This document shows positions 1 through 41,594 of a stretch of DNA of 41,594 nucleotides, in pieces. The notes under the pieces are model-generated. The model searched no databases. It worked only from the letters and a program-made list of their open reading frames with translations, and was not told where the DNA came from. Every line of letters begins with the position of its first letter. Position 1 is the first letter of the stretch. This DNA is from an uncultured Saprospiraceae bacterium (GTDB lineage: Bacteria > Bacteroidota > Bacteroidia > Chitinophagales > Saprospiraceae), in assembly GCA_937923465.1 (NCBI GenBank), contig CALDUB010000011.1, positions 1-41,594 of the forward strand, written 5' to 3'. The position numbers were made by a program, and so were the translations under genes.

Positions 1-140
1 CGCTATTTTCCTCTTAAAAATAGTTCCCCCGAAGTGTCGGGGCAGGCTGTGATGCAGACCGCCGAGCAAAGCATCGGCACACGGCATGCAACGATTTTTA
101 AAAGAAAACTATCGAAAAAATCTCTCTGTCAAATTTATCC
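1..140. repeat. Structured intergenic repeat, copy 1 (probably cut by window edge)
   Basis: Bases 1-25 and 90-114 form an imperfect inverted repeat (20 of 25 positions match by eye). The same two 25-mers recur unchanged at 24273-24297 and 24341-24365. Inside lies a stem 61-65 / 74-78 (GCCGA / TCGGC) and an extra hairpin 27-42 (CCCCGA, loop AGTG, TCGGGG) that copy 2 lacks. Similarity to copy 2 continues to about 140. The outer arms seen in copy 2 cannot be tested here because the window begins at base 1. Two near-identical 14-bp units (152-165 and 166-179) follow at the end of the protease gene. Confidence 0.8.
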
Positions 141-175
141 ATAGTAGCGAACCCACAACTCACAACCCACAACTC

Positions 176-1834
176 TTAATTCGCCACAATCGGCTTCCGC
201 GACCTCAAAACCTCCAAAGCCTCTTTCACCATATCATCTCCTTCATTCAGTACCTCATACATCGCCTCATCACCATAAATCAACTTTGCCAAACGCGCTT
301 TCATAAAACGCTGTAGCTCACGCGTCACACGTTGGTCTTTGGCATTTTGTTCTGTATATTCTTCACCACGTTCAGAAGCATAAGCTAAAAACTCAGTCCA
401 AACAGCGCCGTCCTGACGGAAAGTCTTATTGAATGTCTCAAAGTCTTGCTCTGTGAAAGTTGTAGGATTAGCATCTTTATAACGGAATGCAAACTGTGGC
501 ACAAACTGACGCAAACGAATATAATCCGAGTCCATAGTTATCGTGTCTAAAGGCACAAAAATCTCAGGAACAATACCGCCGCCGCCATATACTTTACGAC
601 CCAAATCTGTGAAATATTCTAAGCTATCCGCCATAGAAATACTGTCTGCGCTCATCAATTCACCCGTTTCATAGCGGTCAAAAACATCACTATCATAACC
701 TTCACGGTCACCATAATCTTTTTGAATGCTACGACCAGACGGCGTATAATAACGCGCCACAGTCAAACGCAAAGCACTACCATCTTTCAATGTATACTGC
801 TCTTGCACCAAGCCTTTTCCGAAAGAACGACGACCAATCAACCAACCTCTATCGTGGTCTTGTATCGCGCCCGCCATGATTTCACTGGCACTCGCGGAGC
901 CTTCGTCAATTAATACCGCGATTTGCTGAATATCAAAAAATGGACGCCCTTTCGTTTCGTAATCCGAACGACTCACGTGGTCACCTTCCGTATAAACCAA
1001 AAGCAAACCTTTTTCTTTAAATAATTGACTCAACATCTGAGTCGCTTCTTGCAAATATCCACCAGGGTTATGACGCAAATCAATGACTAGACTTTTCATT
1101 CCTTCATCAATCAAATCTTCAATTCCAGCCATGAATTCTTCATAGGTCTGCGAACTAAAGCGATTAATTTTGATGTAACCAATTTCGTCCTCCAACATGT
1201 AAGCAACATCCACACTGTGGTTTGGAATTTTAGCACGTGTGATAGTGAAAGGAAGTGGCTCACTTTCGCTGCTCCGTTTAATAGTTATTTTAACATCCGT
1301 TCCTGCTTCGCCTCGCAATTGGTTCACGATACCAAAATTATCAATATTTACACCAGCTACCAGAGAGTCTTCAATCGTTAAAACCTTATCTCCGACTTGA
1401 ATACCAGCCGCCTCAGAAGGACCACCAGACAATGGCGTCACGACAACAATCGTATCATCCAAAATCATGTATTCAATCCCAATTCCGTCAAAACTACCCT
1501 CCAATTGCTCATTGATTTCTTTCAATTCTTTCGCAGGAATGTAATTAGAATGCGGGTCTAAGTCTCCAATCAAATTTTGAATAGCGCTATTTACCATGTC
1601 TTCTGTATCGACACCATCCACATATTTTGCCTCAATGTAACGGATGATTTCCTCTACACGTCCTTGTCCCACAGTAGAAATTGGCGCATCATTAGCAGCA
1701 GACACACGTTGAATACTCGGCGCAGAACCGTTCATTCGCATACCCAGTAACATACCGCCAACGACAGCAAGACCAAGTAAAAGAGGTGTCCATATTTGAA
1801 TGCCAGATGGGCTATTGTTTTCGGTATTATTCAT
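176..1834 (-). CDS. S41 family C-terminal processing peptidase (CtpA/Prc type)
   Basis: A 552-residue serine protease of the tail-specific/C-terminal processing family, which trims or degrades periplasmic and envelope proteins by recognising their C-termini. Visible in order: a short cytoplasmic N-terminus and one membrane anchor (about 16-32), a helical N-domain, a PDZ domain (about 113-200) beginning GSFDGIGIEY, and the S41 catalytic core. The Ser/Lys dyad fits S315 in GSASASE and K340 in FGKG; their 25-residue spacing is that of E. coli Prc. The length is usual for Bacteroidota CtpA-like proteases. The start is an ATG just before the anchor. It is followed by the structured repeat at 1-140. 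The exact substrate cannot be read from the sequence. Family assignment is very secure; whether it is called ctpA or prc is arbitrary. Confidence 0.96.
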   Translation of the reverse strand: MNNTENNSPSGIQIWTPLLLGLAVVGGMLLGMRMNGSAPSIQRVSAANDAPISTVGQGRVEEIIRYIEAKYVDGVDTEDMVNSAIQNLIGDLDPHSNYIPAKELKEINEQLEGSFDGIGIEYMILDDTIVVVTPLSGGPSEAAGIQVGDKVLTIEDSLVAGVNIDNFGIVNQLRGEAGTDVKITIKRSSESEPLPFTITRAKIPNHSVDVAYMLEDEIGYIKINRFSSQTYEEFMAGIEDLIDEGMKSLVIDLRHNPGGYLQEATQMLSQLFKEKGLLLVYTEGDHVSRSDYETKGRPFFDIQQIAVLIDEGSASASEIMAGAIQDHDRGWLIGRRSFGKGLVQEQYTLKDGSALRLTVARYYTPSGRSIQKDYGDREGYDSDVFDRYETGELMSADSISMADSLEYFTDLGRKVYGGGGIVPEIFVPLDTITMDSDYIRLRQFVPQFAFRYKDANPTTFTEQDFETFNKTFRQDGAVWTEFLAYASERGEEYTEQNAKDQRVTRELQRFMKARLAKLIYGDEAMYEVLNEGDDMVKEALEVLRSRKPIVAN

Positions 1835-1868
1835 TAAGTATAGTTATAAAAATTGTAGGCTTTGGTAT

Positions 1869-1992
1869 TGAACGCAGAGTTGAGTCATCGTTTTTTATAG
1901 GCATTTAAAGTGTAAAATCTAACATTAAAAAAGGATTGGTTACACTCGAAATAAAACTCTGCGTCTCTGCGCGCTCTGCGTTCGATTTTATC
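1869..1992. repeat. Short inverted-repeat patch between S41 protease and egtB
   Basis: GAACGCAGAGTT near 1870-1881 faces AACTCTGCG...CTCTGCGTTC near 1955-1983, giving an imperfect hairpin of about 115 bp with unequal arms. The words resemble those in the longer hairpin at 3316-3467 (ACGCAGAG / CTCTGCGT), so both may belong to one dispersed intergenic repeat type. It lies between two minus-strand genes and has no obvious coding content. Confidence 0.5.
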
Positions 1993-2031
1993 TAACGCCA
2001 CAAAGAAACAAAAAACACCCCAAACCGCCGA

Positions 2032-3309
2032 CTACTCTGCCAAACGAATTCCAGTAAACTGCCAACGTTTGTCTGTCTGAAAGAAATTTCTGTAAGTCAA
2101 ACGGATATGCGTGCGCGGCGTAGCACAAGAACCTCCGCGCAGAACCATCTGATTAACCATAAATTTTCCATTATATTCACCCAGCGCACCTTTAAAACGC
2201 GGGTAATTAGGATAAGCCAAGTAGGCGCTACCTGTCCATTCCCACACATTACCCAAAAATTGGTAATCACTGTCTGATTGACGTGCTACAGGATGAAAGA
2301 TGCCTTCTTCGGAGAAATTGGCGTTTTCGGGTATATCATAAACATGTTCACGACAAGCTGCCTCCCACTCAAATTCGGTTGGCAAACGCATTCCTTTCCA
2401 TGCAGCATAAGCATCTGCCTCAAAATAAGAAACATGCGTCACAGGCAAATTGGGATTGACTTTTTCTAATCCATACAAGGTGTATTGAAACCATTCGCCG
2501 TCCTTTTTATACCAATATAAAGGTGCACGCTCTTCCAGTCCTTTTACCCAGCCCCAGCCTTCACTCAGCCAATATTCATGATTTTCGTAACCTCCAGCGT
2601 CCATAAATTCCATGAACTCGCCATTTGTCACTAGACGATTAGCGATTTTATAAGGTTGTAAATAGACCTTATGCACACTTTGTTCATTGTCCCAACAGAA
2701 ATCTTTGCCTTTATAACCAATTTCATAAATGCCTTCTTTCATTTCTAGAAAATCTAGAGCAGCAGGAGGAGAGGAAATTGGCGCACTGCTATCTTCTCGA
2801 TAAGCAGGATGATAAGGATTGGTGCCGAGGATATATTTAATATCAGTGACCAATAGTTCTTGATGTTGTTGCTCATGTTGCAAACCAACTTCCACTAGTT
2901 TGTATAGCTCTTGCGGAAGAATGTCATCTTTATAATTAGATAACAAATCTGCCATTGCTGTATCGACATGTTTTCTATAATCTAAAACAGTCTGTAAAGA
3001 TGGGCGCGTCATATTTCCCCGATTGCTACGGAGTATGCGGTCACCTTGTCCTTCATAATAACTATTGAAAAACCAATTTAAACGTAAGTCAAATGGTTCA
3101 TAATCTTGTGCCCATTCTACTAAAATGAAATTCTCAAAAAACCAAGTGATGTGCCCTAAGTGCCATTTTGGAGGACTTACATCTTCGTCGGGTTGTACAA
3201 CGTAATCTTCTGGCTGCAAGGGTTCGCAGATAGTTAAACTTTGTTGGCGTACCGTATTGTAACGGGCAATGATATTTTTAGCTTTTGTGTAGTTTGGATT
3301 CTTTGTCAT
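2032..3309 (-). CDS. egtB: EgtB-type iron-dependent sulfoxide synthase (ergothioneine or ovothiol-like pathway)
   Basis: A 425-residue protein with an N-terminal DinB-like four-helix domain and a C-terminal formylglycine-generating-enzyme/sulfatase-modifying fold (about 190-425, ending RGGSCATPRTH...FTGIRLAE). Iron ligands fit the known three-histidine pattern: H53 in HLGHITWFFE and H145/H149 in QHEQQHQELL. In the family this enzyme couples a thiol to Nα-trimethylhistidine using O2. The product is the sulfoxide precursor of ergothioneine. The usual partner EgtD methyltransferase is not adjacent: the next upstream gene is a DUF427 protein. Whether the thiol donor is cysteine or gamma-glutamylcysteine cannot be told from the sequence. 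The ATG start matches the family N-terminus. It could alternatively be an OvoA/SenA-like relative, but there is no C-terminal methyltransferase as in OvoA. Confidence 0.9.
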   Translation of the reverse strand: MTKNPNYTKAKNIIARYNTVRQQSLTICEPLQPEDYVVQPDEDVSPPKWHLGHITWFFENFILVEWAQDYEPFDLRLNWFFNSYYEGQGDRILRSNRGNMTRPSLQTVLDYRKHVDTAMADLLSNYKDDILPQELYKLVEVGLQHEQQHQELLVTDIKYILGTNPYHPAYREDSSAPISSPPAALDFLEMKEGIYEIGYKGKDFCWDNEQSVHKVYLQPYKIANRLVTNGEFMEFMDAGGYENHEYWLSEGWGWVKGLEERAPLYWYKKDGEWFQYTLYGLEKVNPNLPVTHVSYFEADAYAAWKGMRLPTEFEWEAACREHVYDIPENANFSEEGIFHPVARQSDSDYQFLGNVWEWTGSAYLAYPNYPRFKGALGEYNGKFMVNQMVLRGGSCATPRTHIRLTYRNFFQTDKRWQFTGIRLAE

Positions 3310-3315
3310 CTTTTA

Positions 3316-3467
3316 TTTTTTTACCGCAAAGATACGGAGACGCAGAGTTTTTCTGATATACTTAGAAGCTATTTGAATTTAACTAGATTTCTATCGAAAT
3401 AGAAAAATAACTAGCTTCAAATAGCATCTTAGATTTTCTCCGCGTCTCTCTGCCTTAGCGGTAAAAA
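3316..3467. repeat. Long imperfect hairpin upstream of egtB
   Basis: The 152-bp gap between egtB and the DUF427 gene is nearly all one inverted repeat. Outer arms TTTTTACCGC / GCGGTAAAAA, then GGAGACGCAGAG / CTCCGCGTCTCT, then GCTATTTGAA / TTCAAATAGC, then ACTAG / CTAGT, closing on TTTCTAT-CGAA-ATAGAAA near 3388-3405. Small mismatches and indels separate the blocks. It could act as a transcript hairpin between the two genes or be a non-autonomous mobile repeat. Confidence 0.8.
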
Positions 3468-3482
3468 TCTTCTTATTTATGA

Positions 3483-3773
3483 CTAGATGTCCTTAACTTC
3501 CACTCCCTTCCAAAACGCCACTTTACCTTTAATGTGCTTTGCAGCATCTTTTGTTTCAGGATAATACCAAGCCGCATCTTTATTTTCTTTGCCATCTACA
3601 TCCAAAGTGTAATAACTAGCCATTCCTTTCCAGTGACAGCTTGTCTGTGTACTGCTATCCTTAACAAATTCCTTCTTGACGTCTGATGCAGGGAAATAAT
3701 AGTTTCCTTCTACATTTGACCAATTTTCACTTTCTGCGATAACTTGACCATTCCAAATTGCTTGCTTTTTCAT
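3483..3773 (-). CDS. DUF427 domain protein
   Basis: A 96-residue soluble protein that is essentially one DUF427 domain. Visible hallmarks are the opening KAIWNGQVIAES-type strand, the central SCHWKGMASYYTLDVDG segment and AAWYYPETKDAA, followed by the terminal KGKVAFWKGVEV strand. The biochemical role of DUF427 is not established; the domain is a small beta-rich fold found widely in bacteria and fungi. It is transcribed in the same direction as egtB and sits directly upstream, separated by the 3316-3467 hairpin. Co-regulation is possible but the hairpin may uncouple them. Family call secure, function unknown. Confidence 0.88.
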   Translation of the reverse strand: MKKQAIWNGQVIAESENWSNVEGNYYFPASDVKKEFVKDSSTQTSCHWKGMASYYTLDVDGKENKDAAWYYPETKDAAKHIKGKVAFWKGVEVKDI

Positions 3774-4365
3774 ATTTATATTTTTTGATTCAAAATTCTC
3801 CTATAGAGACAATTAAAATGCTATTTATGTTGACTGTGTCTGTAGGAAATAATAAGGTGTTTAAATAGGAATGTTGCTTTTTGTCGTCATTTATGGAATT
3901 AAAAAATTATGATAGAGAAGAAAAAAAACTACCCTTTGATTTAAAGAGAAGGTGTTTCTTAAGGGAAGAAATCAACTATTTTTATTCTTTTTAAAAAAAG
4001 TAAAAATAAATACAAAAAACATTTTTGCGGAAGTATATCACCAAAATTACTTACATGAAATTATAAGCAATTGATTATCAAGAGTAAATGTCTGGCGTTT
4101 TATTTGTTATTATCATGTGAAGTACTTTTTTGGATGTCACAAAATTAGTTTTTTTTGTACTTAGTGAAGGCTTTTTACTTAATTGGTACAGTAATTGAAA
4201 TAATGTGACTGTACTTCGGATGACGAAATACACTTCCCCTCTCGCAAAAATAGCCGCTTGCATCATTGAATGTAAAGGCAAGATTTTTTTGAACAAAGAA
4301 AATCGAAAATCCCCTTTTTTTTAATATTACAACAGGCTAGATAATAACAAAAACGAGACACCGCT
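3774..4365. other. AT-rich region without a supported gene
   Basis: This stretch holds long A/T runs and no reading frame with family-like sequence. A 72-codon minus-strand frame at 4078-4296 exists but its translation has low-complexity, non-conserved character and is not accepted. The upstream regulatory region of the DUF427 gene must lie near 3774-3850; no promoter is called. Confidence 0.5.
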
Positions 4366-4678
4366 ATGAACAGTCACACATTTCCTAGGCTAATTATTTA
4401 TAATTGTATCAATCAGATTCAATTCAGCACCTACAATATGGTAGCACTGAGTTTTTCTGTGACAGGTAAAGACCATACGATACAGTTTGCTACTTCTGAT
4501 ATGTTTAAAGGTCTAGGAGAAGCTTAAGATAACGAGATTGACAATTTGTATTTGAAGATTGATTTTTGATTTAGACGTTCGCATTATTCCTCAAATGAAT
4601 ACAGGGAGAGCATATTTTCCGCTCTCCTTTCCATTAAAGCTTAAGGTAAACGGCTTGTTAGGATTTTTTACTTATTAA
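4366..4678 (+). pseudogene. Decayed small gene of unknown family (internal stop and frameshift)
   Basis: From ATG 4366 the frame reads 53 codons to TAA 4525-4527. It then continues in the same frame with protein-like sequence (DNEIDNLYLKID) to TGA at 4567. Shifting by one base within the T-run at 4563-4567 restores a frame reading DLDVRIIPQMNTGRAYFPLS and on to TAA 4676-4678. The pieces have normal residue composition, suggesting one former protein of about 100 residues. A rho-independent terminator with a plus-strand T-run follows at 4802-4834, supporting a once plus-strand transcript. I do not recognise the family. An alternative is chance open frames in non-coding DNA. Confidence 0.45.
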
Positions 4679-4801
4679 AAACGTGATTAGAAATAACGAA
4701 AAATCCGAGCAACCGTTGCCTTTTTTAAAATATAAGAAGATTAGAGATAGAAACGTATGTTTCTGATTTTCAAAGAATTATGGGTAGAGTTAGGTTTTTT
4801 T

Positions 4802-4834
4802 AAGACCTTGTCATTAGTGGCAAGGTCTTTTTTT
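4802..4834 (+). terminator. Rho-independent terminator (plus strand)
   Basis: AAGACCTTG (4802-4810) pairs with CAAGGTCTT (4821-4829), loop of 10, followed by TTTTT. The T-run is on the plus strand, so it would end a plus transcript from the decayed gene at 4366-4678. No other plus-strand gene lies upstream. Confidence 0.8.
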
Positions 4835-4892
4835 ATGCTTGAAAGTTGAAAATCAATATAGCATGGATATGCGATTGGGGGAAGGGGGAGAT

Positions 4893-5108
4893 TTACCGAA
4901 AGATACTCTGATGTTCACGAATGTAGTCCTTTACATTTAACCAAAATGCAGCAAATAAGTAGAGTAAGATGGGAGAACCCAAAGTTACAAAGGAAATATA
5001 AATGAAATAAATACGCACGCGTGCCGAAGCTACACCCATTTTATCTCCCAAATAAGAACATACTCCAAAAGCATTTCTATCTACTATGTCTTTTAATTTT
5101 TTCATCAT
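4893..5108 (-). CDS. PspC domain membrane protein
   Basis: A 71-residue protein that is just a PspC domain: GVCSYLGDKMGVASARVRIYF (14-34) followed by a single hydrophobic stretch (about 34-57, ending AAFWLNVK). In E. coli PspC senses membrane stress together with PspB; in Bacteroidota such short stand-alone PspC proteins are common and their partners are mostly unknown. Two ATGs (5106 and 5103) are possible. It stands alone between a plus-strand terminator and a long non-coding stretch. Domain call secure; a role in phage-shock or envelope stress is only inferred from the domain. Confidence 0.85.
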   Translation of the reverse strand: MMKKLKDIVDRNAFGVCSYLGDKMGVASARVRIYFIYISFVTLGSPILLYLFAAFWLNVKDYIREHQSIFR

Positions 5109-5505
5109 CTTTCTTAAATTTAAGTATTCGTGGAGAGGATTTCCCCAAAAATAAGAAATTCAGAACTAAGAAGTGCTAATCTGTGCATGAAAAGAATAAA
5201 TCTTTTCTTTTTCATACTCTTTTACTTGATTTCTTACTCATTTTATCTGTTTATGAAAAATTAATGGTCTGCCCAGTATTGATAGTTTGATATTTGAATG
5301 AAATTTTGTGCTGAAATAAATTTAAAGACGATTTCTTATTTGTGACGGGGTTGATTCTGCAGATTCAAAAACCGTTCGTCAACTATTTGGCAAAAAAAAT
5401 ACTAAAAAAGATATTAATACCGAAGCTGAAATTATCTTTGATGCTTTCAATTGGTTGTTTACGAGCTACTTATGGACAACTAACTCTATAAATCAAAAGG
5501 AAATA
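5109..5505. other. Intergenic region with a possible coding remnant
   Basis: Upstream of the S9 peptidase the same frame is open from 5326 (after TAA 5323-5325) and reads residues such as CDGVDSADSKTVRQLFG and KKDINTEAEIIFDAFNW. This has ordinary protein composition but no start codon until TTG 5455 and no family I can name. It may be the 3' relic of a lost gene or chance. The lipoprotein signal of the following gene begins at ATG 5506, so this segment is not part of the mature peptidase gene. Confidence 0.4.
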
Positions 5506-7722
5506 ATGAAAAATTTACAGATTTACCTGCTTTTGCTAGCTTTGCTATCAACTCTCACCTTTTTTAGTTGTTCAGATAACTCGAGTGAGAATAATATAGA
5601 TACAAAAATTACAAGTTCAAATATGTACGAAAAAATGCAAACGCCTGCACCCGTTGCGAAAAAAGAGGCAAAAGAAATGACAACGCTCGGTGATACGCGC
5701 ATTGATAATTATTTCTGGATGAGGCTCTCTGATGAGCAAAAAAATGCAGAGACAAAAGATGCGCACACGACAGAAGTGACCGATTATCTGGAAGCCGAAA
5801 ATACATACCATAATGAGATGACCTCTCATTTGAAAGATGCAGAGGAGGAGATATTTCAGGAGATGAAAGGGCGTATTCAAGAGAAGGATGAGTCGGTACC
5901 TTATAAGGATAACGGTTATTTTTACTTGACACGTTATGAGGAAGGACAAGAATACCCGATTTATTCTCGTAAAAAAGGAACACTTGACGCTAAAGAAGAA
6001 ATCATGTTGAACGTCAATGAAATGGCGAAAGACTTTGATTACTTCGCCGTAGCGGGTAATTCTATTAGTCCTGATAATCAGCTGATTGCATATGGAGAAG
6101 ATACATTGAGCCGCCGCATCTATACTATTAAAGTAAAGAATCTGAAGACGGGAGAAATGCATGAAGATGTTATCCCTAATACAACAGGACGTGCTGTGTG
6201 GGCGAATGACAACAGGACACTTTTCTATACTGTAAAAGATGAAACTTTACGTGGATATAAGATTTTTAAGCACAAACTGGGCACACCTGCCACCGCTGAT
6301 GTTGAAATATTCCATGAGAAAGACGATACATTTGCGACGACGGTCATGAAGACAAAATCGAAGAAATATATTGTCATCGCTTGTTACCAAACAGTCTCAA
6401 CGGAGTATCATGTGGTTAACGCAGATACACCTGATGAAGCTTTTAAAGTTATTCAGCCACGTGAACGTAACTTGGAATACAGTATCTCTCACTACGGTAA
6501 TGAATGGTATATTCGTACGAACTTAGATGCGCGTAATTTCCGATTGATGAAAACGCCAGAAACGGCGACAACTAAAGAAAATTGGACAGAAGTTATTCCT
6601 CATAGAGAAGATGTCTTGTTTGAAGATATGGATATTTTTAAGGATTACTTAGTGTTGAGTGAGCGTAAGGAAGGCTTGTCAGAATTGAGAATTCGTCCAT
6701 GGAAAGGGGAGGAGCACTATATTTCATTTGAAGATGAAGCATGGATGGCTTATACTTCTGTAAATCGGGAATTTGATACAAATATCTTACGTTTTGGTTA
6801 CCAATCCATGACGACACCAAGTTCTACTTACGACTATAATATGGCGACGAAAGAGCGCACATTATTAAAGCAGACGAAGGTATTGGGTGGTTTTGAGTCT
6901 TCAGAATACGAGTCAAAGCGTGCATTTGTAACTGTACGCGACGGTGCGAAAGTACCTGTTTCGATAGTCTACAAAAAATCAGAATACAAAGCAGACGGTA
7001 CAAATCCTTGCTTGCTTTATGGTTATGGTTCTTATGGTATGAGTATGGAGCCTTACTTCTCTTCGGCTCGTTTGAGCTTGTTAGACAGAGGTTTTGTTTA
7101 CGTAATTGCGCATATCCGTGGTGGTGAAGAAATGGGACGTCATTGGTATGAAGACGGTAAGTTACTGAATAAGAAAAATACTTTCTATGACTTTATCGAC
7201 TGTGGAAAATGGTTGAAAGAAAACAAATATTCTGGTGAAGATAATTTGTTTGCAATGGGTGGTTCTGCTGGTGGTTTACTTATGGGAGCTGTCATTAATT
7301 ATGAACCAGACATGTGGAAAGGAGTGGTTGCAGCTGTACCTTTTGTGGATGTAGTTTCGACGATGTTGGATACGAGTATTCCTTTGACGACTGGAGAGTT
7401 TGACGAGTGGGGAAATCCTGCCTTAGAAAAATACTACAGTTATATCAAGTCTTACAGTCCATATGATAATGTAGAAGCAAAAGACTATCCAGCGATGTTG
7501 GTGACAACAGGTCTACACGATAGTCAAGTACAATATTGGGAGCCTGCAAAATGGGTCGCAAAACTACGAGATATGAAGACGGATAACAATCCTTTATTGA
7601 TGCGTACGAATATGGAAGCAGGACACGGAGGTGCCTCTGGACGTTTTAAACGTTTGCAGGAGACAGCTAAGGATTATGCTTTTATCTTAGATTTGGCAGG
7701 AAAAATCAAGGTGAAAGGGTAA
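5506..7722 (+). CDS. S9 family oligopeptidase B-like lipoprotein
   Basis: A 738-residue prolyl-oligopeptidase-family serine peptidase. The family cleaves short peptides, with oligopeptidase B cutting after Lys/Arg. ATG 5506 (preceded by AAAAGG) is preferred over the upstream TTG 5455 because it starts directly with a signal sequence ending FFSC, a relaxed Bacteroidota lipobox. An N-terminal beta-propeller domain (about 60-450) precedes the alpha/beta hydrolase domain. The catalytic triad fits S587 (GGSAGG), D672 (GLHDSQV) and H707 (AGHGG). The spacings of 85 and 35 residues equal those of E. coli PtrB. HIRGGEE upstream is also family-typical. It lies convergent to the next gene with a shared terminator. 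Export as a lipoprotein is inferred; E. coli PtrB is cytosolic, so this is a periplasmic variant. Confidence 0.94.
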   Translation: MKNLQIYLLLLALLSTLTFFSCSDNSSENNIDTKITSSNMYEKMQTPAPVAKKEAKEMTTLGDTRIDNYFWMRLSDEQKNAETKDAHTTEVTDYLEAENTYHNEMTSHLKDAEEEIFQEMKGRIQEKDESVPYKDNGYFYLTRYEEGQEYPIYSRKKGTLDAKEEIMLNVNEMAKDFDYFAVAGNSISPDNQLIAYGEDTLSRRIYTIKVKNLKTGEMHEDVIPNTTGRAVWANDNRTLFYTVKDETLRGYKIFKHKLGTPATADVEIFHEKDDTFATTVMKTKSKKYIVIACYQTVSTEYHVVNADTPDEAFKVIQPRERNLEYSISHYGNEWYIRTNLDARNFRLMKTPETATTKENWTEVIPHREDVLFEDMDIFKDYLVLSERKEGLSELRIRPWKGEEHYISFEDEAWMAYTSVNREFDTNILRFGYQSMTTPSSTYDYNMATKERTLLKQTKVLGGFESSEYESKRAFVTVRDGAKVPVSIVYKKSEYKADGTNPCLLYGYGSYGMSMEPYFSSARLSLLDRGFVYVIAHIRGGEEMGRHWYEDGKLLNKKNTFYDFIDCGKWLKENKYSGEDNLFAMGGSAGGLLMGAVINYEPDMWKGVVAAVPFVDVVSTMLDTSIPLTTGEFDEWGNPALEKYYSYIKSYSPYDNVEAKDYPAMLVTTGLHDSQVQYWEPAKWVAKLRDMKTDNNPLLMRTNMEAGHGGASGRFKRLQETAKDYAFILDLAGKIKVKG

Positions 7723-7792
7723 GTTAGAGCTTTACAGTTGTAGAGTTTTATAGTTGTAAAGTCTGCTCAAATTAAGAGTCATTTCTTTAAAT

Positions 7793-7837
7793 AAAAAACG
7801 GTTAATTAGCTGAATATCAGCTGATTAACCGTTTTTT
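7793..7837. terminator. Bidirectional terminator
   Basis: Arms 7793-7812 and 7818-7837 (AAAAAACGGTTAAT.AGCTG) pair over 20 bp with one G:T-type exception and a 5-base loop AATAT. An A-run on one side and a T-run on the other let it serve both the plus-strand peptidase and the minus-strand lipoprotein gene, which converge here. Confidence 0.93.
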
Positions 7838-7858
7838 ATGTAAACTCTAAAACTCCAC

Positions 7859-9376
7859 CTAGTCCGCCGTTTTCCACTGATAGTCTTGGAATTCTAATAA
7901 GTGCACGAAGCGATTTTCATATCGCTCCACAGGTGCTGCTGCATCCGTTCCCGGTGCAGCATCAAATACAGGCTCAAACATGAATTTAGCATGCAACATG
8001 TCAGAAGTATTTTCAGGCAAAAATTGCTGAAATTGAGTACCTCTGTTGTGTATCTGACGACCAAAATACAACATCACATCATAGCCTAAATAAGCTGCAT
8101 CTTCTGCACGTTTGCCATATCTGTCATAGAAACTCTTGCGAAATGTGCGTGTATTATCTGTATTTTTATTGACGAAGAAAGAATTACTGACGTGTACATC
8201 TAATTTTTCAAAGTAAGTGTAATCTGTATTGGCGTATTCCATCCATTGTGGCATACCATAAATCGTGACTTTATCGTAAGATTTGCGCGTAATCTCTACT
8301 TGACGTAAAAATGAATTTACGAAAACCTCATTTGCCCAAGTTGGTACAATAAAAACAGTCGTACCACCATTAATCATGTAATCTCTAATTGCTAATTCAT
8401 CATATTTGCCGTCATCTTCAATGATAAATTCTCTAAAAGGCTTAACATCATCTGATTTTTCAATTGCCTTATGTGCATTTTGAAAAAGTGCTAGACGGGC
8501 TTTTTCTTCTGCTTTATCGCGTACTACTAAAACGATTTGGTCTGCGTTAAATTTACTTAAAGCATGTTCCGTTATTTTCTCAATATGCGTATTCAAGGAA
8601 GGATTTACTTGCACCAAAAATGGATTGTCATTAGAAACATTTGAGGCGGCACTATAAGGCGAAACAACTGGAATTTGTCTGTTCTTTGCGTATTCTGCGA
8701 CCTGACGTACATTGACACTTCTATATGGACCGATTATCAAGTCCGCATTTTGTACTGCTGGATTATTAGAAATCTCAGTATTTACTTTTCCTTCACTTCC
8801 CTGTGTGTCTAATACATTGATATTCAGATTGATACCTTCACTGCGTAATCTATCCAAAGCTATTTTCGCTCCACCATAATATTGAATAGCCCATTCTGAT
8901 TTTGCATAGATTTCACTGTCAAATGAGCTAAATTTATTTGTTACAAAAGGCAGCATCATAGCTACATTATAGCTTGATTTCATAGTTGTCGGAATACCAC
9001 TCGGGGTACTTGTCTGTCCAGCAGTATCTGTAGTCCCTCCATTTGTCGTGTCAGGATTAGTATCTCCGCCAGTGTCAGGATTATTTTCAGAAGTTCCACC
9101 GTTGTTTTGCCCGTCTGTCTTGATAGGAGGTGCATCTGAGGCTGGATTTTTACGCCAGTTTATAGTATCCAAATCCGTCGGAATATAATCCACGTCCTCT
9201 TCTTGTCCCGTCTCTGGGTTGTAGACCTTACCGCCTTTTATTTCACCCGGAACTTCATCATAGACAGTTTCCGCCTTAGGTACAGATTTGAATAAATCAC
9301 AAGAGGCAAATAGAAAAACGACGCTGCACAGAGCGATGATTGATGAGATGTTTCCGTAGTTTTTTGTATTCTTCAT
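7859..9376 (-). CDS. Periplasmic-binding-protein-fold lipoprotein (type 1, Peripla_BP_6/LpoA-like)
   Basis: A 505-residue predicted lipoprotein (signal ending LFASC, acylated Cys 26). After a charged stretch comes a Gly/Asn/Thr/Asp-rich linker (about 90-130), then a two-lobed type 1 periplasmic-binding fold (about 137-490). Typical strands are visible: VAMMLPFV, NVLDTQGSEG, ADLIIGPYRS and IPVVSPYSAAS. Such proteins either bind amino acids for ABC uptake or, in the LpoA-like branch, work in envelope biogenesis. No permease or ATPase gene is adjacent, and the acidic tether suggests a fixed outer- or inner-membrane role rather than free ligand shuttling. The ligand is unknown. The linker resembles simple-sequence spacers of surface lipoproteins. 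Confidence 0.85.
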   Translation of the reverse strand: MKNTKNYGNISSIIALCSVVFLFASCDLFKSVPKAETVYDEVPGEIKGGKVYNPETGQEEDVDYIPTDLDTINWRKNPASDAPPIKTDGQNNGGTSENNPDTGGDTNPDTTNGGTTDTAGQTSTPSGIPTTMKSSYNVAMMLPFVTNKFSSFDSEIYAKSEWAIQYYGGAKIALDRLRSEGINLNINVLDTQGSEGKVNTEISNNPAVQNADLIIGPYRSVNVRQVAEYAKNRQIPVVSPYSAASNVSNDNPFLVQVNPSLNTHIEKITEHALSKFNADQIVLVVRDKAEEKARLALFQNAHKAIEKSDDVKPFREFIIEDDGKYDELAIRDYMINGGTTVFIVPTWANEVFVNSFLRQVEITRKSYDKVTIYGMPQWMEYANTDYTYFEKLDVHVSNSFFVNKNTDNTRTFRKSFYDRYGKRAEDAAYLGYDVMLYFGRQIHNRGTQFQQFLPENTSDMLHAKFMFEPVFDAAPGTDAAAPVERYENRFVHLLEFQDYQWKTAD

Positions 9377-9536
9377 GGTTGTATTTTAGCTTTCGTAACT
9401 TAGGTTCGTAACCCAATAGCACGCTAATATTTTGGTATTTAAGACCAATGTATATTTAAGTGCGCAAGATAAGACTAAAGAGAGGAATAAAAGGTACGTA
9501 AGGCAGAATAAATCAGCGGCAAGGCTTGTGTAGCGA

Positions 9537-10418
9537 TTACATGCTCAGATATTTTTTAAGTATCCCCCCTTTTACATTATTCACATCAAATTCAATAATG
9601 AAAGCCTTTTTATCTATTTTTTCTATCAAACTATACGTTCTTCTTATGTCAATTCTATTGATAACAGTATGGATGATTTCTGTTTGATTTTGGACACCTC
9701 TATTCCCATAGCCTTTAGCCCCTTTGTAGACAGTAATCCCAATTCCTATTTCTTTCGTAATCCCTTTTTCAATTTCTTTTGATTGCTCAGAAACAATCAT
9801 GAGACCAATATAGTCTTCGAATCCTTCAATCATTAGGTCAATGACTTTCGCCGTCACCAAAAATGTCAATATGGAATACATCGATACTTCGATAGAGATG
9901 AGTAGCGCAGTAATAGAAAAAAGGATGATATTAAACAGAAGGATTACTTTTCCAATGCTTACTCCATATCGGTTATTAATGAAAATACCAAGTATCTCTG
10001 AACCATCAAGAACAGCCCCATTTTTAATCGCTAATCCGATACCAGCGCCCAGAAATAAGCCACCGAAAATAGCAATTAGAAGTTTGTCATCAGTAATAGA
10101 ACTAAAGTTTTCGAAGTGGATGAAAATGGCTAAAGCTGTAATGGACAGAAAAGATTTTAAAACAATCAATTTAGTCAGTGTATTCCAAGCTAATACTAAG
10201 AACGGAATGCTTGCAATCAATAGTATAACAGAAATGTTTATATCGAAAATTTGACTTAATAAAATGGCTATTCCTGTTACTCCTCCGTCTAAAAATCCAT
10301 TGGGGAGTAGAAATGCCTTTAGCCCTATACTGGCTAAAACTATCCCGATAGATATTTGAAGACCTTCCCCGAAAAGTTGTTTGGTTCTCTTGAAGCGAAT
10401 GTTTTTTTGATGCAGCAT
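9537..10418 (-). CDS. YitT family membrane protein with DUF2179 domain
   Basis: A 293-residue protein with five or six hydrophobic helices (between about 18 and 205). A cytosolic C-terminal DUF2179 domain (about 222-286) contains GIGITVYKGAKGYGNRGVQ. The first helices carry the family GxxxxxLPNGFLDGGVTGIA pattern, and DGSEILGI follows in the middle. YitT/YpjC-type proteins are poorly characterised; some relatives are proposed transporters, and the DUF2179 part resembles small-ligand sensing domains. A carbonic anhydrase gene lies 58 bp upstream on the same strand, so they may be co-transcribed. This pairing hints at, but does not show, anion or carbon handling. Confidence 0.9.
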   Translation of the reverse strand: MLHQKNIRFKRTKQLFGEGLQISIGIVLASIGLKAFLLPNGFLDGGVTGIAILLSQIFDINISVILLIASIPFLVLAWNTLTKLIVLKSFLSITALAIFIHFENFSSITDDKLLIAIFGGLFLGAGIGLAIKNGAVLDGSEILGIFINNRYGVSIGKVILLFNIILFSITALLISIEVSMYSILTFLVTAKVIDLMIEGFEDYIGLMIVSEQSKEIEKGITKEIGIGITVYKGAKGYGNRGVQNQTEIIHTVINRIDIRRTYSLIEKIDKKAFIIEFDVNNVKGGILKKYLSM

Positions 10419-10476
10419 TTTTACTTTTAAATAACTCCAATGATTTGTTGATTTTTACTAATTTTCTAGAATAAGT

Positions 10477-11235
10477 TTACTCAACAAAATTCACCTTTCC
10501 GTTATCCATATCATAAAGCGCCCCGACAATTTTTATTTCGCCATTTTCTTCCATTTCCTTAAGAATTGGACTTTTTAATCTAATCTGTTCAATAGTATTC
10601 TTTACATTACTTTCAGAAACCATGTGCACAAATTCTTGATTTTTAGAATTTCTTTCTCCTTCATACTCTACAAGCTCCACCGCTGGCTTTATCTTTTGTA
10701 ACATAGGCGTGATATTACCTAATTTTACATCATCAATCGCAGCTTTTACCGCTCCACAATGCTCATGTCCCATTACTAAGATAAGCTTAGAACCAGATAC
10801 TTTACAGGCAAATTCCATACTACCAAGTATGTCTTCATTCACAAAGTTACCTGCGACTCTTGCAACGAATAAATCGCCAATTCCTCTATCAAAAACATCT
10901 TCAACAGGAACTCTACTGTCTACGCAAGACAGTACAATTGCTTTGGGAAATTGTGCCAAGGTGCTCTTTCTCACTTGCATGGAGTGGTCTCTAGCTGTTA
11001 GGTCATTGTTGATAAAACGCGTATTACCTTCTGCCAATATTTTGACAACACTATCGGGACTTAAGGCATCTTGTTGCTCTTTGGTTAGTACGTCTTCGAC
11101 TAGTCCTGTGATAGTTGGACTTACATCTTCAGGCACATTTTTACCTACATTAGAGCTTGATACTTCTTCAGAATTACAAGCATAAAATGCTAATGCGATA
11201 ATAAAAGAGAGAGAAATTTTAAGTTGTTTAGTCAT
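10477..11235 (-). CDS. Beta-class carbonic anhydrase, lipoprotein form
   Basis: A 252-residue protein with a lipoprotein signal (MTKQLKISLSFIIALAFYAC, acylated Cys 20), a linker of about 35 residues and a beta-carbonic anhydrase domain. The zinc ligands are clear: C104 in LSCVDSR with D106/R108, and H157/C160 in GHEHCGA. The enzyme interconverts CO2 and bicarbonate. Export and lipidation place it in the periplasm or on a membrane leaflet, less usual than the cytosolic form. It is likely co-transcribed with the YitT-type gene downstream. The C-terminal half of the domain is complete to the end, so the gene is intact. Physiological role is not evident from context. Confidence 0.94.
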   Translation of the reverse strand: MTKQLKISLSFIIALAFYACNSEEVSSSNVGKNVPEDVSPTITGLVEDVLTKEQQDALSPDSVVKILAEGNTRFINNDLTARDHSMQVRKSTLAQFPKAIVLSCVDSRVPVEDVFDRGIGDLFVARVAGNFVNEDILGSMEFACKVSGSKLILVMGHEHCGAVKAAIDDVKLGNITPMLQKIKPAVELVEYEGERNSKNQEFVHMVSESNVKNTIEQIRLKSPILKEMEENGEIKIVGALYDMDNGKVNFVE

Positions 11236-11406
11236 AAATTTAGATTTACAAAGGTTTAAATAAAAGCTCTTAATATTTTAATTCGAAAAATTGAGCCCTT
11301 GTTTTATTATCAGAACTAAAACTAAAACATATTGTTCAGTCTAAAATGAAAATGAATTTTACTTACCTGTTAATCAGTTAGTTGTGTCAGTGTTTTAATT
11401 GTTATA

Positions 11407-12252
11407 TTATGTAATTCTTTCCCCTCCCGAGTAAATATTAAATCTATCACCTTTCACAAAACCCAAAAGCGTCATCTCATTTTCTCGCGCCAAATCCACC
11501 GCCAAACTGGAAGGTGCCCCCACGGCAGACAAAATAGGAATACCTGCCATTAAAGTCTTTTGTACCAATTCAAAACTCGTCCGCCCACTCACTTGTAATA
11601 TGTAATCCGACAGTGGAAAAAGACCTTCTTTCAGAGCGGCACCAATGACTTTATCAACCGCATTGTGGCGTCCTACATCTTCGCGTAACAAGATTAGATT
11701 TCCCTGTACATCAAAAATACCTGCGGCGTGAATGCCTCCCGTTTCTTCAAATAAATTTTGTGATTTGCGTAAGGTATTGGGTAGCTTGCTGATTATTTTT
11801 TTGTCAACAATAGGTCTATTATACGTTAATTGTAAGTCGCATTTCGTTTCTATTGCTTCAATTGAGGCTTTGCCACAGACACCACAACTACTACTGGTAT
11901 AAAAGTGCCTTTCCAATTTTTTGATGTCAAATTGAATATCTTTAGACAAACCAATGAGTAATCTATTTTCGCGAGAAGCAGTACTCTTATGCGGTAGATA
12001 TTCTGCTTTTATAACATCCGATTTTTCTCTGATAATGCCTTCTGATAGTAGAAAACCTAAGGCTAAATCTAGGTCATTGCCAGGAGTGCGCATTGTCACG
12101 GAAAGCGCTTTTTGTAAAACCTCTTTTCCTTTAAAATATGCTAATCTAATTTCTAAAGGCTCTTCACGTGCTAGTACATCTGCTGTCTCAACTCGACCAG
12201 AAGAAGAAATTTTTTCTATGGAAACGTGGCTTATGCCTAATCTTTGCGTCAT
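11407..12252 (-). CDS. fdhD: FdhD sulfur-carrier/sulfurtransferase for formate dehydrogenase
   Basis: A 281-residue protein. FdhD passes sulfur from the cysteine desulfurase to the molybdenum or tungsten bis-MGD cofactor of formate dehydrogenases and some relatives. The CGVC motif (C123 and C126, in YTSSSCGVCGKAS) matches the catalytic cysteine pair near residues 121/124 of E. coli FdhD. RTPGNDLDLALGFLLSEGII and GRTSFELVQK are also family hallmarks, as is the terminal GFVKGDRFNIYSGGERI. No formate dehydrogenase or molybdenum-cofactor gene is in this window, so the client is elsewhere. It is transcribed divergently from the repetitive LEA-like gene. Confidence 0.96.
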   Translation of the reverse strand: MTQRLGISHVSIEKISSSGRVETADVLAREEPLEIRLAYFKGKEVLQKALSVTMRTPGNDLDLALGFLLSEGIIREKSDVIKAEYLPHKSTASRENRLLIGLSKDIQFDIKKLERHFYTSSSCGVCGKASIEAIETKCDLQLTYNRPIVDKKIISKLPNTLRKSQNLFEETGGIHAAGIFDVQGNLILLREDVGRHNAVDKVIGAALKEGLFPLSDYILQVSGRTSFELVQKTLMAGIPILSAVGAPSSLAVDLARENEMTLLGFVKGDRFNIYSGGERIT

Positions 12253-12430
12253 AATTGTAAGAAAAGTATTTTTTTTCTGTTTGTCGAAGATTTTAGGATA
12301 ATTGTTTGATAAACAGTAACTTGGCAGTCAAATCTGGAAAGTTTCATTAAGAAATGACCAATAGACTTTAAGAAATAAAATCGGTAGCTTTTCTACCAAC
12401 TTACAACTAACAACCTTAAACTAATACAAA

Positions 12431-13591
12431 ATGGGACTATTAGGCGATTTCAAAAAGCTCTTTTTTGGAGCTAAATCTGTCACTAAATCAGCGGCAGGCA
12501 AAACAGTAGATGCCGCAGGTGATGCTATGGATACAGCTAAAGACAAGGCTGGTGACCTTTATGAAGATGCATCTGGAAAAGCAGGCGAAATGTTTGATAC
12601 TGCATCTGAAAAGGCGTCAGATTTGAAGAACATAGCAGCAGATAAATTTGATGATTTCTTTGATGATGCAGACGGTATAGCGGGCAAAGCAAAAGAAATG
12701 GGCGGTGGTATTTTTGACAAAGCGAAGAACATGGCAGCGGATTTAGCAGACAAAGCTAAGGATGCGGCAGAAGGTGCAGCTGAAATGGCTGGAGAATATA
12801 GTGAAAAGGCAAAACACTTGGCAGATGATGCAGCTGGCACAATCAAAAATGCAGCAGAAGGTGCAGTTGGTACAGCAAGTGGTTTAGCTGATAGTGCAAA
12901 AGATGCAGCTTCTCCAATGGTGGATGGTGCTAAGTCTTTTACTGAAAATGTAGGTGAAACTGTTTTGAATACAGGCGGAGACTTACTTGATAAAGCGAAA
13001 GGTATCAGTGAAAGCGTAGGAGGTGTTGTGCTGAATAAAGGTGGCGATGCTTTGGAAAAAGCTAAAGGATTGAGTGAAAATGTAGGCGCTAAGGTTATTG
13101 GCGTAGGCGGTATTTTAGCTGGTAAAGCACAGGATTTAGCTGGTGGTGCAACTGAGAAATTTGGTGACTTTTTTGATAAAGCACAAAATGCAGCAGCGGA
13201 AGCTGGCGGTGGTATTGCAGATAAAGCGAAAGATGCTGCAGATGCTTTAAATATTGATGATACCTTGGCGAAAGCGAAAGATATGGGTGATGCCTTGAAA
13301 GATAAAGCGACGGGTTACTCTTCTGAGTCTAACTTGGATGCATTGAAAAAAGGTGGTTTAGAAGCTAAGGATAGTTTCTTTGAGAAAGCGGCTCGTTTTG
13401 CTGACGGAGACTACCACGATGAAAGTGCACCACGTCCAGAAGGTGAGATTTCTATCACAGATGCACCAGACGGCTATGTTGCTAAAAACAAACAAGGAGA
13501 TACACCGCTTCCAGGTTTTGAAGACTCTGACGGAGACGGTAACGAATTGATTGATGATGCAACTATCATCGATGATGAAAAGGATGTATAG
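12431..13591 (+). CDS. LEA-like Ala/Lys/Asp-rich repetitive protein
   Basis: A 386-residue hydrophilic protein without signal peptide or membrane segment, unlike any enzyme family. Residues 20-300 are built of degenerate amphipathic units such as DKAKDAAEGAAEMA with about 11-residue periodicity, as in group 3 LEA and apolipoprotein-like proteins. A larger unit ending DLLDKAKG / DALEKAKG / ILAGKAQ repeats three times (169-191, 192-213, 214-236). The tail (about 325-386) is different: acidic, PEGEISITDAPDGYV then DSDGDGNELIDD, possibly divalent-cation binding. The N-terminus (MGLLGDFKKLFFG) is a short amphipathic helix. By analogy it may protect proteins or membranes during desiccation, salt or cold stress; this is inference. 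It is monocistronic, with its own strong terminator. Confidence 0.82.
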   Translation: MGLLGDFKKLFFGAKSVTKSAAGKTVDAAGDAMDTAKDKAGDLYEDASGKAGEMFDTASEKASDLKNIAADKFDDFFDDADGIAGKAKEMGGGIFDKAKNMAADLADKAKDAAEGAAEMAGEYSEKAKHLADDAAGTIKNAAEGAVGTASGLADSAKDAASPMVDGAKSFTENVGETVLNTGGDLLDKAKGISESVGGVVLNKGGDALEKAKGLSENVGAKVIGVGGILAGKAQDLAGGATEKFGDFFDKAQNAAAEAGGGIADKAKDAADALNIDDTLAKAKDMGDALKDKATGYSSESNLDALKKGGLEAKDSFFEKAARFADGDYHDESAPRPEGEISITDAPDGYVAKNKQGDTPLPGFEDSDGDGNELIDDATIIDDEKDV

Positions 13592-13613
13592 ATTCTTTGA
13601 ATAAGGAATTATT

Positions 13614-13656
13614 AAGCCGCAAAGTGTTCTCTAACAGAATGTTTTGCGGCTTTTTT
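13614..13656 (+). terminator. Rho-independent terminator of the LEA-like gene
   Basis: AAGCCGCAAA (13614-13623) pairs with TTTGCGGCTT (13643-13652). A few more pairs (TTCT/AGAA) are possible inside, and a plus-strand T-run follows. It lies 23 bp after the stop codon. Confidence 0.93.
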
Positions 13657-13988
13657 GTAGGGGAGTGTTAAGGATTACGAAAAATGGTCACCAATGAGAC
13701 AGTCAATTAAAAAACAAACGAAAAAGACAACAATGACTCTTTAATATTGTTTGTCTTTGCGAGTAATCAGACATAACTATGCATAGATTACTTACCTGTA
13801 AATTTGTTATTTAATTGGACTTTGTATAGCAGATATTAGGCTTGAATGTATGTAAAATAAAATCAATCGTATTGATTTGATAATCAATTATTTAAATAAG
13901 TGACTTTTACTACGTTTCGATTGTTTTGTCTAAAATCTAACGTCCAATATCTTTCGCCCAGCGTCCAATATTTAAACTGACTGTAAAA
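13657..13988. other. Intergenic region upstream of DUF2141 gene
   Basis: No open frame with coding character. It presumably holds the promoter of the 13989 gene. A repeated short word (CGTCCAATAT, then GCGTCCAATATTT) occurs just upstream of the start, near 13939-13975; its meaning is unknown. Confidence 0.4.
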
Positions 13989-14423
13989 ATGAAATTATTT
14001 TTGATTATCCCATTATTATGGAGTTTTCTAGGTCTAAATAACCCTATTCAAAAAGGAGAATTGGTACTGCGTGTCAGCAATATTGAGGAAGTGTGCGGTA
14101 TGGTTTGGGTTGGGGTGTATGACTCTCAGCGAAATTTTCTAGTACAAGAAGATGCTACTTTGATACACGGTGTGAATGTCAATAATACTGGTGAAATCGT
14201 TATGAAATTAGATGCAATACCTTATGGAACTTATGCGATTGCTATCTTTCATGATGAGAACAATAGTGGTTACTTAGACCAAAATTTTATTGGTATTCCT
14301 TTAGAACCTTATACTTTTTCTGTTCCTTATTCTTCTAGGTGGCGAGCTCCAAAGTTTGAGGATGTGAAATTTGAGTTTAATCATCATAATCAAGAAGTAA
14401 AAACGGAGTTGATACGGTGGTAG
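13989..14423 (+). CDS. DUF2141 domain secreted protein
   Basis: A 144-residue protein with an N-terminal signal sequence (MKLFLIIPLLWSFLGLNN) and a single DUF2141 domain. The family pattern is visible: LVLRVSNIEEVCGMVWVGVYDS, then the conserved IPYGTYAIAIFHDENNSGYLDQNFIGIPLEPYTFS block (about 78-112), with D/N residues that look calcium-like. DUF2141 proteins are small exported beta-sandwich proteins common in Bacteroidota and Proteobacteria with no settled function. It is convergent with rpsT across a shared hairpin terminator. Family assignment secure, role unknown. Confidence 0.9.
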   Translation: MKLFLIIPLLWSFLGLNNPIQKGELVLRVSNIEEVCGMVWVGVYDSQRNFLVQEDATLIHGVNVNNTGEIVMKLDAIPYGTYAIAIFHDENNSGYLDQNFIGIPLEPYTFSVPYSSRWRAPKFEDVKFEFNHHNQEVKTELIRW

Positions 14424-14471
14424 GGTAACTTGTTGCTAAAGTACTATTCCAAAAAGAGAAAACACAACACA

Positions 14472-14509
14472 AAAAGGGATAAAAACCAACTACGGTTTTT
14501 ATCCCTTTT
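14472..14509. terminator. Bidirectional terminator between DUF2141 gene and rpsT
   Basis: AAAAGGGATAAAAACC (14472-14487) pairs perfectly over 16 bp with 14494-14509 around a 6-base loop. The A/T ends allow function in both directions for these convergent genes. Confidence 0.94.
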
Positions 14510-14557
14510 AATATTTAATCAAAAATGCCAACTAATAAAAGCTAACAAGCAATTAAA

Positions 14558-14815
14558 TTAGGCTGACAAGCGATTAACAAAACGAGTCAATCTTGACTTC
14601 AAGTTGCTAGCTTTTTTCTTGTGCCAAGTGTTACGCTTCGCCAATCTGTCCACCATGCTGATTACTTTAGGAAGGAATACTCCTGCCTCTTTTCCATCTT
14701 CCATTTCACGCAATTTTTGGATTGCAGAACGTGTAGATTTCTTGTAGTAACGATTGTGAATACGTTTTTTTGCGTCTTGACGAATACGCTTCTTTGATGA
14801 CTGATGCTGTGCCAT
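14558..14815 (-). CDS. rpsT: 30S ribosomal protein S20
   Basis: An 85-residue, strongly basic, helical protein. It starts MAQHQSSKKRIRQDAKKRIHN and contains the S20 hallmarks SAIQKLREM and KRNTWHKKKASNLKSRLTRFVN. S20 binds 16S rRNA near the 5' domain and helix 44 early in 30S assembly. Length and motif order are normal for Bacteroidota. It is monocistronic, sharing its terminator with the convergent DUF2141 gene. In E. coli S20 represses its own translation; no leader feature of that type is recognised here. Confidence 0.98.
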   Translation of the reverse strand: MAQHQSSKKRIRQDAKKRIHNRYYKKSTRSAIQKLREMEDGKEAGVFLPKVISMVDRLAKRNTWHKKKASNLKSRLTRFVNRLSA

Positions 14816-15288
14816 TACTTATTGTTTATTGATTCTATGAAAAATTTTATGAATAGTGATAGAGAAAAAATAAAACCTTAAGTGGTTATTTAGCTTTTAA
14901 ACTTTTATTTTTTCTCCATCACAAAATTTGTCAAAGAATGTTTATGATATTTTACTTCGGAGACTAAGAGGAAAATCTTTTCCGAAACCTCGGAAAGCAG
15001 AAATAACTGCGCTTTCATTAGGTTTTTACCGAATTTAAAGTCTTTTTTATCCGCTTTTCTTAACGGCTCGCAAAGGTAAGCAGAAAAACTTAATTTTGCT
15101 CGAATTTTTTCGATTCTTTTTAAACTAAACTTTAGATACTCTAGTCCAGTTATTTAAAACTGTGCTCATATGAGTTTTTTGTGAAATTAGCTTGACTAAT
15201 GAATTACGCTAATTGTATTGATAAGTTGTTGACTATCAGTTCGATAAAGAGAGAGGGCTAGCTGAAGTGAACTTTGATTATCCCGAAA
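14816..15288. other. Intergenic region between rpsT and transglutaminase-like gene
   Basis: No supported gene. A small tight hairpin TCCGA-AACC-TCGGA with extra T/A pairs lies at 14979-14996. The rpsT promoter region should be just right of 14815. An 84-codon minus frame overlapping the end of the next gene (15196-15450) has no conserved character. Confidence 0.4.
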
Positions 15289-15334
15289 GACTACGGAGTA
15301 GTCAAATATGAATAACCACGGATACAATCCGTGG
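15289..15334. repeat. Two adjacent small hairpins after the transglutaminase-like gene
   Basis: GACTAC-GGA-GTAGTC (15289-15303) and CCACGGAT-ACA-ATCCGTGG (15316-15334) are both perfect stems with 3-base loops. The second ends 3 bp from the stop codon of the minus-strand gene. There is no T-run, so they are more likely 3'-end stabilising structures or a factor-assisted terminator. Confidence 0.65.
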
Positions 15335-15337
15335 AGA

Positions 15338-16510
15338 CTAAGGCACCACCACCTCAATCTCCCTGCCCGCATACCCCTGCGGAAACGACCCAATAATATC
15401 AGAATTGCTAGGACCCGTCGGGTCAACCACAAAATATCTTTTTCCTTCAAATCGAATCAAATCCCCTTCCATTTCCGACGCAACTGCCATACTCACATGG
15501 TCATCAAAAATCAAAATTGCCATATTCACGCCCAAAAGTTCTTTAGTCAAAGCATGAAAAAGGGCACATCTGTCCTCACAATCCGAATACGGATACCAAA
15601 AAAGCTCCTCAGGAACCATTGGTTTACTAAGTCCAAACTGGTCTTCATCCAACTGATAACCAAAGCCATTGCGCGTAAAAGAAGCGATAATAGACAAAGC
15701 CTCTTGCTGCGTTTTTTCTTTAATAATCTGTTGTAAAGCGGGTAGGAGAGAAGTACGAATTGTCTCAGAGAGAGGAACTCTAAAATATTCCTCGTCTGCC
15801 AAATAAGGATAGTCTTTCATGAACTCCACGACTGTCGCATCATAAGCCATATTGACGCTATATTTTTCGCTATTTGTCTGAAAATCAATGGTTTTACTGA
15901 TTTTTTTAACAGGTAACTTAGGTAGTTTTTCCATCCCAAACTTAAATGCTCGTCCGCCTGGATTAGGCACATAACCTACTATGTAAAGCGACTCAGAAGA
16001 CTGTCCTGGGTATTCTTTTTCTGATAAATTAGCAAACATTCTATCACCCTCTTCTATCATCGGCATGGCGAACAATTCATCTTCTGTATAGATGTTGATA
16101 TAAGTTCGATTATTCGCGTAAGTCATGCGACAATCAAAGCCCGCCATATTCAACATAAACCAACGCATAAAAACACGATGCCGCTTTGTTTTTGAACGAC
16201 CGATTTTCTCGATTGCTTCTGTTGTCAGCTTGTAAAACAGCCAATCATTAAGTTGATATTCTCGTTTAGCACGTCGCAGTTCATTCAAAAGCGTCAAATA
16301 TGCTCCCGAAAAACGCTGTTGCTCAAAGTAAGACTGAATTTGTAGTTTCCCACCAGCATCTGCATACCCTAAGCGAACATCACCCTTGTTGAGCATACCC
16401 GAGTTGTACTCCAAACTTATCTTTTCAGAATAAAAATCAAGCTCAACAGTTGCAGCTGTAGCTTGAAAAAAAGAAAGGAGAAGGAAATGAATAAGAATTG
16501 TATACTTCAA
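15338..16510 (-). CDS. Secreted transglutaminase-like (papain-fold) protein
   Basis: A 390-residue protein with a signal peptide (MKYTILIHFLLLSFFQATAA) and a C-terminal transglutaminase-like domain (about 270-375). The Cys-His-Asp triad fits C311 in YSDCEDRCALF, H338 in FDDHVSMAV and D363 in YFVVDPTGP. These exported domains act as proteases, protein cross-linkers or inactive scaffolds; the reaction cannot be decided here. The N-terminal 250 residues match nothing I recognise. The start must be TTG 16510: an in-frame TAA lies 15 bases upstream, and starting at the next internal Met (39) would remove the signal peptide. It is transcribed divergently from the giant T9SS cargo gene. Confidence 0.85.
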   Translation of the reverse strand: MKYTILIHFLLLSFFQATAATVELDFYSEKISLEYNSGMLNKGDVRLGYADAGGKLQIQSYFEQQRFSGAYLTLLNELRRAKREYQLNDWLFYKLTTEAIEKIGRSKTKRHRVFMRWFMLNMAGFDCRMTYANNRTYINIYTEDELFAMPMIEEGDRMFANLSEKEYPGQSSESLYIVGYVPNPGGRAFKFGMEKLPKLPVKKISKTIDFQTNSEKYSVNMAYDATVVEFMKDYPYLADEEYFRVPLSETIRTSLLPALQQIIKEKTQQEALSIIASFTRNGFGYQLDEDQFGLSKPMVPEELFWYPYSDCEDRCALFHALTKELLGVNMAILIFDDHVSMAVASEMEGDLIRFEGKRYFVVDPTGPSNSDIIGSFPQGYAGREIEVVVP

Positions 16511-16918
16511 TAGAAAGGTTTTTTATTTGTAAACAAGTCTGAATAACGCACAAATTAGTCCATTTACTATATCTAAGTCGAAAATCTGTGCAGATTAACG
16601 TCACGCTAACATTCCTGTTCAGACTCACTATTTGTAGTTAATTTACTACAATGAGCAGTTAATTTATTATGTAACTAGCTATTTCTTGAGTTTAAAATGT
16701 TAAATTTGTAAATCAAATTTTCTTTTTACACTTACCATTATTTCCCTTTTCTAATAGTATTCAAATTCCTAAGAAAAATGTTAAACATTAAACTTACGAT
16801 GCGAACTACTTTTTATACTGCTTTTTACCGATGTTATTAAAAACATTTTTTGACAAATCCTCAATTTTTCGCATTCATAATAGTCGTGGGATTTTTTAGA
16901 AAAGCAAAAAACAAGCCT
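16511..16918. other. Divergent promoter region without a gene
   Basis: AT-rich sequence between two divergent genes for exported proteins. A short stem TTGTAGT-TAATTT-ACTACAA (about 16631-16650) is followed by a near repeat of AGTTAATTTA. The promoters of both genes must lie here, but no element convincingly matches the Bacteroidota -7/-33 pattern. Confidence 0.4.
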
Positions 16919-19900
16919 ATGTTTCAAAATAATACACTACTCAAAATGAGCTATTTGCTTATTTTACTATTTCCTGCTTTTTTACAAGCGCAGACAGTTG
17001 ATTTAGAACTCTCCATGACTTCTAATAATCCTCAAGTTGGGATTTATGACTATGTTACAATTACTACAACATTACAAAACACAGGAACACAATCTGTTGA
17101 TAATGCAGTAGTTAACTTTGATATACCTACAGGTACAGCTATCGCGGGTGAATTTCCTCCTGATGCAGAACAAGGTTCGTATGAGGGGTTTTTCGGAGGT
17201 AGCACGGAAGGAAATTGGTTTGTAGGAAATGTAGCTGCTGGGCAAACTTTGACCTTTGACATCACTTTCTTTACCCTTTCTCAAAATCCTATAACTTTCT
17301 ATGGACAAGTTGCCCAAGGGGGAAGTAATGACCCTGATAGTACGCCTGGAAATGGAACTTGCTGTACGGCAAATGAAGATGACGAAGCAGGATATACTTT
17401 CCCAAATGATGGAGCTGGTTGTACTTTTGACCAAGCATATGCGGAGTTAGTTTGTAATGATAATGGGACACCTGAAGATACAAGTGATGATAGTTATACT
17501 TTGCGTTTTCGGGCGGATGGTTCAACTGGAGATTACACTTTATTCATTCCTGAGTTGAGTTATAATCAAACTTCAGCTTATTCTAGTGGCTTCACGGACC
17601 TGACAAATTTGAGTTTAGATATTGAAAATTTAACTTTGATATTTACAGATGAGGCGGGGACTGAAGATTGTGGAGAAACACTGAGCGTTACTGCGCCTTC
17701 TTGTGGAGGTATTCAGCCTGAGTGTGAAATTATTTACAACGAAATCAGCAATTCTATAGATGATATGGGAACGGAAAGTCCTTTTGACGATACATTTACA
17801 ATTATTTATACCATTGAAAATGAGGGAGGAGGAACTGGTTTTGTAGGTCAATTTGGAGGACAGTTTTGTGGACAAGTACCTTCAACAGGGACTTATGGAG
17901 AAGTGATTACTTTTACGGCTAACTTAGCAAACTGGGGCAATGGTTCACCTGTAGGTTGTCAAATCATTGATAACGAAAATCCTGATTGTACAGGAGGATA
18001 TACCTTATTGCCTGCTGTAGATTGTGGTTTTGGAAATGTTTGTTCTGATTTAGAATTGACAGCTGCGATTACTCCTACTCCTGATATTTACTCTGATGCA
18101 AATGCTCAATTTTCCTTGTATAATGATTTTTTGGGAGAAGACGCAACAGGTATTCAAGTGACATTCAATAAAAATGATTTGAATGTAGTTGGCGTACCGA
18201 CGGTTTCTCAAGGTTCGATTGATTTGTTTTGGACAGATAATCCTGTTTGGAATGTAGGAAGTTTAGGTTCTAATCAGACGGCGACAATTGATTTTGATTT
18301 GTATACACTTGCTGCGAATTACAGTTTGTATGGTCAAGTGACTATGCAAAACGAAAATGACTTTGATAGTGAGCCTAATAATGGTAATGGTGTGAGTCCT
18401 GTAGAGGATGATGAAGCTATTTATCAAAATGGGGGTGCTGGAAACTTGCCTGACTTAGTGCCTTCTAATTTAGTCGTTCAAAATTCACCAATCACAGTCA
18501 ATAATAACCTTGAGTTATCTTTTGATGTAACAAATATAGGGACCGCGCCTTCTGGACCTTCAGCAACGATAAGAGCGTGGATATCAACAGATAATGTGCT
18601 TAGTCCAGATGATATCGCAGGAGGAAGTACAGGAACAGAGGCTTTTCTACCAGTAGACGGTGTGACATCATACTCAAATATTGAAACTTTAATTCCACTT
18701 GGTTTACCAGACGGTAATTATTTCATTATCATAGAGTTAGATGAGTCAGATGTCATTCTAGAAAGTAATGAAACAAACAATACGATAGCGGCACCATTTA
18801 CGATTGGTAGCGAAACTTCTTGTAATCTAACTATTGTAAATACTCAAATTACTTGTGCTGAGAATACCTTTAATTCACCTTTCGTTTTCGCGATAGAAGT
18901 CGCAGGAGCAGTAGGAAATACAGTTGATTATGAAATATTGGGTACAAGTTTTAGCGGTACTATCGTCGTCGGACAGTTAGTTGATGTGGCGACTTTACCA
19001 CAAGGTTTAGACTTTACAATTTTCGTAACGGAGCCTAATAATGGGAGTTGCGATTATGGATTGACATCTAACATTCCTGTGGCGCCAGGTATCTGTGGAA
19101 ATGGAGGCGGAGGTGCAGATGTTGAACTTGGAGTTTCTACTGGAACGAATACGCCAACGGGTGCTTACCAAGCAGGCGAAGCTATTTTTACAATTACAAA
19201 TACAAGCACAACTGCTGCGACAGGCTTAGTTGTAACTTTTGATAAAAATCAAGTAAACGTCACGGGCACACCGACGACCACTGCTGGGACAGCACAATTG
19301 CACTGGACAGATAATCCTGTTTGGCAAGTAGGTACATTGGCTCCAGGACAGTCTGAACTTATCGTTTTTCCTGTATTTACAATTGGTGATGACTTTGGTA
19401 TCTATGGAGAAGTGACTGCCATGACAGAAGCAGACAGCGATAGTACACCGAATAATGGCAATGGAAGTTCGCCTACAGAAGATGATGAAGCACTGTGGCC
19501 AAGTGGAGATACACCTCCAAACGAACTTCCTGATTTAGTACTTACGAATACTACGCTAACTATCAACTCAACTGAAATCGGAGGAACGATAGATTACTCC
19601 TTTACGATTGAAAACCAAGGAGATGCACCGAATATGACAGATTTTGTCTTTACTGGTTTTGTAACAGATGATGCTACGATTAGTACTCCATATTCTGCAC
19701 AAGGAACAGAGTTAGTCACTGATGTAATAAATCCAGGTCAGTCTATTACGCGTAGCGGTACTTTTACTTTAAATCAGAATGTCCCGAATGGTTATAATTA
19801 CTTTGGAATTATAATCGACGGAGGAGCAAATGTAGTAGAGAGCGATGAGACTAATAATCTGTATTTAGACGGCTTGTTTTTCTTTGACGAGGCAAATTTT

Positions 19901-20890
19901 CCATGTACAGTCAATATTGAATTACTAGATGTCGCATGTTCTGCTACAGAAGGATTTTATGACTTCACTATTGCTTTGACGAGTCAAAATACTGCTCCAC
20001 CCCAACAGCTTTATACTTTCTTAAATGATGAGTTTTTAGGCGTAGAAACAGGCGTAAGTGGCATATATACTTTTGACAATATTCCTTTATCACAAGGTCC
20101 GTCTTCTTTATTAATCTATGACTCTTCGGACTCTGATTGTGGAGATATGATAACTATTGATACACCTCTTGACTGTGGTTTGATACAAGAAGATGGCGTT
20201 GATTTGAGTGTGGAAGTTAGCATTGCTCAGGGAACAGTGCCTGTTTTTAGTACTTTTTCGGGAACAATCACAGTAACAAATGAAGGAACCGAAGCGACGA
20301 CAGGCGCAACAATTTATGTGCAACCTATTGACGGACTTGTTTTTGAAGGAGGAAATGAATCTAGTTCAACTCAAGGTGACTTTTCTATCGTCAGTAACGC
20401 TTGGACTTTAGAAACTCTCGAACCTGGAGAAAGTGCCGTGTTAACGGTCAACTACTTTACCTTGCAATCAGGCATGAAAAACCTTTATGCACAAGTTTCT
20501 TCAATGAATGATACAGATGTTGATAGTAGCCCCGGAAATGGCACATGTTGCACCTTAGCAGAAGATGATGAAGGAGTTGCTATGATTACGGTTTTGAGTA
20601 ACTTGACAAATGGTACGCCTGCTGCTTTAAATACAGTAAGCTCAATCGTAGCAGCTTATCCAAATCCTGCAACGGATGTTTTGACAGTAGAAATCAACTC
20701 TGAAAATATGGACGCTGTGAATTTAGAAATCTTAGATGTAACAGGAAGTACTCAAATCTTCCAAGAATTGGAAGGTATCCAAGGTGTACAAACAGTTAAA
20801 ATACCTGTATCAAAATTAGAAAAAGGAATTTACCTTTTATCTGTTCGGACAGGAGGGGAGACCGTTATTAAGCGGTTTGTGAAGATGTGA
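16919..20890 (+). CDS. Giant secreted DUF11/CARDB repeat protein with T9SS sorting domain
   Basis: About 1323 residues, exported across the inner membrane by a signal peptide ending FLQAQ and to the surface by T9SS. ATG 16919 is preferred over TTG 16850. Four DUF11-like modules (about 26-160, 377-502, 733-860, 1094-1222) each contain a segment like DNPVWNVGSLGSNQT followed by a DSxPxNG...EDDEA calcium-type loop; modules 1 and 4 have a CC variant (NGTCCT.NEDDE). Two CARDB modules (about 511-631 and 870-985) start PDLV and end SNETNNT / SDETNNL. Cys-containing modules lie between. The tail from about 1246 (AAYPNPATDVLTVEI ... KGIYLLSVRTGG, VIKRFVKM) is a type A T9SS domain. Likely an adhesin, matrix or gliding-associated surface protein; the ligand is unknown. 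Confidence 0.92.
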   Translation: MFQNNTLLKMSYLLILLFPAFLQAQTVDLELSMTSNNPQVGIYDYVTITTTLQNTGTQSVDNAVVNFDIPTGTAIAGEFPPDAEQGSYEGFFGGSTEGNWFVGNVAAGQTLTFDITFFTLSQNPITFYGQVAQGGSNDPDSTPGNGTCCTANEDDEAGYTFPNDGAGCTFDQAYAELVCNDNGTPEDTSDDSYTLRFRADGSTGDYTLFIPELSYNQTSAYSSGFTDLTNLSLDIENLTLIFTDEAGTEDCGETLSVTAPSCGGIQPECEIIYNEISNSIDDMGTESPFDDTFTIIYTIENEGGGTGFVGQFGGQFCGQVPSTGTYGEVITFTANLANWGNGSPVGCQIIDNENPDCTGGYTLLPAVDCGFGNVCSDLELTAAITPTPDIYSDANAQFSLYNDFLGEDATGIQVTFNKNDLNVVGVPTVSQGSIDLFWTDNPVWNVGSLGSNQTATIDFDLYTLAANYSLYGQVTMQNENDFDSEPNNGNGVSPVEDDEAIYQNGGAGNLPDLVPSNLVVQNSPITVNNNLELSFDVTNIGTAPSGPSATIRAWISTDNVLSPDDIAGGSTGTEAFLPVDGVTSYSNIETLIPLGLPDGNYFIIIELDESDVILESNETNNTIAAPFTIGSETSCNLTIVNTQITCAENTFNSPFVFAIEVAGAVGNTVDYEILGTSFSGTIVVGQLVDVATLPQGLDFTIFVTEPNNGSCDYGLTSNIPVAPGICGNGGGGADVELGVSTGTNTPTGAYQAGEAIFTITNTSTTAATGLVVTFDKNQVNVTGTPTTTAGTAQLHWTDNPVWQVGTLAPGQSELIVFPVFTIGDDFGIYGEVTAMTEADSDSTPNNGNGSSPTEDDEALWPSGDTPPNELPDLVLTNTTLTINSTEIGGTIDYSFTIENQGDAPNMTDFVFTGFVTDDATISTPYSAQGTELVTDVINPGQSITRSGTFTLNQNVPNGYNYFGIIIDGGANVVESDETNNLYLDGLFFFDEANFPCTVNIELLDVACSATEGFYDFTIALTSQNTAPPQQLYTFLNDEFLGVETGVSGIYTFDNIPLSQGPSSLLIYDSSDSDCGDMITIDTPLDCGLIQEDGVDLSVEVSIAQGTVPVFSTFSGTITVTNEGTEATTGATIYVQPIDGLVFEGGNESSSTQGDFSIVSNAWTLETLEPGESAVLTVNYFTLQSGMKNLYAQVSSMNDTDVDSSPGNGTCCTLAEDDEGVAMITVLSNLTNGTPAALNTVSSIVAAYPNPATDVLTVEINSENMDAVNLEILDVTGSTQIFQELEGIQGVQTVKIPVSKLEKGIYLLSVRTGGETVIKRFVKM

Positions 20891-20913
20891 TTTTAGATAA
20901 TTAACTGATAATG

Positions 20914-20945
20914 AAAGGCTTGCAAGTTGAATTTGCAAGCCTTTT
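20914..20945 (+). terminator. Rho-independent terminator of the T9SS cargo gene
   Basis: AAAGGCTTGCAA (20914-20925) pairs with the arm ending TTGCAAGCCTTTT (20933-20945) around a short loop, followed by a plus-strand T-rich run. It lies 24 bp after the stop codon. Confidence 0.93.
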
Positions 20946-21086
20946 ATTTTTGGAAACAGTCGAGTAAAAATGCCTTCAGATTAAAGTGGCGCTTTTAGGT
21001 AACGCTATGAAAAATTTGTATCGTAGTTTGTTAATATCATCAAAACTGTCGAATATTGCACCTTCATTACAAATAAAAACAAAAAC

Positions 21087-21659
21087 ATGAAAAATTTCTT
21101 AAGTTTACTATTGATAAGTTGTTTTGCGGTACTGTTTATGACGCAATGTTCAGAGACTCAAGTGGTAAAAGATAGTAAAGTGGTCACTCAGAAAACAGAA
21201 GCAACTCCAGTAAAAACAAAGGTAGCCCCTCCCAAAACGAAAGATTTAACTAAGATGCCTTGGGCAAGTTTAGGTGACATTGAGGGTTTAATGAAATCAA
21301 ATCCTAAAAAAATGCTTGTAGATGTCTATACCTCTTGGTGTGGACCTTGTAAAATGATGGACCGGAATACATTTTCTAATCCAGAAATTATCAAGTTAAT
21401 GGGCGACAATTTTTATCCTGTAAAATTCAATGCCGAAGGACCTGACCCTATTACTTATTTGGGGAAAGAATATACAAATCCACAGTATGTTCCAAACAAA
21501 AGAGGACGTAATGGCAGACATCAATTAGCGAATCTTTTTCCAGTAAGAGGCTATCCTTCTTTGGTTATTTTGAATGAGAAATTTGAAATCATTAATACGA
21601 TTACAGGTTATCGTACACCAGAACAGTTGAAGGGAGATTTAGCGCAGTATATGAAGTAG
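21087..21659 (+). CDS. Thioredoxin-fold lipoprotein
   Basis: A 190-residue exported protein with a probable lipoprotein signal (MKNFLSLLLISCFAVLFMTQC, Cys 21) and a Lys/Thr/Val-rich linker (22-55). A thioredoxin fold follows with the redox motif WCGPCK (C85, C88) and a cis-proline strand GYPSLVILN. The insertion between the active site and the cis-Pro (FNAEGPDPITYLGKEYTNP...) is typical of Thioredoxin_7/DUF255-like periplasmic proteins. It likely reduces or isomerises disulfides in the periplasm. The neighbouring giant secreted protein is Cys-rich, so it could be a client, but this is inference only. It has its own perfect terminator. Confidence 0.9.
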   Translation: MKNFLSLLLISCFAVLFMTQCSETQVVKDSKVVTQKTEATPVKTKVAPPKTKDLTKMPWASLGDIEGLMKSNPKKMLVDVYTSWCGPCKMMDRNTFSNPEIIKLMGDNFYPVKFNAEGPDPITYLGKEYTNPQYVPNKRGRNGRHQLANLFPVRGYPSLVILNEKFEIINTITGYRTPEQLKGDLAQYMK

Positions 21660-21682
21660 TTTATTTTTTACTTCTTCCCTAA

Positions 21683-21718
21683 ACGCCCCAATCATAAGTA
21701 CAAATGATTGGGGCGTTC
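21683..21718. terminator. Terminator of the thioredoxin-fold gene
   Basis: AACGCCCCAATCAT (21683-21696) pairs perfectly over 14 bp with 21705-21718 around an 8-base loop, followed by a T-rich stretch on the plus strand. It starts 24 bp after the stop codon. Confidence 0.92.
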
Positions 21719-21732
21719 ATTTTCTACAAAAA

Positions 21733-21868
21733 AAGGTAACTGCCTATGTGTCTGACACCGACTCTTGAAATCGGTGTCAGACGCTTACTATTGTCTAAAT
21801 CTTGGGTTTTGCTCTTTATGTTCTCAATTTTTAATAATATAAGCGTCAGACACCTAAATAGTTAGAAA
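21733..21868. mobile_element. REP-like palindromic element (GTGTCTGACACC family)
   Basis: A perfect 12-bp stem, GTCTGACACCGA (21750-21761) with 21771-21782 and a 9-base loop, is flanked by a second level of symmetry. TAACTnnnTAnGTGTCTGAC at about 21736-21755 is mirrored by the reverse complement at about 21847-21866 (GTCAGACACCTAAATAGTTA), and GTCAGACGCTTA near 21776 is mirrored by AAGCGTCAGAC near 21841. The GTGTCTGACAC word is a recurrent REP core that in other bacteria is associated with REP-associated tyrosine (Y1) transposases. No transposase is present here, so it would be non-autonomous. Confidence 0.7.
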
Positions 21869-21896
21869 GAAAGAAATCATCTCAAATATCATTCTC

Positions 21897-22048
21897 ATGA
21901 AAAGAATATTACTTATTGTATTTGTTGCTTTATCCCAATTTGGGTAAGCATAAGTACGTGACACTATTTATATGATATAAATACCTTGCGAGAAATCACC
22001 ATTAAATTTTACGAACCAGACTACCTTCGATATGAAGGAGAAACATAA
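21897..22048 (+). pseudogene. Truncated, frameshifted CotH-like gene remnant
   Basis: ATG 21897 opens a plausible signal peptide, MKRILLIVFVALSQFG, then TAA. In another frame the sequence continues HYLYDINTLREITIKFYEPDY and on to LRYEGET with TAA at 22046-22048. The strand pattern LYDINTLREITIKFYEPDY resembles the N-terminus of CotH-kinase-domain secreted proteins of Bacteroidota. The gene would thus be both frameshifted after the signal peptide and deleted for nearly all of its body, leaving about 50 codons. It adjoins the REP-like element and the 3' end of the PorP/SprF gene. The CotH assignment rests on recall of family appearance and is moderate. Confidence 0.55.
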
Positions 22049-22065
22049 AACATAATAACCAATAC

Positions 22066-23094
22066 CTAAAACACCGGACAAGCCTTAAAAACAGGTGGCG
22101 GCGCAACTTTCGTAAAAATATAAATCAACGAAAACTCAGGACCCCCACGACGATTAGTTGCTACTTGAAAAGGCGAAGTATTCATATCATAAGAAAAGGC
22201 AGCTGTCAAGGAACGCCAACCAAATTCAATGCTCGGAATGAGCGCATCTCCAAAGCGGTAGGAAGTCAATAAGGCAATAGATTTCTCTTTATCAGGCGAT
22301 AAATTGAGGTGATAACGAATACCTGACCCTACAACAAATTCAGAATAAGTTCCGACTGAAAAGTCTCCTTGTACATGCCACAATGCGTGACTTTTAATAT
22401 CCATTTTTGGATGAAACTGTGTCCAACCGTCGAAATAAAAAGTCAATCGAGCAGGTACTTTTGCCTTCGTATTCCCTTCTTTAAAATTCGTTCCAGGTGC
22501 ATTTAAATTCAATAAAGCTAAACCGAAATTGTAAGCAGTTCGTTTCTTCCGGTTTAAAATATAACGTATATTAACACCCGCACCAATGCGTAAAATATTG
22601 TGATTTGGATTTGGAATAGCCTCGTTTGTTCCTAAGTTTTCATCAAATTGGTCGCCATTGTATTGAGAGGCAGTGGTGATAAGATTTGCATCCAGATTTC
22701 GATTAGCAAAGGTTAATGCAAGTCCACCGCTGACAGTCGCTTGCTTCGTCACAGGATATGCCAAAGATGCGCCAATACCAACTTCTGTCAATTTCACTGC
22801 AATTGCCCCAGCCTGGTCATAATTAAATTGAAAACCACCACTCAAAACTCCTTTTCCTAAGAACTTGTGCAATAACTTTCCGTCTCCACCACCAGCAAAA
22901 GTCGTGTAAGGTACTGGCACCGATGACCACTGTGACCGATACGTCCCAATTGCCCGATAGTTGCCTTTAAATGCACCAATCAAGGCTGGATTGATGTTTT
23001 GTGGAGAATGATAAAACTGCGAAAAGTGGATATCTTGGGCATCAAGGATGCCGTAGAATGAGAGGAGAAAGAAGAGTATAAATTTGTTTTTCAT
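22066..23094 (-). CDS. PorP/SprF family type IX secretion membrane protein
   Basis: A 342-residue outer-membrane beta-barrel protein. The family N-terminal pattern is clear: signal peptide ending LDAQ, then DIHFSQFYHSPQNINPALIG and GNYRAIGTYRSQWSSV. Barrel strands follow through to EFGWRSLTAAFSYDMN and the final FSLIYIF strand. PorP/SprF proteins work with T9SS, where paralogs attach particular cargo such as adhesins to the cell surface. It has no SprE/PorK-type neighbours here, so it is probably one of many paralogs, possibly paired with a distant type B CTD cargo. The giant cargo at 16919-20890 carries a type A CTD and is not obviously its partner. It is transcribed divergently from the HAD gene. 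Confidence 0.93.
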   Translation of the reverse strand: MKNKFILFFLLSFYGILDAQDIHFSQFYHSPQNINPALIGAFKGNYRAIGTYRSQWSSVPVPYTTFAGGGDGKLLHKFLGKGVLSGGFQFNYDQAGAIAVKLTEVGIGASLAYPVTKQATVSGGLALTFANRNLDANLITTASQYNGDQFDENLGTNEAIPNPNHNILRIGAGVNIRYILNRKKRTAYNFGLALLNLNAPGTNFKEGNTKAKVPARLTFYFDGWTQFHPKMDIKSHALWHVQGDFSVGTYSEFVVGSGIRYHLNLSPDKEKSIALLTSYRFGDALIPSIEFGWRSLTAAFSYDMNTSPFQVATNRRGGPEFSLIYIFTKVAPPPVFKACPVF

Positions 23095-23250
23095 TTATGA
23101 ATGAAGCTTGGAAATAATAATCGAAAACCAATTTAGGAATTCTTTCGGTTTTTTGGAGATAAAAGAGGACTTTTGTTGCTGATTGGCGGAAAATTAATGT
23201 TTACAATGAAAAAATAGAACATTAAGCGTGATAGGATTGAAAATCGGATA

Positions 23251-23317
23251 ATGCGGATAGGGCGGATTTAGGCGGATGCGCTAAGAAAAAATCCGCTTTA
23301 ATCCGCCCTATCCGCAT
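23251..23317. repeat. GCGGAT-rich near-perfect inverted repeat
   Basis: 27-bp arms 23251-23277 and 23291-23317 match except for a 3-base block, around a 13-base loop. Each arm is itself made of the word GCGGAT/ATCCGC repeated about every 9-10 bp; further copies continue to 23325 (CATCCGCGTATC). It lies between the divergent porP-like and HAD genes. Intergenic ATCCGC-type palindromes are common in Bacteroidota as dispersed repeats (recall, not checked). Confidence 0.85.
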
Positions 23318-23369
23318 CATCCGCGTATCAATCATGTATTCTTAGCAAGCAAATTTCAACTAAGCAATT

Positions 23370-24053
23370 ATGTACAAATACCTACTCTTCGACGCAGACA
23401 ATACCTTATTTGATTTCACAAAAGCCTCTGCAGTCGCTTTTAGGGAAACATTAGCGCATTATAAAATCGAGCAAAAAGAAGAAACTTACCCCACTTATTT
23501 AAAAATAAATAACGAATGCTGGGCAAGCTTGGAACGCGGTGAAATTACACCAAAAGAAATCAAGCCATTGCGCTTTAAACTATTCTTAGACGCTATCAAC
23601 GAAACAGGTAATCCTCTGGAAGTCAATGACCATTACCTCAGAAGTTTAGGAGAAAAAGATTATTTATTAGACGGTGCAAAAGAACTTTTATTAGAACTAA
23701 AAGCGCAAAAATACTCCTTGAGTATCATCACAAATGGCTTGCAGCTGGTGCAAAGACCTCGCATCGAAAAAGCAGGATTAACACACTTTTTTGATGCCAT
23801 TACCGTTTCAGAAGAGATTGGTGTCGCTAAGCCTAAACCTGCTTTTTTTGACGACACATTCAGACAATTGGGGCAACCTAAAATTGATGATGTTTTAGTG
23901 ATTGGTGATAATTTAAGTTCTGACATTTTGGGAGGAATAAATATCGGTGCTGATACTGCTTGGTTCAATGCAAAAAAGAAAATAAACAAAACGGAGATTA
24001 AGCCGACTTATGAAGTAGATGGATTTAAGGCATTAAGAAAGCTAATAGGTTGA
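23370..24053 (+). CDS. HAD family hydrolase, YjjG-type pyrimidine nucleotidase
   Basis: A 227-residue HAD phosphatase. The four motifs are intact: nucleophile D8 and acid/base D10 (LLFDADNTLFDF), T121 (IITNGLQ), K154 (GVAKPKPAFF) and D180/D185 (VIGDNLSSDILGG). The helical C1 cap (about 16-90) and the DADNTLFDF start match the YjjG group, which removes phosphate from non-canonical pyrimidine nucleotides (house-cleaning) in E. coli. The cytosolic role is inferred from that group and the absence of a signal peptide. Motif II is followed by GLQLVQRPRIE, also YjjG-like. It is downstream of a palindrome and followed by an even larger one. Confidence 0.9.
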   Translation: MYKYLLFDADNTLFDFTKASAVAFRETLAHYKIEQKEETYPTYLKINNECWASLERGEITPKEIKPLRFKLFLDAINETGNPLEVNDHYLRSLGEKDYLLDGAKELLLELKAQKYSLSIITNGLQLVQRPRIEKAGLTHFFDAITVSEEIGVAKPKPAFFDDTFRQLGQPKIDDVLVIGDNLSSDILGGINIGADTAWFNAKKKINKTEIKPTYEVDGFKALRKLIG

Positions 24054-24106
24054 ACTTAAATTTTGATTTTTCCTTAAAAGTCAGTTACTTGTGACCAATC
24101 AATAAA

Positions 24107-24151
24107 GTGCCACCGGCACGACAGTCTTCAGCCTTGTACGTGAGTGCAAGG
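24107..24151. repeat. Two small hairpins 3' of the HAD gene
   Basis: GTGCC-ACC-GGCAC (24107-24119) and CCTTG...CAAGG (24132-24136 with 24147-24151). There is no strong T-run; they may help end the HAD transcript. They directly precede the long palindrome. Confidence 0.5.
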
Positions 24152-24484
24152 ATTTTCAAAGTAATAATTTAGGTTCTCCGCCAAATCGTGAGAAAGTGAC
24201 ATGAAAAAAAATGAAAAGCTAAGTTAAGTAAGTGACATTATTTATTTGGGTAATTTGAAAACATCTTTATTCCGCTATTTTCCTCTTAAAAATAGTTCCG
24301 TAGTGCAGACTTCCGAGCAGAGCATCGGAACACGGTATGCAACGATTTTTAAAAGAAAACTATCGAAAAAATCTTGCTCTCAAATTTTACCCAAATAAAT
24401 AACTTCACTTACTTATTACTTGATTTTAGCTTTTAATTTTTTCCTGTCACACGATTTGGCGGAGAACGATAATTTAAAAATCCT
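24149..24484. repeat. 336-bp imperfect palindrome containing structured repeat copy 2
   Basis: The two halves mirror each other almost end to end: AGGATTTT at 24149 with AAAATCCT ending 24484. Next GTTCTCCGCCAAATCGTG (from 24173) is mirrored near 24450-24467, then AAAAGCTAA, GTAAGTGA and TTATTTATTTGGGTAA with its mirror near 24388-24403. The inner 25-mers 24273-24297 / 24341-24365 are shared with copy 1 at the window start. The core 24298-24340 holds the stem TTCCGA (24311-24316) / TCGGAA (24325-24330) around GCAGAGCA. The right edge stops 6 bases before the ATG of the next gene, so the whole 5' leader of that gene is one palindrome arm. No coding capacity. Confidence 0.85.
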
Positions 24485-24490
24485 GTCCAA

Positions 24491-25177
24491 ATGGCAATGT
24501 TTAAAAAATTCAAATCTCTATTCGTAGAAGAAATCGAAGGAGCTCAAGAGACGAATAAGGTACATGCAGATTCGATGCCCAAAGCTAAATCTAAACCGAC
24601 GCCACGTCCTGCTGCACCTGTTAGTTCTAACGAAGAAACAGGTGTTCCACATACAGGTCAAGTGACAGATAAGTTTATGAAAATTCTCTTTGGAGCAATG
24701 GACAAAGCCAACTTAGATGGGTTTGATTATTTGGAATTTAAGAACTCATTGAATTCGCTAAAGAAAATGCAACAAATGGATGAAGCAACCCGCTTCCAGT
24801 CCGCTTTTGCTATGGCGCAAACAATGGGAGCAACACCACAGAATTTGACGCAAACAGCTCAGCATTACTTAAATGTTTTAGAGAAAGAAGAAAAGAAATT
24901 TGAGCAAGCATTAGACGGCAATATGCAAAAGCAAATTGGCACTAAGCAGCAGGAAATGAAAGCTTTAGCAGCTCAAATAAACGAGAAAGAGAAGATGATA
25001 AAGAAGATGACTGCGGAGATAGAGGCAAGTAAGAAAAAGCACCAGAAAGTACTAAATGATGTTAAGAAAGCATCGACTAAGATAGAAGTAACAAAGTCTG
25101 ATTTTATTGCCTCTTATGAAGCCATTCGCGCGCAAATTGTGCGTGATATGGAGCACATTAAGAAGTATTTGTCTTAG
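24491..25177 (+). CDS. Coiled-coil protein of unknown family
   Basis: A 228-residue soluble protein with no signal peptide. A basic N-terminus (MAMFKKFKSLFVEEIEG) is followed by a Pro/Ala/Ser-rich linker (about 25-55), a small helical domain (about 57-125, ...DKFMKILFGAMDKANLDGFDYLEF...) and a long coiled coil (about 128-228, rich in Lys/Glu/Gln). The pattern fits a cytosolic scaffolding or tethering protein. I do not recognise the family. ATGs at 24491 and 24497 are both possible, with no Shine-Dalgarno to decide. Its 5' leader lies in the long palindrome and its 3' end in another hairpin, so expression may depend on these structures. Confidence 0.75.
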   Translation: MAMFKKFKSLFVEEIEGAQETNKVHADSMPKAKSKPTPRPAAPVSSNEETGVPHTGQVTDKFMKILFGAMDKANLDGFDYLEFKNSLNSLKKMQQMDEATRFQSAFAMAQTMGATPQNLTQTAQHYLNVLEKEEKKFEQALDGNMQKQIGTKQQEMKALAAQINEKEKMIKKMTAEIEASKKKHQKVLNDVKKASTKIEVTKSDFIASYEAIRAQIVRDMEHIKKYLS

Positions 25178-25183
25178 TTCGAA

Positions 25184-25256
25184 AAGTATCACGGTCGTTC
25201 CACGCCGTGTCCAAGTCTCGCTTGGAAAAACACGCCGTAGAACGGACGTGATACTT
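25184..25256. terminator. Long interrupted hairpin between convergent genes
   Basis: Outer stem AAGTATCACG (25184-25193) pairs with CGTGATACTT (25247-25256). Inner pairs run through CGTTC / GAACG and CGTGT / ACACG to CCAAG-TCTCG-CTTGG. Total stem about 30 bp with a few mismatches and one 4-base bulge. It sits 7 bp after the plus gene and reaches the stop codon of the minus gene (25256-25258). Probably a bidirectional terminator, though longer than usual. Confidence 0.8.
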
Positions 25257-26236
25257 TACTTCAGTACATTATCCGCCAACATTTTATCAATAAAAGTACG
25301 TGCACCCGCCTTATTCAAGTGTTGATAATCACCAAATCCTGCGGTTTCTTTTACCGCTAAAGAATAATCATTTACAGGCAATCCCGTCTTCGCTTCTACC
25401 GTCCTTTTCAAATCTTGAATATTCACTATTTTATTAGCAAAAGCAGGAAAATAAGGATTGATAACCAATTCGACTTCTGTTCCTTTAGCTTGTGCGTACT
25501 TCACCATTTCAACTAATTGATTGATGACATATTCAGGATTAGTTTCTACATCTGTTCCTTTCGTCGGCGAGTCAGTTACCATATCAACTAATTGATTCGT
25601 GACATATTCAAAACTGGTTTTTACTTGTTTAGTTTTCTGAGTTGGCTGAAAATCAATTGTGTAATCTTTCAAATCCGCAGAACCTTCCACCATACCATCA
25701 CTAATCACTCTATCCAATAACCAATCTTCATCTGTCTTATTTTGGAAGAATAAATTACGCTGATAAAGTTCAGAATTGTAACGGAAAAGATGCGAAAATT
25801 GCGAACCATTATAAGCAGTATCAGACTTGTCTTTCAGTAGTTTAGATAACTTTTCAGAGTAAGGAGCATACATTTTAAAATCACTCATCAATTGGTCATT
25901 CAGGCGGTCACACATCGTCACATCTACCACCATTTTCTTAGGCGCAGGGTAGAGGTCAAAGTAATCTTGTACCAATACATTCGCCAAATCAATCGGCATA
26001 CCATTATAACTTACATTGAAAGTTTCGGACTGTGTAACTTCTTCAATATAAGGTTGGTAGAAGATAAGTCCACGAGAATTTCCCACTAAAAGTATATCTG
26101 CCTCCGCACGATTATCGTACAGACGTGCATAGCGAAACTGGCTATCAGCTGCTTGCTGCTGCATCACATAACCAATGGCGCGGTCACCCAAAAAGGTGAT
26201 AGCTAAAACTGCGAATATCCAAAGAGAGTTTTTCAT
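25256..26236 (-). CDS. SGNH/AlgJ-DltD-like membrane-anchored protein of a polysaccharide acylation pair
   Basis: About 326 residues with one N-terminal membrane helix (MKNSLWIFAVLAITFLG) and an extracytoplasmic domain. A SGNH-type block (ILLVGNSRGLIFYQPY, likely nucleophile S54) lies near the start and a terminal GDYQHLNKAGA fits the Asp/His block. Such proteins pair with MBOAT acyltransferases to move acetyl or other acyl groups onto polysaccharide; the MBOAT gene is immediately upstream. ATG 26236 is chosen because the longer TTG form (26287) would translate through an intergenic repeat. A tandem duplication with 75-bp period lies around 25500-25620 (residues EYVTNQLVDMV... / EYVINQLVEMV...). 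Confidence 0.8.
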   Translation of the reverse strand: MKNSLWIFAVLAITFLGDRAIGYVMQQQAADSQFRYARLYDNRAEADILLVGNSRGLIFYQPYIEEVTQSETFNVSYNGMPIDLANVLVQDYFDLYPAPKKMVVDVTMCDRLNDQLMSDFKMYAPYSEKLSKLLKDKSDTAYNGSQFSHLFRYNSELYQRNLFFQNKTDEDWLLDRVISDGMVEGSADLKDYTIDFQPTQKTKQVKTSFEYVTNQLVDMVTDSPTKGTDVETNPEYVINQLVEMVKYAQAKGTEVELVINPYFPAFANKIVNIQDLKRTVEAKTGLPVNDYSLAVKETAGFGDYQHLNKAGARTFIDKMLADNVLK

Positions 26237-26242
26237 AACAAA

Positions 26243-26298
26243 AGTTGTAGCACAGGCTTGCAGCCTGTTCGTTCTGCGGATTTGCAACCCGCAACAAT
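26243..26298. repeat. Double-hairpin intergenic repeat
   Basis: CAGGCT-TGC-AGCCTG (26253-26267) and TGCGG...CCGCA (26275-26279 with 26289-26293) stand side by side, flanked by GTTG / CAAC. The motif GTAGCACAGGCTTGCAGCCTG is familiar to me as a widespread Bacteroidota intergenic word (recall, unchecked). It separates the MBOAT gene from its SGNH-like partner. Confidence 0.7.
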
Positions 26299-26299
26299 T

Positions 26300-27868
26300 C
26301 TAAAATTGAAAATAAATAAAAGCATCACTATCAAACGTCCCCATAAAAGCAATCAGAAGCAACAACAAAGTATAAGTTACCACTCTGAAAATAGGCTTAC
26401 GCAAAGAAACCTCCTGATAATTAAACTTCAAATCTGACGCCTCTACCATAAGCAAAATACCTACCACAAAAACTCCCTTGAGTACGACAAACTTGTGAAT
26501 CACCGACCCGAAAGTGAAAGTTTCGAGGTTGGCGATGCCAGATAAAACCGACATCGCCGTCTCAAAATCTGGGCTTCGGAAAAATACCCAAGCCAAGCTG
26601 GTTAAGCTAAAGACTATTGCCACATTAATTCCCATTCTCAACCAAGACGGAGTGTGCAAACTGTCTAATAATTTTCCAAATCCAGGACCCAAGATGCGCT
26701 GAAAAATCAAGTACGCACCATGTAAAAAGCCCCAAAGTATAAATACGTAACTGCTACCATGCCACAAGCCACCTAATAACATAGTGACCATGAGATTCAT
26801 CATGGTAAAAGTTTTCGCTTTTTGTTTTTTTCCTTGACGCAAATAATAATAACCGCCTGCATAAATGAGCAAAAATGCAGGTATCAGCCACATCCAGCCT
26901 GTCACACCAATGGCAAACACACTAAATAAGCCGATAAAGAATATCGAACCAAAACTCCCATTTCGATTACCACCGAGAGGAATATATAAGTAGTCACCTA
27001 ACCAAGAAGACAAAGTAATGTGCCAGCGTTTCCAGAATTCACTAAAATCTTGAGAGAAATAAGGCGTTCGGAAGTTCTCAGGGAAATCAAAGCCCATCAT
27101 CCGCGCCAATCCAATCGCGATATCAGAGTAACCAGAGAAATCACAGTAAATTTGGAAAGAATAGAATAACACACCAATGAAAAGGTGCATCGAACTAAAT
27201 GTATCTGGCGCCGCAAAACACTGGTCTACAAAGGGCGCAAGACTATCTGCTACCGCTACTTTCTTAAAGAAACCCCACAACATCTGCCCAGAACCGCTAA
27301 TAATCCTATTCCAATCAAATTTCCTATCTGATTGAAATTGCGGCAAGAATTCACTCGCCCGAACTATTGGTCCAGCTACTAACTGCGGAAAAAAGGATAT
27401 AAAAGTCGCAAATCGCAAAAAATTCTTTTCTACAGGTATTTCCTTTTTCCAGACATCAATGGTATAACTCATCGATTGGAAAGTGTAAAAGGATATCCCG
27501 ACGGGGAGAATGATATTCAGTGTATGCCAACTAGGTTCAAAGCCGACCGAGACCAGCACATCGGCAAAACTATCCGCGAAAAAGTTGAAATATTTAAAGA
27601 AGGCAAGGAAACCTAAATTCACCGCCATACTCAATAGCATCAAGCGTTTGCGGGCAGTGGCTTCCTCCGTTTTTCCTAACTGAAGACCAACAAGGTAGTC
27701 CAATGCAGTTGAAATGACTATCAAACTCAAAAAGCGATAGTCCCACCAGCCGTAAAAGAAATAACTGGCGATAAGACACAACCAAAGGCGTGCTTTTCCG
27801 CGCAAGGCGAAGTACAAAGGCAAGAAAATGCCAATGAATATGAAAAATGGGATGCTGTTAAAAATCAT
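26300..27868 (-). CDS. MBOAT family O-acyltransferase (AlgI-like)
   Basis: A 522-residue polytopic membrane protein (about 11 hydrophobic helices). AlgI-type landmarks: FFPQLVAGPIVR (159-170), YCDFSGYSDIAIGLARMMGF (241-260), FSEFWKRWHITLSSWLGDYLYIPLGG (275-300) and GGLWHGSSYVFILWGFLHG with the catalytic-type H370. In alginate and other systems this enzyme transfers acyl groups across the inner membrane to an SGNH partner for polysaccharide acetylation; the partner gene follows. An insertion of about 50 mostly hydrophobic residues (304-353) between the GGNRNG loop and the MVTMLLGGLWHG helix is longer than in usual AlgI relatives. It belongs to the exopolysaccharide locus. Confidence 0.93.
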   Translation of the reverse strand: MIFNSIPFFIFIGIFLPLYFALRGKARLWLCLIASYFFYGWWDYRFLSLIVISTALDYLVGLQLGKTEEATARKRLMLLSMAVNLGFLAFFKYFNFFADSFADVLVSVGFEPSWHTLNIILPVGISFYTFQSMSYTIDVWKKEIPVEKNFLRFATFISFFPQLVAGPIVRASEFLPQFQSDRKFDWNRIISGSGQMLWGFFKKVAVADSLAPFVDQCFAAPDTFSSMHLFIGVLFYSFQIYCDFSGYSDIAIGLARMMGFDFPENFRTPYFSQDFSEFWKRWHITLSSWLGDYLYIPLGGNRNGSFGSIFFIGLFSVFAIGVTGWMWLIPAFLLIYAGGYYYLRQGKKQKAKTFTMMNLMVTMLLGGLWHGSSYVFILWGFLHGAYLIFQRILGPGFGKLLDSLHTPSWLRMGINVAIVFSLTSLAWVFFRSPDFETAMSVLSGIANLETFTFGSVIHKFVVLKGVFVVGILLMVEASDLKFNYQEVSLRKPIFRVVTYTLLLLLIAFMGTFDSDAFIYFQF

Positions 27869-28039
27869 CTTCCGTGTTGGTTGACGGTCTTTGTGAGACT
27901 TTCTTGTGTAGTCGTCAAATTCCTGGTTTTGTGTGTAGTTTTTTTGGACTGGTTATTCGTTATTAATTATTGGTTATTATCGTGATGTTGCTCATTAAAT
28001 TCGTAAGAATGAAATAAGCATCAACATAATAATCAATAA

Positions 28040-28744
28040 CTAATAACCAATAACAAACCCCTCAATTTCCTCGCGCCAAAGCATATAAGCTTCACCGTTC
28101 AGATGTATACCATCACGCGTAAAACGCTCTGGCAGTAGACCTTCATTATTTGCTAGTTTTGCGTGCAAGTCAATGAAAGTCAGTTCTTTATCTTTAGATA
28201 TTTTTTTTAGCTGACGGTTAATTTCCGAAATGTCTTTGTTCTTTACGCCTGTATTACGCACGTTGTTATTAACGGGTAAAAGGCTTTGTACAAAGACTTT
28301 TGTCGAAGGGGACTGCTGGGAGATGTTAGCTAGAATTTTCTTGTAATTCTCAACGATGTAGTCAGGGGAGTGAAAAAGTAAATCATTTACACCAATAGAT
28401 AGAAATAGTTTTTTTGGAGTCAATGCTGTGACAACTTCAAGACGGTCTAAAATCCCGTCTGTCATATCACCTTCAATTGCTCGATTCTTTAAGTCCACAT
28501 CAGGGAATAATTCATCCCAAGGACACTGTTCTGTCAAACTATCGCCCAAAAATACGACATCTGTACTATCTTTCGGAAGGTTTTCAAATATATTTTTCCG
28601 ATGCATGTATACACCCGCTACGCCACGATTTTTCATTTTGAAATAAACGTAGCGTGCACCGCCTAATTTTGTTAGAATGAAGGCGAAAAGGGCGATTAGG
28701 ACGATGTTTAGTAAAAGTGAAATAACCAAAGGTGTACTTTTCAT
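28040..28744 (-). CDS. SGNH/GDSL family hydrolase, membrane-anchored
   Basis: A 234-residue protein with an N-terminal signal anchor (about 5-26) and an SGNH hydrolase domain. Catalytic blocks are intact: S69 in FLGDSLTE, G92, N120 in GVNDLL, and D211/H214 in RDGIHLN. It resembles acyl-hydrolase/deacetylase and lysophospholipase-like members. Next to an MBOAT acyltransferase, it may remove or transfer acyl groups on the polysaccharide, but it is separated from the MBOAT gene by 170 bp. The substrate is not known. All genes 25256-33762 read in the same direction. Confidence 0.9.
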   Translation of the reverse strand: MKSTPLVISLLLNIVLIALFAFILTKLGGARYVYFKMKNRGVAGVYMHRKNIFENLPKDSTDVVFLGDSLTEQCPWDELFPDVDLKNRAIEGDMTDGILDRLEVVTALTPKKLFLSIGVNDLLFHSPDYIVENYKKILANISQQSPSTKVFVQSLLPVNNNVRNTGVKNKDISEINRQLKKISKDKELTFIDLHAKLANNEGLLPERFTRDGIHLNGEAYMLWREEIEGFVIGY

Positions 28745-28824
28745 AGAGACATAAGATTGAAAATAGAACTGGAATGTAGTTGAAAATACGTTTTACAGTT
28801 GTTTCACTTAAATGTGTTCAGTTT

Positions 28825-29406
28825 TTACTCGAAAATCCATTCTAATTCGATTTTAATTCCAAGATTATTGACATCTTCAACAAAAGGAAAAATAATTGTT
28901 GAAGGCTTTTCATTTCTATAGTTTGAGATGAAAAAAACTTGATTGCCCATGTAATCCGAAATCCCGTCATCTTCCGTATCATCATCAAATAAGTCGAAAG
29001 TAACTGAGTAAGCACCCGTTTCTGGATGGTCAATCCTCCAATCTACGTCAAATTCGTACTCTTCTTCAAAGTTTGCATTCTGCTGAATTTCAGTATTAAA
29101 AGCTGGAGATACTCCATTACCTGTCAAACGAATGAAAATATCAGGTCTGTCTGTTGATGAGTCCCAATGTTGGAATGTTTCCCTTTCTAAAAAATCTGTT
29201 ATGAATATTTTAGAAATTCTAATCGCAGAGGCAGGTGCAAGAGAGTCGCAAGCAATGCCCATAAACTCAGAAGGGCAATCACAAAGACCTGAATTACAGA
29301 TTCCACCATTATTACAGACAACATTTTTGCATAAATCTATTGGCGGTTCCTCTTTACAAGCAAATAATGCAATAATGATTAAAAAGGAAAAAAGGTAGAA
29401 TTTCAT
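28825..29406 (-). CDS. Lipoprotein with an EGF-like domain
   Basis: A 193-residue predicted lipoprotein (signal ending LFAC, Cys 17). It has one EGF-like module: six cysteines at 26, 31, 37, 42, 44 and 53 (LCKNVVCNNGGICNSGLCDC). A beta-rich domain (about 60-193) follows, with repeated aromatic/acidic strands such as FDVDWRIDHP and TFDLFDDD, reminiscent of a C2-like or cell-surface sandwich. It likely sits on the outer membrane facing outward. It lies within the polysaccharide locus but no direct link to synthesis is visible. Confidence 0.82.
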   Translation of the reverse strand: MKFYLFSFLIIIALFACKEEPPIDLCKNVVCNNGGICNSGLCDCPSEFMGIACDSLAPASAIRISKIFITDFLERETFQHWDSSTDRPDIFIRLTGNGVSPAFNTEIQQNANFEEEYEFDVDWRIDHPETGAYSVTFDLFDDDTEDDGISDYMGNQVFFISNYRNEKPSTIIFPFVEDVNNLGIKIELEWIFE

Positions 29407-29492
29407 TCTATCAAAGTTTAGATGTTAAAAGAAACGAAGATAGCCCAAATAACCAGTAACCAACTTTTTGTCATCCCGACGAAGGAGGGAAA

Positions 29493-30701
29493 CTACTTCA
29501 CCAATTCCTCAACTCCCACATCCTTCTTATGCTCCGTATGCTTAAAGTTTTTATTCGGGTTCAACATCTTAGGCAAAGCTGCCAATTGACGGAATAAAAA
29601 CATAGGTAAACCTTGCAAATTTTTCCAAATCACAGGCTCTGCTTTACTCAAATAAAGAGTCCAGAAGATTGTCCCAAAGAAAAGGGAAAAAGCTCCGGCA
29701 AAAGCTACAGTCACCCAAGGATTAATGAAAAGTGCCACAAAAGCTAATAAGCCCGACACTCCCATCATCACCAATAATGGCGGAGCAATCGTCACCAAAC
29801 CAAAGTAAAGTTGATTAAATGAAAAGTTGAAAAGCCCACGACGTAGGATTCCCAAAGAATTCGGGATATTTTGGAAGTAAGAGTACAACCAACGGCTACG
29901 TTGTGTCGTAACAGCCTCTGCGTCACTTACTTTCTCGTCATAAATAATCGCATCCCAAGCATAAGCTATCTTTTCATTTAGGCGCAATAAGTAATTCTGT
30001 AAAATTTTATCTTCTTGTAGCATTTTTTTCCATAAATGCTTGCCTTGTTCGATTTCTGGACTGTCTAGGTAACCTTTATACAATTTTGTCTCAACAGCCA
30101 TTCCACTACCAGAAATTACTGCCGAGCCACCTAAAAGGTATGGCGCATAACGTTCTGTATAATTTTTGTAAAACTCACCTGTCGCATCTGCACAAGCATA
30201 AACAGAGTCTAAATTCTTTGCCGTACGCTGACCTTGAATTGAGCTGTAACCAGCATTTGCGTACTTATTAATGACTTTATAGAAATCTGGGTGCGCCACA
30301 TTATCTGCATCAAAAACTACCGTGTAATCATGCGGACGTACAAAGTTTTCCATAGCATGAATGATAGACTTTGCTTTCAAATTCAAAGCAGGCTCTGGAC
30401 GAAAGATTGTAAACTTTTCATGCTCAATATCCCAGTCAGATATATCGCAATTATCAGCAACCAGGTAGATGTGCTGATTTTCATATTTTTGTGCTATAAG
30501 GCTCTCAATCAATCCTTTAGAGATATCACAGTTTCTATAAGCTGTGATAATTGTACCAAAATCATGTTGTTTTTCTTGCGCAGGTGTCTTCACGCGTTCT
30601 TTACCAAAAAGAAGCGAGAAAAAGGTTGTCAGAAAGGGGAGGAGAAGGAAGAATCCGAAGATTCCGCAGAGGATGTAGAAAAGTGTAATTAGTATGCTCA
30701 T
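29493..30701 (-). CDS. Membrane glycosyltransferase family 2, processive type
   Basis: A 402-residue protein with an N-terminal membrane helix (about 2-31), a cytosolic GT-A domain and three C-terminal helices (about 295-370). The catalytic series fits the cellulose/hyaluronan-synthase style: D83 (VADNCD), DAD at 131-133 (VVFDADNV), E230-D231 and the QRSRW motif at 267-271. It would polymerise or add sugars from nucleotide donors to the growing chain at the membrane. It is flanked by the EGF lipoprotein and by another GT2, and an inverted repeat lies just upstream. The sugar specificity cannot be read. Confidence 0.9.
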   Translation of the reverse strand: MSILITLFYILCGIFGFFLLLPFLTTFFSLLFGKERVKTPAQEKQHDFGTIITAYRNCDISKGLIESLIAQKYENQHIYLVADNCDISDWDIEHEKFTIFRPEPALNLKAKSIIHAMENFVRPHDYTVVFDADNVAHPDFYKVINKYANAGYSSIQGQRTAKNLDSVYACADATGEFYKNYTERYAPYLLGGSAVISGSGMAVETKLYKGYLDSPEIEQGKHLWKKMLQEDKILQNYLLRLNEKIAYAWDAIIYDEKVSDAEAVTTQRSRWLYSYFQNIPNSLGILRRGLFNFSFNQLYFGLVTIAPPLLVMMGVSGLLAFVALFINPWVTVAFAGAFSLFFGTIFWTLYLSKAEPVIWKNLQGLPMFLFRQLAALPKMLNPNKNFKHTEHKKDVGVEELVK

Positions 30702-30735
30702 GTGTAGTCCGAAATTTTAATGCTTGTGTTGTTCG

Positions 30736-30886
30736 GACCCCCTAACCCCCATTTGGGGGAACTTTCTTCGATTTTAATTCCTCTGATAATTCTCAATTTT
30801 AATTTTTCAGGTTGAAAATAAGAAATTAAGAATTACAAAAAAAAATAAGCTAAATGAGTGTTCCCCCAAATGGGGGTTAAGGGGTC
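30736..30886. repeat. Inverted repeat with nested CCCCC/GGGGG hairpins between GT2 genes
   Basis: Arms 30736-30762 and 30860-30886 are inverse over 27 bp with one mismatch. Each arm is itself a small palindrome (CCCCCATTTGGGGG and CCCCCAAATGGGGG). About 97 bp separate the arms, partly A/T-rich with weak further symmetry. It may be a processed hairpin between cistrons or a non-autonomous repeat. Confidence 0.85.
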
Positions 30887-30900
30887 TTCGTCCCAAATTT

Positions 30901-31908
30901 TTAAGTTAAAACCGCCGTACGAAAAGGCGAGGGGATAGGGTCCAATTTACCATTATCAATGGAGAAAACATCTAAGATATTCCACCAAATAGCTTTACCA
31001 AAAGCACGTAATTCTTTAAAATCTCGTTTGAGAAGATAAACTAATACGTTTTTGGGAATAGTAAAGAAGACCAAAAATAGGGTAAATGCGGCGATTTGCC
31101 AAGTCGAATGATTGCGTCGCATAAAGAGAATGCGATTTCGTGTGACATAGTAAGTCTTGAGCGCACTGATTTTTCCCGTCGCTAAACTTTCCTTGTGATA
31201 GATTTTGGCGTTAGGTTCGACATAAATCTCAAAACCCGCACGACGTATCCGTGCACACCAATCTAACTCTTCATAATAGAGGAAAAAATGTTCCCACATC
31301 AAACCTGCTTTTTCTATAGCCTCGCGAGAGACCATCATAGCTGCGCCGTGGGCATAGGCGGTCGGTTTGAATTCTGTATATTGCCCTATATCAACGTCCA
31401 TTGTTCCGAAAGTGCTGTTCCGAGCAGTCAACGGGTGAACGGGAGTCGTACCAACGTATTGAATAATATCTCCAGACATTTCTGAAGACGCTAAACTTTG
31501 GTTAGTAGTCGTACCCGAGCCGTCATTACCACTCGAAACAACCTTAAAAAAACAAATTTTCGGACTTACCACTCCTAAGCGCGGAACCTTCTCAAACGCT
31601 GCTACCAGCTTTTCTAAAGCTCCTTTCGTGAGTTCCGCGTCGTTATTTATAAAAAAAACATAATCTCCTTTGCACTTTCGTACGGCGAGATTATTTCCGC
31701 CTGCAAATCCCAGATTCACTTCACTGCGTATCGTTTTCACTTCTGGGTAATGCTCATTTATATGAGGTATTGCATTAGTTTTTGAGGCATTGTCGACCAC
31801 ATAGGTTTCTATGTTTGGATAGCCGCATGCGCGTATCGAATTTAGAAGTTCACATGTGACTTCTAACTCGTTGTAGTTTACTGTTATGATGCTGATTAAG
31901 GGATGCAA
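30901..31908 (-). CDS. Glycosyltransferase family 2 (rhamnosyltransferase-like)
   Basis: A 335-residue GT2. It starts ISIITVNYNELEVTCELL, has the donor-binding aspartate D39 (VVDNAS) and a DxD-type NNDAE at 88-92 (FFINNDAELTKGALEKL). NLGFAGGNNLAVR follows the typical WbbL-like pattern, and EELDWCARIRRAGFEI and a C-terminal hydrophobic stretch (about 272-296) complete it. It adds a sugar, often rhamnose in relatives, to a lipid-linked saccharide on the inner leaflet. The start is TTG 31908: the next upstream in-frame codon of interest is a TAA and no ATG precedes the first beta strand. Confidence 0.92.
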   Translation of the reverse strand: MHPLISIITVNYNELEVTCELLNSIRACGYPNIETYVVDNASKTNAIPHINEHYPEVKTIRSEVNLGFAGGNNLAVRKCKGDYVFFINNDAELTKGALEKLVAAFEKVPRLGVVSPKICFFKVVSSGNDGSGTTTNQSLASSEMSGDIIQYVGTTPVHPLTARNSTFGTMDVDIGQYTEFKPTAYAHGAAMMVSREAIEKAGLMWEHFFLYYEELDWCARIRRAGFEIYVEPNAKIYHKESLATGKISALKTYYVTRNRILFMRRNHSTWQIAAFTLFLVFFTIPKNVLVYLLKRDFKELRAFGKAIWWNILDVFSIDNGKLDPIPSPFRTAVLT

Positions 31909-31910
31909 AG

Positions 31911-32054
31911 TAATTACGATTTACGAATTACGATTTACGATGAGGGAAAACGCTAATCATAAATTTATTTTAGTTGAGTTTTAGAGTTGTAAAGTTTTAA
32001 AGTTGAAGAGTTGTAAAGTTGCCGCTCTTACTTGTTCATGGCAACTTTACAACT
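31911..32054. repeat. Short repeats and a perfect hairpin upstream of the GT2 gene
   Basis: ATTACGATTTACGA occurs twice in tandem near 31912-31940. AGTTGTAAAGTTGCC (32009-32023) pairs perfectly with 32040-32054 around a 16-base loop, and the word AGTTGTAAAGTT recurs near 31985-32020 and in a similar form near 7735-7760. No coding content. Confidence 0.65.
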
Positions 32055-32088
32055 ATCTAACTTTGTAACTATACAACTATATAACTTT

Positions 32089-33177
32089 TTATACATCTGA
32101 CGATTGGACGATAGAGAACGGTGTTCTTAAAATAAGCTTTATATCGTACCAAAAAGACCAATTATTAGCATAAGAAATGTCTAAATCGATGCGTTCTTGC
32201 ATAGACATATCATTTTTTCCGCGTTTAGACACTTGCCATAGACCAGTGATACCTGCAGGTGCTAAAAAGCGACGAGCCCAGTCATCACGTGTTAATTCTT
32301 GTGCTTCATACAATGGTAAAGGACGATTTCCTACAATAGACATATCCCCTTTGATGACATTTACCAACTGTGGCAACTCATCAATACTAAATTTACGGAT
32401 AATCTTCCCGATTGGCGTGACACGTGGGTCATTTGCAAACTTTTGGAAAACACTCCCTTCTTCGTATTGATTTAATTTCTTCATCTCCTCCAGACGCTGG
32501 TCTGCATCTGCATACATGGAGCGTAACTTTAAGAAATCAAAGATATTGTAGCCCGTTCCAACACGCTTAGAAGTGTAAGTAATATCTCCACCATCCGTTA
32601 ACTTGATAGCTAATGCAGAGACAAGTAAGATAGGACTAGCTGCTAAAAGTGCTGCAGAAGCAAATGTTATATCAAACAGACGTTTTTTCCAGGGCAATTT
32701 TGGCGCCAAGATATCGTCTGGTTTAGCTTTATGTACTTGTTTTTGCTTTTTGAAAGTTTTCAAAAAGTTGATACGTGTTTCCAATGCCTCATTATTGACA
32801 GGAATTTGAAAACAATCATCAATTCCCAGTTTTAGCAATTTTGCAGCATTGGGCATTTCATTTTGGTACAATGAAATAAAAGGAATCTCGCGCAGACAGT
32901 CATGTTCTTGAATGGCACGGATGAGCATGAAATCTTCGGTTTCTAAGAATTCATAACCACAGATAATAGCTTGAATCTCTTGAATCTTATTAGGCTTATC
33001 TAATCGAGCTTCGAGCCAACGAAATGCTAAATAAGAACTCTGAAATTCTCTTAAGCGAAAAGGGTTTTCTTCCGGAAGTGAAGTACTTGTAAAGTTAGGG
33101 GTCTCTCCATTTAATCCCAGTAAAACCATTACTTTCTGCTCCTGTTTGTTATTAGGTTGCAGTAGAATTGGGTTCAT
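32089..33177 (-). CDS. Initiating sugar-phosphate transferase with N-terminal pseudo-receiver domain
   Basis: A 362-residue fusion. The C-terminal half (about 160-360) is a bacterial sugar transferase (PF02397): membrane re-entrant helix KRLFDITFASAALLAASPI, then KLRSMYADAD, and the Asp-Glu dyad D265-E266 in FSIDELPQLVN. MSIVGNRPLP and the terminal GITGLWQVSKRG follow. It moves a phosphosugar from a nucleotide sugar onto undecaprenyl phosphate and starts the repeat unit. The N-terminal half (about 15-140) has a receiver-like alpha/beta pattern: strands VMVLLG, IQAIICG, IPFISLY and DDCFQIP. The acidic pair, the phosphoacceptor Asp (IICGYEF) and the Lys are missing, so it is a degenerate receiver. 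A separate receiver gene precedes it. PglC-type soluble-to-membrane transferases are the close comparison. Confidence 0.88.
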   Translation of the reverse strand: MNPILLQPNNKQEQKVMVLLGLNGETPNFTSTSLPEENPFRLREFQSSYLAFRWLEARLDKPNKIQEIQAIICGYEFLETEDFMLIRAIQEHDCLREIPFISLYQNEMPNAAKLLKLGIDDCFQIPVNNEALETRINFLKTFKKQKQVHKAKPDDILAPKLPWKKRLFDITFASAALLAASPILLVSALAIKLTDGGDITYTSKRVGTGYNIFDFLKLRSMYADADQRLEEMKKLNQYEEGSVFQKFANDPRVTPIGKIIRKFSIDELPQLVNVIKGDMSIVGNRPLPLYEAQELTRDDWARRFLAPAGITGLWQVSKRGKNDMSMQERIDLDISYANNWSFWYDIKLILRTPFSIVQSSDV

Positions 33178-33354
33178 AATTAGTTTTGTTTAGAAGTTCT
33201 TACAATGTGTGTTTGCTTTCAACTTACTTTAACAGAAACATTTAAAATGTCGCTCTCAATAGTATGTACAATATTTATGACGGATAAATTCGCTAACGAT
33301 ACGTATTTTTATCGTTTATGCATATTTGTCTGACAATGAGTAGTTTACGTTGTT

Positions 33355-33762
33355 TTAAGCCAAATTGAGGGGATTACTAATAGGAGGGAAAAGGATTGAA
33401 CCAATTTTATCATTTAGATTGGTAGGATTAAATGGTTTCTTTAGAAAACCGCGTGCGCCTAAATCTATGCATTGCTCAATCTCTGATTGAGTTTCAGTGC
33501 CTGATACAACTATCACTGGGATATTTTTGAAAAATCCACTGTTGCGAATGTTACGTAAAAAATCGTTGCCATTTACACGAGGCATATTCATATCAAGTAA
33601 GATTAAGTCTGGAATATTTCCTTCGTCTAACCACATCATACCTTCAAAGCCATCTGCTCTGGTAGTAACTTGGTAATTTTGTTTTTTTAACCAGCTTCCT
33701 AATAGTACGCGTACACATTCGTGGTCTTCAATGACCAAGATTTGCTTATGGGATGAATTCAT
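33355..33762 (-). CDS. Single-domain response regulator (receiver only)
   Basis: A 135-residue CheY-like receiver with no output domain. Residues fit an active receiver: E12-D13, phosphoacceptor D57 (LILLDMNMPR), S87 (VIVVSGTE) and K109-P110 (FLKKP). The extra C-terminal tail (PISNPLNLA) is short and not a DNA-binding domain. No histidine kinase gene is in the window. It lies 177 bp upstream of the sugar transferase that carries a degenerate receiver. They may interact or be co-regulated, giving a phospho-switch for polysaccharide initiation (inference). The preceding intergenic region is unusually long. Confidence 0.93.
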   Translation of the reverse strand: MNSSHKQILVIEDHECVRVLLGSWLKKQNYQVTTRADGFEGMMWLDEGNIPDLILLDMNMPRVNGNDFLRNIRNSGFFKNIPVIVVSGTETQSEIEQCIDLGARGFLKKPFNPTNLNDKIGSILFPPISNPLNLA

Positions 33763-34516
33763 AAAATTGTTGTGTGTGTTAAAAGCAGAAAAAATTGGGG
33801 GTTCTCTGCTTTCGAGTTCTTAAAATGTTTGTTTTCTCGTCTTCTTAGCTAGTTTCTCGTTTTCTCAATTGAACCTTTACTGACTACGTAATAAATTATT
33901 CATTTTACCAAATAGAAATATTGATTAAAAGATACATATACCACACCTAAGAAAAAAAGGGGGCATTTTCTTTTATTCATTCAGGAAATTAAGCCCTGAA
34001 AAAAGTATTAATTCATTAAGTCAATACTAAAAAAGCACTGAATAATTTATTAATGTTTTTTTATTCGTAGAAATCAGTTTAAGGGAAATTTATTGACATT
34101 AACAACCAATAAAGTATGGCTGTTTTTTTTACAAAGAGTCGAAAGATATCATCTCAGGGGAAATAATATCAAAACGAAAAGGAGGTGTGTATTCGTTTCT
34201 TTTTTCTTGATGTCCTAACTACGTCACAAATGTAGTAAGAATTACACTTTCTTTAAAATAAATCTGTTGCGGAACTTTGTCACAGATAAGGGGTGTCTTG
34301 TTTTTGTTTTTATTTTTATAAAAGGACTTTTTTATTGTTATTAAATTATTGTAGCGGATTTTTCGTGTTTTAATTATTTCTGTTTGTAAGATTATCCCTG
34401 TCACAAAAAATGGCTATATGGGCTTTTTTTTATTACATTTATTTTTTTTAAATACAATAAAAGTATTAAATGAGCGCTGTGACAGCCTAAAAAGACCATT
34501 TATCTCTTAATAAAAT
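33763..34516. other. Long AT-rich intergenic region upstream of the response regulator
   Basis: About 750 bp without a supported gene; a 61-codon minus frame (34219-34404) is low complexity and rejected. Several TGTCACA/TGTGACA-like words occur near 34223, 34277, 34399 and 34480, perhaps binding sites for a CRP/FNR-type regulator, but their arrangement is not a clear palindrome. The promoter of the receiver gene and downstream polysaccharide genes should lie here. Confidence 0.4.
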
Positions 34517-34561
34517 AAAAAAGGGGCAGTATTTTACTAAATGTAAATACTGCCCCTTTTT
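34517..34561 (-). terminator. Rho-independent terminator of the papain-like protease gene
   Basis: AAATACTGCCCCTTTTT (34545-34561) pairs with AAAAAGGGGCAGTATTT (ending 34534) around a 10-base loop, with a T-run on the minus strand. It lies about 29 bp after the stop codon of the gene at 34590. Confidence 0.93.
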
Positions 34562-34589
34562 ATTTTTAGTAGAAAATTAAGATTTTATC

Positions 34590-36164
34590 TTAATTTTTGT
34601 CAATTTCAACAACTACAGCCACTACATTTTTACCATCTAATGTAGCATCAAAATCAATAGCACCTTCACTATCTGTGAATTTTACAGATGTTGCAGATAC
34701 CTGAGAAACGACCTCTTGTACTTTTCTAGCAAAAGTAGGTTGCTGACTACCATTAATGTATTGATTAACCTGTTGGTGGTCTAATTCCGTTTTAGAAACT
34801 ATAACAGCGATACGGTCACGAGAACCCAAGTCATCAGCCACCATAGAGAAGTCACGAGGAAATACACGTGTTCCTATGATACCACAGTAAGCAGAGTGCT
34901 TATCAGTGTAAGGAAATAAAACATAACTAGAACCGTCAGTCTCCTGCCCGAATACGTAGATGTAACTCTCAATAGTGTTGGTAACGGCTACTTTGAATTT
35001 ATCACCTTTACGAATAGGTGTACGTGTACGATAAATGCGCTCTCCGTCTTTTGCTAAAGCGATAAGAGCTCCTGTAGCATTAGAAACCAAACCAACCTTA
35101 GCAGCTAATTTATTAGCGTCAAACTGCTCAGAACTACCCATTGGATAAAGTCCATAGGCTTCTTTGTTAAACTTATTGAAGTCAGCATAGCTCACCCAAG
35201 CACGTCCGCCTTTTCCCCAGTCTGTACCCCAAGAGTTTTGTAAAAGAAATGAACCACCATTTTTATTATCATCATAACCGACAAGACACATGGCATGTCC
35301 GCTATAACCATACTGAGAGTAATCCCGTTGAGTTGGTTGCCATGTATCACGTCCGCGCATGTCAGACATAAATGTACCACCGACCATCATTCCTATGACG
35401 ACTGGGGCACCTTGAGACAAGTTTTGTTTGGCGCCTTCTATATCCGTACCGTAGTTTCCTGATAAAGTTAAACGATTATATCCTTTAGTTTTGAATTTAG
35501 CTGCGCGACTCAACTCTGTATTTGTAGGTTGCGAAGCACAAGAACTATCATCATAAGGATATTGTTGAAGCGGTAAAACACCACCCTCTTTCATCGTTTT
35601 CATGGCATTTTGCATATATGCACCTTGACAGCCCTCTAAGGCAATCTGATTGTATAAAAACGAAGGACTAAATGCTGCATTATCAGGTTTCGCACCCGTT
35701 TGACGTGCATGTAGGATAGTACGCGCGCAGTAAGATGCTGCCCAACCGACACAACTACCTTGACGACCTTGGTGAGAAGGCGTTGGTGCGTAATCCGTCA
35801 GTATGGCACGACTAGGTACGCCTGAAGAACTGTATTGTAAGGGTTCAAATATTTCAGCTTTTGAATATTCTTCTTCGCTTAGGGCTGCTCCAAATGAAAA
35901 TTCGTTTGAGGCTATATTACTACCTCCACCACCGCCGTCAGCGATGCTTCCGCCTCCAGATAAGATATTGGAGCCACCTAAAAAGAACCACCAGATTGCT
36001 CCGACAATTAATACAGGTACCAGTAGTTTTGGCTTTTTAAAAAGGAAAGTAAGTGCAAAAGGTAATATTTGCATCAGACCACCGCCACCACCGCCTTGAT
36101 TATTGCTTGGTTTTGGTTGTTCCCGCCTTGGTTCTTGCGGGTCTTCTTCCATTCTTATTGGCAT
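34590..36164 (-). CDS. Membrane-anchored papain-like (C1) protease with C-terminal DUF4384-like domain
   Basis: A 524-residue protein. The N-terminus is an acidic/basic leader, a Gly-rich run, then a membrane helix (about 46-64, LLVPVLIVGAIWWFFLGG) and another Gly/Ser-rich linker (65-90), so the body is extracytoplasmic or periplasmic. The C1 domain (about 110-345) has oxyanion Q132, nucleophile C138 (GRQGSCVGWAASYC), H290 (YSGHAMCLVGYDD) and N310 (LLQNSWGTDWGKGG). The Q-to-C spacing of 6 equals papain. A further beta-rich region (about 360-485, KGDKFKVAVTNTIESYIYVFGQ) resembles DUF4384, a domain seen beside caspase-like and other bacterial proteases. Substrates unknown. It is single in this region with its own terminator. 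Confidence 0.9.
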   Translation of the reverse strand: MPIRMEEDPQEPRREQPKPSNNQGGGGGGLMQILPFALTFLFKKPKLLVPVLIVGAIWWFFLGGSNILSGGGSIADGGGGGSNIASNEFSFGAALSEEEYSKAEIFEPLQYSSSGVPSRAILTDYAPTPSHQGRQGSCVGWAASYCARTILHARQTGAKPDNAAFSPSFLYNQIALEGCQGAYMQNAMKTMKEGGVLPLQQYPYDDSSCASQPTNTELSRAAKFKTKGYNRLTLSGNYGTDIEGAKQNLSQGAPVVIGMMVGGTFMSDMRGRDTWQPTQRDYSQYGYSGHAMCLVGYDDNKNGGSFLLQNSWGTDWGKGGRAWVSYADFNKFNKEAYGLYPMGSSEQFDANKLAAKVGLVSNATGALIALAKDGERIYRTRTPIRKGDKFKVAVTNTIESYIYVFGQETDGSSYVLFPYTDKHSAYCGIIGTRVFPRDFSMVADDLGSRDRIAVIVSKTELDHQQVNQYINGSQQPTFARKVQEVVSQVSATSVKFTDSEGAIDFDATLDGKNVVAVVVEIDKN

Positions 36165-36425
36165 GTTAGAATTTTTTTTAGTTGAAATAAAGAGTCGGTT
36201 CTGACTTCTTTAGAATAGTGAATTTGTGATTCGTAATATGTGATATTACTCAATATTATGACGCAAATTAGCATAGAAAGGCACAAAGATTAAAAAATGC
36301 CTTGATATAACCCGCCCGTAAGATATGGATTTTGTGGAAAAGGAGGATTGAAAACAAGAAAATGTTTCTGGGTACATTATCTTTCCAAGTTCGATTGGTC
36401 GTAATTTGTACATTGTAAATCCTCA

Positions 36426-36983
36426 TCATACTACTGACTTTGACATGTCAAATGCTAAACCTATATAGTTTCCACCATTAAATTCAAATCTATCAATGAT
36501 TTCCCAGCCCAATTTTCCTGTATGTGCTTTTGTCGAGGGAATATTTACTGCATTGATGAAAGTAAGACTAATAGGGTATTTTTCTTTTAAATTCAGTCGC
36601 ATTTCTTCAAAAATTTGATTGATTAGACCTTTTCCTCGATAATTGACATCTATACAAATAGGGCCATATTGAAAGCTATTTTCAGTAGTAATGGTTTTTC
36701 CTTGAAATTTCAAATTAGGAAAGCGTTTAATCATGTATTTGAAAATGTCCCAGTAAGAAAAATATTCCCAGCTACCAGCAAAGACATAAGAGACAACCTT
36801 CTCTTTGTCAATAGCGATAAAGAGTCCGTCTTGTAAAATAATTTCTTCAATTAAGTCTATCGTAAAAGGAGTGGTGACAAAACCATTTTCTTGTTCCTGC
36901 ACGCTTAGATTACTAACAAGATTGGCAGATTGCAGTTCTAATATACCCGAAATGTCGGCTTTGATAGCTCTTCTGATTTCCAT
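36426..36983 (-). CDS. GNAT family N-acetyltransferase
   Basis: A 185-residue protein of the GCN5-related acetyltransferase fold. The start MEIRRAIKADISGILELQ is the typical beta1/alpha1. Motif A reads FQYGPICIDVNYRGKGLINQIFEEM (about 104-128), with the acetyl-CoA pyrophosphate loop R116-G-K-G-L120. A late INAVNIPSTKAHTGKLGWEIIDRF segment fits motif B. The acceptor substrate cannot be predicted: GNATs modify amines of antibiotics, proteins or small molecules. No toxin-antitoxin partner gene is adjacent. It lies between the protease and the desaturase, all on the minus strand, but spacings suggest separate transcripts. Confidence 0.9.
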   Translation of the reverse strand: MEIRRAIKADISGILELQSANLVSNLSVQEQENGFVTTPFTIDLIEEIILQDGLFIAIDKEKVVSYVFAGSWEYFSYWDIFKYMIKRFPNLKFQGKTITTENSFQYGPICIDVNYRGKGLINQIFEEMRLNLKEKYPISLTFINAVNIPSTKAHTGKLGWEIIDRFEFNGGNYIGLAFDMSKSVV

Positions 36984-37091
36984 ATCCTAAGATTTCATTT
37001 TAACGACTATGCCCAAAACTAAAATACAGATTTCTCAACTTTCGTTGAAAAATCTGTATTTGTATTTTGTAAACCTGAAAATTAATCCAGT

Positions 37092-38252
37092 TTACGCCAC
37101 ATTAGCAAGTTTTTGATTTGGTTGCTTTTCTGCAACCAATCTTGCTGCTAATTCGCGGTCATATTTGCCAGTTCCTAATTTATGCAAAAATGTGAAGTGA
37201 CTCTTCAATGCATCAAGGAAAGTTTTGTGCTGGTAATAAGGCACGTTGAATTCTTCTGCTGTTTGTTTAACAATAGCAGAGATATCCTTATAGTGTACAT
37301 GACAAATGTTTGGAAACAAATGATGCTCTATTTGGTGATTTAACCCACCAACAAACCAAGAAAAGAAAGTGCTATCGTTCGCAAAATTAGATGTCGTCTG
37401 CATTTGATGAATAGCCCAGTTATTTTCTAAACTGCTACCAGTCGGTTCTGCTTGAAAGAAATGAGTTTCCTCCACAACGTGTGCTGGTTGGAAAATCAAA
37501 GCTAATATCAGCCCACTAATAAATTGCATCGCTAAATATCCCAAAAGTATCTGCCACCAAGGCAAATCAATCATCACAAAAGGCAAAACAATGAAAACTG
37601 CGGCATAACACAACTTATTAAACACAATATAGAACAAAGCTTTATTGTATGTCAATCCTTGTGCTGCTAATAGATTATTCTTGTGGTAGCGAGATAACTG
37701 CTGGAAATCTTTTCCTATCAACCAGTATATAGTCATCAAACCATAAAGAAATGGTGCATAGAATGCCTGATATTTGAATATATCTTTGCGCTCCTGTGTC
37801 GGACAAAAACGCATAACGCCTTTGTCAATGTCCTCATCTAAACCATGAACATTGGTGTATGAATGGTGTAAAACGTTGTGTTGGATTTGCCAGTTAGTAT
37901 GAAAACCGCCAACTAGAGTTAGTACATAACTCATTAAACGATTAACTGTTGGACTGTCTGAATAAGAGCCGTGGTTAGCGTCATGCATGACCGAAAGCCC
38001 GATGCCTGACATCCCAAAACCCATGATGATAAACATTCCGAAGACAGGCCAAAAGGAAGATACAACGCCTGTTAACATTAAAATAAGAGGTGTGAGATAC
38101 AAGGTTAGCATGAAAACTGTCTTGAGTTTCATACTTAGATTTCCATTTCTGGAAATGTTTCTTTCTTGGAAATAGTCACTTACTCTACCGCGTAATACAC
38201 GGAAAAACTCCGGACGGTCTTTTGTATTGAACTTTGCTGATGGTACGCTCAT
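37092..38252 (-). CDS. Fatty acid desaturase (acyl-lipid/acyl-CoA type)
   Basis: About 386 residues with four to six membrane helices and the three histidine boxes of membrane desaturases: HDANH (90-94), HNVLHH (125-130) and QIEHH (307-311). A di-iron centre introduces a double bond in membrane fatty acids, probably in response to cold. The QIEHH form with NHQIEHHLFPNICH resembles front-end/linoleoyl-type desaturases, though without a cytochrome b5 domain. ATG 38252 is preferred; the longer form starts with TTG 38309 and an N-terminal stretch atypical for the family. The next upstream gene encodes a cold-shock-domain protein, an attractive functional neighbour. Confidence 0.94.
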   Translation of the reverse strand: MSVPSAKFNTKDRPEFFRVLRGRVSDYFQERNISRNGNLSMKLKTVFMLTLYLTPLILMLTGVVSSFWPVFGMFIIMGFGMSGIGLSVMHDANHGSYSDSPTVNRLMSYVLTLVGGFHTNWQIQHNVLHHSYTNVHGLDEDIDKGVMRFCPTQERKDIFKYQAFYAPFLYGLMTIYWLIGKDFQQLSRYHKNNLLAAQGLTYNKALFYIVFNKLCYAAVFIVLPFVMIDLPWWQILLGYLAMQFISGLILALIFQPAHVVEETHFFQAEPTGSSLENNWAIHQMQTTSNFANDSTFFSWFVGGLNHQIEHHLFPNICHVHYKDISAIVKQTAEEFNVPYYQHKTFLDALKSHFTFLHKLGTGKYDRELAARLVAEKQPNQKLANVA

Positions 38253-38440
38253 TGAATCTAATTTAGACTTGACTTTATTTAGAAATAGTAATAATGAAAG
38301 TATCGTCAAGTCTCAATGTGTGTGAAATAGGTCGTTTATCTAATGTCTCTTTGTTTAAGTTTTGAATGGTGATTTTCTGATATTCCATTTCGACAAACAA
38401 GATATGCTCATCGAAATGGAATTAACAAGACTAATAAATA

Positions 38441-38896
38441 TTAAGCTTTCTTTACATTGACAGCATTAGGACCTTTAGGACCCATTTCTACTTCAAATGT
38501 AACTTTGTCATGCTCTTGTACTGGGTCAAGCAAGTTATTAATGTGTACGAAAACACTTTCTTCCGTATCTACATCGATAAGGAAACCGTAGCCTTTTTCG
38601 CCATTAAAGAACTTAACGCGCCCTTTGCGAATCGGGTCATAAGGTGTATTATCCTTTAATGGAACACTTATGATAACGTCTTCGACTTTAATTTTAGATT
38701 TTTTCGCAGGGTCTGGAGGAGTATCTGTAAAGTAACCATTCTCATCTACATAAGTCAATTGGTCTTCAAAAGATAACTTACCGCGTTCTTCTTTTTCTTG
38801 TTTACGCTGTTCGCGGCGTTCCATCTTGTCCTGATTCTTTTTTCTGCGCTTTTTTTCTTTCTCTTTTTTATTAAAAGATTGCTGAGATTTTGCCAT
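38441..38896 (-). CDS. Cold-shock-domain protein with basic N-terminal extension
   Basis: A 151-residue protein. The first 40 residues are nearly all Lys/Glu/Arg/Gln (a charged, likely disordered helix), then an acidic/polar linker. The C-terminal cold-shock domain (about 92-149) has RNP1 KGYGFL (101-106) and RNP2 VFVHI (115-119). It binds single-stranded RNA or DNA and probably acts as an RNA chaperone. The architecture, with the domain at the C-terminus, differs from classical CspA-type 70-residue proteins and recurs in Bacteroidota. It lies upstream of a fatty acid desaturase, compatible with a cold-response neighbourhood. Confidence 0.92.
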   Translation of the reverse strand: MAKSQQSFNKKEKEKKRRKKNQDKMERREQRKQEKEERGKLSFEDQLTYVDENGYFTDTPPDPAKKSKIKVEDVIISVPLKDNTPYDPIRKGRVKFFNGEKGYGFLIDVDTEESVFVHINNLLDPVQEHDKVTFEVEMGPKGPNAVNVKKA

Positions 38897-39311
38897 TTGT
38901 ATAGTTTTGTTGAAAAAATGTAGTTTGTAGCAAAATCAAAAAAGACAAAAATAAAATTAAGGTCAGTTTAAGAAAGGGAATTTTTCACCCTAAAGATAAT
39001 TGCAAGAAACTAAGTAATGTTCTAAAATATGATGAAAACTAATGATGAATATTTCCTAAAATACTTATTAATAGCCTACCGTTCACATAGAAGACGCAAA
39101 TTTATCTAATTTTCACCAGAATTACATCTCTTTTGTGCCATTATATAGTAAAGGAAATTACAAAAATTACAATTTGCAACAATTTCCCCCTAAAAACGAA
39201 TGGTTAGGACCTGAAGTATGTTATTATAAACTTTTTTTTGCTGAAAAAACGAATAGGAACTTGTTTTACTTTTTAACAATTGTATAGAAAAACAATATAA
39301 ATAAACGAAAA
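38897..39311. other. Intergenic region, no feature recognised
   Basis: AT-rich DNA with no coding-like frame. A small possible stem (ATTGT...ACAAT near 39279-39295) lies just before the CDP-alcohol transferase gene's end. It should hold the promoter of the cold-shock gene near 38897-38960; no consensus is evident. Confidence 0.4.
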
Positions 39312-40079
39312 TTACTGGTTAATGACTTTTCTAATTATGATAAAAATAGGAATAAATATAGTGAAAAGGATGAAAAATGGAATAATGTATTCTGTGAGTC
39401 CTAAGACGCCCATTATTGCCATTATCAAAAGCTGAAACCCCAAACCAAAGGTTGAAACAGCAGTCATAAACCAAGTCGGAAAGTGTTTGGCATAGGGGGC
39501 GCTGGGGTCCAATCGATAGACTAGTTTATCAAAAATACTATAAAGAAACATGTACATTTTGAATAAAATATCAACATGTTCTTGTTTTTCACCAGGCAAT
39601 GCTACTGGCGTGGAATCTTCAAATATGCGGCTGGTTTTATCTCCGTTAAAATTATTACGGAGTATGACATAATAAAAATTGTAAAGTGTTCCCTGTAGCT
39701 GAATACCTCCCCATGCTAAGAGCATAAGGATTATCGAGCCATTTGTAACATGACATATCGCAAGAAGAAAAAAGAAATTAAGAATAATATCTGCAACAGA
39801 GTCTAGATAACGTCCAGTATGAGAAGGTGTACTCTTCACACGAGACAGTTCTCCGTCGGCAGCGTCTAGTATTGATTTTAAAGTTAGAAAGAAAGCTGCT
39901 AACCAACTGTAGCCTTCTAGAATACAGTATATGGCTAAAAAACCCGAAATTATAAACCAAATAGTCACATGTATAGGTGTGACGGAGGTGTTTTTTAAAG
40001 AGTTAGCTATTAGCCTTGCTACGGGTCTACCGTAATCTGAAACATCTAAAAATCTATGTTCTTTTGGTAATTTTGACAT
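39312..40079 (-). CDS. CDP-alcohol phosphatidyltransferase
   Basis: A 255-residue integral membrane enzyme with about six helices. The family signature D-x2-D-G-x2-A-R-x8-G-x3-D-x3-D is present as D72-A-A-D75-G76-E-L-S-R80, then G89, D93, D97 (the Ala of the signature is Ser here). The enzyme transfers a phosphate-linked alcohol to or from CDP in phospholipid synthesis; the product (phosphatidylinositol-like, -glycerol or other) cannot be decided. The N-terminal amphipathic stretch before the first helix (1-32) is fairly long. It is next to an MFS transporter. Confidence 0.88.
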   Translation of the reverse strand: MSKLPKEHRFLDVSDYGRPVARLIANSLKNTSVTPIHVTIWFIISGFLAIYCILEGYSWLAAFFLTLKSILDAADGELSRVKSTPSHTGRYLDSVADIILNFFFLLAICHVTNGSIILMLLAWGGIQLQGTLYNFYYVILRNNFNGDKTSRIFEDSTPVALPGEKQEHVDILFKMYMFLYSIFDKLVYRLDPSAPYAKHFPTWFMTAVSTFGLGFQLLIMAIMGVLGLTEYIIPFFILFTIFIPIFIIIRKVINQ

Positions 40080-40236
40080 TCATCGGTTTATATTCCGCAG
40101 AAATATGCCATATCAAAAGAGATTTTGAGCGAAATAGTTTTATGAATGTAGAAATAGTTTTATTTGATTTGTTAGAATAATCGATGTGGTTAGAATTGTT
40201 ACCACAAAGTCTAACAATTCTAACCACTCTGAGAAC

Positions 40237-41481
40237 TTAAGTTTTTCCAACTTTGGTCATTCCTTTTTGTACAAAAAGAACACCTGACATAGAAATTAAA
40301 GCTAAAATGCCTAGTCCATGCCAGAGGGTATCATAGCCGTAGACTTCAACAACTTTCATCCCTAATATGGGAGCAACAATGTGACCGACGGAAAAAGACA
40401 AGCCATACAGTCCCATGTATGCGCCCCGATTTTTTTCTGTTGCGCGACTTAGAGAGAATGATGCAGCGAATGGGAAGTTGATAATTTCGCCGAAGGTCAG
40501 ACATAACATTGAAATGACCGCAATACCTGCCCAGCTTGTCCATGTCAATAGTTCATAGCACATTCCTGTTAAGAAAATACCTGCGGCAATCATCGTTAGA
40601 ATATTTTCTCTTTTCTCTAAAACAAAAATCAAAGGCATTTCGATTAAGGCGATAATTAGACCATTCATGGCTAAGAGCATCCCAATTTCAGCATCGCTAA
40701 AATTCAATCCTTCCTTGTAGTAAACAGGAAGAGTACCCATGAATTGCATGAAAACAATAGAATTTAGAAAACAGAAAAAGACAAAAGCCAAGAACCAATT
40801 ATCTTTGTAAGGAGAGGAAGGTTCGTTTGATTCATAATTCTCGTTTATATCTGCGTCCAAAATGAGAGAATTTTTATCCACTTTTTGGGGACGATGTTTG
40901 TCTTTTAATATTGCTAAAAACATGAAAGCAGAAAGCATGCAAGTTACACCGTCAATGATAAACAACCAGTCGTATCCAAAACTAGCAGCTAGAATACCTC
41001 CAAAGGCTGGACCTACCCCAAAACCCAAATTTACTGCCAGTCTTACCAGTCCCAAACTTCGTGTTCTGTTCTCTTTTTTACTATAAAAACCAACTGCCGC
41101 CATACTTGCTGGACGAAAACAATCTCCAATCGCAGTCACAAGGAATACGCCAAAACACCACATCTCGAATGTATTGATAAACAGCAAGTTAAGTAAGGCA
41201 AGACCACCCAAGAGTAAGGACCAAAACATCGTTCGATAGTGTCCAATAGTATCTGTCAGTCGACCACCAATGTAAGAACCAACAACAGAACCCACTCCAA
41301 AAAAACTCATGACGATACCTGTCTGGATGTAAGAGAAATTCAGTTCTTCTGTTAGATAAATGGCAATGAAAGGCACAACCATAGTACCACTACGGTTGAT
41401 TAGGGTGACTAAAGTTAGTAACCAAATATCACGAGATAAACCTGAAAATGAGTCTTTGTAAAGAGTAATTAATTTTTTCAT
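40237..41481 (-). CDS. Major facilitator superfamily transporter
   Basis: A 414-residue membrane protein with 12 hydrophobic helices. The N-half has the MFS signature GSYIGGRLTDTIGHYRTM (the loop 2-3 motif G-x3-D-x-x-G-x-R/H) and a helix 4 stretch DCFRPASMAAVGF. A charged central loop (about 190-225, DADINENYESNEPSS) separates the two six-helix halves. It resembles MdtH/YajR-type efflux transporters (drug:H+ antiporter family); substrate unknown. No regulator or outer-membrane partner is adjacent. The region right of 41481 (to the window end) contains no further complete gene. Confidence 0.92.
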   Translation of the reverse strand: MKKLITLYKDSFSGLSRDIWLLTLVTLINRSGTMVVPFIAIYLTEELNFSYIQTGIVMSFFGVGSVVGSYIGGRLTDTIGHYRTMFWSLLLGGLALLNLLFINTFEMWCFGVFLVTAIGDCFRPASMAAVGFYSKKENRTRSLGLVRLAVNLGFGVGPAFGGILAASFGYDWLFIIDGVTCMLSAFMFLAILKDKHRPQKVDKNSLILDADINENYESNEPSSPYKDNWFLAFVFFCFLNSIVFMQFMGTLPVYYKEGLNFSDAEIGMLLAMNGLIIALIEMPLIFVLEKRENILTMIAAGIFLTGMCYELLTWTSWAGIAVISMLCLTFGEIINFPFAASFSLSRATEKNRGAYMGLYGLSFSVGHIVAPILGMKVVEVYGYDTLWHGLGILALISMSGVLFVQKGMTKVGKT

Positions 41482-41594
41482 AGGCTGGGGATTGTGTGTG
41501 AATGAATTGGTGTTTTGTACCAGATTTCTTTCTAACTTGCAGACTAGTAGAAACGTTCCCCAAAAGCCGAAAGATTTTCAAATTTCCAAAATTT

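Follow-up and report, generated by a model that had tools for sequence, protein, structure and literature searches.

A palindrome upstream of a coiled-coil gene in an uncultured Saprospiraceae bacterium consists of two nested hairpin MITEs, of which the inner belongs to a family that folds better on one strand

In bacteria, long palindromes are generally considered unstable, and the window studied here (the whole stretch of DNA that was analyzed, 41,594 nucleotides from an uncultured Saprospiraceae bacterium) raises the question of why one should stand directly in front of a coiled-coil gene. A first-pass annotation had described positions 24149–24484 as a 336-bp imperfect palindrome forming the whole leader of that gene, and had offered two readings, a recent mobile element or a maintained structure. 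RNA folding of 24149–24484 gave a minimum free energy of −112.7 kcal/mol compared with −56.7 ± 5.1 in 100 dinucleotide shuffles (z −10.9; 0/100 as good), and DNA folding gave −78 compared with −28.4 for the shuffles (z −13.0; 0/100 equal), indicative of one long hairpin far beyond anything in the shuffled sequences. The segment is also repeated, since at least 76 matches to a 351-base palindrome query were found in its own genome when 40 of 252 candidates were scored; the symmetry therefore exceeds that of shuffled DNA in an element with many genome copies.

The limits of the element were set by a target-site duplication, the perfect 8-bp sequence ATAATTTA, which is present at both 24164–24171 and 24469–24476. 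Of the two readings, that of a recent mobile element is the right one, and the duplication proposed as a check on it is present. The mobile palindrome proper occupies 24172–24468 (297 bp), and as RNA it folds at −124.8 (z −14.4) when read from the minus strand and at −107.6 from the plus strand. The edge octamers AGGATTTT and AAAATCCT, which had been taken as the ends of the palindrome, both lie outside the duplication and are part of the target DNA, since an empty site would have them as arms of 8 nt with 15 nt between them. The right end had likewise been placed 6 bases before an ATG at 24491; the element ends at 24468, and because the same-genus orthologue of the gene starts MFKK the gene start is most likely 24497, 28 nt past the element. 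The description of a single palindrome holds for the hairpin and misses that it is a composite, in which an outer element contains an inner one with a mini-hairpin, while the observation that the center recurs at window positions 1–140 was borne out, the repeat being located at 1–136 by BLAST or 1–162 by a covariance model. The features are as follows.

1..162, minus strand: another inner-MITE copy, truncated where the contig ends (model score 64.8 bits)
24106..24151, minus strand: Acido-Lenti-1 motif (RF01687), a 46-nt dispersed repeat (cmscan 40.4 bits, gathering score 37)
24164..24171, no strand: target-site duplication ATAATTTA, left copy, 8 bp, paired with the right copy
24172..24226, plus strand: left arm of the outer MITE (GGTTCTCCGCCAAATCGTG...), left TA included; its end is repeated in the own genome
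24225..24226, no strand: left TA of the pair that flanks the inner element
24227..24413, minus strand (the more stably folding strand): inner TA-flanked hairpin MITE, 187 bp (model score 146.1 bits on minus, 73.1 on plus)
24311..24335, plus strand: 25-nt mini-hairpin TTCCGAGCAGAGCATCGGAACACGG within the inner MITE
24414..24468, plus strand: right arm of the outer MITE, with the right TA at 24414–24415
24469..24476, no strand: target-site duplication ATAATTTA, right copy, 8 bp
24497..25177, plus strand: coiled-coil gene, start likely at 24497 (the open reading frame call starts at 24491; the same-genus orthologue begins MFKK)

The outer element was characterized through its end, GGTTCTCCGCCAAATCGTG, which occurs 94 times in the source genome at up to three mismatches, the reversed control pattern occurring 0 times. 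A search of 60 genomes with a related pattern at up to two mismatches found outer ends in the own genome only (0 in 59 relatives). Scanning of 45 loci delimited 31 copies, 14 loci being without a pair; 28 of the 31 are empty and measure 100–111 bp, mostly 107–108 bp, and the other three measure 291–297 bp and each have something inside. A perfect 8-bp duplication flanks 21 of the 31 and is present at the window locus. Terminal inverted repeats, a target-site duplication and a multicopy, short and non-coding sequence mark the outer element as a MITE. The ISL3 family of transposons makes 8-bp duplications and has GGxTCT ends. The outer element shares the duplication length, and its first bases, GGTTCT, are those of one resident ISL3 end, GGTTCTTTATG; past ~ 6 bases, however, its ends diverge from both resident ISL3 elements. 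Both resident ISL3-type genes (C310 and C260) were rejected as partners because they have other ends, and the outer MITE was therefore given no ISL3 assignment. No partner transposon was found among the ISL3-type genes examined in the source genome assembly (5.75 Mb in 502 contigs, 89% complete).

The inner element sits in the loop of the outer one, on a TA. Insert-free copies are ~ 160 bp long, and TA was present on both flanks in 37/38 copies with a search pattern lacking flank bases and in 35/37 with a pattern including one flank base on each side; inverted ends and a target duplication, here TA, thus identify a MITE in this case also. None of 36 copies lay inside an open reading frame of at least 80 amino acids. 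IS630/Tc1-type MITEs such as RUP make TA duplications. This duplication is common to the inner element and is the sole pointer to IS630/Tc1-mariner, and a difference is that some members of the inner family use TWA. Several contigs of the assembly start or stop inside the inner-MITE repeat. At window positions 21951–21975 a solitary inner-type end, TAAGTACGTGACACTATTTATATGA, was seen for which no partner end was found; it is probably a remnant.

Four complete copies in its subfamily (L003, L007, L009 and L010) lack the GC-rich mini-hairpin that the window copy carries; partial copies at C83, C110, C385 and C228 resemble the window copy across 140–146 bases. Other inner subfamilies have similar mini-hairpins at four points, one subfamily having a similar insert at the very point used in the window copy. 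A strict pattern for one mini-hairpin type matched 48 places in the genome, many of them inside inner-type elements, the control giving 0. Mini-hairpins of the form CCCGA(n)TCGGGRCARGC are numerous both in the own genome and in three relatives, G010, G020 and G030 (56, 20 and 16 matches), some being discrete inserts in MITEs; across the 60 genomes eight more had 1–3 and 48 had none.

The nesting itself can be read from the copies. With the inner element taken out, the two outer arms join into a sequence that agrees across the junction with outer copies lacking an insert, for example AAGTTATTACTT in L115 and L126. A second outer copy, C402, holds an inner element of a different subfamily at a TA 3 nt away and has its own perfect outer duplication, TATTTTTT. 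A third, C362, holds a third hairpin with a TTA duplication and again has its own perfect outer duplication, ATTAAATT; the covariance model recognizes this hairpin at 32.1 bits (E 2.6e-4). As the window locus, C402 and C362 each carry a distinct insertion, the outer loop was hit by at least three independent insertions. By eye, an inner copy was also seen in a diverged outer-like palindrome (C190), and another off-center in a further one (C395). The outermost 20-odd bases of the outer MITE are, by eye, without TA, and for this reason no preference for the center is claimed. A preference of the inner element for palindromic targets was considered and rejected: symmetric complementarity at 35 sites was no better than with swapped flanks (p 0.14–0.53). 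When offsets were allowed, the mean energy at 50 sites fell below that of swapped flanks (p 0.003), a result driven by a few sites (L158, where the site is in a terminator-like hairpin, L003 and L001), and the same comparison by counts at fixed cut-offs gave p 0.07–0.21.

The order of events would then have been the following. First, an outer MITE of ~ 108 bp entered the space between the genes and duplicated ATAATTTA. Its loop was next the target of a hairpin MITE that inserts at TA, with the 25-nt mini-hairpin either carried already or gained later. One palindrome placed in the center of another makes a longer one, the 297-bp hairpin. The duplications, the empty copies and the independent nested cases demonstrate the nesting, and the palindrome is thus a pair of nested MITEs, ordinary in kind.

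What is unusual is the inner family: its size hardly varies, its core is conserved, its ends can be exchanged and its wobble pairs are one-sided. A 164-bp query copy found matches in at least 8 of 120 family genomes, its own included, in seven genera (seven candidates per genome scored). Outside the source genus there are six genera, and in five of these approximately the central 80–100 bases are matched, at 71–83% identity, one 30-base piece aside; in G072 the match mostly extends into one arm. The elements that could be delimited are mostly 157–162 bp with differing ends; exceptions in size are 117 (L250), 174 (L257) and 180 bp (C362), together with copies in the own genome whose inserts bring them to as much as 252 bp. 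Representative ends were read family by family, a generic end finder having been unsuccessful on many of 40 loci; in the alignment of inner copies several rows stand in reverse orientation and L214 was entered twice. Families of several kinds with AGT ends have TA in 11 of 13 pairings (both exceptions are pairings of L249 that arose by chance), and GACTTG ends have TA in three of five pairings from six loci. A 3-bp TWA duplication was found instead with GGGCTTCGG ends (3/3), with GTAAAA ends (five of seven pairings, the two misses again chance pairings) and with GGAACG ends (1/1). The presence of both TA and TWA duplications suggests that at least two kinds of transposase may be involved.

Searches beyond the bacterial family were also made. 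One 160-bp representative had no match among plasmids and phages at E 0.01. The 16-base motif occurs in 49 viral contigs, where BLAST with 20 representatives found nothing but the motif itself, in L280, and two further viral contigs with another core string gave no covariance-model match. As a separate observation, positions 1640–1801 of L369 hold a second, weaker model match (47.2 bits) that adjoins the G137 element and suggests two hairpin elements next to each other.

The one-sided pairing was examined by counting mismatched pairs. When a transition alters one side of a pair in a DNA palindrome, one strand carries G.T and the opposite strand A.C, and neither is expected to be favored; the reference strand was set by the core sequence. 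On this core strand the 20 representatives had 129 G.U and 35 A.C pairs, and the RNA energy was lower than that of the other strand in 20/20. Among 86 distinct copies, which exclude those within 60 nt of a locus end and were oriented by best match to representatives that are themselves among the 86, the RNA energy was lower on the core-defined strand in all 86, by a mean of 16.5 kcal/mol (range 1.3 to 30.3), and G.U exceeded A.C in 73, fell below it in seven and tied with it in six. The arms outside the core had 58 G.U vs 5 A.C in 19 representatives and the core itself 65 vs 27, G086 being excluded from the arm count for a misplaced right end. When the elements were grouped by their ends by hand, G.U was ahead in eight groups and tied in two (AGTGCCAC and AGTAGTGAG), the C362 element being counted whole on its model-matched strand; in the arms of families G114 and G137, G.U and A.C were tied. 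The consensus energy of 15 of the 20 representatives, the other five being left out of the alignments, was −52.4 for the core strand, compared with −21.8 for its complement. Double changes were found at 34/61 pairs on the core strand and 28/49 on the other, and symmetric DNA ends would give such changes too. Note that the core pairs are homologous and not independent, and that some arm positions are also shared by descent.

The outer MITE served as a control. Its 27 copies had 46 G.U vs 52 A.C pairs, summed by hand; one strand had the lower energy in 20/27 copies, by a mean of 1.6 kcal/mol, so the inner family is not alone in having at least a weak energy bias. A mixed picture came from four further inverted repeats in the window (G.U/A.C 1/3, 4/7, 4/2 and 1/2). 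One of the four, a 151-bp imperfect palindrome at 30736–30886 whose strands have unequal energies of −64.6 and −76.1, is possibly another hairpin element. The strand polarity of the inner family was observed directly in these counts, and it is the part that DNA symmetry fails to explain. The same polarity was obtained with DNA parameters in 20/20 representatives, so RNA and single-stranded DNA are not distinguished by it. Relative to flanking genes, 19 of the 86 copies were same-sense and 18 opposite (first 36 rows: 10 and 6; L208 excluded from the table); among copies no more than 60 nt from a stop codon, 16 had the stable strand in sense and nine in antisense, and at the same distance from a start codon nine had it in sense and 15 in antisense.

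The inner arms keep their pairing mainly on one strand by means of G.U wobbles. The favored interpretation is that the core strand would be under selection in folded, single-stranded form, be it as RNA transcript or as DNA, the DNA palindrome staying imperfect. Selection on one strand, and the level at which it acts, are inferred from the pattern of pairs. A different origin of the polarity would be mutation that favors one strand, such as C to T changes in whichever strand is exposed as single-stranded DNA when the element transposes. G-C/G.U exchanges do occur at several pairs (such as columns 59–107, 49–117 and 79–86) and no clear gene-orientation bias is seen, both as mutation bias would have it; A-U/G.U exchanges, however, are equally prominent (columns 35–131, 36–130, 58–108 and 61–105), and C deamination alone is insufficient for these. 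The occurrence of both kinds of exchange on the core strand speaks against one mutational process alone, and mutation bias is judged unlikely. It could also be that the shared core and the polarity reflect ordinary descent, that is, one MITE lineage with drifted ends and an unconstrained core, and here the homologous cores and the many ends of the loose form AGT(A/G)...ACT are in keeping. Descent of this type does not readily accommodate the shift of duplication type between TA and TWA, the confinement of the match to about the central 80–100 bases in five of six other genera or the recurrence of the polarity in the arms of different families, and is doubtful to the same degree as mutation bias.

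A more specific version of selection on one strand can be put forward as a tentative model, with confidence well short of even. The inner element would be a hairpin cassette of ~ 160 nt with one strand functional as folded RNA or single-stranded DNA, which may parasitize different transposases through several unrelated sets of ends (TA, TWA), the G.U pairs keeping the fold without the perfect palindrome that the cell would destroy.

The relationship between the palindrome and the coiled-coil gene was studied through the orthologue. The gene has a match in 35/60 genomes, its own included, and no Pfam family over the cut-off; the same-genus orthologue is 63% identical and has a different upstream open reading frame. 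BLAST of 24101–24490 against the orthologue locus returned nothing but a 16-base chance match, so the elements are missing there, and the nesting is thus an insertion in the source lineage and no conserved sequence. Of the proposal that the palindrome is the whole leader of the gene, the adjacency holds, and the leader of the orthologue is also a hairpin, while the absence of the elements at the orthologue counts against it. The 93-nt leader of the orthologue (L131, 1408–1500) folds strongly (−45.5 kcal/mol, z −7.0, 0/200 shuffles), by way of GGAGAGAGG/CTCTCC text unrelated to the palindrome of the window. With two genomes compared, and with inverted repeats being a frequent feature of the intergenic DNA here, the occurrence of hairpin leaders in both may be a coincidence. 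The GGAGAGAGG/CTCTCC text was also seen flanking an inner-type element in the genome of the orthologue (L262).

That the palindrome is a regulatory leader maintained for the coiled-coil gene, with a hairpin needed whatever its sequence, is improbable. It does lie just upstream of a conserved gene and fold very strongly, and the unrelated strong hairpin of the orthologue (z −7.0) would suit such a role; against this, the elements are missing at the orthologue and dispersed elsewhere in the own genome, Rfam at the gathering threshold gave none in 13 of 20 fetched gene loci, and at the window locus the inner element folds better on the strand that is antisense to both flanking genes, this gene included. 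A riboswitch or other regulator in the leader was rejected as a candidate, because the Rfam scan of the mobile palindrome returned no family over its gathering score (plant miRNA models match below their cut-offs) and the orthologue is without the elements. A read-through transcript would be expected to bear a very strong hairpin, with the ribosome-binding and translation start region outside it. Almost no credence attaches to an origin of the palindrome in which one local sequence was duplicated in inverted orientation, for although the arms are near mirror images, the target duplications, the dispersed empty copies and the separately dispersed inner copies speak against it. The best explanation overall, and one that is very probably correct, is that of nested non-autonomous transposons, the inner belonging to a hairpin family of which one strand would be selected as a folded single strand.

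Other repeats lie close by. The Acido-Lenti-1 motif adjoins the target site and is outside the mobile palindrome, overlapping by 3 nt the edge that had been drawn at 24149. The own genome has at least 29 matches to it, 18 over the cut-off, with 150 of 578 candidates scored. Its copies (L031–L059) are sharply bounded at 46 nt with unrelated flanks, and three head-to-head pairs 14–17 nt apart are present among the matches listed. In this genome the motif seems closer to a REP-type repeat than to a fixed RNA gene; a RAYT-linked REP was rejected, as the motif was not found in the loci around seven Y1_Tnp genes. An inverted repeat of ATCCGC-like units at 23235–23333, similar text to which flanks some Acido-Lenti-1 copies, may be a dispersed repeat. 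A 75-bp direct duplication, 75% identical, was observed at 25469–25618 inside a minus-strand open reading frame (25256–26287).

Bacterial MITEs have been described as Correia/NEMIS, ERIC, RUP, Nezha and QMITE2 (PMC10969869, PMC2229807, PMC3733652), and, as far as the available text of these papers goes, the elements described here resemble them in being short, non-coding and intergenic, with inverted ends, target duplications and transcripts predicted as strong hairpins. They differ in that one MITE is nested in the loop of another, and in that the inner family keeps its core and size, swaps its ends and duplication type, and pairs in a strand-polar manner; the portions available of PMC10969869, PMC2229807 and PMC3733652 make no mention of a nested MITE, exchangeable ends or strand-polar pairing. 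Palindrome nesting is already known in kind from REP dimers inside larger palindromes, namely GTAG-15 of A. variabilis and CGTC-1 of H. neapolitanus, in the part of PMC3733652 that describes them. There, too, a small palindrome lies within a longer one; REPs, however, are 20–40 bp according to that text, whereas here a ~ 160-bp TA MITE lies in a MITE with an 8-bp duplication. Among the titles and abstract openings of the open-licence papers listed, nothing was found on the inner family or on wobble polarity of bacterial MITEs.

The base-pair polarity test needs sequence alone and is applicable to any MITE family. The inner family suggests a way round the instability of palindromes, in which G.U pairs let one strand fold and the duplex itself remains an imperfect palindrome. 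Were the polarity a product of selection, such MITEs would carry a strand-specific product and would be more than scraps of transposons.
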